The notes beneath the pieces are model-generated. The model had not been told where the DNA came from. It worked only from the letters and a program-made list of their open reading frames with translations, and did no database searches. A stretch of 64,000 nt of DNA from Thermococcus indicus (GTDB lineage: Archaea > Methanobacteriota_B > Thermococci > Thermococcales > Thermococcaceae): contig NZ_CP040846.1 of the NCBI RefSeq assembly GCF_006274605.1, forward strand, positions 806,001 to 870,000, in the 5' to 3' direction. Made by a program: the position numbers and the translations under genes. Positions 1-64,000 of the stretch are shown here, one piece after another (position 1 is the stretch's first letter; every line of letters begins with the position of its first letter).

Positions 1-645
1 GACATCGAATATGCTCCACAGGTCCCTTATGACGTGGAGGTGAGGTATCAATGCCAGCTTTTCGGGGTTCTTCTCCACGAACCTCGCCGTGAACGGGAAG
101 TAGTACCAGACGTACTCGGTGTTCTCGTCGCCGTGGCCCACGAAGCGCCAGGGCTTGTCGTCCACCCAGATGAAAACGTCATCCCCGTATTTCTCGCGAA
201 CAAGTCGAAACGCCTCATCTATGGTCATATCGTGGCCAAAGACGATGACGTCATCGAAGAGGTCGTAGATGCCCATCCGCTTCAGGCGCCGCACCTTCAT
301 GCCATCGATGAAATCCTCCGCCGAGAAGGAGATGACCACGTGGCCATCCTCCCTGAGCTTCTTCAGCAGTTCGACGGAGTCGTCGATGGGCCTCGTGAGC
401 TCGGCCCGCTCCTCGAACCACGCCTCAAAGAACTTTGTACGGAGGAAGAAAGGCGGCCTGCTTTTCTTTTTGTGCTTTCCAAAGGTAGGCCTCTCAAACT
501 GGAGCTCGATTTTAGTCAAGAGCTTTGCCCAGAGGGCCTTTCCGGGAAGCCATCGGTAGCGCCTCTCGAGCGCGCGCCGAAACGCCTCCTCAATGCACGA
601 GTACGTATCCGCCAGAGTTCCGTCGAAGTCGAAAGCTATTATCAT
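1..645 (-). CDS. HAD-superfamily hydrolase, C-terminus outside window
   Basis: The minus frame is open from the ATG at 645 to the window edge, so 215 codons are visible and the end is missing. The N-terminus reads MIIAFDFDGTLADTYSC, which is HAD motif I (DFDGTLAD) with the nucleophile Asp at residue 5. A later VVISFSAED stretch fits motif II, and DDVIVFGH lies where the Rossmann core continues. This family usually hydrolyses small phosphate esters; the substrate cannot be told from the sequence. The region upstream (646-1352) carries no gene, so it is probably transcribed alone or leads a leftward operon. Confidence 0.8.
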   Translation of the reverse strand, partial: MIIAFDFDGTLADTYSCIEEAFRRALERRYRWLPGKALWAKLLTKIELQFERPTFGKHKKKSRPPFFLRTKFFEAWFEERAELTRPIDDSVELLKKLREDGHVVISFSAEDFIDGMKVRRLKRMGIYDLFDDVIVFGHDMTIDEAFRLVREKYGDDVFIWVDDKPWRFVGHGDENTEYVWYYFPFTARFVEKNPEKLALIPHLHVIRDLWSIFDV

Positions 646-1352
646 AACGACCCCCCCTACTGGGCGATGAAGATGGGGATTTAAGCGTTGTCCCTGTGGT
701 TCAATCATACAATGAGTAAGTGCAATGAAAACCCATTTCAAAATTGCCAATTCTCAGAAAATCACACTCTCCCGCCAGCGCCGAAGCTTTTGGAAAAAGC
801 TTTCACCAAAAGTTTGTGATTCGTGGTAGGGCTCCTTTGCAGAGGGGATTTCAAGTCCAACATTGACCTTGGAAGGCGGAGTCAGTGAAAATAAAGCTTT
901 TCATGTGGTTCTATTTGAATCTCGCTCCGAAGGAGCGCCAAAAACGCTTGAACCCTCCTGAAACACTCCTTGGAATGAATCAATTCTGCCCAAAAAGCAG
1001 TCCTCAGAGAAATCCACTCCAGAACACGCTTTTCAAAAGGAATCACGGACCTTGATCAAACTTCGCGAAGGCGAGCAAACTTTGCTTTGCAAAGTTTGAC
1101 CAAAAGAGTTCCCTTGTCGTTTAAAAATGGATAAAATCAGACATGCACTCTTAAAAATTACACCTAAAGCGTGGGTTTAACGCCAAAAATCAGGCCTTTA
1201 AAAGGTTTCACTTTTATTCTGGCGTTCTTCGAACGCCTTGTGGAAAGTGAAACCCTGTAAGCTTGCAGTTGAACGGCAAACCACTTGAAAAACAAGCATT
1301 TTCAAAATCGCATACAATCTTTCCGCCAGCGCTTGCGAAGCAAGGGCTGTTG
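646..1352. repeat. Gene-free 0.7-kb gap with short palindromic repeats
   Basis: I see no gene here. The gap is AT-rich and carries short palindromic elements that recur, in reverse orientation, in the gap at 62032-62685. Element i (771-822) contains AAGCTTTTGGAAAAAGCTT and pairs with 62296-62352. Element iii (about 900-955), with core CTCCGAAGGAG, pairs with about 62162-62220. Element ii (1071-1101), with core CAAACTTTGCTTTGCAAAG, pairs with 62569-62600. Element iv (1221-1237) is the hairpin GGCGTTCTTCGAACGCC and resembles 62439-62455. CCGCCAGCGCTTGCGAAG near 1323 also resembles the edge of element i. Both gaps border tRNA genes. Confidence 0.6.
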
Positions 1353-1430
1353 TGGTGGGCCCGCGGGGATTCGAACCCCGGACCTCCACCTTGTCAGGGT
1401 GGCGTCATAACCAGTCTAGACCACGGGCCC
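1353..1430 (-). tRNA. tRNA-Val (GAC)
   Basis: On the minus strand a full cloverleaf is visible. The acceptor arm GGGCCCG (1430-1424) pairs with CGGGCCC (1363-1357), followed by discriminator A and an encoded CCA (1355-1353). The T arm has GGTTCGAATCC. The anticodon stem CCACC/GGTGG encloses loop CTGACAA, which gives anticodon GAC (valine). No intron is present. It lies 11 bp from the tRNA-Ala gene on the same strand, so the two are probably cotranscribed. Confidence 0.95.
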
Positions 1431-1441
1431 AACCCAAGGAA

Positions 1442-1519
<78 letters not shown>

Positions 1520-1642
1520 ACTCCCATCGACGCCGTAATCACCTATCTGGGTGGGTTTATAAATTTTGCGGTTGGGGATATCTTTCAGATGGGCATCGAA
1601 AAGCTAATATCCTCCTCCGCGGAATGTTCCACGGTGAAGACT

Positions 1643-2794
1643 ATGGGCTTTGACCCGGTGTCAGAGGCAAAGAGGATTGAGAAAGAGATAATAACCTGGA
1701 GAAGGGACTTCCACATGCACCCAGAGCTTAAGTACCAGGAGGAGAGAACCTCTGGAATAGTTGAGGAGCACCTCCGCGAATGGGGCTACAGGATAAAGCG
1801 CGTCGGAACCGGGATTATAGCGGACATCGGAGAGGGTGAGAAGACAATAGCCCTCCGCGCCGACATGGACGCACTGCCAATTCAGGAGGAGAACGACGTC
1901 CCCTACAAGTCCCGCGTTCCAGGCAAGATGCACGCCTGCGGCCACGACGCCCACACGGCCATGCTCCTGGGAACCGCAAAGATAATCTCGGAGCACATCG
2001 ACGAGTTCAACGGCAGAGTAAGGCTCATCTTCCAGCCGGCTGAGGAGGGTGGCAATGGAGCGGTGAAGATGATAGAAGGAGGGGCCCTTGAAGGAGTCAA
2101 CGCTATCTTCGGCTTCCACGTCTGGATGGACCTTCCGAGTGGAGTGATTGGAATCCGCGAGGGGCCGTTTTTAGCCGGAGCCGGCATCTTCGGGGGCGAG
2201 ATAATCGGCAAAGGTGGCCATGGCGCGAGCCCCCATGAAACGATAGACCCCGTCCCTATCCTTGCCGAGACAGTACTGGCCTTTCAAACGATTGTGAGCA
2301 GGAACGTCGATCCGATAGAGACGGGAGTGGTGAGCGTTACGGCCGTTAAAGCTGGAGAGGCCTTCAACGTGATTCCCGAAAGGGCCGAGTTCAAGGGGAC
2401 CTTCAGGTTCTTCAAACCGGAAATTGGCGAGCTGATTAAGAGGCGCATGGAAGAAATTCTTGACGGGATAACAAGAGCCCATGGAGCCAGATACAACCTC
2501 TCAATCGAGGAGCTGACACTGCCGACTATAAACGACAAGGAAATGGCAGGGTTCGCCCTCAAGGTGGCCGAAAAGCTCAGACTGAGGTGGAGGGAGGTAA
2601 GGCCAACGATGGGTGCCGAGGACTTCGCCTTCTACCTGCAGAAGGTTCCAGGGGCTTTCCTCGCCCTGGGAATAAGGAACGAGGAGAAGGGAATAATCTA
2701 TCCACACCACCACCCGAAGTTCGACGTTGATGAGGACGTGCTTTACCTCGGAACGGCGATGGAAGCTGCGCTGGCCTTCGATTTCCTCAGGTGA
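1643..2794 (+). CDS. M20 family metallopeptidase / amidohydrolase
   Basis: The 383-residue protein has M20D hallmarks: RADMDALP at about residues 72-79, the metal site MHACGHDAHTAMLLG at 96-110, the catalytic-base segment QPAEEGGNGA, and a C-terminal HHHPKFDVDE metal region. The family (hippurate hydrolase, carboxypeptidase G2-like) removes acyl or amino-acid groups from small substrates in the cytoplasm with two zinc or cobalt ions. I chose the ATG at 1643 because the domain begins right after it. In-frame ATG 1589 and GTG 1634 are alternatives. A TATA-like TTTATAAATT lies at about 1557. The 3' end overlaps the convergent GNAT gene by 8 bp. Confidence 0.88.
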   Translation: MGFDPVSEAKRIEKEIITWRRDFHMHPELKYQEERTSGIVEEHLREWGYRIKRVGTGIIADIGEGEKTIALRADMDALPIQEENDVPYKSRVPGKMHACGHDAHTAMLLGTAKIISEHIDEFNGRVRLIFQPAEEGGNGAVKMIEGGALEGVNAIFGFHVWMDLPSGVIGIREGPFLAGAGIFGGEIIGKGGHGASPHETIDPVPILAETVLAFQTIVSRNVDPIETGVVSVTAVKAGEAFNVIPERAEFKGTFRFFKPEIGELIKRRMEEILDGITRAHGARYNLSIEELTLPTINDKEMAGFALKVAEKLRLRWREVRPTMGAEDFAFYLQKVPGAFLALGIRNEEKGIIYPHHHPKFDVDEDVLYLGTAMEAALAFDFLR

Positions 2795-3617
2795 GGGATT
2801 TTCCGATTATCTCTACCTCCCCAACTTTTTGAACCCCGAAGCTCTCGACCCCGTCGGGAATAACCGTCAAAACCCTCTCGCAGCCAAGAACCTTGGCCCT
2901 CCCCAGGACAGGCCTCACATCCCCAAGCCCGCCCCACAGGAGCAGCGCCAGGCCTTCTCTGCCCGGTAGGTTTCGGAGGGCGTAGTACGAGCCCCTGCTC
3001 CGCCCGCTCTCGACCGTGTGGTGAACCCCGGCGATATTGTCTTTGAACACTGAAAAGAACATGCTGTACGAGCTTTGAAAGCGACCTGCAACCAGTTCGA
3101 GGTTTTTAACGTCTTCCCAACCGAATCCAGTGATTTCCGTTCTCCCGGCCCCTCCGGTGGGGACCCACACAATCGTTCCCGAAAACAGTGCAACACTGAA
3201 GCCGAGCCTCCTGTAGAAGCCCCTGGCAGCGTCATCCGGCTGAACCGTGAGAAGCCGGGCCCCTCTTTCCCCAGCAATCTCCTCGACGAACTCGATGAGC
3301 GCCCTTCCGATACCCCTGCCCCTGTAATCCGGATGAACCTCGATGACGTCAATGTGGGCGATTGACGTAAGCTTCCCGTTAATCGGCTCTTCAGAGAAGA
3401 GAACCTCTACCTCACCTACGATTTCTCCATTCAACTCCGCTACGACGACCAGCTGATTATCCAGCAGGAGGTTGTTGATGTGAATCGCGAGCGTCTCGGC
3501 ACTCATCCATGGCCCGCCCATAGAGTAGCGCCGGTAGAGATTGCCCGCCGGCTCTTCTCCAGCGGTGTGGAGCCTCACTATTCCGGCAACGTCGTCAAGG
3601 GTCGCCAAACGGATCAT
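2787..3617 (-). CDS. GNAT N-acetyltransferase with C-terminal extension
   Basis: The first ~150 residues form a GNAT domain: [17 protein letters not shown] at the start, [17 protein letters not shown] as the acetyl-CoA pyrophosphate loop (R/Q-x-x-G-x-G/A motif), and [10 protein letters not shown] near the end. About 120 further residues contain repeated [11 protein letters not shown]-like strands and are not assigned. The acetyl acceptor is unknown. I chose the second of two consecutive ATGs, because GGTGAG sits 7 nt before it; ATG 3620 and GTG 3629 are alternatives. The start overlaps the end of the phosphoglycolate phosphatase gene, so the two are probably translated from one mRNA. Confidence 0.82.
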
Positions 3618-4332
3618 CATCGCCCTCACCCAGGTGGCCGAACTTCCGAAGGATGTGCATGACCGCCTCGGCCCCGCCGTCGCCGTAGGGCTTTTGAGTG
3701 ACGTAGTCGGCCTTTTCCTTCACGCTCTCAGGGGCTTGGGCTATGGCAACTCTATAACCGACGACGCGGAATGCATCGAGGTCGTTTTCCCCATCCCCGA
3801 CGTGGGCAACTTCCCTAGGACTTATCCCGAGTATCTCACAGGCCTTTTCAATCCCCGCGCCCTTGTTGATCCAGGGCTTCTTGACGTGTATCGCGAAGCC
3901 GGAATCCACCGCGATGAGGTTCAGTCCGAGCTCCCCTATAATCTCCCTGACTGCCCCGACGGGAATCGTTCTCATAATCACAAGCCCGGCCTTCCGCTCA
4001 GGCATCGAGAAGCTCATGACGGCCTCAGGGTAGCGCCTCTTTATCTCGCTCCAGAGAATCCACTCCTCGTCCATCTTCGTCAGGTAAACCCTCTTCCTCA
4101 GCCGTCCGTCTTTTATGGACAGCGCGCCCCCGTCCTCCGCGACAACCGGCCCGCTGGTGCCTATCATTATTGCCATGGCCTCCGCGAACGGTACCGAGTT
4201 GCCGGTGACGAGCATAACAGGGAGGCCCAGACTCTCGGCGAGCCGTATTGCCCTCAAAGCGTTCTCACTGAGTCTCCTGTCGGGATAGGTTATGGTACCG
4301 TCTATGTCAAGCGATATTGCCCTCACCCTCAC
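3595..4332 (-). CDS. Phosphoglycolate phosphatase, archaeal HAD type
   Basis: The 245-residue protein begins with [16 protein letters not shown] (HAD motif I, nucleophile Asp near residue 9). It has VMLVTGNS (motif II) and a late [14 protein letters not shown] (motifs III/IV) with the Cof-type cap between them. This matches the archaeal phosphoglycolate phosphatase group, which clears 2-phosphoglycolate; a broader sugar-phosphate phosphatase role is possible. The start codon is GTG within a GGTGAG-rich stretch. It is upstream of and overlaps the GNAT gene. The tail after [12 protein letters not shown] looks like an unconserved extension. Confidence 0.82.
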
Positions 4333-4382
4333 TCACACCACCGAAAGAAGTTGAGAAGACCCGATAAAAGGGTTGCTGGACA

Positions 4383-5633
4383 TCAGTGGTCCTTCATTAT
4401 CTCCCTCAGGACGCTGGTTGCGTAAACCCCCTTCGGGAGGAAAAACCTGAAGCACATTCCGGTTCCAGGGATGTGGCCGTAGGTGAGGCCCAGGGGCCGT
4501 ATCAGAAGCTCCCTCCTGCCACCCGGTTCGGCCATCGGTTTCGGGAGCCCCCTGAAGGTCTCAAGCGTTATGCCCTCCTCCTCAAGAATCTCCCCCTCGA
4601 GCTTTCCTGGAAGTCCCCCGGCCCCCCTCATCGCAAAGCCGAAGAGCGGGCCGGAAACCATAGCCTCGCCGTGCCGTATCTTCTCGTTCACAAAATTGAG
4701 GTTCCCCTCGGTGACGCGGTACGTTCTGTCGCGGTAGGGGATACCGCCCTTAACCTGAACGACGACATCGCCGACGAGGGCCTCGTTCAGAGGAATTCCC
4801 ATCTCAATCCTTCTGGAGAGGTAGAGGTTGAAGAGGTAGCTCTGGTAGGCGTGGATGAAGATTCGCATTATCGGAAGGGGCAGCGAGAGAAAGGCCCTTC
4901 TCCAGCTCCCTGTTTCCTTGTAGCGGTAGAGGAGTGTCCGCTCGTACCTCAGGAAGTTCGGGAACTCCTCAAGGGCTTTCTCAACGTCACCCGTCTCCCA
5001 AAAGTGCTTCCTGGCCTCGTCGCCCTCCATCCCTCCCCCGTGCGCTCCGAGGAACAGCCTCGCCGCGCTTTCAAAGTCCCCCTGGAGAAGGAGCTTTCCG
5101 ATAAGGTGGTTCGTGACGCGTTTCTCCCCGAAACGCTGGTAGCCGAAGTAGTTCGGGAAACCTCCCATACCACGGAGCTCGCGGATTATCTCCCTGCTCC
5201 TCTCGAAGGCATTTTCATCGACATCCCTAACCATTATTCGGAACCGATTCCCAAGGAGGTGACCAAGTTTGATAAACCTGCCGTAGGAGATGAAGCGGAG
5301 CTCTATGTCCCGTATCCGGACGTTCTCAACGGCCTCCCTCGCTCCGGCCGGCACGCTTATGTACTGGTAGGTCACCGCGTGCCTGTCCTTCGTTCCGGCA
5401 AAGCCGATGTCCCTGTAGCTAATCCCGGCGCGCTTCGCTATCTCCTTCACCGCGCTCATCGTGTCCCAGTTGCGCTTCCTGAGAAGAAAGATGGCGTGCT
5501 TCCTCCCCTCAAAGATCGACGGGAGGGGGTCCTCGATGACCACGAAGTCCTCCGGTTGAACCTTTATCCTGCCCCCAATACCGGGTTTTTTGCTCAGATA
5601 ACTGAACCGGGAAAAAAACTCGCGGTGGTCCAT
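4383..5633 (-). CDS. truD: tRNA pseudouridine synthase TruD
   Basis: The 416-residue protein carries the TruD signature [15 protein letters not shown] at about residues 77-91, with the catalytic Asp in GTKD (residue 83), and the second family motif [10 protein letters not shown]. TruD isomerises uridine in tRNA (U13 in bacteria, U35 or U13 in archaea and eukaryotes). The insertion domain between the two motif regions has the family's usual size. The start is the ATG at 5633, preceded by GGTGATTAAA; GTG 5642 is in frame but lies inside that ribosome binding site. It follows the TOPRIM-like gene with 1 bp between stop and start, which suggests coupling. Confidence 0.93.
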
Positions 5634-5634
5634 T

Positions 5635-6150
5635 TTAATCACCTAAAATCCTCAAAAATTCTCGAAATGATTTACAATTCCGTTTGAGTTTCTCAAAGTC
5701 GAGCTTATCGGCATACTCCGGGAGCTTGGATTTAGTGTAACGCTCTCTCCTTTTCAGCTCATCGGAGGGTTTTGTGCTCCAGCTGTAGCCTAAGCTTTTG
5801 CAGACCCACTCCTCGATTTCGTACTCAAAAAGGAGGATTTTGACGGGAATTTTGAGGTTACGTGGGATGTGTTTTTCCACGTCCTTTTTCTTGGATTCGT
5901 AGTTTGAGGGACCATCCCCATCGTAGACGAGGAGTATAAAATCCGGCCTGACAAGCTCAGAAGCGCGGAGAATCTTCCCTAACTTTGAGTTGCAGAGGTA
6001 TGGGGCGTGGATTGGGTTTTTTCTCCCCGAAAGTTTTTTCAGGCGGGTATCTGTCAGGCCCTCCGTCCTAAGTCTGCTCAGGAGGCGCTTGAAGAATTCC
6101 CCTCCATAGGCATCCTCCGTTATGATGACTATTTCCCTCGACTTCGACAT
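5635..6150 (-). CDS. TOPRIM-like (DUF4276-like) partner of AAA ATPase
   Basis: The 171-residue protein has the three acidic clusters of a TOPRIM-type nuclease fold: [14 protein letters not shown] (Glu12), [15 protein letters not shown] (Asp77, Asp79), and [11 protein letters not shown] (about 107-116), which is close to the E-IEAWL signature of DUF4276. The gene follows the AAA ATPase directly. A GTG start at 6159 would overlap that gene by 4 bp; I prefer ATG 6150 behind GTGAGGACA. A large ATPase plus small TOPRIM protein is the layout of OLD/PARIS-like anti-phage modules. I infer a nuclease effector. The exact family needs a profile search. Confidence 0.6.
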
Positions 6151-6155
6151 TGTCC

Positions 6156-7514
6156 TCACTGTTTGTCGCTTTCGAGCAACGAGCCGTAAAGCCAGCCCTC
6201 ACTTAACGTGAGGCCTTTTTCGTTGAGGAACTTTTTGATTTTCTCGGGGTCTTTTATTCTTCTGAAGAGGGTCTCACCATGCTCTTTATCTACGAGCACA
6301 AGGTCAGAAGGCTCGACAATATCGACGACAACCGGTGAGTGGGTTGTAATAATAACCTGGCTTTCGCTCTCTCTGAGTGTGTCAATAATCAGCTCAAGGG
6401 TCTCGGGATGTAGGGAGTTCTCTATTTCGTCGATTATCAAAAGAGGAGGCTTCAGGTAAGCCACAGTCAGTATCGCAAGAACTTTGTAGAATCCATCTGA
6501 TATGCCTGGCGGAGCAAGTTCAAGGCCATTCTCAAAGACCTTCATCATGACCCTGCCGTCTTCGGTGAGCTGGAAGAAAACCCTCGTGTTGGGAAACGCT
6601 ATGAATAGGGGCTTGGCTATCTCATCAGAAAGCCTTCCTTCACGGAGCCATATGTTGTAGAGAATGGGAATGAGGTTTGAGGCGTCTTCATTGAGGGTTG
6701 TTTCCTTCCGGGGATACTGGGGTTTTCTAATAATGGGAGGATTAACATCTCTCACCGGTAGCTGATCCAGGAATTCCCCAAAGAAAACTGGAAATGATGA
6801 TACGATATTTGGGTATATAAGGGCATCTTCTTGGGTTACCGCCGGAGAGACGATAAGGCCGTAGTTAGGGAAGTTCCCCACTATCGAAACCCTCAAGGGA
6901 GTCCTTTTGAAAAGGACGTTTATAAGCATTGTTTGAGGTGTATTTGGCATTAATGCGGAGAATAGCGTCCAATTAGGGGGGATTCCTTCTAATGAATACT
7001 CTCCTGTTACAAAGCCTTTTAATTTTCTCAAATCTGTCCTGATAGTATCAATGTCATTCGTGTGGACATTTTCGGCGATATTCTCTGCAGTATCTAAAAC
7101 GTCACGGATTCTTTCTGCAAGTTCATTGGAGTGCGCTACCTTAACAATATTCCCAGTTTTTTCAATTCTTACATATTCTAAAACCTCAAGAACCTCCTTC
7201 AAAATCCTAAAGCTCCCCCCTGTCCCCGTAAAAGTCGTCTCAAAGTAAACATCGTAGCCCTTAACGTCGAACAGCATTCCCACGGTTATCGGTAGCTCCT
7301 CTTTCCCGGCCCAGACAACGTTATTATACCCCCACCATTCAAGAAAGGGGTTGGTGTCCCTTTCAACGTAGATTTTTCTGAGGAGCTTAAAGACCTCAAC
7401 GAGGTTCGTCTTACCCGAGGCATTTGGGCCTATAAGGACGTTAAACTTACCCAGCTCAACCTCACAGTCTTTTAAACTTTTGAAATTCTTAACGGTGAGC
7501 TTTTTCAGTCTCAC
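6156..7514 (-). CDS. OLD/RloA-like AAA ATPase
   Basis: The 452-residue protein is an ABC/SMC-like AAA ATPase. MRLKKLTVKNFKSL opens the domain and Walker A is GPNASGKTN (29-37). The signature region is PPGISDGFYKVLAIL. Walker B is LLIIDEIENSLHPE, with the catalytic Glu near 363, and the switch His is in ITTHS (about 390). The variable middle (about 90-300) is the lid or coiled region. No nuclease domain is fused to it; the next gene supplies a TOPRIM-like protein. Related ATPases sense phage or bind DNA ends in OLD, Gabija and PARIS systems. AT content is higher than in the neighbouring housekeeping genes, which suggests acquisition. Confidence 0.8.
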   Translation of the reverse strand: MRLKKLTVKNFKSLKDCEVELGKFNVLIGPNASGKTNLVEVFKLLRKIYVERDTNPFLEWWGYNNVVWAGKEELPITVGMLFDVKGYDVYFETTFTGTGGSFRILKEVLEVLEYVRIEKTGNIVKVAHSNELAERIRDVLDTAENIAENVHTNDIDTIRTDLRKLKGFVTGEYSLEGIPPNWTLFSALMPNTPQTMLINVLFKRTPLRVSIVGNFPNYGLIVSPAVTQEDALIYPNIVSSFPVFFGEFLDQLPVRDVNPPIIRKPQYPRKETTLNEDASNLIPILYNIWLREGRLSDEIAKPLFIAFPNTRVFFQLTEDGRVMMKVFENGLELAPPGISDGFYKVLAILTVAYLKPPLLIIDEIENSLHPETLELIIDTLRESESQVIITTHSPVVVDIVEPSDLVLVDKEHGETLFRRIKDPEKIKKFLNEKGLTLSEGWLYGSLLESDKQ

Positions 7515-7561
7515 ACTCTCACCGAAGATTAAAAACGGTCAAATGATTAAAAGACTTCCGC

Positions 7562-7918
7562 TCACACCAGCTTTAGATGGCCAGTAACCTTGTCCACAAT
7601 CTCTTCCGGGGCCGGGCCAATCGCCAGGACAGTTATCGTACCCGGGGGTATCTCAGTCAAACCAGCGTCCCTGATGAGCGCCGTGGGGATGCCCAGTTTC
7701 TCTGCGTGGGCCTTCAGTTCGAAGAGCTCCCGCTCGTTTTCAGCCTTCACGACGACCTTCTTCTGCCCCTCGTGGAACCACGCTTTGAACCATTCGGGTT
7801 TCTCCTTCTGAGCCTTCAGTGCAGCGGTAACCGCTCCGTGGGCAACCTGGACGGCGAACTTGCCCTTGCTGAGCTTCAGATCCTTCCGGGAGACTATGAC
7901 CTGCTTGTACCTGAACAT
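7562..7918 (-). CDS. pth2: Peptidyl-tRNA hydrolase, Pth2 type
   Basis: The 118-residue protein has the Pth2 core: KQVIVSRKDLKLSKGKFAVQVAHGAV at the N-terminus (K18, H27 region and the QVAHGA motif), then the AGLTEIPPGTITVLAIGP motif with the conserved Asp/Thr of DAG-T. Pth2 releases tRNA from peptidyl-tRNAs that drop off ribosomes. Length matches the archaeal family. It lies alone between the ATPase pair and the surface-protein gene. Confidence 0.95.
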   Translation of the reverse strand: MFRYKQVIVSRKDLKLSKGKFAVQVAHGAVTAALKAQKEKPEWFKAWFHEGQKKVVVKAENERELFELKAHAEKLGIPTALIRDAGLTEIPPGTITVLAIGPAPEEIVDKVTGHLKLV

Positions 7919-7981
7919 GTCCCATCCCGAAGAAACTGCGAGAACCGATTTATAAAGTTAAGGAGAGAAAAGGCAAGAAGT

Positions 7982-10024
7982 TCAGAGCTCAACTATCTCA
8001 GAGCTCTCTCCCTCTTCCCCGCCCTCTTTCTTCGGCAGTCCTCCAGGGCGCCTCTGTTTCTTCCGCTCAAGCTTCTCCTTGAGCTTCTCTGCCTCGTCCC
8101 AGTACTTGTAGGCTACCCCCGCGAGTATGACGGTCAGCAGGATGAACACTATCGCCGCGGGCTTCCACGGGTTGCTTTCCGGCGAGAGGTATTCTGCGGA
8201 GATGCCCGCAAGCTCCTCCGCCAGCGGCTTGGGATCGTCCATCTTGGCGAGGGTCTGGTTGACGTAGGAGGGAAGCTCCTCGGCGGTCGGCCATACCTTA
8301 ACCTCTTCCGTTATTATCCTCGGGGGGATGCTGTTGATCGTGACGAGGTTGCCGAGGGCAAGCCTGTGCTCCCCGCCGAGCGGATCGAGGTACACAAGGG
8401 TGGCCCTGATGTTGGTGAGGTTCTCCTTGAGCACCGTGAGGTCGAGCTGGAGGGTCTTGGTCTCGCCGGCCCTTATGGTGCCGATATCAACCAGAGCCTG
8501 GCCATCAACGCTCGACGGGAGGTCAAGGAGCAGGGTGGCGTTCTTGACGAACTCGTAGTCGGGGTTGCCGTCGGAGGCGCGGAGGGTGAACTTGAGGCTG
8601 ACCTTGTCCCCGACCTTGGCGGCAACGTAGTTGCTCCAGGTGCCGTTGTATGCCAGGGCATTGACGTCTATGGAGGGGATGTTGTAAACCTTAATGCCCG
8701 TGAGCGGCGCGGAATAGATTACCCTCTTCTTGCCCGTCTCGAGGCTCTTGTCGTCGTAGAAGGTAACGACGGCCTTTCCGATGTCGAATTCACCGACCTT
8801 CGTGGGCTTGAGGACGTAGATGAGGGCGGGCATGTTTGTAAAGGCGGGGAATGTCTTGAAGGTCCACGACTTGGCCAGGCTCACGAGTTCGAAATCGTCG
8901 GGTAATGGAGCGGCTATGGCAACGTCGTAGGCGTCGCCCTTCCCCCTGTTCTCCACGGAGATAACGACAACCAGGTTGTTGTCCAGCATTATCTCCTTAG
9001 GCACAGCATCGATATTCGCCACTATGTCGGCGGCGCGGAGTATCGGCGTCACCTGTGCACCATCCGGCGCGTACACAAGTACCGTGGAGCGGTTATACTG
9101 TGGCTCCGTCTTCTGAATGGAGAGCTTCAGGGGAGTGTCGGGTATTGCCTTCACCTCTCCGATGTTTACGAAGTAGGTACCGACCTTCGTTGACTTCCTG
9201 TAGACCTCAAGGCTGGCTTTCGTGGAGACAACCGAGATAAGCTTCACGTAGTAGGTGGTGTCATCCACTTTCACGGGCAGCTTCTCCCCCGTGTACATCA
9301 GGCCGTTGTACACGAGGAGGGTTTCATTCTGGGAAGGCGTTCCACTTCCACCCTCGTCGGACTTCACGATATTGAAATCCACCGCGGCAACCTTGGGAAG
9401 GTAAACCTCGAAGGTGGCACTGTCCGAGGAGGTGTCAGTGACTTTGAGGTACAGGTAGTCTTTGTATCTGTACTTGTCGTTGAGTTTGTATGCAACGCCC
9501 TTACCGCTTCCTTTGGATATCTTAACGGTTGTCGGGGTGGATGAATAAGGGAAGTACACGTTGAAGGTGGCGTAGTCACTCGTTGCACTGATGAGCTTTA
9601 CCTTGATGCCCGGAAAGTTCGAGGGCAGTCTGTAGTATTTCCCCTCGTCCAGGGTCACGGTATCGATTGCTTTGAGCGGAGACATTATGTCGAGGTACAC
9701 GACGGGCTTGTTTTTGATTCTCCAGATGACAACGCTGAGCGCAAACACCGGGTTTGTAGCGGATGGATAGTACACGGTTTTACCCTCTTCAATATACACA
9801 TCGGAGGATCCCTTGCCCGCTGAAATTGAGATTCTAGCGGTGGTGAAGTCAGGACTGACATCCGTGAACGTGAATGAATACGGTCCGAGAACGGCTTTGT
9901 CCCCCAGTCCAAGTTCTACGGAAGAGATTTTGGCATACAGAACATCCTCTGCAACCGCAGACGTTACATTCAGACCCGCAAAGAGGAATAACCCTACCAA
10001 GATTAAAGCCGCTATCCTTTTCAT
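7982..10024 (-). CDS. Secreted, membrane-anchored beta-rich surface protein
   Basis: The 680-residue protein starts with a signal peptide (MKRIAALILVGLFLFAGLN, cleavage near VAEDV). It ends with a membrane segment (about 621-640, AAIVFILLTVILAGVAY) and a 40-residue charged cytosolic tail (KLKEKLERKKQRR...). Between them are repeated beta-domains. NLVVVISVENRGKGDAYDV and later strands resemble CARDB/DUF11 Ig-like domains, and several earlier units share an AKISSVELG-like or DYATFNVYFP-like strand pattern. It is exported and anchored by its C-terminus. The function is unknown. The start at 10024 follows GGAGGCACGGAG. Confidence 0.8.
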   Translation of the reverse strand: MKRIAALILVGLFLFAGLNVTSAVAEDVLYAKISSVELGLGDKAVLGPYSFTFTDVSPDFTTARISISAGKGSSDVYIEEGKTVYYPSATNPVFALSVVIWRIKNKPVVYLDIMSPLKAIDTVTLDEGKYYRLPSNFPGIKVKLISATSDYATFNVYFPYSSTPTTVKISKGSGKGVAYKLNDKYRYKDYLYLKVTDTSSDSATFEVYLPKVAAVDFNIVKSDEGGSGTPSQNETLLVYNGLMYTGEKLPVKVDDTTYYVKLISVVSTKASLEVYRKSTKVGTYFVNIGEVKAIPDTPLKLSIQKTEPQYNRSTVLVYAPDGAQVTPILRAADIVANIDAVPKEIMLDNNLVVVISVENRGKGDAYDVAIAAPLPDDFELVSLAKSWTFKTFPAFTNMPALIYVLKPTKVGEFDIGKAVVTFYDDKSLETGKKRVIYSAPLTGIKVYNIPSIDVNALAYNGTWSNYVAAKVGDKVSLKFTLRASDGNPDYEFVKNATLLLDLPSSVDGQALVDIGTIRAGETKTLQLDLTVLKENLTNIRATLVYLDPLGGEHRLALGNLVTINSIPPRIITEEVKVWPTAEELPSYVNQTLAKMDDPKPLAEELAGISAEYLSPESNPWKPAAIVFILLTVILAGVAYKYWDEAEKLKEKLERKKQRRPGGLPKKEGGEEGESSEIVEL

Positions 10025-10079
10025 CTCCGTGCCTCCTGTTGTTGGACTAACTAAAAAATGGATGGAAAGTATAAAGACC

Positions 10080-11396
10080 TTACGGCATAAGCCTTCTTCT
10101 GTCCCTGGGGAACAGTATGACCTCACGGATGTTACCGAGGTCGAGCATCTGCTTTATCAGCCTCTCGGCTCCGAGCCCGAACCCACCGTGGGGCGGCATT
10201 CCGTAGCGGAAGGCCTTGAGGTAGAACTCGAAGCTCTCCGGGTTGAGGCCTTTCTCCTTTATCTGTTCGACGAGGACGTCGTAGCGGTGCTCCCTCTGAC
10301 CGCCGGAGGTTATCTCAACGCCGCGGTACTCGAGGTCGAAGGCCCTGCAGACTTCCGGCCTGTCGTCGTACTTCATTATGTAGAACGGCTTCGCCTCGCT
10401 GGGGTACCTGTACAGGAAGTACAGCGGTGTCTCCTCGTTCTCCATCATGTACTTTCCAAGGAGCCTCTCGCCCTCTGTGTCTATGTCCTCGCCCCACTCT
10501 ATAGTTTTGCCGAGGTCAGCAAGTATCTCAAGGGCCCTGTCATAGGTAACGCGCGGGAACGGCAGTTTTGGCTCCTCGAGCTCGGAGTTGAGAATCTCAA
10601 GCTCCCGCGCGTTGTGCTCGCGGACGTAGTTGATCGTGTGGGCGACGAGTCTCTCGAGGAGCTCCATTACCTCCTCCTCGTTCTCTATGAAGGCCATCTC
10701 ACTGTCGATGCTCCACGCCTCGTTGAGATGTCTGGTCGTGTTGTGTTCCTCCGCGCGGAATATGGGGGCGATTTCGTAAACCCTGTCGAGGCCGCTCGCC
10801 ATCATTATCTGCTTGTAGAGCTGGGGACTCTGGGCGAGGAAAGCGTCCTTCTCGAAGTACTTCATTGGGAAGAGCTCGGTTCCGCCCTCCGTGGCGGTGG
10901 CGATGATCTTGGGGGTGTGAACCTCGATGAAGCCGTTCTCATGGTAGAAGTCCCTGACGGCCTTGAAAACGCTGGACCTGATTTTGAAGATCGCCATTAC
11001 CTCGGGGTTTCTGAGGTCCATGAAGCGGTTGTCCAGCCTGGTGTCCAGCTCGGCCTTTACCTTTCCGGTCGGGTCGAGCGGAAGCGGACTCCCCGCCCTG
11101 CTGAGGATTTCAAGTTTCTCCGGGAGGATTTCGAAGCCGAGCTTGGCCTTCGGCGTGAAGTTCACCGTTCCCTCGACCGCAACAACGTCCTCCGCGTTGA
11201 GCTTCGGGATAAGCTTGAACAGCTCCGGGTCAACCTTCTTCTTGGGGGCGGTTACCTGAACTATGCCCTCCCTGTCCCTTATCCAGAGGAACTTTATGCC
11301 CCCGAGGTCCTTGACCTCCCAGACCCAGCCGGCCACCCTGATGCGCTGGCCGTTGAGTTCCTCCGTAATCTGGCTCGAGTAGTGCGTCCGGTACAT
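10080..11396 (-). CDS. aspS: Aspartyl-tRNA synthetase, archaeal type
   Basis: This 438-residue class II synthetase has an N-terminal OB fold (residues 1 to about 105, [21 protein letters not shown]). The catalytic domain follows: motif 1 near [17 protein letters not shown], the flipping loop [12 protein letters not shown], motif 2 [14 protein letters not shown], and motif 3 [16 protein letters not shown] near the C-terminus. Length and sequence match the Thermococcus enzyme. I chose ATG 11396 (MYRTHYSS); ATG 11402 is 6 bp upstream in frame. A TTTAAAAG box lies about 30 bp upstream. Confidence 0.96.
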
Positions 11397-11495
11397 GGTC
11401 ATCCCCAGAAGGAGTAGGGGCGAGCTTTTAAAGGTATTCGATCTGGAGGCGATACGAGAAACAGAAGTATTTTAACGACAACTATCCCCAACACA

Positions 11496-12749
11496 CTACC
11501 CCGAACGACTCCTAACGAGCTCCCTGAGGCTGCCGAAAACATCGGGCTCGAACTCCCACGATTTTAGTTTCATCTCCGTGAGTCTACCGTTGGGAACTGC
11601 CTTAAAGCAGGCCCTGCCGTTCGAGTAGGCCTCGAAGACCGTGCATTGGCTTTCTCCCATCCCCGGATCCCAGCCAACGGCTCCGGGAGGCTTTCCTTCC
11701 GGACTGATTGATGCGATGAGGCCCTTCTCCCATGAGAGTTTGCCCCCCGCAAGCACGTTTCCATTGGCCAGAACTGCCTCCAGCTCGCTCCACCGTTTCA
11801 GTCGCAACCTTCCCTCCCACTGAGGTTTTCCTCCAGAGCTGAGCCCGACCAGCGTAAAGTCCCCCATGCCGAGAACCAAATCACCATCGGGGCTTACCGA
11901 GATGTCTTTAACCTCTTTGCCCGGAAATCTGAGACCCCACCGCGGTTCTCCCTCCCGGTTCAGGCGGAGAGCCCACGCATCGTAGCGGGATTTCATGGGG
12001 TCGTAGGTTTTTCCGACCACTACTGGGTCACCCCCGCGGGTCAGTGCAATCCCAACGGCCTTTTCCAAGCTTTCCGTCCCGTAGGTTTTCTCCATTATAA
12101 CGTCACCGTCCTCATCCAACCAGAGTAGCCACGCGTTTGAGGCGTCTTTACTGAAGCTGTACGTATAACCGGCCACAACAATTCGACCACTCCCATCAAT
12201 TACAACGGACTCAGCCCCATCCCACAGTTTGCCGCCGTAGGTTCCCCACCATACAAAGTTCCCATCCCCCTCGAGCCTTAGAACCAGGGCGTCACTGACT
12301 CCCGCGCCGAAGCTCCTCGTTTCGCCGACAACGACCGTCCCGCCGTCTTGGGTCACGGCGAGGGCACTGAACGTGTCGGATATTCCTTCATAAAACTTCC
12401 TCGCCCATATAAGGTTTCCGTCACCGTCAAACTTGAATACGACTCCTGCATGGCCGGAGAGTCCCCTTTGCTCCATCCACCCGCAGGAGATTATCTCCCA
12501 GTCATCAGCGGCCTTAACGTCCGTTATCTCCAGCCTGCTTCCTGTGTGAACCACCCGGAACCACTTAACATCTCCACTCCGATCAAGCCTCGCCACGAAA
12601 CCTCCGCTAAGGGTTGCCCTGTATGAACCGTAATTATCCCGAATGAGGACATCCCTTTCCGCGACTCCCGCCGCCACTATGTCCCCTCTGGGTGTGACCG
12701 TGAGCGAGGTAACCTTTCCGGGCCAGTAAACCCTCACCCACTCAATCAT
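11496..12749 (-). CDS. Cytosolic beta-propeller protein
   Basis: The 417-residue protein is made of about eight repeats with the pattern W-(x)n-G-D-I/V-V-V-A-G-(x)n-D-A-(x)-L-x-L-D-x-x-G-x-x-x-W, for example SVVIDGSGRIVVAGYTYSF and IALTRGGDPVVVGKTYD. This is an SBBP/Delta-60-like bladed propeller. No signal peptide or anchor is present. It starts 8 bp inside the end of the upstream putative immunity gene, so it is probably the last gene of the toxin-immunity transcript. Binding or scaffolding is likely, but no function can be assigned. Confidence 0.7.
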   Translation of the reverse strand: MIEWVRVYWPGKVTSLTVTPRGDIVAAGVAERDVLIRDNYGSYRATLSGGFVARLDRSGDVKWFRVVHTGSRLEITDVKAADDWEIISCGWMEQRGLSGHAGVVFKFDGDGNLIWARKFYEGISDTFSALAVTQDGGTVVVGETRSFGAGVSDALVLRLEGDGNFVWWGTYGGKLWDGAESVVIDGSGRIVVAGYTYSFSKDASNAWLLWLDEDGDVIMEKTYGTESLEKAVGIALTRGGDPVVVGKTYDPMKSRYDAWALRLNREGEPRWGLRFPGKEVKDISVSPDGDLVLGMGDFTLVGLSSGGKPQWEGRLRLKRWSELEAVLANGNVLAGGKLSWEKGLIASISPEGKPPGAVGWDPGMGESQCTVFEAYSNGRACFKAVPNGRLTEMKLKSWEFEPDVFGSLRELVRSRSG

Positions 12750-13380
12750 CTCGCCCCACCACCCTTGCCCTCAAAGTGAGGTACAGCTCCCACAGGTATT
12801 CCGGATCATAAGGCTCGGGGCAGACCTCCTCGAGCACCGGCGCAACCTCCCTGAGAAACCGCTCCGAGAGCAGGAGAACATCCTCCGCGAACTCCCTGAA
12901 GGGAATCTCAACGGTTCCCTTGTGCATCCCCTGGATTCCCTCGCAGTCGCTCCACTTGAGGAACTCGTTGAAGTAGTGGACCCTCAGTATATCACCGTTA
13001 AGCTCAAAAAAGACCGAAGTAACACCCTGGTCAACGAAGAGTCCCGTCTGGTAGAGCTTCGTGTCCTCGCTCACGTCGAAGCCGAGTTCCCTGGCATCCC
13101 TGCGCGGATATAGCATCTCACCCCTCTCATCAAACTCCGGGTCAAGGAAGGAGATGCAGAGGTCGAGGAGGTCCTGAAACGTGCCGTGGAGGTTCGTCGG
13201 CATCATAACTGGGAGGCAACCCGAAGACTTAAAGATTCCGCCTATGATGAGCCTTCCACCGATGGTCATCAGGGTCGGGAAGGGAGAAGGAAAGCACGTA
13301 TCTTCGTTAGGGTCTATGATGATTTTTATGTGCCTTCCCATGAGGCTCATCTGCTTTAAAGTTCCAACCCACCATGGCAT
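12742..13380 (-). CDS. Putative immunity protein 5, same family as four neighbours
   Basis: The 212-residue protein belongs to a family with five members in this cluster. Shared blocks are an N-terminal strand GRHIKIIID, the central PFPTLMTIGGRLIIGG, a mid block with a YF/VHYFNE strand, GTVEIPFREFAEDVLLLSERFL, and a C-terminal helix with YLWELY. It is cytosolic, with no membrane segment. The closest relative is the neighbour at 13416-14036, and no toxin cassette lies between the two. By position I infer an immunity function. Start ATG 13380 has GGAGGGAG upstream. Confidence 0.6.
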   Translation of the reverse strand: MPWWVGTLKQMSLMGRHIKIIIDPNEDTCFPSPFPTLMTIGGRLIIGGIFKSSGCLPVMMPTNLHGTFQDLLDLCISFLDPEFDERGEMLYPRRDARELGFDVSEDTKLYQTGLFVDQGVTSVFFELNGDILRVHYFNEFLKWSDCEGIQGMHKGTVEIPFREFAEDVLLLSERFLREVAPVLEEVCPEPYDPEYLWELYLTLRARVVGRDD

Positions 13381-13415
13381 GGCGCTCCCTCCAGAGACTG
13401 GCCCGGAGCATCAAC

Positions 13416-14036
13416 TTAACCATTCTCAACCTTCTCGTACAGTTCTTTAACTTCCTGGTAGAGCTCCCAGAGGAAGTTGTAATCCTCCTTTTTCCCTTTG
13501 TGCTTGAAACGAATCTCTTCGATGACCGGAGCGTACTTCTCCAGGTACTCCCTGCTGATTTTCAAAACGTCCTCAATGAACTCTTTAAGGGGCACTTCAA
13601 CAACACCCTTATGCTTACCCTCATATTCAGGACAGTCAGTGAATTCGAGGAGTTCATTGTGGTAGTAAATTCTTGCAAGGTCTTTTGTAGAGCAGAAGTA
13701 GTATAATCCAGCCCCCTCCGAATTAAGAGTTGTTCCGTACACTACAGGCTCGTTCCCCAGCTGGAACTTATCCCACTCGGCGAGTTTTCTCTCAGACTGA
13801 GAGTACTTCTGAATCTTCGGATCTTCTGGCCTCAGCATGTAACTGCTGGCCATCAACAATTCTTGGAAAAACCCATGAACAGCCACGTTTGCCCCGTCAA
13901 GTCCACCTTTCCAGCAGGCTCCTAAGAGTAAGTGCTCATCAACAGTAAAAATCAAAAAGAAGGGAGAGGGAGTGCCAACATACCTCTCAAGGTCTATCTT
14001 CACTGTTAAGTGCTTTCCCTTCAGCGTGACCCACAT
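13416..14036 (-). CDS. Putative immunity protein 4
   Basis: The 206-residue cytosolic protein shares the family layout: MWVTLKGKHLTVKIDLERY at the start, PFFLIFTVDEHLLLG, GLYYFCSTKDLARIYYHNE, KGVVEVPLKEFIEDVLKISREYL, and NFLWELYQEVKELY at the end. It starts 3 bp after the stop of toxin cassette A with GGAGGGTTAAACA before the ATG, so it is the partner of that cassette. Its A+T content is clearly higher than that of nearby housekeeping genes. The role is inferred from layout and similarity only. Confidence 0.62.
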   Translation of the reverse strand: MWVTLKGKHLTVKIDLERYVGTPSPFFLIFTVDEHLLLGACWKGGLDGANVAVHGFFQELLMASSYMLRPEDPKIQKYSQSERKLAEWDKFQLGNEPVVYGTTLNSEGAGLYYFCSTKDLARIYYHNELLEFTDCPEYEGKHKGVVEVPLKEFIEDVLKISREYLEKYAPVIEEIRFKHKGKKEDYNFLWELYQEVKELYEKVENG

Positions 14037-14039
14037 TGT

Positions 14040-14393
14040 TTAACCCTCCCTGACCCATCCACGCTCATACCTGTTAATATACCTGTACGACCACACAGCA
14101 CTACCCTCCTTCGGATAAGCAGTCTTCAGCACGAACTTCCCCTTCTCGAACTTGAACTCCAGCTGGACGACATCGATGCCATCAACGTTCATTCCAAGCT
14201 TCTTAAGGTCCACTGGAATTCCAAATTTCCTGTTTGGTGCCCCATTCTTGAAGAATTGTTTTCTGTATTCTGGATCCTTAAGCGCCTTCTCCAGTACTTC
14301 ATCAAGGAACTCCCTGAGTTCGCGCTCGTCCCTGAAGACCTTGGGGAGCTGGACAATCCTTCCAGTTTTAGGCTCGACAATCCTCTGCCCCAT
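14040..14393 (-). CDS. Displaced toxin C-terminal cassette A (truncated)
   Basis: The 117-residue ORF matches the last third of the full toxin and cassette B. Shared are TTFWPMGQ (its first four residues lie upstream of the ATG), LPKVFRDERELREFLDEVL, NVDGIDVVQLEF, LKTAYPKEGSAVWSY, and a basic W-x-R-x-G end. In the same frame a TGA stop precedes KTTFWPMGQ, just after the stop of the neighbouring immunity gene. The H-x-x-LRHV segment present in the other two toxins is therefore absent. This looks like a non-expressed cassette or remnant held next to its immunity gene. No signal peptide is present. Confidence 0.6.
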   Translation of the reverse strand: MGQRIVEPKTGRIVQLPKVFRDERELREFLDEVLEKALKDPEYRKQFFKNGAPNRKFGIPVDLKKLGMNVDGIDVVQLEFKFEKGKFVLKTAYPKEGSAVWSYRYINRYERGWVREG

Positions 14394-14415
14394 TGGCCAA
14401 AAGGTTGTTTTTCAA

Positions 14416-15011
14416 TTAATGCTCAAAATCCAGCTCTGTTTTAATTTCCTGTATGAGGTTTTCTAAGTATTGCCTAAGCCGAGAAATTTCCTCTGTAAAT
14501 CCGTTATATTGCATGGCTTTAGTCTCCATTTCTATTGGGAAGCATTTTTCAAGGTACTCCTCGCTTATTTTGAGAATATCGGCGACAAAGGGCCCAAACG
14601 GTAGTTCGATGGTGCCCTGAAGGGGGTTCTTCGAAGAAATATACCTAGGAGCTTCATTTATGAAATGAAAACGCAACAATTCTCCCTTTCTTTCAAGATA
14701 ATACGTGTTAAAATCTAGGTCAAGTATTGGTCCGCAGACATAGCTATCAGGCAACAACTTAAAACCATCGTTCTCAGCGTTTTTCCTTTTGTTAAAACAA
14801 CTTTCAGGGTACTTTAGGAGATCTCTCGTACAGAGAAGTAGATCCTGAAAGAGAGCATATAAGTCGCCAAGCCATCCCTCATCGTGGTATCCCCCTACTT
14901 CATGCCCAGCCACCAAAAAAGAATAGGAAAACGGCCGGGAAATGGGCCTGGCTCAAAGGATTCCAAATCTATTTCAACCTCAATGAATTTTCCACGAAGT
15001 CTGCACCTCAT
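14416..15011 (-). pseudogene. Putative immunity protein 3, frameshifted
   Basis: The gene starts at ATG 15011 with GGTGACTTCA upstream, 5 bp after the stop of cassette B. Frame 1 reads MRCRLRGKFIEVEIDLESF and stops at 14895 after 38 codons. The family sequence continues in a second frame from about 14916 (VAGHEVGGYHDEGWLGDLYALF) to 14416, with IELPFGPFVADILKISEEYL. The shift lies in a run of six T on the coding strand (plus strand A6 near 14925); one more T would restore one ORF. It may be a true mutation, slippage-controlled expression, or a sequencing error. Confidence 0.65.
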
Positions 15012-15016
15012 TGAAG

Positions 15017-15427
15017 TCACCCCATGCGTATCCATTTACCAGATTGTTTTTCTCTGTCCCACACGTACCCTAAAACCTTCTTGCCTTTTGAGGGATACGC
15101 TGTAATAAGTTGATAGGCACCCTTAGCTTGGTTGTATGAGAACTGGAACTCTACCGCATCTATCCCGTCTACATGCATCCCCAGCTTATCCAAATTTACC
15201 CTTAGCTTCACAAAGCTCTGTCCCCTAAATTCTGTGTAGTACTCTTCCTTCTGAAGTGCCCTCTTCAACACTTCATCGAGGAACTCTCTGAGCTCATGCT
15301 CGTTCCTGAATACCCTCGGCAGCTGCTTCGCCTGACCGTTCACGACAATCTTCTGACCCATCGGCCAGAAGGTTGTAATCTTGGTTTTTGCACGGCTCTT
15401 AATTACGTCCATCTCGTACCCCCACAC
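15017..15427 (-). CDS. Displaced toxin C-terminal cassette B
   Basis: The GTG-initiated ORF has 136 codons, but similarity to the full toxin extends upstream in the same frame to about 15463. ERSGLLHAFLRHVWGYEMD matches ERYGLIHGWLRHVHGYEMD of the toxin. The frame stays open to the stop of the preceding gene without any ATG or convincing GTG start. Later blocks are TTFWPMGQKIV, LPRVFRNEHELREFLDEVL, GIDAVEFQFSY and LITAYPSKG, ending GKWIRMG. It has no signal peptide or anchor. This is the typical form of an orphan CT cassette that could replace the toxin tip by recombination. Immunity gene 3 follows. Confidence 0.62.
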   Translation of the reverse strand: MWGYEMDVIKSRAKTKITTFWPMGQKIVVNGQAKQLPRVFRNEHELREFLDEVLKRALQKEEYYTEFRGQSFVKLRVNLDKLGMHVDGIDAVEFQFSYNQAKGAYQLITAYPSKGKKVLGYVWDREKQSGKWIRMG

Positions 15428-15506
15428 GTGCCTCAGGAAGGCGTGGAGCAGTCCGCTTCTCTCGGGTTCAGTTACCTTTTTGTCATTTCTTTTTAGTTCA
15501 ACCGGT

Positions 15507-16136
15507 TCAATGTTTTCTGCTTAAGATTTCTTTGAGATACTGCACGTCCTTCTCCAATCCAAGCAATTCCCCTTTGGTTATGATAAAAGGCCATTCACAT
15601 CCGTTCTTTTCCAACTGCTTATTTATGCGCTCCAAATTTTCCATTAGGAACTTTAGAAACTCTCTGGACAGGCTAAGAACATCAAGAACAAAATCTTTAG
15701 TTGGTATCTCCAGTGGACCATGGTTACGGTTTCCACATTTGAAGTGAAGCATTAAATGATTTTTTACTGGCCTGAAGGAAAAGACGCAGTCTTGGAGCAT
15801 TAAGCTGGTCGAGTATATCTTTCTCTTCCCAGCAACGGCGTCTTCTATTGGAATTTCATCCGCTTTATAACAGCCCGCCTCAACAGCCATGTCCCTCCAG
15901 AAGAGGAAAGAATCTCCTTCGGCCTCTTCACATTTCCCTTCCCCAAGGAGGCAGATACTCAGCCTGACAAGGTCTCTAACCAGCCCAAACAAATCCCCAA
16001 AAACCCCTCCCTGTTGAGGGGTAACCAAGACATCTCCGATTTTTAGTGAAACCTTGAATGGGTACCTGCAACTTGCCCGGGTTTCAGGCAGATGTGCAAC
16101 AATTTCAAAGAACCTCCCCCTTAGTTTCAGCTCCAT
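15507..16136 (-). CDS. Putative immunity protein 2
   Basis: The 209-residue cytosolic protein is of the same family: MELKLRGRFFEIVAHLPETR, PFKVSLKIGDVLVTP, GDLFGLVRDLVRL, VFSFRPVKNHLMLHFK, GPLEIPTKDFVLDVLSLSREFL and a C-terminal helical part. It starts inside the end of immunity gene 1 (32-bp overlap) with GGGGGGAGATT before the ATG, so the two are probably cotranslated. No toxin module lies between genes 1 and 2. Either both protect against the full toxin or gene 2 belongs to a lost cassette. Confidence 0.58.
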   Translation of the reverse strand: MELKLRGRFFEIVAHLPETRASCRYPFKVSLKIGDVLVTPQQGGVFGDLFGLVRDLVRLSICLLGEGKCEEAEGDSFLFWRDMAVEAGCYKADEIPIEDAVAGKRKIYSTSLMLQDCVFSFRPVKNHLMLHFKCGNRNHGPLEIPTKDFVLDVLSLSREFLKFLMENLERINKQLEKNGCEWPFIITKGELLGLEKDVQYLKEILSRKH

Positions 16137-16809
16137 AATCTCCCCCCAAATTTGTCTTTTCCGAGTAGATGGATTTTAGAGTCGTGAGGAGACTTTTGTA
16201 TCCGGCTAGTTCTTTTTCTGTGATAACCCACTCCTCGCATCCAGACGATATCAGGAACTTTTTTATGTCTTCCATGTTTGAAAGTAAGTAGTTCCGGAAG
16301 TTCTCTGCCATATTTATTACGTCCTCAGCAAATTCCATAAATGGAAGTCGGAGAACCTTCTCAACTGGAACAATGACTTCAATGTCCCCATCTGTCCAGT
16401 GTTCATTTATCTTATAATACACAACGAGGGTTCTGTTTTCAAGAGCAAACAAATAATAATTGCGACCGATTCTTGCACAGTAAGTTATATCGGGGATTTT
16501 CCTATGTCCGGAGAGGAACTGCCCACATTCCATACCTGATGGAGGGTTGAGACATTTTGCACAGTATGGACGAAGGGACATCCGAGGATTTAACAGACAG
16601 AGGGTAGCCTGCATAAGCTCGGTAACTATCTCAATACCGCATTCATCGGGTTCTAAGTGGTTCCCAATAACCTCGCCAAACAATGGTTCGCCATCAACCG
16701 TAACAACTGAAAAAAAGCCAAAGAAGCACTCGGGCAAGAGCCCGAGGGGAGGTGGTCCGACTTCCACCTTCAGGTGCTTTCCAGCAAATCTGAACTCCGG
16801 GAAGGACAT
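16105..16809 (-). CDS. Putative immunity protein 1, cognate of the full toxin
   Basis: The 234-residue protein starts at ATG 16809, 10 bp after the toxin stop, with GAGGTGATCTCA as ribosome binding site. A longer in-frame ORF to 16911 overlaps the toxin and is not likely used. Family blocks are FRFAGKHLKVEVG, FGFFSVVTVDGEPLFG, NYYLFALENRTLVVYY and LPFMEFAEDVINMAENFRNYL. A short Cys-containing insert (PYCAKCLNPPSGMEC) is unique to this copy and might bind a metal. Its place directly behind the toxin makes it the best candidate for the cognate antidote. Confidence 0.65.
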   Translation of the reverse strand: MSFPEFRFAGKHLKVEVGPPPLGLLPECFFGFFSVVTVDGEPLFGEVIGNHLEPDECGIEIVTELMQATLCLLNPRMSLRPYCAKCLNPPSGMECGQFLSGHRKIPDITYCARIGRNYYLFALENRTLVVYYKINEHWTDGDIEVIVPVEKVLRLPFMEFAEDVINMAENFRNYLLSNMEDIKKFLISSGCEEWVITEKELAGYKSLLTTLKSIYSEKTNLGGDYGAETKGEVL

Positions 16810-16819
16810 TGAGATCACC

Positions 16820-18163
16820 TCATGGACGACGTATCCACTTACCATTCTTGTATATCCATACTGCACTTCCACTCTCTGGCCAGAATGTAATAAGCTTATA
16901 TGTGCTTCCACTTCTCTTAAAGACTAAGGTTATTTCAGTTATTCCTGGGAGGTTGGACGGCTTGGTTAAAATAATTGTACCTGGGCGAGATTCCATGCTG
17001 GGCCTTAGCAGGTCCTTATATTGCCTTGTTAGTCGTACAATCTCGTTGTACAGTTCCTCCGGAGACTGTATTGTCTTAGGGAGGTTCATGATTTTCTTCT
17101 GACCGTTAACATAGTACACTATCTCTTGTCCCATTGGGAAGAACGATGTCTCTCTTTTATAGTCCATCTCATAGCCATGTACATGCCTTAGCCAGCCGTG
17201 AATCAGGCCATATCTCTCATTGCCCCTCTCTATGATGATAGTGTACCCGTAAGAGTTCTTTATGGGAGATGTTGATTTTGCAAATCTCTCAACCCCTTCC
17301 TTTACTGCCTTTATTGTCGCCCCGTGCTTGACGGCCTCTTCAACTGCCTCCGTTGGAACTCCAGCCCTGACAAGGTCGTCGAGGGCCTTTGCGGCGTCAT
17401 CGCCGTGCTTGACGATGTCATCGAAGATGTGGGTGAACCTTTCAACCACTTCGTCGGCATGGTTTATTATTTTGGCCTTCCTGAGAATCCTGTAAATATC
17501 ATCCGTCACTCCGAACTTCTTGCCGAGTTTTGAGACGAGTTTTAATTCCTCGTCACCTGGAACTGCAACGCCAACGATGAAGAGTGTTCCCTGAACCTTA
17601 CATTCCATTGAATCCGTGCCGTAATCCCTGCACGTCTTGTAAGTATCATAAGCATCCCATATCGTTAGCCCGATGACTATTAACGCACCTATCGCCGGAA
17701 TGAACTGCGGTCTTATCTCTCCCTTCTGTGCTGGATAGGTTACCGTGTAGCCGGTTGGGAAGAATCTCGGCGTGGATTCCGGTGTTAGCCTTACCCATGA
17801 ACTCATGAAGATGCCGTTTCCAGAGGAAATACGCAGTTTAACGTAAACCGGTTCTCTGACGTTGAGGAAGACCGCCATCTTCTTGCCCCAGGGCTTCAGC
17901 CGGCCAAGGCTGACGCGCTCGGTGATTCTCTCCCCATCCTTGCTGATGAGGACCGTTCCGTAGCCAGTCAAACAGTTCGGTGGAACATTCCAGGTAACGA
18001 TCGCAATGTTGCCGCTCTGCTCAACGCCGTCGAGGCGGATTGGATACGCTCCCGAACTCGTCCCCAAGACGGGAAGCCCGGACCACGGCAGGGAGAGAGC
18101 CGCGGCTCCGGGCAGCGTCAACACGAGCAGGAGAATTAAAGCTCCAACCATCCGGCGGTTCAA
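16820..18163 (-). CDS. Secreted polymorphic toxin-like protein, full length
   Basis: Residue numbers count from GTG 18172 (450 residues). Parts in order are a signal or anchor segment (8-26), a beta-rich exported domain with NVPPNC and SSWVRLTPEST, a hydrophobic segment (157-172, FIPAIGALIVIGLTIW), a pretoxin-like GVAVPGDEE stretch (201-209), a helical DDAAKALDDLVRAG region, and a C-terminal domain from about 320 that is shared with cassettes A and B. That domain has H-x-x-LRHVHGYEMD and KLITFWPESGSAVW. I prefer the TTG start at 18163, which has GGAGGTGGTAAGG upstream; GTG 18172 lies inside that site and ATG 18151 is a third option. A TTTTAAG box is near 18215. Confidence 0.65.
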   Translation of the reverse strand: MNRRMVGALILLLVLTLPGAAALSLPWSGLPVLGTSSGAYPIRLDGVEQSGNIAIVTWNVPPNCLTGYGTVLISKDGERITERVSLGRLKPWGKKMAVFLNVREPVYVKLRISSGNGIFMSSWVRLTPESTPRFFPTGYTVTYPAQKGEIRPQFIPAIGALIVIGLTIWDAYDTYKTCRDYGTDSMECKVQGTLFIVGVAVPGDEELKLVSKLGKKFGVTDDIYRILRKAKIINHADEVVERFTHIFDDIVKHGDDAAKALDDLVRAGVPTEAVEEAVKHGATIKAVKEGVERFAKSTSPIKNSYGYTIIIERGNERYGLIHGWLRHVHGYEMDYKRETSFFPMGQEIVYYVNGQKKIMNLPKTIQSPEELYNEIVRLTRQYKDLLRPSMESRPGTIILTKPSNLPGITEITLVFKRSGSTYKLITFWPESGSAVWIYKNGKWIRRP

Positions 18164-18172
18164 CCTTACCAC

Positions 18173-18533
18173 CTCCGGAAGGTTTCAATCATGGACAAAT
18201 AATCCAGACTTAAAAGAATTTCGTAAACTCAAAGTTGAAAACAAAAGTAGAAATTATAGGACGTATAACATTCACACTAAATCCGTTTCCGCTTCCAGTT
18301 GCTTTTGTTGCAACTGGCGCGGTTGGCTTCCACTCCCGTTCACACTGGGGCCACCGGCCGCCTCAACCGGGAGGTCATCAACCTTAAGGCCGAACGGAAA
18401 CGGCCCACGGGGGAAGATTACACTAAAAACCCAAAAAACTTACGGTCACAAAAATACACAAGCGAAACAAAAAACACCACTCAGAGAACATCATACATAC
18501 CAGGAGAAACAAACGGAGGAACAGAAAAGAACA
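18173..18533. other. Gap upstream of the toxin gene, with hairpin and possible remnant
   Basis: There is no secure gene. A perfect hairpin CCAGTTGC-7 nt-GCAACTGG lies at 18295-18317. The stretch 18270-18430 is GC-rich and its minus frame is open for about 50 codons (…FGLKVDDLPVEAAGGPSVNG…), ending in TGA before the toxin promoter, but it has no start. It may be the relic of a gene tail. The part next to the toxin (18180-18260) is AT-rich and fits a promoter. Confidence 0.4.
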
Positions 18534-19046
18534 TCAAATGAAGTTTATCTTTACCTCGGCCCCGGTTATCTGGGAAAGTATGCTCTCCAGGACGTCGGCC
18601 TTTTCGGGGAGCTTCTTCCTGTCCCTTCCCATGACGAGGACCTTGTAGTAGGTTCCTCCGCCGGGCTTGTAAACGATGTTGACCCCGAAGACGCCCGCGG
18701 GGTAAAGGAGATCGGTGGCAAGCTTCTTGACATCGTCGGTTCCCGTGACCTCAACGGCCTCTATGACGCGTATCCTCTTTCCGAGCTCCCTCATGAGGGC
18801 CTTGATGTTCTTGCCGCCCTTGCCTATGGTTATCGGAACGTCTCCCTCTCCAACAACGATGACTATAAGGTCACCGGCCTCGACTGCCTTCTTGAACTCC
18901 ATGTCAGCGTCCCCGATGAGCCTGTAAAGGAGTCTCGCAACCTTAACATCAAGCTCCGAGATAACCCCGTCCTGGAGCTTTTTCTCGTCAGCCGGGCACA
19001 GAATGTCGTCGGTCTTCAAACACACCTCACAGATTGGCGCCTTCAT
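18534..19046 (-). CDS. Zn-finger and KH-domain RNA-binding protein, NusA-like
   Basis: The 170-residue protein begins with a small Cys motif (CEVCLKTDDILC). It has a KH fold with the GKGGKNIKALMRELGKRIRV loop (the GXXG is GKGG) and a second KH-like half after VEVTGTDDVKKLA. It is close to archaeal NusA-like/KH proteins that bind RNA, perhaps in transcription or translation. The start ATG 19046 is preceded by GAGGTGAGGAG. It stands alone between the toxin gap and the HD gene. Confidence 0.78.
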   Translation of the reverse strand: MKAPICEVCLKTDDILCPADEKKLQDGVISELDVKVARLLYRLIGDADMEFKKAVEAGDLIVIVVGEGDVPITIGKGGKNIKALMRELGKRIRVIEAVEVTGTDDVKKLATDLLYPAGVFGVNIVYKPGGGTYYKVLVMGRDRKKLPEKADVLESILSQITGAEVKINFI

Positions 19047-19146
19047 CTCCTCACCTCCTCACCCAAGAATGACCTTAAACGGGCTAACCCTTAATTCTGA
19101 AAGTCCTTTAAAAACCTTATTATGGAAGAAAAAGCCGAAAGGAGGT

Positions 19147-19767
19147 TCAGATTTCGCCCTCTATCTCGCGCCTTATGCGCTCGATGAATTCCTCGGTGAA
19201 GTGATGCCTCTCCTCGGCCATCCTCCTCGCGGTTTCGGTGTACATCAAATCCTTCAGCTTCAGTATCTTTTCCTCAAAGTGCTCTAAGGAATCCTCGATG
19301 CTCCTTCCGTGCTCGCCCGAGTACATGAAGACCCTTGCGATTCCTATGGCACCAATGGCGTCGAGCTTGTCGGCGTCGCTCAGGATTTTTGCTTCAAGCG
19401 TTTCCGGCTCGGGTCCCCTCGAAAAGCGGTGGGCTTCTATGGCGTGGGCAACCGCCTCAACCTTCCCCTCAGGGTAGCTGAGGCTTCTAAGGTAGTGCCT
19501 CGCTATCCTGGCCCCCTCCGTGGCGTGGTCTTCAACCCTTCCCTCGCTCTCAAGTGGCCTTGCCACGTCGTGGAGGAGGGCCGCAAGGGCCAGGACCTCC
19601 AGATCAGCCCCCTCCTCCCTCCCGATGTGGAGGCAGAGGTTGAGCACGCGCTCCACGTGGCTGAAGCCATGGGTTCCCTCCCTTTCAAAGAAATGCCTGG
19701 CGTAATCGCGGGTCCGTTCTATGAGCTTGAGGCTTTCCTCGTTGGTTATGAACTCATCGAGCCTCAT
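19147..19767 (-). CDS. HD-domain phosphohydrolase
   Basis: The 206-residue cytosolic protein has the HD motif set: HGFSHVERVLNLC (first His), AALLHDVARP (HD pair), and further His/Asp residues in HAIEAHRFS and ILSDADKLDAIGAIG. The family hydrolyses phosphate esters or nucleotides; this subfamily resembles the uncharacterised YpgQ/YedJ group. It lies 4 bp downstream of the D-glutamate cyclase-like gene in the same direction and is probably in one operon with the genes up to 21405. Confidence 0.85.
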   Translation of the reverse strand: MRLDEFITNEESLKLIERTRDYARHFFEREGTHGFSHVERVLNLCLHIGREEGADLEVLALAALLHDVARPLESEGRVEDHATEGARIARHYLRSLSYPEGKVEAVAHAIEAHRFSRGPEPETLEAKILSDADKLDAIGAIGIARVFMYSGEHGRSIEDSLEHFEEKILKLKDLMYTETARRMAEERHHFTEEFIERIRREIEGEI

Positions 19768-19771
19768 TCCA

Positions 19772-20581
19772 TCACCTTAGGGCCTCATTTACGAGGGCGT
19801 TTAAAAGCTCAACGATTCTCTCGTGAATGTCGAGGCTTATCCCGTCAACCGTTGGCGTCCTAGTTTTGGAGACCCCGTCTATCAGACCGAGCTTCGAGAT
19901 GGCCCTCACTATTGTCCTCTCGTCCCAGCCGGGGAGCAGTTCTCTGCCGAACTCAATTGACGCCTGAGCCACGAGCCCGTAGGCACCCCAGTTTGAGACC
20001 GCCGAGAGGACCAGCTCATCGGTCTCAACGACGCTTGCTATTTTCTCCCCGTGGGGAACGTATCGGACGACCAGATCCCTTATCCTACCCATCCCCACCT
20101 CGTTTCCACCGTCGCCTATCCCTATCGTGGGAACTCCAAGGTCCCTCGCCCTGAGAACCGCCCAATCAAAAGTTTCCCTCGTTATCCCCATGCCGCTCAT
20201 TGAGTAGTACCTCCCGTCGGCGGCCCTGCCCGGGGTTTCCACCGCGATGACAAGGGAATAGGAGGAAACGCCCGGCTCCCTGACGAACTCCAGTCCAAAG
20301 GCATCGAGTGCATTTTCCACCTCGGGGTAGGTCAGTATCTCCGCCCTGCCGCCGAGGGTTTCAACGGCCTTGGCTATCGCGAGGGTTCCAGGCGGCCCGT
20401 CGGTTTCGGCCCGCATTTCCGGAGGTATGGGAAAGCCCGTGACGATGAGAACGCGTTCATAATTATCCAAAAACAGTTTTGCAGAATTATGTAAAAAATT
20501 GGGGTTCTCCCGGCGGTAGTCGAGGTATACCCTAAGAACCCCCCTGTTCCCAACGTCCGTGTTTATCAGATGTGCTATCAT
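19772..20581 (-). CDS. D-glutamate cyclase-like protein (DUF4392)
   Basis: The 269-residue protein matches the DUF4392 fold of mammalian DGLUCY. Visible blocks are VLIVTGFPIPPEMRAETDGPPGT at 40-62 and GIGDGGNEVGMG near 155-166, which is the glycine-rich catalytic loop, followed by a VVETDELVLSAVSNWGAY segment. In mammals the domain converts D-glutamate to 5-oxo-D-proline; here the substrate is inferred. ATG 20581 is 3 bp from the stop of the 59-residue gene. It is cotranscribed with HAD and HD phosphatases. Confidence 0.8.
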   Translation of the reverse strand: MIAHLINTDVGNRGVLRVYLDYRRENPNFLHNSAKLFLDNYERVLIVTGFPIPPEMRAETDGPPGTLAIAKAVETLGGRAEILTYPEVENALDAFGLEFVREPGVSSYSLVIAVETPGRAADGRYYSMSGMGITRETFDWAVLRARDLGVPTIGIGDGGNEVGMGRIRDLVVRYVPHGEKIASVVETDELVLSAVSNWGAYGLVAQASIEFGRELLPGWDERTIVRAISKLGLIDGVSKTRTPTVDGISLDIHERIVELLNALVNEALR

Positions 20582-20584
20582 GTC

Positions 20585-20764
20585 TCATTCCTCGAGTTCG
20601 TAGACAACTATCCTAACCTTTCTGCCCTTTACCGCCTCTTTAAGCTTCCACCAGAGCTCCGTCGGCTCCTCACTCCTGTGGGTCAGTTCGTGGCCGTTCT
20701 CCAGCTTCACCCCCTTCTCCCGGTACCGGACAAAAACTCCCTCAGCGTTGAATACCTCCCTCAT
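20585..20764 (-). CDS. Small hypothetical protein, 59 residues
   Basis: The ORF encodes MREVFNAEGVFVRYREKGV and ends IVVYELEE. Its start overlaps the HAD stop as ATGA, and its own stop is 3 bp before the next ATG, so it fills the operon exactly. The charge pattern and strands (VFVRYR, KVRIVVYELE) suggest a small alpha/beta fold. I do not recognise the family. Confidence 0.7.
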   Translation of the reverse strand: MREVFNAEGVFVRYREKGVKLENGHELTHRSEEPTELWWKLKEAVKGRKVRIVVYELEE

Positions 20765-21405
20765 TCCAATCCCCCCAGCACTTTTCTCAGCTCGTGAAGC
20801 GTTCTAATCTCGTAGTCCGCCATGTTGTAATCCTCGTCGCCATCCCGGTTTATCCAGACCGCCACCATACCCACGTTCTTGGCCCCGTAAACGTCCTGGC
20901 TCAGGGAGTCCCCCACCATGACGGCCTCCCCGGGCTCAACGCCGAGTTTCTCCAGGGTATAGAGGAATATTTTGGGCTCGGGCTTTATTGCCTTGACGTC
21001 CTCCCGCGTAACGACGACGTCAAAGTAGTCCATTAGACCGGTAAGCCTCAGCTTGAGCCGCTGGTACTCGGGTCCGCTGGTAACGGCCCCAAGCTTATAA
21101 CCGCTCTCCCGCAGCCACTCAAGCACGGGAATCGTATCCGGATAGACGTGGAGCTTGTGAGGGTACCTCTCCATGAGTTCCTCGTAGCGGAGGTCGAGGT
21201 CAAATAGCTCGAAGAAGAAGTTCCAGTCGTGCCAGTCGTAGGTGTCTCTCCTCCCGAATATCTCGCCCAGGAACCGCTCCCTGGCTTCGTCCTTGCTGAT
21301 TCCAAACCGTCTTGAGAGTATGCCATAAACCTGCGGGAGGAACAGCTGAATCAACGGCATCTCGGTCAGCAGAGTCCCGTCGATGTCGAAAAGAACCGCC
21401 TTCAT
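20761..21405 (-). CDS. HAD-superfamily hydrolase
   Basis: The 214-residue protein begins MKAVLFDIDGTLLTE (motif I, Asp near residue 7). It has GAVTSGPE (motif II), IKPEPKIF (motif III Lys) and AVMVGDSLSQDVYGAKNVGM (motif IV Asp pair). An alpha-helical cap follows motif I, as in phosphoglycolate-phosphatase and beta-phosphoglucomutase types. I start it at ATG 21405, behind GGTGATAGA; GTG/ATG codons at 21420 are upstream. It is 8 bp from the FtsZ-like gene. Confidence 0.85.
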   Translation of the reverse strand: MKAVLFDIDGTLLTEMPLIQLFLPQVYGILSRRFGISKDEARERFLGEIFGRRDTYDWHDWNFFFELFDLDLRYEELMERYPHKLHVYPDTIPVLEWLRESGYKLGAVTSGPEYQRLKLRLTGLMDYFDVVVTREDVKAIKPEPKIFLYTLEKLGVEPGEAVMVGDSLSQDVYGAKNVGMVAVWINRDGDEDYNMADYEIRTLHELRKVLGGLE

Positions 21406-21413
21406 TCTATCAC

Positions 21414-22169
21414 CTACCACTTCTTAACCAGCAGTGCCAGTATCTCAACCTCTCTGTCCAGGTTATCGTCAACGATGACGCCCCATATTATATCCTTCTC
21501 GGACAGTATCTCCTGAAAGTTCTTAAGTATTCTATGGGCGTTCATCAGGGGAAATTCCCTTCCAACAAGTATCCCCAAAAGCCCCCTCTCCCAAACACCC
21601 CAGTGCCATCTGAAATCAACTTTTTTCAGGATCCTCAAAATCCCCACGTTTCCTCCGTTTATTATGTTGAAGAGGTCGGCGTAATCTATGTTAACGAGCA
21701 TCTGGGACTCAAGATAATAATGGAGCCTGGAAAACATGTCCGCTATGCTCCTTGAGGCGGTATAAAACGCCGTGGCAAGGGGCTCATCTGAGTTCCCAAA
21801 GAAGTCCCACAGAGAGTCATAGAACACCGTTCGGAAATCCTCCGCCCATTTCGGTTTTCTCTCCATAAAAAGCTCCCGTTTAGGCGTTATTACGTATGCA
21901 AGGTTTATGGTGTCGCTCGGTACACTGTCAATTATAATCTCCCTCGCGATGTGGTTGGCCTCTTTATCCTCAAATATGAGCCACAAAAAGGTGTTTCTGG
22001 GAACCTTGGAGAAAAAGTCTCTCAGTTTTTCTTCGTATTCCCCCGCACGGGGCATTAGCAGATAGGCAGGGTTTATGGTAACCCGAACTGCCCCATCGGC
22101 ATGGATGTTATTCACGATTCTACTTCCAGCGTTCCCGATTCCAACGAAGACGTGAATATAGGGGGGCAT
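21414..22169 (-). CDS. Degenerate FtsZ/tubulin-fold protein
   Basis: The 251-residue protein keeps three FtsZ landmarks: HVFVGIGNAGSRIVNNI (7-22, like the FtsZ GVGGGGSNAV loop), LVNIDYADLFNIINGGNVGIL (158-178, the T7/activation loop region, compare NVDFADVKTVM), and DIIWGVIVDDNLDREVEI (226-243, like ANIIFGAVIDE). The GGGTGTG nucleotide-binding signature is missing; its place holds NTFLWLIFEDKEANHIA (59-75). The protein is also about 120 residues shorter than FtsZ. I infer a non-canonical relative that may not bind GTP in the usual way. It sits upstream of the HAD gene. Confidence 0.6.
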   Translation of the reverse strand: MPPYIHVFVGIGNAGSRIVNNIHADGAVRVTINPAYLLMPRAGEYEEKLRDFFSKVPRNTFLWLIFEDKEANHIAREIIIDSVPSDTINLAYVITPKRELFMERKPKWAEDFRTVFYDSLWDFFGNSDEPLATAFYTASRSIADMFSRLHYYLESQMLVNIDYADLFNIINGGNVGILRILKKVDFRWHWGVWERGLLGILVGREFPLMNAHRILKNFQEILSEKDIIWGVIVDDNLDREVEILALLVKKW

Positions 22170-22220
22170 GGTACATCAATAATAAATGGAGAAGAAACAA
22201 GTTCATAGTTTTTTCGGTGT

Positions 22221-23441
22221 TCACTCAAGGGTCGCGTGCTTCTTCTTCATATCCTTCTCCGTCTTCTGGAAGGTGGCCATGAGGAGGGCTATGACCCCGT
22301 CGAGGAATATCATGGTGGAGTCCTCGAAGAGGGTTCCCATCGGGGCTATCCACTTGTACTTGGTGAGCATCTGGCGCGCTATGTAGTCTGTCGGGATGTC
22401 GGTCTTGGCCCTTCCGGGTATCTCGACGACCACATCGGCGAGCTTTCCAAGGGTTGAATTGGCGTAGGAGGTTATCGCGACCACTTTACCTCCCTGCTTC
22501 TTGGCTATTCCGGCTGCATCAACGATGCTGTTGGTCTCACCGGAACCACTGATGGCTATGAGCAGATCGCCCGGCTCGAAGGCCGGCGTTATGGTCTCAC
22601 CAACGACGTAGACGTTGAAGTCAAGGTGCATGAGCCTCATAGCAAAGGCCTTACCGACGAGGCCGCTCCTTCCCGCGCCGTAGATGAATATCTTGTTCGC
22701 TCCAATCATGGCATCGACGAAGCCGCGAACCTGCTCCAGCTTGAGGCTCTCCGAGACGTTGTGTATGTGGTCGATTATGTCGTCCATCGCTTTCCTTATG
22801 GTCATCATGTACTCGCCCCAGAAGAGGTCGATTATCTTCCTCGTAACCTCATCCGGCTTCTCAGCCTTGGTTATCGCGCCTCCGACGATTATTATCGTGG
22901 CCCCCAGCTCAATGACCTTCGGTATGGTCTGGAGGTTCAGTCCGCCGGCGACGGCAACGGGGACGCTGACGGCTTTAACGACCTTCTCCAGGTCCTCCAG
23001 CGGGCTCTTGCCCTGAACCTGCTCGTCTATGCCCGTGTGGACGAGTATGTAGTGAACGCCCATCTTCTCGAGTTCCTTGGCGCGCTTGACCTTGTCCTTA
23101 ACGCCTATGAGGTCAACCATGACCCTGATTCCATAGCGCCTTGCAACATCAACCGCGTCCTTTATCGTCTTGTCATCGGCGACACCGAGGATAGAAACGA
23201 CATCGGCACCGTGCCTGGCCGCCATCTCGACCTCCAGAGCGCCGGTGTCCATGGTTTTTAGGTCGGCAACGATCTTCCTGTCCGGGAAGCGCCTCTTGAG
23301 AAGCTCCACAGCGCGCATGCCCTCCTTCTTGATGAGCGGGGTTCCAACCTCGAGCCAGTGGGCACCGCCGCGGGCGGCCTTCTCAGCGATAGAAATGGCC
23401 TGCTCAATGTCAGTCAGATCAAGGGCAACCTGAAGTATCAT
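22221..23441 (-). CDS. hps-phi: Bifunctional hexulose-6-P synthase / phosphohexuloisomerase
   Basis: The 406-residue fusion has an N-terminal HPS TIM barrel (residues 1-~210: MILQVALDLTD, VADLKTMDTG, VHTGIDEQ, VAVAGGLN) and a C-terminal PHI sugar-isomerase (SIS) domain (YGAGRSGLVGKAFAMRL, AISGSGETNS). It makes ribulose-5-phosphate from fructose-6-phosphate in reverse of the RuMP route, the pentose source of Thermococcales, and can fix formaldehyde. The start at 23441 has GGAGGCGAGGAG. The divergent gene at 23581 shares the 140-bp promoter gap. Confidence 0.96.
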   Translation of the reverse strand: MILQVALDLTDIEQAISIAEKAARGGAHWLEVGTPLIKKEGMRAVELLKRRFPDRKIVADLKTMDTGALEVEMAARHGADVVSILGVADDKTIKDAVDVARRYGIRVMVDLIGVKDKVKRAKELEKMGVHYILVHTGIDEQVQGKSPLEDLEKVVKAVSVPVAVAGGLNLQTIPKVIELGATIIIVGGAITKAEKPDEVTRKIIDLFWGEYMMTIRKAMDDIIDHIHNVSESLKLEQVRGFVDAMIGANKIFIYGAGRSGLVGKAFAMRLMHLDFNVYVVGETITPAFEPGDLLIAISGSGETNSIVDAAGIAKKQGGKVVAITSYANSTLGKLADVVVEIPGRAKTDIPTDYIARQMLTKYKWIAPMGTLFEDSTMIFLDGVIALLMATFQKTEKDMKKKHATLE

Positions 23442-23580
23442 CTCCTCGCCTCCGAAGAGTTTTCGATTTAACCTCAGAATGCTACTTTTTAAACTTTGGC
23501 GTCGCGAATTAACATTTAAATGTCCAAATACAGCGCCAAGGTTTAAAAGCCCGAGTGCCAACACGGGTCGGTGGAATCAA
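23442..23580. promoter_or_regulatory. Divergent promoter region
   Basis: The gap separates the minus-strand hps-phi start from the plus-strand arginase-fold gene. AT-rich TATA-like boxes are present: ACATTTAAATG at about 23512-23522 for the plus gene, and TTTTTAAAC near 23490 on the minus side. No other gene fits here. Confidence 0.45.
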
Positions 23581-24306
23581 ATGGTGACGTTCATTCCCTT
23601 CGGCGAAAAGCCAAACCGCGACGGTGTTCTCTACGTTCTTCAGCTCCTCAAAAGGAACAAACTCATAGAGGATTACATGATAGTTGAATCGAGCAGGGTC
23701 GAGCTTCTGGCCGAGAGGATTCCCCAGGACAGCGCGTACATAATAGGGGAGCACCTCGCCACGTACGGAATAGTTGAAAAGCTCAGGCCCCAGTCCCTCA
23801 TAAGCGTCGATGCCCACACCGACCTGATGCACGACTACCTCGACCACGGCTCGTGGCTGGCCTATACCCTTGAGGAGCGCCTCGTAAACCGGGCCGTCGT
23901 CCTCGCCCCCGTCCTCATGATACCGACCACCGAGAGGACTCAGCTCTGGACGCGGCGCGTCAAGATATTTCCCGCCCTCCTGAGGAGCAGGAAAGTCCGC
24001 GGGAAGTGGAAGGCCTATAAGAACCTTCAGACAAACGACCTGCTCGAGATACTCGACGAGTCCAAGAAGTACCTCGGTGACGAGGTTTACCTCACCGTGG
24101 ACATGGACGTTCTAAGGCCCGAGTACAAAATCGCCCGCTTCCAACACGGCGAGCTTACGCTTGAAGAGCTCCTGGAGCTTTTGGAGGGGATCAAGGAGAA
24201 CTTCAGGATAGCGGCTTTTGACATCGCCGAGGTCTCGGACAGGATAAGGCGTTCGAGACTCGGGAAGAAGGCATTCGTCGAGGTGTTCCAGCTCCTGACG
24301 GGGTGA
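23581..24306 (+). CDS. Arginase/agmatinase-fold protein
   Basis: The 241-residue protein follows the ureohydrolase layout but is short. The metal motif SVDAHTDLMHDYLDHGSW (75-92) matches DAHxD...HG, and YLTVDMDVLRPEY matches the DxDxxDP motif, but GGDHS is reduced to GEHLATYG (56-63) and the final E is less clear. The family hydrolyses guanidino compounds with two Mn; the substrate here is unknown. ATG 23581 follows GGTGGAATCAA. The Zn-ribbon gene starts 5 bp after its stop, so the two form an operon with the wHTH gene. Confidence 0.68.
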   Translation: MVTFIPFGEKPNRDGVLYVLQLLKRNKLIEDYMIVESSRVELLAERIPQDSAYIIGEHLATYGIVEKLRPQSLISVDAHTDLMHDYLDHGSWLAYTLEERLVNRAVVLAPVLMIPTTERTQLWTRRVKIFPALLRSRKVRGKWKAYKNLQTNDLLEILDESKKYLGDEVYLTVDMDVLRPEYKIARFQHGELTLEELLELLEGIKENFRIAAFDIAEVSDRIRRSRLGKKAFVEVFQLLTG

Positions 24307-24310
24307 TTGA

Positions 24311-24640
24311 ATGAGCGCCAGAGGGCCCACAGAGGAGGAGATACGGAACATAATAATGCCCCTCATGCTTTCGGGGGCCAAGATGCTCGACAGGCACTGC
24401 CCCAGGTGCGGTTCACCGCTCTTCGAGAAGGACGGGAAGGTCTTCTGCCCGGTCTGCGAGCACAGGGCAAAGCAGAGAAAGGCCGAGATGAAGGGCGTTG
24501 AGGAGAGGCTGATGGAGAAGCTCAACGAGCTCGCCAACTCCCTCCCGGAGGACATAGACGAACTGGAGAAACACTTAAGGGCAATGGAGAAGATAATAGA
24601 ACTGCTGGAAAGATACCGGAAACTGGAGGGAGGAGAATGA
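24311..24640 (+). CDS. UPF0148/SSSCA1-like Zn-ribbon protein
   Basis: The 109-residue protein has a Zn ribbon (HCPRCGSPLFEKDGKVFCPVCEH, four Cys), preceded by MLSGAKMLD and followed by a helical C-terminus (LMEKLNELANSLPEDIDELEKH). This is the Sjogren autoantigen 1-like archaeal family; the molecular role is not established. Its stop overlaps the next start as ATGA. Confidence 0.85.
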   Translation: MSARGPTEEEIRNIIMPLMLSGAKMLDRHCPRCGSPLFEKDGKVFCPVCEHRAKQRKAEMKGVEERLMEKLNELANSLPEDIDELEKHLRAMEKIIELLERYRKLEGGE

Positions 24641-24849
24641 AGAATGTAAAGGTTCTGGAGGCCCTCGGCGATGGCCCCAAGACCATCGAGGAAATAGCGG
24701 GAAAAACCGGCATCCCCGCGATGGAGGTGCGCCGCTACCTGCTCCGCTTCGTCGAACAGGGCAAGGTCGAGAGCTACCAGAAGGACGGGAAGCTCTACTG
24801 GAAGCTGAAGGAGAAGGACGAGCTCGAGGAGGAGTTCAAGTACGTTTGA
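24637..24849 (+). CDS. Winged-helix DNA-binding protein
   Basis: The 70-residue protein has a helix-turn-helix (TIEEIAGKTGIPAMEVRRYLLRFVEQG) and a wing (KVESYQKDGKLYWKL), typical of MarR/ArsR-type archaeal HTH proteins, ending in an acidic tail. It is cotranslated with the Zn-ribbon gene by a 4-bp overlap. The target is unknown. Confidence 0.8.
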   Translation: MKNVKVLEALGDGPKTIEEIAGKTGIPAMEVRRYLLRFVEQGKVESYQKDGKLYWKLKEKDELEEEFKYV

Positions 24850-24879
24850 GCCCCCAACTTTTTCTTTGAATTGAGCCGC

Positions 24880-24990
24880 GAGTAATCGGTTTTTACCCCC
24901 CATTTTTGACTCATAGTGTTGCGATTTTGACAAGTAGAAATTCAAATAGTTTTTTATATGGCCCTGTAGTACTCATGATGGTGATGTCCT
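24880..24990 (+). promoter_or_regulatory. Duplicated promoter block of the surface cassette, copy 1
   Basis: From GAGTAATCGGTTTTTACCCC to the GTG at 24991 this block is nearly the same as 26988-27099. Shared are GTTGCGATTTTRACAAGTAGAA and AGTTTTTTATATG, with the TATA element at about 24951-24960. The final GGTGATGTC-YTGTGG contains the ribosome binding site and start codon. The duplication covers promoter and gene start. Confidence 0.7.
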
Positions 24991-25986
24991 GTGGCAAAGT
25001 TCGCACTGTGGTGGGTTAGATGGAACGGTTCTGACTACGAGTCGAGGATGACCGTCGGGGGCAGAAAGGCCACCCCCGAGGACTTCAGGGAGAGGGGCTT
25101 TGACAGGATTGTTGTACTGGATGGCGAAGGGCGTAACTCCCGTTGTAGTGGTTCTATGTACTCCAATGGATATAATGATGGAAGAGAACTAGCAGAATGG
25201 GTTCTCTCCCTGGGCATTGACATGCCACTTTACATAACCATACCATTTTACCGCCCTGATGGAAAGCAAAGGGATCAAACCCGGGCATCATTTTCAAGCG
25301 TTCCTGATTCATACTACAGGGGTTGGATTGATGGAGTTCTTTCAGTCAATATTGACAACATGAAGGGCTTTTACTGGAGTTACGAGAGCTGTCTTCAAAC
25401 TGGTTCATATGGTGGAAATGTCTCCCAAGAGTTTATTCAGGGTGTTTATGATTATATCCACGGACATGGACAAGAACTAATGTGGATCCCGGCAACAGGT
25501 AACAGAGGGGTTACGTATTTGGATGATCCTTCCTTTTGCACTATTCAGAGTTTAGTAAGATACTTTGACTACATCTTTGTTCAGCCTAACTATTACCAGA
25601 ATTCAATACTCAACGAAAAGTATGGCACTGTACCTTATACTTATCAGAAACTCATCGAAAAAGTTGAATGGATTGACCACATGCCGGATAATGTTTCAAT
25701 AGAGATGGAAGTCGACAGAAGCATTCTTTATGACTATATATCCCGAACACACATGGAAGAGAATTTTAGAGAATCCTTAATAGAAAGATGTGGTCCTAGG
25801 TTTACGCGCGAGTGCTTGATTCAATATACATATGATGCAAAAGAAATAGCCTTCCATTATTTAAAAGCTCAGAAAGATATACTCGGTAAAAAATATGAAG
25901 ACCTAGTTTATTACTTCAGCGTAGATCTCAGAGTCATTGACGAAATGGAAGGCTTTTCGAGAAAATTCGGTGAGGAATATGTATAG
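24991..25986 (+). CDS. Putative TIM-barrel protein, DUF4855-like, copy 1
   Basis: The 331-residue protein starts with GTG after GGTGATGTCCT. It reads AKFALWWVRWNGSDYESRM and has PLYITIPFYRPDG, GVLSVNIDNMKGFYWSYESCLQT, ELMWIPATGNRG, YFDYIFVQPNYYQ and VSIEMEVD. These strand ends with acidic residues match a (beta/alpha)8 glycoside-hydrolase-like fold; from memory the family is DUF4855. There is no signal peptide, so it is cytosolic or exported by another way. The last 8 bp overlap the next gene. The paralogue lies at 27100. The family label is not checked by search. Confidence 0.6.
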   Translation: MAKFALWWVRWNGSDYESRMTVGGRKATPEDFRERGFDRIVVLDGEGRNSRCSGSMYSNGYNDGRELAEWVLSLGIDMPLYITIPFYRPDGKQRDQTRASFSSVPDSYYRGWIDGVLSVNIDNMKGFYWSYESCLQTGSYGGNVSQEFIQGVYDYIHGHGQELMWIPATGNRGVTYLDDPSFCTIQSLVRYFDYIFVQPNYYQNSILNEKYGTVPYTYQKLIEKVEWIDHMPDNVSIEMEVDRSILYDYISRTHMEENFRESLIERCGPRFTRECLIQYTYDAKEIAFHYLKAQKDILGKKYEDLVYYFSVDLRVIDEMEGFSRKFGEEYV

Positions 25987-26947
25987 ACGAGTTACATTTC
26001 TTTTCTTTGTGTTATTCCTCTTACTTCTGGCTTTTCCCACACCCACAGCAACCTCTGTAGATTGCTCCCCTTATGAAGTTTACTCCATTGACTCGGTCTT
26101 CCAGGTAGACGGCTGGCTCCTGATAGGGGTTTCCCACGTGAGCTATACCTGCGAGATGATAGCTGGTGAATGGGAGAACAGAGTTGACACCGCGAATTCC
26201 TACCTAATCCTGACCGATGGGAGTAAGGCGTTCTTGATTGGCGGCTCGGGCCCTCCCCTTGACTGGACAATGCCGGCAGGTTTCCTAAACGGAACCCTCT
26301 ACGCCGCTAGGATCTCCAAATCTAAAGAACCCTACAAAAACGTCACCGTGACCATCAACGGCGAGCCCTACAACTTCACGCTCCTCAAGAACGTGACAGT
26401 AAGGGAGATCTACCGCCTTGGGGGGAGCTGCTTTGAGAAGGTTTCAGAGTGCACCGTTACCGCCTACCCAAACGGAACCGTGATCAAAAGGTGCAACGGA
26501 GCGCAACTTAACGTCTCGGCCTTTAAGCTCCCCTCAACGCAGACCCACGGGAGCTACGTGGAGGTCAGAGATGGAAGGCTCGCATTTACTTTGGAGGGGA
26601 AGGACTACACCGCCACGCCTCCGGGAGATATAAATGCCTCAAGGCTCAGTCTAAGGGCTTTCAAGGCGAAAAGAGGGGTTGTGCTGATCAACAGGAAGGT
26701 AGTGCAACTTCCCGCTGGGGAGGGCCTTGATGAAGCCCCTCTGCTCTTCAGGATCGAAAACGGGACGGTTTCCCGGCTTGAAGTGTTCCCAGATTTTAGC
26801 GAGCTTGTATGCGGGAAGCCGGTCGTGTCTGAGACAAACGCCACCGCTGAACTACACAAACCCGCTACACACGGGAGAAAAATCTGCGGCCCTGCCCTTC
26901 TGGTTCTGCTGGCAACACTCGCGCTGGCAGTACGGAGACGTAAGTAG
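25979..26947 (+). CDS. CGP-CTERM surface protein
   Basis: The 322-residue protein has a signal peptide (TFLFFVLFLLLLAFPTPTA) and several N-glycosylation sequons. It ends with a CGP-CTERM sorting signal: GRKICGPALLVLLATLALAVRRRK. Cys pairs (CSPYEV, SYTCEM, CFEKVSEC) suggest disulfides, which is usual outside the cell. It starts inside the stop region of the upstream gene (GGTGAGGAAT then ATG), so the pair is cotranslated. The decayed copy at 29003 is about three-quarters identical to it by eye. Confidence 0.75.
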   Translation: MYRRVTFLFFVLFLLLLAFPTPTATSVDCSPYEVYSIDSVFQVDGWLLIGVSHVSYTCEMIAGEWENRVDTANSYLILTDGSKAFLIGGSGPPLDWTMPAGFLNGTLYAARISKSKEPYKNVTVTINGEPYNFTLLKNVTVREIYRLGGSCFEKVSECTVTAYPNGTVIKRCNGAQLNVSAFKLPSTQTHGSYVEVRDGRLAFTLEGKDYTATPPGDINASRLSLRAFKAKRGVVLINRKVVQLPAGEGLDEAPLLFRIENGTVSRLEVFPDFSELVCGKPVVSETNATAELHKPATHGRKICGPALLVLLATLALAVRRRK

Positions 26948-26987
26948 TACAGTATAAAGAACACATGGGGAGATTTGAACCAAAGCT

Positions 26988-27099
26988 GAGTAACCGGTTT
27001 TTACCCCCAATTTTTGGTTCGTATTGTTGCGATTTTAACAAGTAGAATTCCAAATAGTTTTTTATATGTTAAGACATTGTTTCATAATGGTGATGTCTT
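26988..27099 (+). promoter_or_regulatory. Duplicated promoter block, copy 2
   Basis: Copy of the block at 24880-24990, with the same order of GAGTAACCGGTTTTTACCCC, GTTGCGATTTTAACAAGTAGA, AGTTTTTTATATG (27057-27068) and GGTGATGTCTTGTGG. It diverges just before the start. Confidence 0.68.
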
Positions 27100-28083
27100 G
27101 TGGCAAAGTTCGCACTGTGGTGGGTTAGATGGAACGGTTCTGACTACGAGTCGAGGATGACCGTCGGAGACAGGAAGGCTACTGTTGATGACTTCCGGGA
27201 GAGGGACTTTGACAGGATTGTTGTACTGGATGGGGAGGGAGGAGGTTCTCACTATACTGGCCCGCATTATGATTCAGGACGCAACGATGGGAAAGAATTC
27301 GCTAGGTGGGTAGCGAAACATATACGCGGGATTCCGGTGTACATAACGATACCCTTCAAGCGTCCTGATGGAAGCCAAAGGGATCAGGCACTGATCCCAT
27401 TTAAATACTCCGGCGTGAACTCGTACTATCAAGGCTGGATTGATGGTGTTCTGAGCATTAACAACGACAACCTCAAAGGATTCTACTGGAGCTACGAGAG
27501 CTGTCTTCAAACCAGCAACTATGGCAAGAACGTTTCTAAGGAATTCATCCAATACATGTACGACTACATCTACAACCAGGGTCTGGAGTTGATCTGGATT
27601 CCCACGATTGGGAACAGGACTATGGGGCAGATACAAAACAGGGTAATCAAGGATTTAGTTGCTATCCCAACTCTTGCGAAGTATTTTGACCACGTGTTTG
27701 TTCAGCCTCACTATTATCAGACTACCAAATTAGACGATGGAAGTGATTACACCCTACACGAATTGACACTCCGTGTGAAGTGGATGCTGAACCATGGGCT
27801 TTCCATTGAGATGGAAGCCGACAACAGCATAGTTGGAGAACCGAGCAACTGTGCATATTGTAAAAGCACCCAGGGAACATGGAAGAATGGTAACTTTATA
27901 GAAAAAGTAGGATGTGACAAAACACCTAATCAGGAAACAGAACAGAAGTGCATTAACCGCGCCTGTGACTACTATAGAGCCATTCTCGAAGTAAACCCCA
28001 GCGTATTCTCAACCAGGGCCTACTACTTTGGTACCGATTTGAAAGTCATAGACAAGGTGAGAGCAAAATGCCCAGAATGGTAG
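27100..28083 (+). CDS. Putative TIM-barrel protein, DUF4855-like, copy 2
   Basis: The 327-residue paralogue of 24991-25986 has an identical N-terminus (AKFALWWVRWNGSDYESRMTVG) and similar strands (VYITIPFKRPDG, GFYWSYESCLQTS, ELIWIPTIGNR, YFDHVFVQPHYYQ, LSIEMEAD). It then has its own Cys-rich segment (CAYCKSTQG). The start codon is GTG. It overlaps the next gene by 16 bp. Divergence between copies is strongest in the last third. Confidence 0.6.
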   Translation: MAKFALWWVRWNGSDYESRMTVGDRKATVDDFRERDFDRIVVLDGEGGGSHYTGPHYDSGRNDGKEFARWVAKHIRGIPVYITIPFKRPDGSQRDQALIPFKYSGVNSYYQGWIDGVLSINNDNLKGFYWSYESCLQTSNYGKNVSKEFIQYMYDYIYNQGLELIWIPTIGNRTMGQIQNRVIKDLVAIPTLAKYFDHVFVQPHYYQTTKLDDGSDYTLHELTLRVKWMLNHGLSIEMEADNSIVGEPSNCAYCKSTQGTWKNGNFIEKVGCDKTPNQETEQKCINRACDYYRAILEVNPSVFSTRAYYFGTDLKVIDKVRAKCPEW

Positions 28084-29027
28084 TTCCCATCTTCATCGCT
28101 TTGCTTTTTCTCACCCTTCAGGTTTCCGCAACGTACTACGTAAAAGAGCCCGGTCCCCTTTACGAGGTAAAATACTCGGTTCTCTCGAACGGAACCGATG
28201 CCTTAATTCATCTGGAAGTCCTCCAGTGGGGAGTCAGCTGCGGCATGACCGACTGCTGGCCTGAGGTCTTTTACGGCCACGAGTACCTCCTGTTCTCCGA
28301 TGGCGGCAGGCTTTACCTGCTGAACTTTACTCCTGCGGTAGGAGTTCCCACGGAGGGGATAATCTACAGGAGAGCAACGTTCATCAACGGGAGCTGGTAC
28401 GTGGAGATGGAGTACTACCTCCCAGATTACTCCAGGGCCGATATGGTTTACAGGCTTAATACCCGGAACTTCTGCGTTGAGCAGGTAAACGTCAGCAGTT
28501 GGTTCTGGATCTCCCAGGGAAAGATTAGCAACGAGATAAACGGCTGGAAGATTGAACTGCAATCCTGGGGTCCCGGCGAGTGGAGTCACGCGAACGTGAG
28601 CGACCTCTGGATCGCTTCCAGCAAAAGCGCGAGCAGCTGGTCTCCAGGTCCGGCCATCGTTGTGAATTCGAGCGTTTTCCCGGTTTACTTCATCATCAAA
28701 AAAGACGAATTGGCAAGAAACGTCACCCTCGTTTACCTGGACACAACTGGAAACAACAGTCTGATACAGGGTTTCTGGTTTCCGAATAACGTCAAAATCG
28801 TCAACGTGACGGTCTGCAAGACCAGTAAGAATACATCCACCAGCACGGCCGTTGAGACCAACGGCACAACCTACACAACAAAGACGTCTCCTAATACAAC
28901 AAAAACACAAACCAACACAAAAGAAACCAAAAAGGGCATCTGCGGGCCGGCTTTTCTCCTCTTCGGCGCTTTAACCTCAGCCTGCGTGAGGAGAATTAGG
29001 AGGTGGCGCTCATCAGAAAGTTCATAG
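28068..29027 (+). CDS. CGP-CTERM surface protein, different type
   Basis: The 319-residue protein has a signal peptide (VVPIFIALLFLTLQVSA), many N-x-S/T sequons and a Thr/Asn-rich stalk (NTSTSTAVETNGTTYTTK). It ends with CGP-CTERM (KKGICGPAFLLFGALT...RRIRRWR). The exported domain has GMTDCWPEVFYGHEYLLFSDGG strands and no recognised fold. It is not homologous over its length to the proteins at 25979 and 29003. Confidence 0.7.
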   Translation: MPRMVVPIFIALLFLTLQVSATYYVKEPGPLYEVKYSVLSNGTDALIHLEVLQWGVSCGMTDCWPEVFYGHEYLLFSDGGRLYLLNFTPAVGVPTEGIIYRRATFINGSWYVEMEYYLPDYSRADMVYRLNTRNFCVEQVNVSSWFWISQGKISNEINGWKIELQSWGPGEWSHANVSDLWIASSKSASSWSPGPAIVVNSSVFPVYFIIKKDELARNVTLVYLDTTGNNSLIQGFWFPNNVKIVNVTVCKTSKNTSTSTAVETNGTTYTTKTSPNTTKTQTNTKETKKGICGPAFLLFGALTSACVRRIRRWRSSESS

Positions 29028-30053
29028 CTCTCTTAGCTGTAATTCTCTCAATTCTAGTTTTGACTCAGACGGTCTCGGCGGATTGCTCTGCCTATGAGGT
29101 TTACCTCGTCTGGGGAGTTTATCTCACAAACGGCTGGTTACTCATCGTCGTCCAGCACGACAGCTACACCTGCGAGATGATAGCTGGTGAATGGGAGAGC
29201 AGGCTGGACTTCGCAAATTCTCTCCAAGAATACTACGTCCTGACGGACGGAGAGCGAGCCTTTCTGCTCGGGGGATACGGGCCTTCGCTCATGAATACAA
29301 CTCCGGTTGGCATGATAAACGGAACGTTCTACGTGCTTAGGGTGGAGAAATCCACGGAACCGTACAAAAACCTTACTGTGGCCATCGACGGCGAACCAAA
29401 GAACTTCACACTCATCAAGAACGTGACAGTAAGGGAGATCTACCGCTTTGAAGGGAACTGCCTTGAGAAGGTTTCAGAGTGCACCATCACCGCCTACCCA
29501 AACGGAACCGTGACCAAAAGGTGCAACGGAGCGCAACTTAACGTCTGGGCCTTTAAGCTCCCCTCAACACAGACCCACGGGAGCTACGTGGAGGCCAGAG
29601 ATGGAAAGGGTAACATTCACTTTGGAGGGAAGGGACTACACCGCCACGCTTCCAGAGAGTATAAACGCCTCAAGGCTCAGTCTAACGGCTTTCAAGGCGA
29701 AAAGAGGAATTGTGGTGATCAACAGGAAGGTGGTGCAACTTCCCGCTGGAGAGGGTCTTGATGAAGCCTCTCTGCTCTTTAGGATCGAAAACGGGACGGT
29801 TTCCCGGCTTGAAGTGTCCCCAGATTTTAGCGAGCTTGTATGCGAGAAGCCAGTTGTGTCTGAGGCAAACGCCACCACTAAACTACACGAACCCGCAACA
29901 ACCAGGAGAGAAATCTGCGGTACTGCCTTTCTGGTTCTGCTGGCAGCATCAGCGCTGGCAATAGAGAAACGCAGGTGGGGCAGTAAAAAGGCACACGAAG
30001 AACAAGGGAAAAGAGGAATCAGGCCTTCTTGGCCTGCTCCCAGTACTCGTTGA
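29003..30053 (+). pseudogene. CGP-CTERM surface protein, frameshifted copy
   Basis: Copy of 25979-26947. The first part runs from GTG 29003 with a signal peptide (FIALLAVILSILVLTQTVSA). The match breaks near 29608 by an added base (GATGGAAAGG here, GATGGAAGG in the intact copy). The match continues in another frame from 29601 (RVTFTLEGRDYTATLPE...). The C-terminus is changed: CGT replaces CGP, and the frame reads past the usual stop into the end of the trmBL2 gene on the other strand. Confidence 0.72.
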
Positions 30054-30813
30054 ACTTGCCCTCGAAGAGGGCCTTGACGCGGAAGTCCTTGATCCATATC
30101 TGGGTCTCGTAGTTGAAGTAGCGAGCCGCCATGTCCTCGAGGGCGAAGAAGACCTCGTCGTCGCAGATGAGCATCGGGAGCTCGAGCTTGTCGATGACCT
30201 TGAGCTCGACCTTGCCCTTCTTGTAGTAGTCCATTATCTTCGAAGTGCCGAGCCTGTGGAGGACGTTCTCGGTGACGATTATCTTGGCCTTGGCGCCGTT
30301 GTCGATGGCCTTGATGATGTCGCTCTCGAGGTTGATCGCTATGTAGCCGTCGTCAGCCAGGAGGATCTGCTCCTTGACCTCCTCGAACATCTCCTTGGTC
30401 TTGAGGGTGGCGTTCCTGATTCCCCTGACCACCCAGACCTTCTCGACGCCGTACTTCGGAATCTCGGTCTCGATGAGCGGGCTCATGAGCTCAAGGAGTT
30501 CCTCCTTCGCCTTCTTCTTGAGCTCAAGCTCTTCTGCAACGCGCTCCTGCCACTCCTCGATGAACTTCTCGAGGATGTTCTGCGGGTGGACGGGCCTGTA
30601 CTTGTTGACCTTACCCGGCTGGCTGATGGCGAAGCCCTTCTTCTCAAGGCTCCTGAGGACATCGTAGGTCCTCGGCGCCGGAACCTCCGAAACGCTTGCC
30701 AGCTCGGCCGGGGTGAGGACGCCAAAGCCGACCAGTGCCACGTACGCCCTGGCCTCGTAGAGGTTCAACTCAAAGTGCTCCTGAAGGAGCTCAACCATCC
30801 TGTCCTTAACCAT
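30019..30813 (-). CDS. trmBL2: TrmBL2, TrmB-like chromosomal protein
   Basis: The 264-residue protein equals the known TrmBL2 length when started at ATG 30813 (VKDRMVELLQEHFELNLYEARAYVAL), with GGTGGTAAG as ribosome binding site. In-frame ATGs at 30837 and 30858 would place the start at or before the TATA box ACATATAAG (30857-30865). It has a winged HTH (TPAELASVSEVPAPRTYDVLRSLEKKG) and a TrmB-like C-terminal domain. TrmBL2 coats DNA as an abundant non-specific chromatin protein in Thermococcus. Its 3' end overlaps the decayed surface gene. Confidence 0.93.
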   Translation of the reverse strand: MVKDRMVELLQEHFELNLYEARAYVALVGFGVLTPAELASVSEVPAPRTYDVLRSLEKKGFAISQPGKVNKYRPVHPQNILEKFIEEWQERVAEELELKKKAKEELLELMSPLIETEIPKYGVEKVWVVRGIRNATLKTKEMFEEVKEQILLADDGYIAINLESDIIKAIDNGAKAKIIVTENVLHRLGTSKIMDYYKKGKVELKVIDKLELPMLICDDEVFFALEDMAARYFNYETQIWIKDFRVKALFEGKFNEYWEQAKKA

Positions 30814-31155
30814 TCTTACCACCACCGTATTTTCCATTTGTATGTTGGGCTCCATCACATATAAGTTTTTTCCAAATGTTGTTAGTGTCTTCGGTTATGT
30901 CCCGAAGATTACCCCGGGATGACTTCCCGGGATATTATATCCGTTGCGCATACATGCAAACCCATTACTACATCAGGATTTTAAAATTTTTGGTTTTACT
31001 TGGGAGCAAAATCACCCCAAAACCTTTTGTCGCTATGCTGCCGTTAAAATTCTAAAAAACCTGACCCTCCGTACCGGAACAGTCCAAAGCTGGTATCATC
31101 AAAAGTGTTATGGCACAGGTATCAAAAAGTAGTAAATAACCCGCGGAAAGAAACA
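30814..31155. other. Gap with perfect hairpin between rgy and trmBL2
   Basis: No convincing gene. The hairpin CCCGGGA-TGACT-TCCCGGG lies at 30913-30931, followed by the AT-rich GATATTATATCC. It is upstream of the trmBL2 promoter (TATA at 30857-30865) and downstream of the rgy stop. It could be an operator, an attenuator or a terminator; the sequence alone does not decide. Confidence 0.45.
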
Positions 31156-34100
31156 TTATTGGGGCTTCCCGTTCCCCAGATATCCCTGCAGCTCCCGGTA
31201 AAGCGCGTTTAGAACCTCCTGATAATCGACGCTGCCCTCCTCAATGCGGTCCATCATCTCCTCGAGCCCCCGAGTTTTCTCCTCACTGACGAGATCCCTG
31301 TACTTACTAATGAGATAGTGATAAACCTTGATGCCCTGATCCGTTGGCACCAGCTTCTTCCTGCCGCGGGTCTCGATGGCGTAGTAGCGCTGGAGGAGCG
31401 TCTGAACGATTTTTGCATAAGTTGAGGGACGGCCTATCTTGCGTTCCTTCATCAGGGCTATTATATCTCCCTGGGTGTAGAGTGACACCTTCGGTGCCTT
31501 CCACTTCTTGGCCTCTACAACCTTCAGCCTTGTCCCTTTCTCCAGCCTCGGGAGCTGCCTCATCGGCGGGCTCCTCAGCTTTGTCCACCCCTCCTCAACG
31601 ACCTCAACATAGCCCTCTATCTCGGTCTTTCCGACGCCCGCGTCGATGACGGCCTTTTCATGGATTATCTTTGCCGCCTTCATCTGGCTCGTCATGAACT
31701 TCTTGAATATCATATCGTAGAGCCGGTAGTGGTTGCGGGTGAGGTTCTTGGGGAGCTGGATAATCCCATCGCGGATCAACTGCATCAGCCTGCCCGTGTC
31801 TATCGGCCTCGTTGGCCTTATGGCCTCGTGGGTTCCCTCCTCACCCCAGGGGCGCGGTTTAAAGTACTCCTCACCGAGTTCCTGGGTAATGTACTCCTTA
31901 GCAATCTCTATTCCCGTGTTACTGACGTGGGTGGAGTCAGTGCGGTGATAACTCGTCAGCCCGGCCTCGAACAGGTCTTGGGCCAGGCGCATGGTCTCCG
32001 GCGCTGACAGCTTGAGGAATGTGGAGGCGTCCTTAAGCATGGCGTCGGTCGTGTAAGGCGGCGAGGGCTTCAGCTCCCTTTCCTCAAGCTGGACGTCCTC
32101 GACGGTGACGTATTCGGGAGGCTCAACGTTCTTTCCGTCCTTCCCAAGCTCCACTGTTATCCCCAGGTCGTTCTCAAGCCTCAGACCCATGAAGTAGGTC
32201 TCGCTCTCGGTGAACTCCTTGTAACGCTCGATCACCCAGCCGAGAACCGGCGTCTGAACCCTTCCGGCGGAGAGGTTGCGGTTCTCAAAGACTCTCTGAA
32301 GTTCCTGGCTCAGCTCAAAGCCTATCCACCTGTCCTCTATTCTCCTCACTATCTGCGCGTTGACGCGGCCCTCGTTGACGTCCCTGGCCTCTTCGATGGC
32401 CCTCATTATCGCCGGTCTCGTCACCTCGTGGAACTCTATGCGCTTGATGTTCGGGGTGTACGGACTCAGGACGTTCATGATGTCCCAGGCTATCTTCTCA
32501 CCCTCCGTATCGGGATCGGTTGCGATGAGTATCTCATCGACCTCCTGGGCCAGCTCACGCATCGCCTTGACGTTCTGAAGGGCGTCGCGGACGTTGGTCG
32601 AGCCGCAGCGCGGACAGACGCATTTCTCCTCCCAGTCCACGAACTGATGACCACAGTCGCGGCAGCGCTTGATGGTGTCGTAGACGGGTATGAACTTCAG
32701 CATGTCGTCTTTCTCGTCAACCAGAACGCCGTGGTAGCCCTCGTTCGTTACGAGGTCAAACATGTGCCCGCCGCTCGCCAGAATGGTCAGCATCATATTT
32801 CCTATGCTCACCTCGTAGGCGACCAGGTCACCTATCCTCGTCTTGCTTGGCTGGCCGAAGAAGTTGGCTATCGTCCTGGCCTTGTTCGGGCTCTCTACTA
32901 TCATGAGGGCGGATTTGACGAGGTCCTTGACCTTGGCGCTTATCTTGCCCTCCATGACGAGCCTTACCTTCTCCCTGTCCTCGTCTATCTGTCTCAGAAC
33001 ATCATCGAGGTCCAGCTCCTCGAAGGGCACCATCTTGAATTCCGTGAAGCGCCAGCGCATCTGCCTGAGGAGGCCGTTGAAGACCTTCTCGTTGTCAACT
33101 ATGAGCACGCTCAGTCCCTTGGTGATTCCACCGGCAAACAGACGGCTCGTCCTTCCGGTGGCCTGGATGTACGTTCTAACATCGGGAATCTCGATGTACC
33201 ACTTGCCACCTTCCTCCTTCAGGCTGATGAATGGATCCTCGGCGAGCTTTCTGAGAACCTCCTCGTCCTTGAGGACCCTCCTCAGAAATTCGACCAGCTC
33301 GCGGAAAACGCCGAGGACGTGGTTGTGGAACTCGTTCTCTATCGGCAGTCCCTCGGCTAAAGCTTCCTCTATCTTGAGGAGCTCGAACTGAGGGATGTTC
33401 CGTATCAGCCTCCTGAGCCTCGCATGGAGCTTTTCAGCCTGCTTCCTGTCTTCGTCGCCCAGGAAGTCCATGACCTCGCTGAGGAGACCGAGGGCGCGGT
33501 AGATGGTCGGCCTTTCGAGGTCTATGGAGAAGCGAAACTTGGGAACGCCGGTGAATATAGCGTAGCGGATGAGGTGGGGCATGTCGAGACCGCGGACGAG
33601 GGAGCCGTAGTATGTGGCGGAGCCTATGAGGTAGTCGGCCTCCCCATTCTCGAAGCGTTCGATGGCCTTCCTGTTCTTGGAGCTGACGAGTTCGATTCTG
33701 AAGCCGCGCTCGCGGAGATAATTGGCCAGCTCCTCGGCGTAGGTCAGGCCCTGATCGATCGGTGTGAAGATTATGCCCCCCTTCCCGAGCATCGTTAGAA
33801 GCTCTTCAATGTGCTCCCTGATGTCCTTGCTCGGCTTTAGGTAGCTGTCAGCGACGTTCCTGAGGGCGCTTCTCCCGCTTCCAACCTCGAAACCCAGGAG
33901 CTCGCGGTAGAGCTTTATCCTGTCGCCCCTCGCCGAGCCCGTGGCCGAGGCGATGATCATGATGCCAATATCGTTCTTCGACTTGAACTCCTCAATCTCG
34001 CGCTGGAGTTCCGCTATCTGAGCGTTTAGCTCCTTAAGTCTCTCCTCCCGGTCCTTGGCGCGTCCGTTCAGGTATTTGGACATCTGCTTTTTGAGGCGGA

Positions 34101-34836
34101 TTATCTCCCAGGCCTTTCCGATTACCTCGTCGTTGAAACCGAGGAGGTAAAGGGAGCGGTCTATGTTCTTGCTCGCCTTGAGAAACGCATCAACGTCATC
34201 GACGAATATGAAATCGAAGTGCCTGCCCTTCAGAACCTCATCGAACTTCCTGGCCATCCACTGGGCACTGGTAACGAGGATATCGTAGTCCCCGCCGGTT
34301 ATCTTGGCCAGCATCTCCTCCTTCTCCTTCTTGCGGAGGTTGCCGTGGTAGTAGGCGAGGTTGACCTCAACGCCCGCGTTCTCCGCTATCTTCCGAATCT
34401 TCCTGACGGTCTGAACCACCAGCGGGGTGGTGGGCACGACTATGTAGCTCTTCTTCCCTCTGGTCGCGTGCCACACCGCCATGACGGCTCCAAAGGTACT
34501 CTTGCCCATCCCAGTGGGGGCTATGATGGAGAAGCTCCTGCCCTTCAGGAGTCTCTTAACCCACGTCCTCTGCGCGCTCCAGAAGGTAAAGCCCGTGGCC
34601 CTTTCGAAGAACCCCTCAACCTCACGCAGCCCGTTCTCGAGGGAGTATATCTTCTCCCACTCTTTCAACGTGCCTCTGAGCTCCAGGGCGCTTCTAACCG
34701 CAGTGATGAGGTCAAAATAAGAATCCGCCGTGACGGTGTCATCGAGACACTCGCTGCACGGGTTCTTATTGATCAGCCTCTCATCGGAGATTCTACCGAG
34801 GCAGTTCGGGCACATATCCCGGTAAATCGCCTTCAT
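31156..34836 (-). CDS. rgy: Reverse gyrase
   Basis: The 1226-residue single-chain enzyme introduces positive supercoils. The N-terminal Zn finger has Cys 9/12/27/30. The helicase half has Walker [10 protein letters not shown] (106-114) and FVDDVDAF, and ends with [18 protein letters not shown] segment follows ([23 protein letters not shown]). The topoisomerase IA half has a second Zn finger (CRDCGHQF...CPRCGS) and the catalytic Tyr in [13 protein letters not shown]. No intein interrupts it. The start at 34836 has GAGGGTGAGAAA, and a TATA element CCTTATAAATC lies near 34874-34883. Confidence 0.98.
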
Positions 34837-34888
34837 TTTCTCACCCTCTAAGTTCCTATTTGGGGTTGGGGAGATTTATAAGGCTTTT

Positions 34889-35419
34889 TTAGAGGGCCGT
34901 CTCAAGCTCTCTCAGTTCGTTCTCAAGCTTTAGGGAAAGCTCATAGTCGCTGAAAACGTGCCGGTATTCCTCAATAACCTCTTCAAGGAAGTGCAGGGCT
35001 TCCCTTTTCCCGGTCATACCCACGAGCCTCAGCGCCCGCCTGAAAAGCCTCGCGACCTCACTCCCGCTCTCGTCGGTGCTGAGGGCAAAGCGGAGCTCTT
35101 TGAGTGTAACGTCGAGGGCCAGCTCCGGAACCTCCGCGAGGAACTCCATGGCGACCGCTTCAGGAAAGAGATCGGCGTGACGGTCGAAGGCCTCAAAGTA
35201 GAAACCGTTCTCGTGGGCCTTCATAACGGCCGCAACGTGCTTGCAGTCACCTCCCAGGGGGCAGGTGCAGGTGTTCTCCCCCGTCGAGAGATCCAGCTCC
35301 ACGTAGTACTGGTAAGTGCCCAGAACCTTGGAAAAGAGCCTGTCACCGTACTTGACGACCCATAGAACCTTTCCCGCCTTGTAGTAGCGCTCACCCTTCC
35401 GGAGGGTCTTCTCGTCCAT
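34889..35419 (-). CDS. SWIM zinc-finger protein
   Basis: The 176-residue protein has the SWIM motif in ENTCTCPLGGDCKHVAAVM (C-x-C-xn-C-x-H), preceded by the beta strands YYKAGKVLWVVKYGDRLFSKVLG. The second half is helical (LDVTLKELRFALSTDES). SWIM domains bind DNA or protein, often in recombination complexes such as Shu. The ATG at 35419 follows GAGAGTGAGAGCC; GTG 35434 is an alternative. It is just upstream of reverse gyrase in the same direction. Confidence 0.82.
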   Translation of the reverse strand: MDEKTLRKGERYYKAGKVLWVVKYGDRLFSKVLGTYQYYVELDLSTGENTCTCPLGGDCKHVAAVMKAHENGFYFEAFDRHADLFPEAVAMEFLAEVPELALDVTLKELRFALSTDESGSEVARLFRRALRLVGMTGKREALHFLEEVIEEYRHVFSDYELSLKLENELRELETAL

Positions 35420-35512
35420 GGCTCTCACTCTCACCGCTTGGCGGGGGTTGCTTTAAGCCTTTCGGACGAAAGCGTTTTATCCTCTGGGAGCATACTATAA
35501 CCGGTGGTGACC

Positions 35513-35746
35513 ATGGATGTTTTTGAGCTGGCCAGGCGCTATCACGACGAGCTGGGCATAAAAGAGCCGAGCATGGCCACGATGGCGGCGGAGTTCTTTG
35601 GCGACCTGGGTCTAAAGATGGCGGAGTTCCTCAAGGGGGAGGGCTACGCCGTCGTGAACACCAAGTTCGTCGACTATGACAAGAGCCTCGTGCTGGACAT
35701 AACAAAAGGAGAAAACATATTTGAGATAACCCTGCGGAAGAGCTAG
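35513..35746 (+). CDS. Hypothetical 77-residue protein
   Basis: It starts at ATG 35513 behind GGTGGTGACC. Two helices (DVFELARRYHDELGI and MAAEFFGDLGLKMAEFL) are followed by three strands (AVVNTKFVDYDKSLVLDITKGENIFEITL). The fold looks like a small alpha/beta protein. I do not recognise it. Its stop is 3 bp from the convergent DUF4139 gene. Confidence 0.75.
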   Translation: MDVFELARRYHDELGIKEPSMATMAAEFFGDLGLKMAEFLKGEGYAVVNTKFVDYDKSLVLDITKGENIFEITLRKS

Positions 35747-35748
35747 TC

Positions 35749-37053
35749 TCAATACCGGTTCTCGTAGTCGAAGATTATCTCCTTCTTTTCTCCGGGCTTC
35801 AGGGTCACCCTGAAGTCGATGTAGTTGGCGGTCTCTTCGATCGGCCCGATGCTCGAACTCAGCAACTTGCCCCACTTGTGGTGCCTGACTATCACCGTCT
35901 TGGTCTCGTTCCCGAAGTTCTCGAGGGTTACCTTTATCTTGTAGTACGTGTAGCCCTCGCCGTTCCTCTGATCGAGCACGGTAGTCGTGCCCTTGAGGTC
36001 GTAGTCCCTGCCGATGCCTATCCTCAGCATCTCGCCCTTGGGGGTGTGCTCGATGGCCCTCTCGCCCACGAGGAGGCTCCCGTCGTCGGTCTCCCTGTAT
36101 ATTTCGACGATCCCCGCTGGGAGAACCTTCTCGGTCTTGAACGATATCGACTCATAGACCGGTCCCTCCCGGCTGTAAGGCCAGCTCTCGTAGAGGTACT
36201 CCCTCTCGAAGGAGGCTTCGAAGTTGATGTAGGGGTACATCATCCTGCTCGCGGGGTTCAGGTCAACGATGCCGAGCTTGTAGAGGTAGAACGCCTCTAT
36301 CTTCTCCGGCTCGCCGACGCTGACCTGGTCGGTTCCCTTCTCGGCCATCGCGTAGAGGACCCTCGGCTGGGGAACGTTCTGATACAGCTGGACGTCGCCC
36401 GCAACCAGGAGAACCTTCGCGTCCCTGAACTCCTGGGCGGTGGGGTTGTTGAGGACTATGTAACCGTAGAGCTTCGCGTTATCGCCGATGTAGAGCTTGT
36501 ACCTGCTCTCCCAGCTCATGTTGGAGACGCGGTAGATTATGCTCACGTTGTACTTTCCGGCTTTCTCGGCCTGAAGAACCGCGTAGACGCTCGCCTTCCC
36601 CTCAAGGTTCTTGGCCTTGAAGTATGAAACTTCGTTCGGATTTATGAGGTAGTAACCGTCGCCCTCGATGGCTATCTTCCCGTTCTTGAAGCCGAGGAAC
36701 TTGCCAGTAACGGTGTCGCCGCTCCTCAGCTTGACCTCGACCTCGCTCCCGACGTTGGCGCTGTAAACGTCCCCTGTTGAGCCTTTGCTGAAGACCCCGA
36801 GGACGTGTACTCCACCATCAAGAGGCCTTATCGTGACCTCCGCTATGTCGAGCCCGGCCAGCTCCTCCAGGGGCACGTCGTTTATTCCCTCATCCAGCTC
36901 GACCTCCATGACCCTCTCCACAACCCCGATCTTCGCGGAGTTGTAGAGAACGACGGTGGTGTCGCTCGCCGCTGCCTTCTCACCATGGAACGAGAAAACT
37001 GCCAGGATTATAAGTGCAATTCCACCCACTGCAGCCATCGCCTTCTTTCTCAT
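35749..37053 (-). CDS. DUF4139 exported protein
   Basis: The 434-residue protein has an N-terminal signal or anchor segment (AAVGGIALIILAVFSFHG). The beta-rich body has the DUF4139 pattern: TTVVLYNSAKIGVVERVMEVELDEG at the start, MSWESRYKLYI, DAKVLLVAGDV, and the late KVTLENFGNETKTVIVRHHK. It is probably attached to the membrane and faces outward. The function of the family is unknown. ATG 37053 has GGTGATTTTC upstream. It is divergent to acdB. Confidence 0.82.
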   Translation of the reverse strand: MRKKAMAAVGGIALIILAVFSFHGEKAAASDTTVVLYNSAKIGVVERVMEVELDEGINDVPLEELAGLDIAEVTIRPLDGGVHVLGVFSKGSTGDVYSANVGSEVEVKLRSGDTVTGKFLGFKNGKIAIEGDGYYLINPNEVSYFKAKNLEGKASVYAVLQAEKAGKYNVSIIYRVSNMSWESRYKLYIGDNAKLYGYIVLNNPTAQEFRDAKVLLVAGDVQLYQNVPQPRVLYAMAEKGTDQVSVGEPEKIEAFYLYKLGIVDLNPASRMMYPYINFEASFEREYLYESWPYSREGPVYESISFKTEKVLPAGIVEIYRETDDGSLLVGERAIEHTPKGEMLRIGIGRDYDLKGTTTVLDQRNGEGYTYYKIKVTLENFGNETKTVIVRHHKWGKLLSSSIGPIEETANYIDFRVTLKPGEKKEIIFDYENRY

Positions 37054-37207
37054 GAAAATCACCTGTACTGTATTAGGCGGCGGAGTATTTATACCCCCCT
37101 CATCGCTTCAAACCAGGCCGAAACGAAAGAAACGATTGGTTGACGAATGGAAACCCTTTTAACCCCCCTGCCGGATTGAGAACTGTCAAGCTGATGGGGT
37201 GATTGGT

Positions 37208-37906
37208 ATGGACAGGATCGAGAAGGCTAGGGCAATCATCGAGAAGGCCAAGGCCGAAAACAGGCCGCTCGTCGAGCCTGAGGCTAAGGAGATACTCAAG
37301 CTCTACGGCGTCCCCGTTCCGGACTTCAAGGTCGCCACCAACGAGGAGGAGGCCGTTCAGTTTGCCAGGGAGATAGGCTACCCGGTCGTCATGAAGATCG
37401 TTTCTCCGCAGATTATCCACAAGAGCGACGCCGGCGGTGTCAAGGTCAACATCAAGAGCGATGAAGAGGCCAGGCAGGCCTTCAAGACCATCATGGAGAA
37501 CGCCAGGAACTACAAGCCCGATGCAGACCTCTGGGGCGTCATCATCTACCGCATGCTCCCGCTCGGCAAGGAGGTCATAGTCGGTATGATCCGCGACCCG
37601 CAGTTCGGCCCGGCCATCATGTTCGGTCTCGGTGGAATCTTCGTCGAGATCCTCAAGGACGTTAGCTTCCGCGTCGCCCCGATAACCAAGGATGAGGCCC
37701 TCGACATGATCAAGGAGATCAAGGCCTACCCGATCCTCGCCGGAGCCCGCGGTGAGAAGCCCGTTAACATCGATGCTCTGGCGGACATAATCACCAAGGT
37801 CGGCGAGCTCGCTCTCGAGCTTCCGGAGATCAAGGAGCTCGACATCAACCCGATCTTCGCCTACGAGGACAGCGCGGTTGCGGTTGACGCGAGGATGCTC
37901 CTTTGA
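37208..37906 (+). CDS. acdB: ADP-forming acetyl-CoA synthetase, beta subunit
   Basis: The 232-residue ATP-grasp protein has EILKLYGVPVPDFKVATNEEEAVQFA, GYPVVMKIVSPQIIHKSDAGGV (lysine/ATP site), GKEVIVGMIRDPQFGPAIMFGLGG, and the end LDINPIFAYED. It converts acyl-CoA, ADP and phosphate to acid and ATP with the alpha subunit, the main substrate-level ATP step of peptide and sugar fermentation. The ATG at 37208 follows GGGGTGATTGGT. The alpha subunit is not in the window. Confidence 0.92.
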   Translation: MDRIEKARAIIEKAKAENRPLVEPEAKEILKLYGVPVPDFKVATNEEEAVQFAREIGYPVVMKIVSPQIIHKSDAGGVKVNIKSDEEARQAFKTIMENARNYKPDADLWGVIIYRMLPLGKEVIVGMIRDPQFGPAIMFGLGGIFVEILKDVSFRVAPITKDEALDMIKEIKAYPILAGARGEKPVNIDALADIITKVGELALELPEIKELDINPIFAYEDSAVAVDARMLL

Positions 37907-37984
37907 GGGCTTTTGGCCCTTTTCTCTCCTATTCTGAACCACTCTTACCATGTCTGGATCTGAAGCCTCGTCGACAGGTTTTTA

Positions 37985-38019
37985 AGTATAACCACGGTTA
38001 TTATAATGGTGGTTATACT
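37985..38019 (+). promoter_or_regulatory. 11-bp inverted repeat overlapping the ATPase start
   Basis: AGTATAACCAC (37985-37995) and GTGGTTATACT (38009-38019) are exact reverse complements with a 13-nt spacer. Related half-sites sit inside and beside it: ATAACC-AC-GGTTAT at 37988-38001, and TTATAATGGT with ACCATTATA further right. The site overlaps the putative TATA region and ribosome binding site of the ATPase gene. It fits an operator or autoregulatory site. Confidence 0.6.
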
Positions 38020-38020
38020 A

Positions 38021-39253
38021 ATGACCATTATACAAAGGCGGGAGCTGGATCGCGTCCTTGGAGTTAGGTGGCTCCTGCTCTACGGCAGAAGGAAAACGGG
38101 AAAAACCTTCTACGTCAGGGAGAGGAGCCAATACTCCAAGTACTTCGTTGTAACCCGGGGGAGGAGCCTCGTCGACATAGAAAGCGGTGAAGAGCTGACG
38201 ATAAGCGAATTTACACGTCTCCTGCCATATATGATACAGAGCGGTCGCGTTGTTATTGATGAATTCCACCGGCTGGACGAGCCCTTCTTCTCACTGCTCC
38301 AGGGCCTCTCTGGAAAGGGAGAATTGACACTTATAACCTCAACAAGACACTACTTCCGGCGCTTCATTGGCGAGAACAGCCCGCTCCTCGGCCTCTTTCA
38401 CCTCCAGGAGGTGAGACTCGTTGACCCAAGGGATGCCATGGCATACGTTGCCGGTCTCGGGATAAAGGGAAAATCCCTAATGGAGCTTGCCTGCCTCGTT
38501 CAGGAGCCGTGGCTGGCGCAGACCGTGGAAACTATGAAGGAGCGAACCTTTGAAGTGCTCGGGAACCTTTTGAGGGACTATGTACCGAGCCTGACGGGTG
38601 AGATATTCACGGAGGAAGACAAGGAGCTAAGCCAGCGCTATTTTGCTATCCTTGAGGCCGTTGCTGATGGTAAAAGAACCTCTGGAGAAATAGCCTCGGA
38701 GCTGTTTTCAAGGGGGCTTATCGAAAAAAACCACCCCGGGGCGGTGAGTCAGTACCTGGAAACCCTCGTGAACATGGGGCTCCTCGAAAGGATACTCCTT
38801 TACGGAAAGCGGAGAAAGGGCTACCACTACAGGCACGTTTCACCGGTCGCTGACTTTGCCTTCTACCTGAACTCCAAATACGGGTTCTTCGAAACCGGAC
38901 TGCCGGAGAAGAACGTCTCCCAGCATCTCGGAGAGAAAATGCCCCGGTACATGGAAACCTTCTTCGAGAGGTTCCTCGCCAGGGTGTATGGTCTCCAGCC
39001 CGTGAAAATAGCCCTGCCAGAGCTTGAAGTCGACATAGCCCTGAGAAAGCACAAACGCCTGGCCCTTGTAGGGGAAGTGAAGTGGAAAACCCGGCTGACG
39101 AAAAAGGAGCTGAGATCCATAGAGGACAAGCTGAGTAGCCTCGGTGCGGAGAGACAATTCCTGATAGTGCCGGACAGATCAGCGATCCCGGAAGAACCCG
39201 AAGAGGTAGAGGTTCTGGACTGGAAGAACTTTGTGGAGCTCTCCAAAATGTGA
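38021..39253 (+). CDS. Archaeal AAA ATPase with C-terminal nuclease-like domain
   Basis: The 410-residue protein has Walker A GRRKTGKT (22-29), Walker B GRVVIDEFHRLDE, and a winged-helix part (SGEIASELFSRGLIEKNHPGAVSQYLETLVNMGLL). A C-terminal segment (PELEVDIALRKHKRLALVGEVKWKTRL) has the D-(x)n-E-x-K pattern of restriction-type nucleases (DUF234/DUF234-like). Such archaeal ATPases are common in mobile or variable regions. The ATG at 38021 has GGTGGT 7 nt upstream; ATG 38006 is in frame. The start lies in a palindrome cluster. It precedes the cas operon. Confidence 0.75.
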   Translation: MTIIQRRELDRVLGVRWLLLYGRRKTGKTFYVRERSQYSKYFVVTRGRSLVDIESGEELTISEFTRLLPYMIQSGRVVIDEFHRLDEPFFSLLQGLSGKGELTLITSTRHYFRRFIGENSPLLGLFHLQEVRLVDPRDAMAYVAGLGIKGKSLMELACLVQEPWLAQTVETMKERTFEVLGNLLRDYVPSLTGEIFTEEDKELSQRYFAILEAVADGKRTSGEIASELFSRGLIEKNHPGAVSQYLETLVNMGLLERILLYGKRRKGYHYRHVSPVADFAFYLNSKYGFFETGLPEKNVSQHLGEKMPRYMETFFERFLARVYGLQPVKIALPELEVDIALRKHKRLALVGEVKWKTRLTKKELRSIEDKLSSLGAERQFLIVPDRSAIPEEPEEVEVLDWKNFVELSKM

Positions 39254-39323
39254 ATTACTCACTCCTCTTTTCATTCCCTGGAACATTTTGCGCGGTTTTC
39301 ATAGTACTCCAAACCATGGAAAA

Positions 39324-39333
39324 CCTTATAAGG
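39324..39333 (+). promoter_or_regulatory. TATA box of the cas operon
   Basis: CCTTATAAGG lies 51 bp before the cas6 ATG, a typical distance for an archaeal TATA box with a short leader. Confidence 0.5.
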
Positions 39334-39383
39334 TTCAACGACGTACCCTTTTTGCCATACGCTGCTCCATCTGGGGGAGGTAA

Positions 39384-42019
<2,636 letters not shown>

Positions 42020-42033
<14 letters not shown>

Positions 42034-42328
42034 TGACCCCACCCTACGAGATATTAAGAGATTGAGCGGTGAAGTATTAGGTAAGGTCAGCTCCGACAGT
42101 TACAGACAGAAGCTCGTCTTCGACCTGTTAAACGCGGTTAAAGCTAAAGACCAGAACAGGTTTCTCTGGATTCTACTAAGGGCAATCAACGCCCACTCCA
42201 AGGACACGTCAGAGAATGTCAAAAAGCTCTCTTCCGTGCTCATGGAGGTCTTTCCTTCTTCGGAGTCTGATTTTGAAAAGATCGCTTATTCCATCATACT
42301 TGGGATAATGGGAGGTGGTAGGGAATGA
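42020..42328 (+). CDS. Small Cas11-like subunit candidate
   Basis: The 102-residue helical protein starts at GTG 42020 behind GGAGGTGGAAGCA, with 14 bp of overlap with cas8. IKRLSGEVLGK (12-22) matches IKRISGQIRGK of the Cas8 tail, and FEKIAYSIILGIMGGG matches FALALVIGLAGGG at its end; the middle is amphipathic helices in both. I infer that it is a tandem copy of the Cas8 C-terminal domain acting as Cas11. Small-subunit function is not proven. Confidence 0.65.
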
Positions 42329-43785
42329 GTAGGTTCCTCGTTATGGATGTCGTTTTCTACGGCAGTTCGCTCAACTACGACCAAGGGAGCGGGAATTACC
42401 AGGAGCTGAAGAAGATAACCCGCTGGGACGGGAGACAGTACACGTTGGTGAGCAAATACGCCCTTAGATACAGCATGCTCAACGACAGCGGGGTTTTTGG
42501 AAGGGAGCTCGCACCGGGGGAGGTCTTCATAAAAGACACCGGAGAGAAAAGTAAGGGAGATGTCTTCAACCCCAAGCCGGACGTTCTCTTCAGCGGGGAG
42601 ATACTAAAGTATCCCGAGTTCGACCTTTTCGGATACCTCATTACAAAGTCAGAGCCAACTCAGTCGAGAACAGCCCCAGTCAGGATAAGCCACGCGGTTT
42701 CAATGACGCCGTTTTACTATGACTCCCACTTCAACGGGAACCACTGGATAGCTCAGAGGGCTTTAAAAGCAGGGCTTACGACAAAGCTTGAGCCGAACCT
42801 GTTCACGGTGGAAGAGCACTACTCCTATTACATCTACACCATCGTCGTTGACGTTGATAACGTGGGAAAGCTCTCAGTGTTCACGACGAAAATGGATGAT
42901 GTTAAAACAGTCCTTGACAACCTAAAGGCTAAGGGGGAAAATGCAAAGAAGATTGAGGAGTACAGAACTTTCTTCGAAAGCAACGGCAAAGGAAAGAAGA
43001 AAGGAAACAAAGAAAGCGCCTTAGTTAATCCACTAACTCTCAACTCTGCTGAGGGAAAACTTGAAATTGCCGGCGTTGAATTGGAGGAACTCAAAATAAT
43101 CCCCATAGTGGATCCAACGAGCAACAAGAAAGAGGTTAAAGTTAGTCTCTATGAGATTCAGTTTGACCTCGGCGAAGAAGCAAGGAGAGAAAGGGTTCTC
43201 AAGCTTGTCAAGGCCGTTTTGAACCTCAAGAGGAAAATAAAAGGACGCACTGAGTTTCTTGCTCCAGAACTTCTGATTCTTGGAATCTACAAGGACAAAC
43301 CCTACGACTCCTTCAAGAACAGGATTCAGCTTCTCGGCGAATTTGAGGAAGAAGAGTACGTTGAAGTAGAAGAGAAAAACGGGAAGATTGTCAAGAAAAT
43401 CAGGAGAATAACAACTGGTGAGAATGGTACTGAGGAATACATTGAGGAAATCGTTGAAACCAAGCCAGAGAACTCCGGCGAAAAAACGGTTCAGGTTAAG
43501 AGAAGAAGGAGTGTATCAAGAAAAAGAACTGCTATCTTCGAGATAACTGGTATTTCGAGTAGTACCCCAATATATGAATACTACAACGATGACACAGTAA
43601 CAAGCACAAAGGAGAAAACTAAAGAACATAACAGTGGTAGTAATGATAACAAAAAAGAAATTCATCCTATTTCTATGGACAGGATACTAAATCTTCTTGG
43701 GGAACGCCTCTCCAACACCACTAAAGAGCCCCAGCAAGAAATTTTCATCGTTAAATCCTCGAACGTAGAGGTAAGGCTCAAGTGA
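42325..43785 (+). CDS. cst2: Cas7 (Cst2/DevR) backbone subunit
   Basis: The 486-residue protein has the DevR-type RAMP start (SRFLVMDVVFYGSSLNYDQGSGNYQELKKITRWDG), YALRYSMLND, GYLITKSEP, APVRISHAVSMTPFYYDSHFNGN, and strands VDVDNVGKLSVFTTK. It forms the crRNA-coating backbone. A long charged stretch (about 340-440: EEEEYVEVEEKNGK, RRRSVSRKRTA, SSSTPIYEYYNDDT) makes it longer than I expect for Cst2. It starts 4 bp within the small gene's end (ATGA). Confidence 0.9.
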   Translation: MSRFLVMDVVFYGSSLNYDQGSGNYQELKKITRWDGRQYTLVSKYALRYSMLNDSGVFGRELAPGEVFIKDTGEKSKGDVFNPKPDVLFSGEILKYPEFDLFGYLITKSEPTQSRTAPVRISHAVSMTPFYYDSHFNGNHWIAQRALKAGLTTKLEPNLFTVEEHYSYYIYTIVVDVDNVGKLSVFTTKMDDVKTVLDNLKAKGENAKKIEEYRTFFESNGKGKKKGNKESALVNPLTLNSAEGKLEIAGVELEELKIIPIVDPTSNKKEVKVSLYEIQFDLGEEARRERVLKLVKAVLNLKRKIKGRTEFLAPELLILGIYKDKPYDSFKNRIQLLGEFEEEEYVEVEEKNGKIVKKIRRITTGENGTEEYIEEIVETKPENSGEKTVQVKRRRSVSRKRTAIFEITGISSSTPIYEYYNDDTVTSTKEKTKEHNSGSNDNKKEIHPISMDRILNLLGERLSNTTKEPQQEIFIVKSSNVEVRLK

Positions 43786-44648
43786 TGGCTATGGCTGGGA
43801 AAACCCTCCTCATTGAACTCTTCCAGCCCTTTGCCCAGTATCGCAATCCTTTCACCTTTTACTACGCCCAGACCTACCCATTGCCACCGAAGTCAACGAT
43901 AATCGGTATGCTCCAGAACGCGCTCAACGACTGGTATGGTCATGGAGATGGTCATAGAGAGGGAGTTGAGAAGTGGTGGTCACTAAAGGTCAGCGTTCAC
44001 GGTGGCTTCGAGAGCGTTTTCTGGAACTACCAGCAGCTGATAAAGGCCACTAAATCGGGAATTTCCCTCGTCCGCTTCAGGGGTAGGCCTGTGCTCTGGA
44101 ATCAGGGCAGACCTCTCTACGGCTTTTCTCTGACATCTCAAAGAACTCCGGTTTCCCAGCAAGAACTCTTCAACGGCTGGCTTTACATCCTCCTCAAGCA
44201 TAAAGACGAAGAATTTCTTGAGAAAATCAAGAACGCGCTTGAAAGACCAAGGAAAGTCCTCTCCCTCGGAAGGAGTGAGGATATCGTTTTCATAAGGAAT
44301 GTTCACTTCGTTCGGGAAAGCGAGACAAACTCTGACAATGCCAGAGAAATCGGCGTTATATACCCCACCTACGTTTATGTCAAAAATCCAGAAGAAGCTC
44401 TGGCAAGGCAGGAGTATCCAGTCTATTATATTCCTATCAAGGTCATCTTCAAGAACAACGGAAATCCCGTTAGACACAAGGCGGAGATAAGCAAGAAAAC
44501 GTTCAGAGACGTTGAGTTCAAGCCAGTAGTCCACGTCGGTCCTTGGAAATACTTGGAGCTCAAGCAGGAAGTTACTTTTGAGGAGTACCGGTTAGGTGAA
44601 GTTATTTTGAGGATCCCTAATGGAAAGGATGTCAGCGGGTGGTTGTAA
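43785..44648 (+). CDS. cas5t: Cas5 (Cas5t)
   Basis: The 287-residue protein has the Cas5 N-terminus (KTLLIELFQPFAQYRNPFTFYYAQTYPLPPKSTIIGMLQNAL), where the PLPPKSTIIGML block is typical. RPVLWNQGRPLYGFSLTSQRTPVS follows. Cas5 holds the 5' tag of crRNA. The ATG at 43785 shares its A with the cas7 stop (TGATG); ATG 43791 is an alternative. It is followed by cas3 with a TAATG overlap. Confidence 0.9.
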   Translation: MAMAGKTLLIELFQPFAQYRNPFTFYYAQTYPLPPKSTIIGMLQNALNDWYGHGDGHREGVEKWWSLKVSVHGGFESVFWNYQQLIKATKSGISLVRFRGRPVLWNQGRPLYGFSLTSQRTPVSQQELFNGWLYILLKHKDEEFLEKIKNALERPRKVLSLGRSEDIVFIRNVHFVRESETNSDNAREIGVIYPTYVYVKNPEEALARQEYPVYYIPIKVIFKNNGNPVRHKAEISKKTFRDVEFKPVVHVGPWKYLELKQEVTFEEYRLGEVILRIPNGKDVSGWL

Positions 44649-47572
44649 TGCCCCAGATGACACTTGATGTGTACTATCAAAAATCCCTTCAAAAGGAGGA
44701 ACCCACTTCTAAGGTTCCTAACAGTGAGAAGGTGGAACTTTTGAGAAAAATACTCGCGAAGAGCAAGCGCGAGGAGGGCAAAGATGATAACTTCCCACCC
44801 TATACACTCGTCGGCCACGTTATATTGGCTTTAAACCGGTGTGTTGAGCTTGAGAAGTTTATATCAAGCCTTGAAAACATCAAATATCCTCGTTTTGCGA
44901 ACCCAGAGGATAGATATATTTTCTTCAAGAACCTTGCGAAGGCTATAATAATTCACGATCTTGGAAAGATAAGCCTCGACTTTCAAAAGAGGCTCTACGC
45001 TCCAGATAAGGTTCCCCACGAGATTTGGGGGCTCCTCAAGGAGAGCAAGGGCGTTAAAACCTACGGCAACCACGAGTTGTTTTCCCTCCTCTGGAGCTTC
45101 GCCCTTTTGGGAAACAGCAATGAAGATGCAATGATTAGAACCGCTGTGCTTCTCCACCACTACAACGAGTTCTTCTCTCAGGAAGAGCCAAGAATAACCA
45201 AAATAATAGAGGGTGACAACTCTAACGAGCTAAAATACCTTGAATTTCTACTTTGCAAGAGAGACAAGCTTGAGGCTCTTCTCATGGCTTATCTCGAAAT
45301 AATAAGAGACAAATTTAGTGCAATCAGCTTTATAGCAGAGGCTGCTGACGAGCTCATAGACAGCATGGACTTCTCAAGGCTTGAACTCCTAAAGGAACAG
45401 ATGGAGACCTTTGGGATCAACCCATCCAGAGAGTTCCCCATATATAATCCAAGAGAACAGAAAACCAGCGTGGACTTCTTAGTCTTCCTTGGCATGCTGA
45501 GAAGGTGTGATTACTCATCGAGCGGGGACTTTTACGTTGAGGTCATCGATAACTTGGAGGCTATCTTTGGAGACGTGGACTCAAAAATCAAGAAGAAGAT
45601 AAGAGCGAAAGCAGGAACCACCTTCAAAGGCCTCTGGCAGGAAGAGCTTTTGAGAAAGTACAACTCTGACTATCTTGCCGTTATAGCCCCAACGGGCTCG
45701 GGGAAGACCGAATTGGCTGTTCTCTGGGCGAAAAACAGGGGAAAACTCGTGTATACCCTCCCGCTTAGAGTGGCCCTAAACGACCTCTATAGACGCCTGG
45801 CCAAGGAGTACTTTGATGAGGAACACGTTGGGTTGTTGCATTCAACCGCTTTCATGGAGTACGTAGAGGGCTCAGGCAAAGAAGTCGACGTCGAGAAAAA
45901 GGTGAACGCCGCGAGTTTGCTCGCAATGCCGGTCATGCTATCAACACCTGACCAAGTCTTTCTCACAGGACTCAACTACTATGGGGCCGACAAAGTGATT
46001 TCAGTTTATCCAGAATCAGCGATAGTCGTTGATGAAGTTCAGGTATATACTCCTGAAATGGTCTCAGTCTTCCTCAGAACCCTTGACCTGATAATGCAGG
46101 CAGGAGGAAAGGTTCTCTTAATCACCGCGACCCTACCACCTCATATAAGATGGTTCCTATCGGGTTTCACTGAAGATGATGCCAAAAAGCTTAGAATCAA
46201 CACTGACAGGCTTCCAAAACCACTTTTCAATTTCAAAGTCTTGGACGTCGCCGAAGAGTTCAGGGGAAAGGAGGAGAACGTTAAGAATCTGAAGATTAAA
46301 AGGCATAAGCTGGATGTCATTGAGGATAAAGTGATGTTTCAATACATCAATGAGAATGGAAAAATGTCTCCTACGGTAGGACCAGCGGCTTTCAAAGAAA
46401 TACAAGAGCGCCTTGAAGAGTTCAATAACAATGGCCTTAAAGCTGTCATGATAGTCGTAAACAACGTGAAGAAGGCCATCGAGCTGTGTAAATCCTTCAC
46501 AGAGACGAGTAATGAAGAACACAGGGAAACCAAGGAAATCAAATGCGGGAGCTGGAACAACTGGGATATCTACCTTCTTCATTCAAGGCTCCCAGAAAAG
46601 AGAAAACAACTCATCATAGGAGAGGTAAAGAAAATTCTCAACGAATACAAAGATAGAAAAGAAATAGACAGGCCAATTCTCTTAATAACAACTCAGGTTG
46701 TTGAGGCTTCGGTTGATGTTGACTTCGATGCGATGATAACGGAAATTTCTCCCATAGACAGCCAAGTCCAGAGGTGGGGTAGGGTCTACAGGAACAGGGG
46801 AGGAAAGCACTACAATGAGTACATAAAAGAGATTAGAGAGAAAAACAAAGTTGAGGAGAACCCAAATGGAGAAATCCCGCCGAACATAATTGTTTTCCTT
46901 GGAGATGAAATCGATAGAGGAACCACCACCGTTTATGGCAAAGGAATCGGTAAAGATGTCCTTGAGAAGACAAAAGAAGTCCTTAAAAAACTCGATGGAA
47001 AACTCCTTGGATACATTGAGGAAAGGAATGCTATTGAGGAAGTATACAGCGGGGAGATTCTTGGGGAATACATAAAACAAGTTGATGAACTCTATAACAA
47101 GCTCGACTACTTCACCCTCGAAAAGAAGAGCGAAGCCCAAAGAGTCTTCCGGCAGATGGCAGGGATGTACTTTGTCGTCCCCTCTCTGATGAAGAAGTTT
47201 GGGGATGAAACCGCCAAGAAGTTCGGTGAGTTCCTCAGCGAACCTGAAAACCGCAGGCTTAGCTGGAAAGATGTTGTAATCGGAGTCTATGGGCTTGAGG
47301 AGGAGCCTCCGCAGGAGAAAGAAAAAAAGGAGGAATGGGAGAAAAAACTGAAAATAGGAAAATGGAAGCTCAAAAAGATCCTCCAGGAGTACTCGGTGAA
47401 CGTTCCGCTATGGTTCGTTCTGGAGGACTTCAACCTTCAACATGCTCTCAACGATACCTTCAAGGGCTATCCAGTGGTTCTAACATGGGGCAAAGACAAT
47501 GCCGAGAAGCTCTGGAAGTTTGGAGTTGATGAAGTCGTCGGTGACCTCGATGCAGAAGAGGATGTGCTGTGA
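44648..47572 (+). CDS. cas3: Cas3 HD nuclease-helicase
   Basis: The 974-residue protein has the HD nuclease domain (IIIHDLGKISLDF, HD at 103-104; HHYNEFF further on), then the SF2 helicase: Walker A APTGSGKTELA (about 347-353), VVDEVQVYTPE (motif II), TATLPP (III), VVEASVDVDFD (V), QRWGRVYRNRGGKH (VI). It degrades target DNA recruited by Cascade. No fusion to Cas2 or Cas1 is seen. It ends at 47572, and the next gene begins 58 bp later. Confidence 0.95.
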   Translation: MPQMTLDVYYQKSLQKEEPTSKVPNSEKVELLRKILAKSKREEGKDDNFPPYTLVGHVILALNRCVELEKFISSLENIKYPRFANPEDRYIFFKNLAKAIIIHDLGKISLDFQKRLYAPDKVPHEIWGLLKESKGVKTYGNHELFSLLWSFALLGNSNEDAMIRTAVLLHHYNEFFSQEEPRITKIIEGDNSNELKYLEFLLCKRDKLEALLMAYLEIIRDKFSAISFIAEAADELIDSMDFSRLELLKEQMETFGINPSREFPIYNPREQKTSVDFLVFLGMLRRCDYSSSGDFYVEVIDNLEAIFGDVDSKIKKKIRAKAGTTFKGLWQEELLRKYNSDYLAVIAPTGSGKTELAVLWAKNRGKLVYTLPLRVALNDLYRRLAKEYFDEEHVGLLHSTAFMEYVEGSGKEVDVEKKVNAASLLAMPVMLSTPDQVFLTGLNYYGADKVISVYPESAIVVDEVQVYTPEMVSVFLRTLDLIMQAGGKVLLITATLPPHIRWFLSGFTEDDAKKLRINTDRLPKPLFNFKVLDVAEEFRGKEENVKNLKIKRHKLDVIEDKVMFQYINENGKMSPTVGPAAFKEIQERLEEFNNNGLKAVMIVVNNVKKAIELCKSFTETSNEEHRETKEIKCGSWNNWDIYLLHSRLPEKRKQLIIGEVKKILNEYKDRKEIDRPILLITTQVVEASVDVDFDAMITEISPIDSQVQRWGRVYRNRGGKHYNEYIKEIREKNKVEENPNGEIPPNIIVFLGDEIDRGTTTVYGKGIGKDVLEKTKEVLKKLDGKLLGYIEERNAIEEVYSGEILGEYIKQVDELYNKLDYFTLEKKSEAQRVFRQMAGMYFVVPSLMKKFGDETAKKFGEFLSEPENRRLSWKDVVIGVYGLEEEPPQEKEKKEEWEKKLKIGKWKLKKILQEYSVNVPLWFVLEDFNLQHALNDTFKGYPVVLTWGKDNAEKLWKFGVDEVVGDLDAEEDVL

Positions 47573-47629
47573 GCTACAACAAAAACTATAAAATTCATTA
47601 CACAAAATACTGTTACAGGTGAAGGTGTA

Positions 47630-48736
47630 ATGAAGGCACCCTTTGTCTACGGGAGGAAAGTGGGCAGGGAACACTTTGCGGATAGAGAGGAAGAGGTTGA
47701 GAGGCTCAAAATAGCCATAATAAGCGGTCAGAACGTTATCATATATTCACCAAGGCGCTATGGGAAGAGTTCCCTCGTCGGCATTGCTCTGGAGGAACTT
47801 GGGGAGAAGGTGTACCCAATAGAAGTCGACTGCTCGGGGGTCCTCACCAAGAAAGAGCTTGCCGAGAGAATAAGCTCGGCAGCGATAAGAACATGGAAAG
47901 GACGGATAGAAGAGTTCCTGAGGAAGTTGTTTAAAACAACAACGCCCAGAATCACCATCGGGAAAAGACTCAGCGTGGAGTTCGTTGTGGGAGAGGAAAA
48001 CACCGCCTTCGAAGAAGCTCTAAAGTTGCCAAAGCGTCTTGCGGAGATCACAGGAAAGAGGGTCGTGGTCGTTTTTGATGAGTTCCAAGAGGTGAGCAAC
48101 CTTGGAAAAGAAGTTCTCCCAAAGATGCGCGCCGAGTTTCAGAAACATAAGGAAGTTACCTATGTCTTTGTGGGGAGCAAGCAGGGTATGATGCGCGAGA
48201 TATTCCAGTCACCCAGCAGTCCCTTCTACAACTTTGGGATGCACATGATTCTCAAAAGAATCCAGGAGGAGAAGTTCAAGCCCTTCATTGAAAACAAATT
48301 CAAAGAGAGCGGGTTTGAGGTTGACGACGAGCTGATGGACTCCGTGCTGAGGATAACCAAAGGCCATCCCCACTACACGCAGATGCTGTGCTACCGACTG
48401 TGGTTAAACGCCCTCCTCTCGAAGAGGGGCAGTATATCCGAGGAAGACCTGGAGAAAGCCCTTGAAGAGATACTCAACGAAACCGCGGAGTTCTTTGAGG
48501 AAATGTGGGACTCCCTGACGATCAACCAGCGGAGGCTCCTCGTTGCGATAGCGCGAAACGAGAGCGACCTTTACTCAAGGGACTTCCTTAACCGATACGG
48601 CTTTGAAAGGGCTTCAACAGTCCAAGCGGCGTTGAGGGCCCTTAAAGAAAAGGAGCTGATAGTGCGGGAAAATGGAAGATACTTGATAGAAAATCCCCTC
48701 TTTGAGCTCTGGATACTTAAGGTAAGCGAGGGTTGA
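47630..48736 (+). CDS. AAA ATPase inside the cas locus
   Basis: The 368-residue protein has Walker A YSPRRYGKSS (39-48), Walker B VVVVFDEFQEVS, and the KGHPHYTQMLC box of archaeal ATPases, then a C-terminal winged helix (YGFERASTVQAALRALKEKELI). It is not part of the standard I-B gene set. It has its own possible promoter in the short AT-rich gap after cas3. It could be a transferred ATPase or an accessory factor. Confidence 0.75.
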   Translation: MKAPFVYGRKVGREHFADREEEVERLKIAIISGQNVIIYSPRRYGKSSLVGIALEELGEKVYPIEVDCSGVLTKKELAERISSAAIRTWKGRIEEFLRKLFKTTTPRITIGKRLSVEFVVGEENTAFEEALKLPKRLAEITGKRVVVVFDEFQEVSNLGKEVLPKMRAEFQKHKEVTYVFVGSKQGMMREIFQSPSSPFYNFGMHMILKRIQEEKFKPFIENKFKESGFEVDDELMDSVLRITKGHPHYTQMLCYRLWLNALLSKRGSISEEDLEKALEEILNETAEFFEEMWDSLTINQRRLLVAIARNESDLYSRDFLNRYGFERASTVQAALRALKEKELIVRENGRYLIENPLFELWILKVSEG

Positions 48737-50245
<1,509 letters not shown>

Positions 50246-50255
50246 GGTGGGGAAG

Positions 50256-50957
50256 ATGGACTACCCAACCGAAATCTCGGAGTTCAACGAGCGGATAAGG
50301 AGCGCCGTCTCGGGAAAACCGCCGCTCGAGAGGAGGATATGGGTGACGTCGCTAAGCCACTGCCTGAGAAAGACGGCCCTTTCAATATACCTCAACACCT
50401 ACAACCCCTCAAAGAGCTGGGAGGCGAGGATAGGCTCGGCACTCCATGGATGGCTCGGCGAGGTCGTTAAGGGGGCGGAGTTTGAGGTTCCCGTGGAGTA
50501 CAAACTCAAAAACGGATGGACCCTCGTCGGAAAGGCGGACGCCGTTAAAGGCGACTACGTTCTGGAGTTCAAGTTCAAGGGCTTCGAGAAGAAGGGGGAT
50601 GCCGAAAGCAAGTCAAGGAACAGGAGAAACCAGGACCTAGACCACGCCGAGCCCTCAAAGGAATGGGTGGAGCAGCTCAACGCGTATCTCGGAATGCTGG
50701 GGAAGGAAAGGGGGTACATATACATCTTCGACAGGAACGGCCTCGAATTCAGGATATTTCCGGTGGACTTCGACGAGAAGCTTTTCAGGAGGTTCATAAA
50801 ACGGGCCGAGCGGGTAATTGAGGCCGTGGAGGAGCTTGAGGCAGGGAAGTTCCCGAAGTGGATAAGCACCGTCGGGAACAAGAGCTGGGTCTGCAACTCG
50901 TGCATTTTCAGGCCGATATGCGCCAGCATCGACCGGGAATGGTTGAAGCCTAAATAA
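50256..50957 (+). CDS. Second Cas4-family nuclease
   Basis: The 233-residue protein has [19 protein letters not shown] (first Cys), the [18 protein letters not shown] active site (D...E-x-K), and the final [13 protein letters not shown], so it belongs to the Cas4/RecB family. A pair of Cas4 proteins flanking Cas1 fits Cas4-1/Cas4-2 systems, in which each defines one spacer end. ATG 50256 has GAGGTGGGGAAG. It converges with cas2 and overlaps it by 8 bp. Confidence 0.85.
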
Positions 50958-51207
50958 CGTCCCCCATCGGGTTCTTTTCCACCCCCATTACCTCCCTGGC
51001 CGGCATGGAGCGGAGCTTGTAGATGACGACAGAATCCTCTTCATCATCGATCAGCTCCCGGAGGGTGGCCTTTATCCTCTCGAACTCCGCTTTTGTAACT
51101 TCCCCCTCAAAGACGCTGTTCTGAACCCAGTGGAGGTGCTGACGCAGGAACTTCTTGACGTTATTGACGCGCTTCACGTTCACGTCGTAGACTATGACGA
51201 CGTACAT
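50950..51207 (-). CDS. cas2: Cas2 integration partner
   Basis: The 85-residue protein has the ferredoxin-like Cas2 fold: [36 protein letters not shown], with Asp8 of the D-V-N motif, and VVIYKLRSM. It is encoded on the strand opposite to the other cas genes and starts next to the leader, so it must use its own promoter, at about 51220-51270 on the minus strand. No fused domain is present. Confidence 0.96.
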
Positions 51208-51729
51208 GGCACCACCAAAGAGGGTACAGAACCAGGGCTTTTAGGGGTTGCGATTGTGTCGTATCACGTTTAAATACCCAAAATTCACCGAAAATGGGTG
51301 TTTTAGGGACCTATCTAAAAACACCGCCCGCTCAGCGTTCGGGAAGTCTTAAATAACCATGTGTTAGAATGTGCCACATTGTTATTTATTCAGCCAACAA
51401 ATATGACGAAATTTTTTCGGAATGGTCGGATGGGTCAGCAATGCTCCCAAAACTCCCTGCATCCCCATAAAAGAGGACATTCAAGCAGTTAGAGCTGTCT
51501 CGCTCTCGATTCCCTGAAATAAGAGCCTAAGAAGGCCCGGGAAATCACTGAGGGACAAAAACGGCAAGGACCAAAACAAAGCCCTCGCCACTATTATGGG
51601 CACGTATGGCGCCAGGGATGCCCGGATTGAAGACCCCAACATGCTTCAAGAAAACCCCTCCAAAGAAAGGCTTATAAGAACAAACGGGTTTTATTCCTTT
51701 ATAGGGCAAAAGAGGGTAAAAGTCGCCCT
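51208..51729 (+). promoter_or_regulatory. CRISPR leader
   Basis: The 522-bp AT-rich non-coding stretch lies between cas2 and the first repeat. A TATA box GGCTTATAAG (about 51670-51679) sits ~55 bp before repeat 1, so transcription of the array runs rightward. TTAAATAACC and ATTGTTATTTATTC tracts are near 51350-51395. Part of the left end must hold the cas2 promoter in the other direction. Confidence 0.75.
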
Positions 51730-54700
51730 GTTGCAATAAGACTCTAGGAGAATTGAAAGGCAGAAGAACGACTTCTATCACACCAACAACAACGGCGTTG
51801 CAATAAGACTCTAGGAGAATTGAAAGGACGGCAACCCGGAAATGGCAAGGGCTGACGTATGGAGTTGCAATAAGACTCTAGGAGAATTGAAAGACTTGAA
51901 GGCATTTGGTATCAGGGGCCCTCTTGAGGAGTTGCAATAAGACTCTAGGAGAATTGAAAGACATATAGAGTTCTTCTACCTGCCCGCTGGGCACATGGTT
52001 GCAATAAGACTCTAGGAGAATTGAAAGGAAACTGGTGGAGAGGCTGGGGCAACATCTGGATAATGTTGCAATAAGACTCTAGGAGAATTGAAAGACATCG
52101 TCGTGTATCCCTACCAAGCACAGGAGCAGGGTTGCAATAAGACTCTAGGAGAATTGAAAGCTCGATGGATCCGCCGGGAAAAATCGCAGGAATGAGGTTG
52201 CAATAAGACTCTAGGAGAATTGAAAGCTGATTGTCCCTTCATCATATGCCGTAAGATAAGCCAGTTGCAATAAGACTCTAGGAGAATTGAAAGATCCAAA
52301 ATGCTTGATTTTGGTGGCTCTGCGTTCACGTTGCAATAAGACTCTAGGAGAATTGAAAGACGACTCTAATGCCTCGTGAGGTTCTGAAGGAGCACATTGT
52401 TGCAATAAGACTCTAGGAGAATTGAAAGGCCCTCCTCGTCATTCTCATTAGGATAATCACAGGTTGCAATAAGACTCTAGGAGAATTGAAAGACAACCTG
52501 CCAAGCGCGAGCGACCTCAACATTCAGGTTGCAATAAGACTCTAGGAGAATTGAAAGGTAGTAATCCTTAGCCCAAAGCTCAATCTCATAATTCGTTGCA
52601 ATAAGACTCTAGGAGAATTGAAAGATAGCTACCTCCCAGATAAAGTCAAGGTTGCTGGGAGTTGCAATAAGACTCTAGGAGAATTGAAAGATCAATGCCT
52701 TTGTAGCGTACGCACTGACCGACAACGTTGCAATAAGACTCTAGGAGAATTGAAAGATACCTCGCTCTCCTTTTCAGGGGTGTTTGTGAGGGGTTGCAAT
52801 AAGACTCTAGGAGAATTGAAAGAAATGATAAAAATCAAACAAAATCCAAAACACTCCTGTTGCAATAAGACTCTAGGAGAATTGAAAGCTGAAGTCTTTG
52901 TCGAGTGTTAATAAGCCGTGGGCGGTTGCAATAAGACTCTAGGAGAATTGAAAGAGCAATGTTACAATCAAACCTCGTCCTGTCGAGTTAAGTTGCAATA
53001 AGACTCTAGGAGAATTGAAAGGAGGAACTTGATTCTCAGCTCTATTTCTGGTATTTTTAGTTGCAATAAGACTCTAGGAGAATTGAAAGGCCTGAAGTTG
53101 TCGCGCTGTCCATGTTCATAATGAGGTTGCAATAAGACTCTAGGAGAATTGAAAGCATTATGGTAACGGACGTAAGGGACCATGTAATCACCGTTGCAAT
53201 AAGACTCTAGGAGAATTGAAAGGACCTGGTGGTTTTCAGTTTCGCCGCTACAATGTTCGTTGCAATAAGACTCTAGGAGAATTGAAAGCCATATTCGAAG
53301 GGGATAGGGACGTTGTCCTCACGGTTGCAATAAGACTCTAGGAGAATTGAAAGTACACTGTAATGGTACACCTGCTGGACATCCTCGCGGTTGCAATAAG
53401 ACTCTAGGAGAATTGAAAGAAGAAAGTCTCGTTTGAGGGGAGAGTTTGGTTATAGTTGCAATAAGACTCTAGGAGAATTGAAAGAGAAGAGTGTCCCTAT
53501 GGAGATATTGGATTATTCCCAGTTGCAATAAGACTCTAGGAGAATTGAAAGCTCCGCTCCTCGTAGTAGAACGAAGCCAGCACCAATCGTTGCAATAAGA
53601 CTCTAGGAGAATTGAAAGAAGTAGATGCTGATAAACTGGGGCTCCGATATGGATGTTGCAATAAGACTCTAGGAGAATTGAAAGTCATAGTTTCTCTTAT
53701 AGTAACTGGCCCGGCCTCTGGGTTGCAATAAGACTCTAGGAGAATTGAAAGAACGTTGACATATAGCAGGGATGTACTGATGAGCCACGTTGCAATAAGA
53801 CTCTAGGAGAATTGAAAGTTCAACGCGTTCGATAGAAAAGATATGGTTTTCATGGTTGCAATAAGACTCTAGGAGAATTGAAAGAGGATGGTCTGGATGA
53901 ACTGCGGGTTGCTGATGGCCTGTTGCAATAAGACTCTAGGAGAATTGAAAGGTTCTCTACGACGATAAAGAAATCTCCCGCCTTCTCAGTTGCAATAAGA
54001 CTCTAGGAGAATTGAAAGATCGTCATGGATGAAGATTGAGGGGTGAGTGTAAAGTTGCAATAAGACTCTAGGAGAATTGAAAGTTCATTCACAGGCAGTG
54101 CGGAATCCCACCACGTACCGTTGCAATAAGACTCTAGGAGAATTGAAAGCTAGCGGGAGGAGCAACATGAAGAGGAGCAGGAAAGTTGCAATAAGACTCT
54201 AGGAGAATTGAAAGAATTTGGGGCAGGGCTGTCAATGAGGACTTTGATGAGTTGCAATAAGACTCTAGGAGAATTGAAAGTGAGACCCTGGAGGTCAAGC
54301 AGCTCGAAGACGGCAGGGTTGCAATAAGACTCTAGGAGAATTGAAAGTTCGAGATCAAGCACGGGCAACACCTCTCCGCTCCTGTTGCAATAAGACTCTA
54401 GGAGAATTGAAAGATAATCAGGATTCCCCCAAAAACTGGCTCGCCGTGAGTTGCAATAAGACTCTAGGAGAATTGAAAGGCATCGAAACGTACTCGTAAA
54501 ACCTGGCGGATGTGGAGTTGCAATAAGACTCTAGGAGAATTGAAAGCTCATCTTTGTATGCAAGAACCAAGGTAGAGGTGCCGTGTTGCAATAAGACTCT
54601 AGGAGAATTGAAAGGGAGTAAATGCCCCACGGGAGCACGATGTGAGGGTGCGTTGCAATAAGACTCTAGGAGAATTGAAAGATGTAAAGATAGCCTTAGG

Positions 54701-54884
54701 CGCGACCCTCTCCACGGCGTTGCAATAAGACTCTAGGAGAATTGAAAGACGCTCCCCTTCTCCCAAAAGGTAAGCCGGCAGTTTAGTTGCAATAAGACTC
54801 TAGGAGAATTGAAAGTCAGAGGTATGACGTAGTATGGCTCAGCGCCCGTGAGGTGTTGCAATAAGACTCTAGGAGGATTGAAAG
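51730..54884 (+). CRISPR. CRISPR array, 48 repeats and 47 spacers
   Basis: The 30-bp repeat begins GTTGCAATAAG and ends GAATTGAAAG. The last 8 nt ATTGAAAG match the Cas6 tag of Thermococcales, so crRNA is read from the plus strand. I counted 48 repeats with spacers of 34-39 nt, mostly 36-37. The first repeat is 51730-51759. The last (54855-54884) has one change (A to G at repeat position 22), the usual mark of the trailer end. No repeats elsewhere in the window. Confidence 0.99.
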
Positions 54885-54926
54885 AGGAACGTCATGAAGC
54901 CCTTGGTTGCGGTCCTGGCGGTTGCA

Positions 54927-55769
54927 CTACCCCCTCTGCGCAAGCTCCATCTCAAAGACCCTATCGAAAACCGCCTTGTGGTTTCCGAAGGCCTCAAACA
55001 TTCTGCCGGAGTAGTTCTCGGAGGCGGTTTCGAGGAACAGCCGCAGGTTTCTGCTTATCTCGTCGCTCATGGGGACGTGGAGGGGTGAGGGTTCGTAGTA
55101 GTTGAACGCCGCGTGAAGGAGGACTATCATGTCGATCTCGACGCCACGCTCCAGGAGCCTCTTCCTGCCGGCGTCCTTTCTGAGGTCCGTTATCCTGTAG
55201 CCGCTTCTCGTCTGCTCATCGTAGGGCACCCCAATGCCGTAGATGCCCTCCACCCTTGGGTCATAGACAAGGACCTCGGTTCCGCCGACGATGTAGAGCT
55301 TTCCGTCGCGAACCTCAACGACGGTGTTCTCGGTGCTGAGGACCGGCAGACCTTTGGCCATCGCAAGAACCGACATGGTGCTCTTCCCTGTGTGAGGATA
55401 GCCAACGAAGAGCACCGCCTTCCCGTTGGAGGCCATGACGCCTACGGAGTCGGTTATGAACATCCTGCCAGCTTTGGCCGCGGCCCTCGCGGACGCCTGG
55501 AGTATGAAGAAGATGGGCGCCTCGTTTCCGTAGGCGGACGGGACGCGTGATTCTATCTTGTACTCGTCGCGCCCCATGTGGTCATAGACCGCACTGAAGA
55601 CCCTGAACTCGTCGCCCTTAAAGCGCTCCACCACGACGTGAGGCTCTCCTGAGCTCTCCTCGACATCCGGAAGATAACGCCGCGCAAAAACTCCATTGAA
55701 AGCCCTCTCAAAGCCATCATCAAGTTCCCCGCTGAAATGAACGTTCACACCGCCGATTCTCATGCCCAT
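54927..55769 (-). CDS. HPr-kinase-like P-loop protein
   Basis: The 280-residue protein has a P-loop VGYPHTGKST (122-131) behind the HprK-like strands (MASNGKAVLFVG), and LSTENTVVEVRDGKLYIVGGTE. This resembles the C-terminal kinase domain of HprK/P. No HPr or PTS genes are seen, and this group of archaea normally lacks them, so the target is unknown. ATG 55769 follows GGGGGAGCCA; a TTATAAAT box is at 55800-55812. Its stop lies 42 bp after the CRISPR array end. Confidence 0.68.
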   Translation of the reverse strand: MGMRIGGVNVHFSGELDDGFERAFNGVFARRYLPDVEESSGEPHVVVERFKGDEFRVFSAVYDHMGRDEYKIESRVPSAYGNEAPIFFILQASARAAAKAGRMFITDSVGVMASNGKAVLFVGYPHTGKSTMSVLAMAKGLPVLSTENTVVEVRDGKLYIVGGTEVLVYDPRVEGIYGIGVPYDEQTRSGYRITDLRKDAGRKRLLERGVEIDMIVLLHAAFNYYEPSPLHVPMSDEISRNLRLFLETASENYSGRMFEAFGNHKAVFDRVFEMELAQRG

Positions 55770-55930
55770 TGGCTCCCCCGGTATGGGCTGGATGGGGGGA
55801 TTTATAACTTTTCCGTGCGAAGCTGCACCCGCTGAGTGGTGCACATTAACACGGAGATGAAAAAACATCCCGGAAGGAACCCGAAAGAGGAGACAGAACA
55901 CAGACCAAAACGGAGAAAAGAATGGGACCC

Positions 55931-56611
55931 TCACTCGAGGGCCGCGAGGAGCTTCTCCATGAACATCTTCTCGGGATAGGCGCCCTCGAACTGGACCTTG
56001 TCCTCGCCATCGACGATGATGACAATCTTCGGCACGGCCATGACGCTGTACTTGTCGGCCCACTCCGGGTACTCGATGGCCTCGACCATGTCGCCGAGTA
56101 TCTTGCCCTTGCCGGCGTTGGTGTTCTCGATGGCGAACTTGTGGGCCATCCTGACGGCGAGCGGGCAGTACGGGCAGGTCGGGGTGACGAAGACGAGTAT
56201 CCTGACGTCCCTGTCAACCTTCGCGAGCTCTTCCTTGCTCTCCGGCATCAGGTCGGTTGTCGCGTTGCTGACATCGACGATGCTCTCGAGGAAAGCGCCG
56301 AACTCGTGGCCAGCCGGAAGGCCGAAGAACCTGACGCCCATGTCCTTGCCGTCCTGGGTGAGTGTGATGGCCGGGGCGCGGTCGATCCTGTACTGCTCGG
56401 CGAGCTTCCTGCCCTCCTCGGTGTCGAAGTCGTGGAACTCATAGGTGAGCTTGTCGCTGAGCTCGCTGAGCTCCTGAACCAGCCCTTTGAGCTGGTCGCA
56501 GTACTGGCAGTGCTCCTTGCCCGTGAATCCGATAATCTTAACGGGGTTTGTCATCTTGGAAAAGAACTCCTCCCTGATGACCTTCTTATCAGCGTCGCTA
56601 ATCAGTCCCAT
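55931..56611 (-). CDS. pdo: Protein disulfide oxidoreductase Pdo
   Basis: The 226-residue protein has two thioredoxin folds with active sites CQYC (Cys35/38) and CPYC (Cys146/149), and VMAVPKIVI (cis-Pro) after the second. It makes or shuffles disulfides in the cytoplasm and takes part in the thioredoxin-reductase system. I use ATG 56611 (MGLISDADKK); an ATG 56617 is in frame. It is divergent to surR with a SurR operator between. Confidence 0.96.
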   Translation of the reverse strand: MGLISDADKKVIREEFFSKMTNPVKIIGFTGKEHCQYCDQLKGLVQELSELSDKLTYEFHDFDTEEGRKLAEQYRIDRAPAITLTQDGKDMGVRFFGLPAGHEFGAFLESIVDVSNATTDLMPESKEELAKVDRDVRILVFVTPTCPYCPLAVRMAHKFAIENTNAGKGKILGDMVEAIEYPEWADKYSVMAVPKIVIIVDGEDKVQFEGAYPEKMFMEKLLAALE

Positions 56612-56681
56612 CTCCAAACACCTCCATAGCTAAAGGTTTATAACGTTTTGAGCACAATACCACGTGGAGTTTAATCTCCAG

Positions 56682-56698
56682 GTTTGCAACCTAAGGTT
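56682..56698 (+). promoter_or_regulatory. SurR operator GTTn3AACn5GTT
   Basis: GTT TGC AAC CTAAG GTT fits the full SurR consensus, which is known to contain GTTn3AAC and an extended GTTn3AACn5GTT. It lies between the pdo TATA (CGTTATAAACC, about 56636-56645, minus strand) and the surR TATA (CTATATAAGC, about 56708-56717), so SurR can act on both genes. Confidence 0.85.
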
Positions 56699-56747
56699 GA
56701 ATGTTCACTATATAAGCTTTGCGTCACAGATTTGGGTGGTGTGGGTC

Positions 56748-57458
56748 ATGACTGAACCGGACATCTTTTACATCCTGGGGAACAAGGTGAGGCGCGATCT
56801 GCTCAGCCACCTCACCTGCACCGAATGTTACTTCAGCTTCCTGAGCAGCAAGGTTAGCGTTTCTTCGACGGCCGTCGCAAAGCACCTTAAAATCATGGAG
56901 CGCGAGGGTATATTGAAGTCCTACGAGAGGGAGGGTCCGTTCATCGGCCCGGCCAGAAAATACTACGATATAGCCATATCAAAGACGTACGTTGCCACCG
57001 TCACGCCGAACCTGTTCTGGTACCGCGGGCTTGACTTGGGGGGAGAATCCCTGGAGAAAACAAACATAGACCTGTCCCGCATTCCCAAGGATCACGATTC
57101 ACTCCTGGGCATGGTTCACTCATTCCATGAGCTGACTTCGGAGCTTGAAAAGGTTCTCAAAGCCCTTCAGGCGGTTGAGAGCAGGCGCGAGGTGCTCATG
57201 AGGCAGATAAAGGAGCGCTACCTCAAGGAGATCGGCGACATGACCCAGCTCGCGATACTGCACTACATCCTCCTCGTCGGGGAGGCCACCGTTGACGAGC
57301 TCAGCGACAGACTCAACCTCAAGGAGAGGGAAGTCCTGGTCAAGGCCCAGGAGCTGGACAGGTTCGTACCGTTAATAATAAAAGACGGCACCATTAAAAT
57401 TGACGAAGAAAGGCTCAAACAAAAACTTGGCGGTGAAAGCGATGCCAGAGAGGATTAA
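56748..57458 (+). CDS. surR: Sulfur response regulator SurR
   Basis: The 236-residue protein has an ArsR-type winged HTH (VFYILGNKVRR-like start, VSSTAVAKHLKIMEREGIL) and the redox switch CTEC (Cys24/27) in HLTCTECYFSFLSS. The C-terminal half has IGDMTQLAILHYILL and a second HTH-like part. SurR senses elemental sulfur by oxidation of CxxC and switches genes of hydrogen and sulfur metabolism. ATG 56748 has GTGGGTC before it. Confidence 0.95.
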   Translation: MTEPDIFYILGNKVRRDLLSHLTCTECYFSFLSSKVSVSSTAVAKHLKIMEREGILKSYEREGPFIGPARKYYDIAISKTYVATVTPNLFWYRGLDLGGESLEKTNIDLSRIPKDHDSLLGMVHSFHELTSELEKVLKALQAVESRREVLMRQIKERYLKEIGDMTQLAILHYILLVGEATVDELSDRLNLKEREVLVKAQELDRFVPLIIKDGTIKIDEERLKQKLGGESDARED

Positions 57459-57645
57459 AGTCATCGTGAACGAGGACCGGTGCTACCTCTGCGGGGGCTG
57501 CGCCGGTGTCTGCCCCACCCTTGCAATTGAGGTCCACTCCAGCGGCTGGGAGTTCCTCCAGGACAAGTGCATAAGCTGCAGGATATGCATCAGCGCCTGC
57601 CCCGTTGGAGCGCTCAGCGCCGAATCCCTGGAGGTGAGCGAATGA
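57442..57645 (+). CDS. 2x[4Fe-4S] ferredoxin
   Basis: The 67-residue protein has two clusters: [12 protein letters not shown] and [15 protein letters not shown] 57442 follows GGTGAAAGCG, inside the surR end in another frame. The stop overlaps the next ATG as ATGA, so ferredoxin is made with the geranylgeranyl reductase and probably feeds it electrons. Confidence 0.93.
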
Positions 57646-58832
57646 AGGAGATGAAATACGACGTCGTCGTTGTCGGCGCCGGAATCGCCGGGCCGATAGT
57701 GGCGAGGAACGTTGCCAAATCAGGTTATTCGGTTCTGCTCATCGATAAGAAGCCCGCCATCGGCACGCCCAAACAGTGCGCCGAGGGCATAAGCATAAAG
57801 GTCTTTGAGAAGTACGATATACCCTACGACAGGCGCTTCATCAACCGCGAGATTTACGGAGCAAAGCTCTACTCGCCAAGCGGCTACGAGCTTGAGCTCC
57901 GCTATAAAGAGGCCAGTGGCGTTATCCTCGAGAGGAAGGTCTTCGACAAGATGCTGGCCTACTACGCGGCGAAGGCCGGCGCCGACGTCCTTGCCAGAAC
58001 CGAGGCGCTGGACGTCATCAGGAAGGACGGGAGGATAGCCGGCATCAAGGCCAAGCACGAGGATGAGACGGTTGAAATTCATGCCGATGTCATAGTCGCG
58101 GCGGACGGTGTGGAGAGCACGATCGCGAGGAAGGCTGGCATAAACACCTATGCTCCCCCGCATGAGTTCGACTCAAGCTACGAGTACGAGATGCTCATCG
58201 AGGGCTACGACCCGGACCTGATACACCTCTGGTTCGGCAACGAGGTTGCCCCGAGGGGCTACGTCTGGGTCTTCCCTAAGGACGAGGACAGGGCCAACGT
58301 CGGAATAGGCATCAACTCAGACAACCCGCAGACTGCCAAGTACTACCTCGACAAGTGGCTGAAGGAGAACAACATCCCCGCGAAGAAAATCCTCGAGGTG
58401 AACGTTGGCGTTGTTCCGGTCGGCGGCTTCGTCAAGGAACTCGTCAAGGACAACGTTCTCGTGGTCGGCGATGCCGCCAGGCAGGTAAACCCGATGCACG
58501 GCGGGGGAATGGCCGAGGCCATGGAGGCCGGAACGATAGCGAGTAAGTGGATAGTCAAGACCCTCGAAGAGGAGAACCTCGCGCTGCTCAGGAACTACAC
58601 GACCGAATGGTGGGAGACCGACGGAGAGAGGCTTCAGAAGGTTCTCAAGGTCAGGAAGGTCACGGAGAAGCTCAGCGACGAGGACCTGGACCTCTTCATC
58701 CAGATACTCAGCGGCGCCGACGCAGAAAAGATAGCGGGCGGCGACTACGGGGAGGTTATCAGGGCGCTCCTCAAGCACCCGAAGGTCATCCTCAGCCCGA
58801 GGAGAATAAAGCTCCTCAGGGAGCTTCTCTGA
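57642..58832 (+). CDS. Geranylgeranyl reductase family flavoprotein
   Basis: The 396-residue flavoprotein has the FAD motif [23 protein letters not shown], the PKQCAEGIS loop typical of digeranylgeranylglycerophospholipid reductase, [16 protein letters not shown], and [18 protein letters not shown]. It saturates archaeal lipid side chains at the membrane. It is translationally coupled to the ferredoxin. The convergent gene 58816-59616 overlaps by 17 bp. Confidence 0.93.
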
Positions 58833-59616
58833 GCCTGAATCCCTTTCCCTTCTTCCTTGAAAACACCACTATTTCTCTCGCTTTCCCGATGCTCAGGCTT
58901 CCCCAGGGGGAGTGTAGGTCTTTGGAGTTCTCGATGAAGTAGTAAAGCTCCACGTCGCCGGAAACTGTTTTTCTAAAGGCCAAAACGTCTGGGAGCTCGG
59001 CTATCTCCTCACAGGTTCCGTCAGAGCATTCCAATGGCTCTCCGTCGAGTCCCTCGCCAAGCTCAAGGGCGAGAAGCCAGGCAGTTTCATCGATCGAAGC
59101 AGGGTATAGCGTGTAGAGCCTCCTGACGGCCTTCAAGAGAACGGGAAAGCGCCTGTCTCCCTTGTCTATCCCGTAGCCGATGCTCCTCAGCGGATCCCTG
59201 ACTGGCCTCCCATGGAGGGCGTTTCTGAGCTGGACGACGCGGTTGGCCCAGACCATCGTCGGTTTCGGTTCGCTGAGGAGTGAGAAGCGCCTGTCAATGG
59301 AAAAGCCCCTCTCAGGATTCAGTTCCCTGAGAGGAGAAAGCCAGAGGTCAAGTTCTGGTTCGCTGACCAGGAGGTGGCCGGCTTTGAGGACGTCGAGCCC
59401 CTCAAGGAACAGCCGGTAGGAGCCCTCGATGATATCGTCCCGTCCAAGGGGGAAAGCGTAGAGGCTCGCGTCAGCCAAACCGAGGACGAACGTCGACTGA
59501 ACCTCAAGAAGGCTCGCCAGGGTTACCTCGTCCAGCCTAACCTCATCCCTCAATCTCTCCAGGAACTCGCGGGCATTGTCGAGCAGAACTTTGGCGGTCC
59601 TTTCCCACTCCTCCAT
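58816..59616 (-). CDS. Hypothetical 266-residue protein
   Basis: The N-terminal helices ([27 protein letters not shown]) are followed by a mixed fold with [22 protein letters not shown] and [10 protein letters not shown]. It has no signal peptide. The CSDGTC segment near residue 200 is the only Cys pair. I do not recognise the family. Confidence 0.75.
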
Positions 59617-59646
59617 GGTAAGAACTCCGCAAAAGGGAAGATAAGG

Positions 59647-61800
59647 CTATCGCTTCCTCCAATCCCTGCAGTTCATGTCAACGCATATCTCGTACTCGCG
59701 GCCCTTCTCGCGTATCTTGACCACCGGCGCGCCGTTGCAACAGGTTTTGCCCGTTGGAATTATCTCGCCGCGCTGGAGGAGCGGATAGGTGACGTTGCAC
59801 TCCGGCCAGTTGGAGCAGCCGACGAAGCGCTTGCCCGTCTTCCGGTTGTACCGCACCACGAGATCGCCACCGCACTTGGGACACTTACCTATCACGAGGT
59901 GCTCCTTCCTCCGCGCTCCCCCGTCAACGGCCTTTTTAACCGCCTTCTCCTCTTCCTCGCTGAGCTCCTTTACCGCGCCGGCCTTTCTGGCTGCCGTTTT
60001 TGAAGTGGTCGCTCCGGTTCCGGTCGTCTCCATGAGCATCTTTCCTATGTCGAGCTCCTTCTCCTTGAAAACCTGGAGGATTTTAATGAGCTGGTTCTTG
60101 CTCTCCTCGATGACGCCCTCCCTGTCGGCCTTCCCGGCCATAATCTCCTCCATCCTCTCTTCGAAGGCCTTCGTCAGCTCGACGCTCACTATGTCGGGCA
60201 CGTTCCTTTCCAGGGCCTCAACGACGCGCATGCCGAGCGGGGTTACCTTTATCTTCCGCTTGCCCTCGATGTAGCCGCGGCTGTAGAGGGTCTCCAGAAT
60301 CTGGGCGCGCGTTGCTTTGGTCCCTATGCCAAGGTCCTCCATCCTCTTGATAACCGCCGCGGGTGAATAGCGCGCGGGGGGCTTCGTCTTCTTCTTCTCG
60401 CGCTTTATCTGGATGACATTTACCGGTTCGCCCTCCTTGAAGGCCGGAAGGATCACCTCGTCGAACTTGACGTACTTGCCGTAGACCTTCAGCCAGCCTT
60501 CCTTCACGGTCCTCGCCCCACCCAGGATGAAGCGGTGGGAGTTGGAGTCTATGACCACCTTCATTATCTCCCTGACGGCCGGCTCCATGAAGAGGGCCAG
60601 AAAGCGCCTGACCACGAGGTCGTAGATGTTCTGCTCATCCTTCGTGAGGTCACCGGGCTTCGGCAATTCGCCAGTTGGATAGATTGCCGGGTGGGCGGGG
60701 TCGTCCTTCTTGCCCTCGACGGGCTTGAGCCTCTCCTTACCCAGGAGCTCGTGGGCGAAGGGCTTGTACTCCGGCAGCTTGGCAAGGTTCTGGAGAATGG
60801 AGCGGAAGTTGAGGTTCTTGGGGAGCTTCTGCGAGCTTGTCCTCGGGTACGATTGTAAACCCCTCTCATACAGCTTCTGTGCAATTTCCAGCGTCTTCTT
60901 CGGGCTGTAACCGAAGGCGGAATAAGCTTCCCTCTGAAGGGTTCCGAGGTCGAAGGGCACCGGCGGATTCCTCTTCTGCTGCTTGACCTCGACCTTCTCG
61001 ACGAAGGCCGGGCCCTTCCTAGCCTCCTCAACGATGCGCTTCGCCTCATCCTCATCGAGTATGCGCTCCTTCTCATAGGCCGCCGTGTACTGCTCCCCAT
61101 TCTTCTCGAGGAGCATCTTTATTACCCAGTACGGTGTGGGCTTGAAGTTCTGAATCTCTTTCTCCCTGTCAACCAGAAACTTAAGCGTCGGCCCCTGAAC
61201 GCGGCCGGTGGAGAGAACCTGCCATTTGCCGCTGGCGCGCTTTATGGCGGAGGTGAGTGCCCTGGAGAGGTTCACACCCCAGTACCAGTCAAGGACGTGG
61301 CGCGCTATTCCGGCATCGGCCATTCCGAAGTTTATCGTCGGTTCGAGGTTGTACCATGCCTTCAGAAGGTCCTTTTTGGTGAGGGCGGAGAACTTCATTC
61401 TCTTCGCCCTGGAGGGGTCGACGCCGCAGGCGTACTTGAGGGCGGTGTAGCCGATAACCTCACCCTCCGTGTCATAGTCGCAGGCCACCACGAACTCGTC
61501 AGCCCTCCTGGCAAGCGTTGCCAAAGCTTTGATGTAGTCCTTGGCGTAGCCCTTGCCCTTCTCGGCGACATAGACAGGTACCCACTCGATATCGAAGATG
61601 GGGTAACCGTAGGTCTTCACCTTGGGGGCGAGGGAGAAGAGGTGGCCCACGGCGGGGGCTACTATTATCCTCTCTCCGTCGCGGGTGAACTCGTAGTAGC
61701 CTACCTTTCCTATCGTTTTTCTCACGGGTTTGCCTTCCGCCAACGCATAGGCGATTTTGCGGGCAACGTTGGGTTTCTCGGCTATGATGAGCGTGACCAT
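59647..61800 (-). CDS. topA: DNA topoisomerase I, archaeal type IA
   Basis: The 717-residue protein starts with TOPRIM ([20 protein letters not shown], then [13 protein letters not shown] with the acidic triad). The catalytic Tyr is in [10 protein letters not shown]. The C-terminal Zn ribbons are [29 protein letters not shown] and CC...CVDMNC. It relaxes negative supercoils, opposite to reverse gyrase in the same window. ATG 61800 opens the frame. Confidence 0.96.
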
Positions 61801-61953
61801 GACGACACCTTGAGGCGATTGGGGAATCAGCTATAAAAATCCTGCGGAGCAAGCTTTTGGAAAGGGCTTGCCACGAACCTTTGGCGAAGATTTTCCTAAA
61901 AGCCCCAGCGAAAAGCTTAATAAGGAACCCCCCCATGCACCTACCGCGGGCAT
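61801..61953. other. Gap between topA and tRNA-Pro
   Basis: AT-rich, no gene. AAGCTTTTGGAAAGGGCTTG near 61850-61870 resembles repeat element i, and the TTTTCCTAAAAGCCCC segment follows. An AT-rich AGCTTAATAAGG before 61930 fits a tRNA promoter. Confidence 0.4.
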
Positions 61954-62031
61954 GGGGCCGTAGGGTAGCCTGGTCCATCCTGCGGGCTTTGGGAGCCCGT
62001 GACCCGGGTTCGAATCCCGGCGGCCCCACCA
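61954..62031 (+). tRNA. tRNA-Pro (TGG)
   Basis: The cloverleaf has acceptor GGGGCCG (61954-61960) pairing with CGGCCCC (62021-62027), discriminator A, and encoded CCA (62029-62031). The anticodon stem CGGGC/GCCCG has loop TTTGGGA, giving anticodon TGG (proline). The T arm is GGTTCGAATCC. There is no intron. Confidence 0.96.
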
Positions 62032-62685
62032 TAAGAAACTTTGCCTGCGCAAAGTTTCATCAAAGTTGGTGATTCCTTTTGTGGTGGTAGTTTTTGAGTT
62101 GGGGTTTCTCTTCGAGTCTCCTCTTTGAATGAGTGAATCCTTCTCGATGGTTCCTTTTTGCGGGTTCAAATCTTTTTGCGCTCCTTTGGAGCGCGATTCT
62201 AAGTAGAACCCACATGGAAAATGCTTCAGTTCCTTGGATTCAACCCCAAGGGATTAGTTTAAATTTGAAACCCCTCACAAGAAAGCCCCAAAGAGGAATC
62301 ACAAACTTTTGGTGAAGCTTTTTCCAAAAGCTTCCTTCGCAAGCGCTGGCGGAAAATAAGGTGCCTTTTTGTGATATTGCAGATTCTGAAGTGGGTTTCT
62401 ACTCAACTGTTCTTTTGGGAGTGTTTCACTCTTCAAACGGCGTCCAAAGGACGCCAATAATAAAGTTGGAACTGTTTGAGGGTCTGTATTTAGTGTTAAA
62501 CCCTTCTAAAGCTGCTTTTGAGTAGTGCACGACTGATTTTTGTCCCTTTGGATGAGAAAGAATTCTTTGGTCAAACTTTGCTTTGCAAAGTTTGCTCGCC
62601 TGCGCGACGTCGGGCTCTGCTCTGGTGTGAACTGAGATGATAAGGTTTATAAGACAACGTCCCAACCCAACGTGAGGCGAGACCG
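62032..62685. repeat. Gene-free 0.65-kb gap with inverted copies of the first gap's repeats
   Basis: No gene is seen. Elements repeat those of 646-1352 in reverse orientation: about 62162-62220 (element iii, GCTCCTTTGGAGCGC), 62296-62352 (element i), 62439-62455 (hairpin GGCGTCCAAAGGACGCC, element iv), 62569-62600 (element ii). AAACTTTGCCTGCGCAAAGTTT near 62036-62058 is another hairpin of the type ii kind. A TTTATAAG box at 62646 precedes the DUF357 gene. Confidence 0.6.
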
Positions 62686-62973
62686 GTGGGGCGGGAGATA
62701 ACCGAGGAAAAGCTCCAGAAGTACTTTAGAATCACCGAAGAGGCTTTAAAAACCCTTGAAATAGCCGTCCACGAGAAGAGCCTTCTTAGGGGCGTCGCGG
62801 AGGATTTTCTGACGATGGCGAGGAGCTATTTCAACGACGCCAGGTACTACTACGAGAGGGGCGACTACGTGACGGCTTTCGCGGCACTCAACTACGCGCA
62901 TGGTTTTATCGACGCCGGCGTGAGGCTTGGCGTTTTCAGGGGAGAGGATGACAGACTTTTTGCCTTCGGCTGA
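62686..62973 (+). CDS. DUF357 protein
   Basis: The 95-residue helical protein, with GTG start, has [24 protein letters not shown] and [35 protein letters not shown], which is the DUF357 helical repeat. The function is unknown. It is the first of a two-gene unit with DUF555, whose ATG lies 11 bp after its stop. Confidence 0.88.
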
Positions 62974-62983
62974 GGTGAGAGCC

Positions 62984-63364
62984 ATGGGAGACTACGTCGT
63001 CGTTTTGGAGGCACCCATAATCGTGAGGGACGTCGAGACCAGCGAGGACGCGATAAACGTTGCGGTTTCCAAGGTCGCCAAGGCGCTCAATAAGGAGAAG
63101 CTTGATTTCGTGAGGGTTGAAATAGGCTACTCCCAGTGCCCCGTCTGCGGGGCCCACTTTGAGAGTGCCTTCGTCATTGGCTCGGTGGGTCTCGTGGGGA
63201 TGTACCTCACGATTAAGGTGTACAACGCCCAGACCATCGAGCACGCCGAGAGGATAGCCAAGGCCGTCATCGGCAAGGCCCTCAAGAAGGTTCCCCTCAA
63301 GGTCTATGAGATAAGGGAGCTGACCGAGGAGGACGAGGGGGACGGCGTGGAGCTTGGGGAGTGA
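62984..63364 (+). CDS. DUF555 (UPF0212) protein
   Basis: The 126-residue protein begins MGDYVVVLEAPIIVRDVETSEDAINVAVSKV and has CPVCGAHFESAFVIGSVGLVGMYL with a Cys pair, and VYNAQTIEHAERIAKAVIGKALKKVPL. This is a conserved euryarchaeal family of unknown role, perhaps metal binding. ATG 62984 has GAGGTGAGAGCC. It converges with the membrane protein gene. Confidence 0.9.
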   Translation: MGDYVVVLEAPIIVRDVETSEDAINVAVSKVAKALNKEKLDFVRVEIGYSQCPVCGAHFESAFVIGSVGLVGMYLTIKVYNAQTIEHAERIAKAVIGKALKKVPLKVYEIRELTEEDEGDGVELGE

Positions 63365-63979
63365 TCAGGTTTCTCCCTCAATTTCCTCTTCTGGAATCGT
63401 CTCCACGTACACCCACAGTGCGCCCAGGCTGTTTATCACGTACCTCACCGCCCCGAGGGGGAGCAGGATGAGCAGCGTCAGCGCCCCCATGTAGTATTCG
63501 TACTGGAGAACCAGAAAGACGTCCACAATCGAGAGGCCCAGCCCCAGGGTGAAGTAACCGCCGGGGTTGGCCCTGGCGACGCGCCATATCTCCCCCACGA
63601 CCCCCACGTTCCCCGTGAAGTAGTACGCCGGGACGACGAGCGCGAAGGTAGGTGTGGCCAGTATCCCGGCTACGAAGGAGCCGAATGGGCCGAAGATCGC
63701 TATGGGAATCGCCAGTAGAACCAGTGCAATTAGAACGACCACGAACGTCAGGAGTTCCGCGGCAACCAGGGCAGGCAAAGCTTTCAATCCAGCCTTTATG
63801 GATTCTAGGGCCCTCTTCTCCTCTCTAGCCAGCTCCACAGCTGCGTCCACGAGAGCGTAGCCAAAGGACAGATTTGTCAGGAACGCCCACACTGCAAAGA
63901 TGACCATCAGGGGGAGTTTTTCCCTCATCTCGCTCGATGCACGGAGGTACTCCCAGTACGTGTCCCTGTAGACGCTCAT
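63365..63979 (-). CDS. Multi-pass membrane protein
   Basis: The 204-residue protein has about five hydrophobic segments (LMVIFAVWAFLTNLSF, ALVAAELLTFVVVLIALVLLA, GSFVAGILATPTFALVVPAYYF, LGLGLSIVDVFLVLQYEYYMG, LTLLILLPLGAVRYVI). Soluble loops are short. It is probably a small integral membrane protein of unknown function. ATG 63979 opens the frame near the window end. Confidence 0.8.
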   Translation of the reverse strand: MSVYRDTYWEYLRASSEMREKLPLMVIFAVWAFLTNLSFGYALVDAAVELAREEKRALESIKAGLKALPALVAAELLTFVVVLIALVLLAIPIAIFGPFGSFVAGILATPTFALVVPAYYFTGNVGVVGEIWRVARANPGGYFTLGLGLSIVDVFLVLQYEYYMGALTLLILLPLGAVRYVINSLGALWVYVETIPEEEIEGET

Positions 63980-64000
63980 TCCGCAGCAGCTAACGGTCGG

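Follow-up and report, generated by a model that had tools for sequence, protein, structure and literature searches.

A predicted GTP-site-less FtsZ paralogue of Thermococcaceae keeps an invariant T7 loop and may regulate division filaments

What can a relative of FtsZ still do once the signature with which FtsZ binds GTP is gone? The question is raised by a 64,000-nucleotide stretch of the Thermococcus indicus genome (NZ_CP040846.1, positions 806,001 to 870,000; hereafter the window), in which an open reading frame on the minus strand (21414..22169, start codon ATG) encodes a 251-residue FtsZ paralogue of tubulin fold, predicted to lack a GTP site, that we label TSF. The original prediction, made from the sequence alone, described it as a shortened FtsZ relative that keeps three landmarks and has lost GGGTGTG, and each of these points held up. 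GIGNAG lies at residues 10-15, VNIDYADLFNIIN at residues 159-171 and IIWGVIVDDNL at residues 227-237; GGGTGTG is absent from the protein; and the segment named as its replacement, LWLIFEDKEA (residues 62-71), aligns to the strand and loop whose last residues in FtsZ are GGGTGTG. TSF is shorter than FtsZ1, FtsZ2 and CetZ (385, 422 and 389 residues, respectively), all of which are encoded by the same genome, so that the full FtsZ to be sought elsewhere in the genome is indeed there. At the C-terminus, no FtsZ-type tail beyond the core was found among 56 distinct TSF sequences: 48 end at core residue Trp251, and the remaining ones end 2-12 residues later. In FtsZ, this tail is the docking site of SepF and FtsA.

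An AlphaFold comparison had been set beforehand as the test able to overturn the FtsZ assignment. The AlphaFold2 model of TSF, for which a 48-row family alignment (built from 48 of the 59 loci then collected) served as input, has a mean pLDDT of 87.9 and a pTM of 0.87; confidence drops around T7, where a block of ten residues lies near 68. The 50 Foldseek matches listed for the model are FtsZ (best E 7e-12). VIA-align, which re-ranks Foldseek matches and whose Z scores do not exclude other folds, gave a Z of 20.1 against Pseudomonas aeruginosa FtsZ (1ofu_A; 3.3 A, 243 of 251 residues aligned) and 20.0 against CetZ (3zid_A). A second model, of a TSF member 46% identical to the first, reached a pTM of 0.87 and a best Z of 20.4. 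As modelled, the tubulin/FtsZ fold, with its Rossmann-type N-domain, central helix H7 and C-terminal domain, spans the whole length of TSF. It is present in both models, and the FtsZ assignment was not overturned by this test.

Recognition of the family by sequence is less direct. With a single sequence, the Pfam models do not reach their thresholds (14.8 of 27 bits for FtsZ_C and 14.2 of 33 for Tubulin), and TSF would go unrecognised in annotation based on them. The NCBIfam ftsZ model TIGR00065 scored 20.5 bits against a cut-off of 295.2, and Pfam Tubulin_2 matched one of 48 TSF members, with E 0.38. A profile of the 48 members, by contrast, retrieved Methanocaldococcus jannaschii FtsZ from the PDB set with E = 2e-7; two sequence searches found no solved TSF structure among the sequences of that set. 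The similarity between TSF and FtsZ is not due to chance, and the claimed kinship is borne out by both profile and predicted fold. TSF is a member of the tubulin superfamily by fold and descent, and it is not an FtsZ by the defining GTP box.

We compared the nucleotide site in a joint alignment of 18 of the 59 TSF sequences with the first eight sequences each of FtsZ1, FtsZ2 and CetZ, assigning to the residues of T3-T6 and H7 the functional roles that they have in FtsZ. In this alignment, which is less certain in the N-domain than in the C-terminal half, 121 columns are invariant in the 16 FtsZ1 and FtsZ2 sequences, and 12 of them are kept in all 18 TSF rows: G10, G12, G15, P96, D118, A134, A138, N160, D162, D165, W229 and G230. 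None of the seven FtsZ-invariant T4 columns is retained. Where FtsZ has the T3 stretch and the Glu and Arg on the ribose side, the TSF rows have gaps; the base-contact Asn of T6 is Tyr, and the guanine-reading Asp of H7 is replaced by Ser, Ala, Thr or Gly (Glu138, Arg142 and Asn207 of FtsZ are discussed in PMC10333351). The T4 position of GGGTGTG is taken by the strand and loop LWLIFEDKEAN (residues 62-72; 21954..21986, minus strand like all the segments located below), in which W63 and N72 are identical in all 59 TSF rows. Among the 56 distinct sequences, GG(x)(T/S)G-like matches are confined to T1, with none at T4. The sole glycine loop retained is the T1-like loop G10-I-G12-x-x-G15 (22125..22142), invariant in 59 of 59 TSF and 16 of 16 FtsZ1/2 sequences. 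By these alignments, both phosphate loops, T3 and T4, are lost together with the contacts to ribose and guanine, and TSF is predicted to have lost GTP binding and GTP-dependent polymerisation.

The same alignments show strict retention of the T7 residues. In the T7 catalytic loop MLVNIDYAD (residues 157-165; 21675..21701), the FtsZ pattern N-x-D-x-x-D (N160, D162 and D165) is identical in all 59 TSF rows and in all 16 FtsZ1/2 sequences. Two papers give this loop its meaning: GTP bound to the lower FtsZ subunit is hydrolysed by the upper one, whose T7 loop lies near that nucleotide (PMC11239868), and the hydrolysis motif of T7 is NVDFAD, with T7 mutations said to disrupt polymerisation and not GTP binding (PMC3684127). 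Given that T7 acts on the neighbour's GTP and that TSF's own phosphate loops are gone, TSF would have the acting face of an FtsZ subunit without the holding face.

T7 is not the only constrained part of the protein. In the 59 rows, 51 of 251 columns are identical, including the pocket-side residues G10, G12, G15, N72, P96, E99, W108, Y117, D118 and S119. By column entropy, the most conserved window is T6 (residues 112-121), not T7; its segment FRTVFYDS (residues 112-119; 21813..21836) defines a family signature, FxTVFYDS, with six of eight columns invariant, compared with six of nine in the T7 window 157-165. Nominal hypergeometric values are 0.001 for residues 112-119 and 0.003 for residues 157-165, both windows having been chosen after inspection. 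At the position of FtsZ helix H9, in a region that is shorter in TSF than in FtsZ in the joint alignment, lies the family-specific motif WHWGVWERG (residues 188-196; 21582..21608), whose W188, W190, G191, W193 and G196 occur in 59 of 59 rows. The S9 strand KDIIWG (residues 225-230; 21480..21497) carries W229 and G230 in all 59 TSF and all 16 FtsZ1/2 sequences. With T6 the most conserved part and WHWGxWERG lacking an FtsZ counterpart, other surfaces of TSF would seem to matter as much as T7, and both signatures tend to count against a reading drawn from T7 alone.

To place TSF among its paralogues, we scored them with the family profile, leaving out one FtsZ2 row (L088) that came out only 2 residues long. 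The window genome's own proteins scored 34.6 bits (FtsZ2), 28.9 bits (FtsZ1) and 1.7 bits (CetZ), within overall ranges of 29.6-42.9, 26.7-32.3 and 1.7-7.5 bits, respectively, which points to FtsZ2, and not CetZ, as the nearest paralogue. TSF shares with archaeal FtsZ2 and FtsZ1 (TIGR00065) the fold, the T1 glycines, the T7 N-x-D-x-x-D and the S9 WG, but it lacks their T3, their T4 GGGTGTG and their ribose and guanine contacts, has WHWGxWERG in place of H9 and, in most members, has no C-terminal tail. CetZ shares the fold (Z 20.0) with almost no sequence similarity (1.7 bits), and it keeps the GTP box and has no T7 Asn.

The closest described case that we found is the Nitrosopumilus maritimus FtsZ Nmar_1262 (PMC3684127), likewise a relative of FtsZ from an archaeon in which the GTP-binding motif is not conserved. 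That protein has also lost T7, and it did not polymerise when expressed in yeast, whereas in TSF the Asn and the two Asp of T7 are retained in all 59 rows. Brown and Duggin (2023; PMC9856176) mention an extra tubulin-superfamily protein, a 'highly divergent TSF protein', in Thermococcus AM4 and T. gammatolerans; their protein is given for two strains only, and it may or may not be the same gene as the present TSF. The available sections of Makarova and Koonin (2010) and of the 2015 arCOG paper contain no description of TSF. No GTP-site-less FtsZ-type protein that keeps T7 was found in the literature searched, the coverage of which stopped short of most subscription journals and preprints.

The one-sided loss, with phosphate loops gone and T7 invariant, is consistent with a cap or partner of FtsZ or CetZ, one of the two roles put forward in the original prediction. 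Found in nearly all Thermococcaceae genomes examined, this loss of the GTP face with retention of the T7 loop suggests a protein that naturally stops or regulates division filaments. We tentatively favour a reading in which TSF is an FtsZ2-derived, one-sided subunit that binds the end of an FtsZ filament where GTP is exposed and caps or destabilises filaments. TSF would dock, T7 side first, onto the last FtsZ of the filament at the face that carries GTP, and we infer that FtsZ2 is the first candidate partner; in Haloferax, constriction has been linked to FtsZ2 (PMC7617429). Having no nucleotide face, TSF would not accept the next subunit, and the filament end would be capped. The aspartates of T7 may, in addition, stimulate hydrolysis of the terminal GTP, by which filaments would be limited or turned over. 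The comparison of the lower interface with FtsZ covered only T7, the residues of which might instead be kept for structure. A functional model exists in ARC3 of plant chloroplasts, which has an FtsZ-like domain (PMC4593956) and, as worded in a title in that paper's reference list, regulates FtsZ-ring assembly through FtsZ2. As a modified FtsZ-like regulator of FtsZ-ring assembly, ARC3 is comparable to the role proposed for TSF, and the comparison extends to the FtsZ fold; ARC3 differs from TSF in being a chimeric plant protein. Should TSF cap FtsZ, it would be an end regulator derived from a paralogue, linking central carbon metabolism to division in Thermococcales.

The gene neighbourhood counts against capping, in that the tightest linkage of TSF is to sugar-phosphate enzymes and not to division genes. 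Upstream lies a fused 3-hexulose-6-phosphate synthase/6-phospho-3-hexuloisomerase (HPS-PHI; 22221..23441; NCBIfam NF041755, 551.7 bits, cut-off 500) and downstream a HAD-family phosphatase (20761..21405; TIGR02253, 186.9 bits, cut-off 169.75). In the window, 51 nucleotides separate HPS-PHI from TSF and 8 nucleotides separate the TSF stop from the HAD gene. The order HPS-PHI, TSF, HAD phosphatase on one strand recurs in 64 of 64 scored loci, a number that counts some genomes twice (e.g., L005/L045 and L010/L063) and leaves out L098 (HPS-PHI match of 30 residues) and L102 and L103 (without TSF). The TSF-HAD gap ranges from -29 to +8 nucleotides in all 64, and the HPS-PHI-TSF gap is at most 56 nucleotides in 61, the exceptions being L009 (187), L046 (833) and L097, a frameshift artefact. 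At L097, in genome G074, HPS-PHI and TSF form a single 662-residue frame, which we considered as a fusion and rejected: a homopolymer (around 3185) just upstream of the HPS-PHI stop has 7 A, compared with 6 A in G077, and the joined frame is probably a frameshift or sequencing error. Further along the minus strand, the window encodes a D-glutamate cyclase-like protein (19772-20581; PF14336, 226 bits), the gene for which directly follows HAD in most, but not all, loci and may extend the operon. An arginase/agmatinase-like gene (23578-24306, plus strand), well under the family cut-offs (42.9 of 174.3 bits), diverges from HPS-PHI; its position next to the operon is conserved in many loci, though not in every one.

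Of 94 genomes of Thermococcaceae, 89 encode TSF (whole or nearly so in 88, cut in G064), and all six genera are represented. It was found in none of 21 further genomes of the class, where searches returned weak FtsZ-type matches or, in one genome, none; in the Thermococcaceae genomes without TSF, the matches were canonical FtsZ or none. HPS-PHI is missing in three of the five TSF-less genomes (G035, G049, G056, G061 and G063) and cut at a contig end in the other two, which makes assembly gaps the likely cause, although real loss is not excluded in G049 and G056 (96% and 91% complete). Outside Thermococcaceae, no full-length HPS-PHI match was seen in the 21 other genomes of the class, 12 of which have partial HPS-like or PHI-like matches.

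The original prediction also allowed for a different ligand, with which the invariance of the T1 glycine loop and of several pocket-side residues would agree. It is quite possible that TSF has no filament role and instead serves the pentose pathway as a sensor of a ligand or as an adaptor: its pocket would bind a metabolite (a sugar phosphate or another nucleotide), and TSF would regulate HPS-PHI and the HAD phosphatase or act as their scaffold. The fixed neighbours and tight spacing in all 64 scored loci, the taxonomic range shared with fused HPS-PHI, and the invariance of the T1 glycines and pocket-side residues in 59 of 59 rows all argue for such a role. However, sensing alone does not explain the strict FtsZ-type T7 signature, and within one family, a conserved gene order may simply have been inherited with the operon, the genes not being coupled in function. 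A sensor thus explains the neighbourhood better than an end cap and T7 worse, and both can hold together. If TSF is a metabolite sensor, a cytoskeletal fold has been turned into a metabolic regulator.

In these archaea, HPS-PHI converts fructose-6-phosphate to ribulose-5-phosphate and formaldehyde and supplies ribose-5-phosphate for nucleotides (PMC12628685). The conserved operon suggests that the ribulose-5-phosphate/ribose-5-phosphate pathway may set the amount of TSF or the level of a ligand bound in the remodelled pocket, which would tie division to nucleotide supply. The fully elaborated version, in which TSF is an end cap in trans and a GTPase activator of FtsZ2 filaments, and in which the operon connects it with the synthesis of pentoses and nucleotides and makes division depend on the supply of ribose-5-phosphate, is unlikely. 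UgtP and OpgH, products of metabolic genes, couple the assembly of FtsZ to the carbon status of the cell; both are sugar transferases and not FtsZ paralogues. Whether cap or sensor, the answer is testable with one small protein, and Thermococcus kodakarensis offers a host with working genetics.

Self-assembly of TSF into filaments of its own, without GTP or with another nucleotide, would fit the retention of the whole fold, the conservation of both faces and the T1 glycine loop. We regard it as quite unlikely, since T3 is deleted and the T4 box is replaced, and these loops hold the polymer-driving nucleotide in known superfamily members; the stop at the core Trp in 48 of 56 distinct sequences, without a C-terminal tail, also speaks against it. 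Another kind of FtsZ partnership, as a lateral or membrane-side binder, a nucleator or a chaperone acting through the WHWGxWERG surface, would account for the invariant tryptophans and glycines at the H9 position, yet it leaves the retention of T7 unexplained, and we consider it very unlikely.

Finally, that TSF is a decaying FtsZ relic is barely credible: the lost GTP site and one extra broken copy in one assembly (G069) would fit decay, but 13 of 15 close TSF pairs have a dN/dS of 0.02-0.15 (the other two being saturated), 51 of 251 columns are invariant, and the gene occurs in 89 of 94 genomes and six of six genera. The TSF gene is intact and under purifying selection.

Genome G069 carries an intact TSF locus on contig C3 and the second, broken locus, L098, on C2 (G069:C2:357500-365500, about 3448-4348). 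The DNA of the latter matches that of the window with about 85% identity; its TSF is broken into two reading frames and contains an in-frame TGA, and of its HPS-PHI only about 30 C-terminal residues are left; this copy could be a duplicate, an import or the product of a mixed assembly. A plasmid search with the broken locus gave no match, and one with TSF gave no close relative but two weak Haloarcula matches (24-25% identity over 64-69% of the query), among them a protein annotated as FtsZ (NZ_CP073371.1 49269-49832; 24%). A viral origin was considered and rejected: a scan of viral contigs with the family alignment yielded 46 pattern matches, and no relative was among them. PF0219, tried as a candidate locus tag for the TSF locus, is QueD and unrelated. 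In genome G004, a 1134-residue protein (L104:399-3803, minus strand) matches Tubulin_2 with 52.8 bits and has its GLGGGTGSG box intact; in a PF00091 search, the box was shown by only one of 11 relatives.
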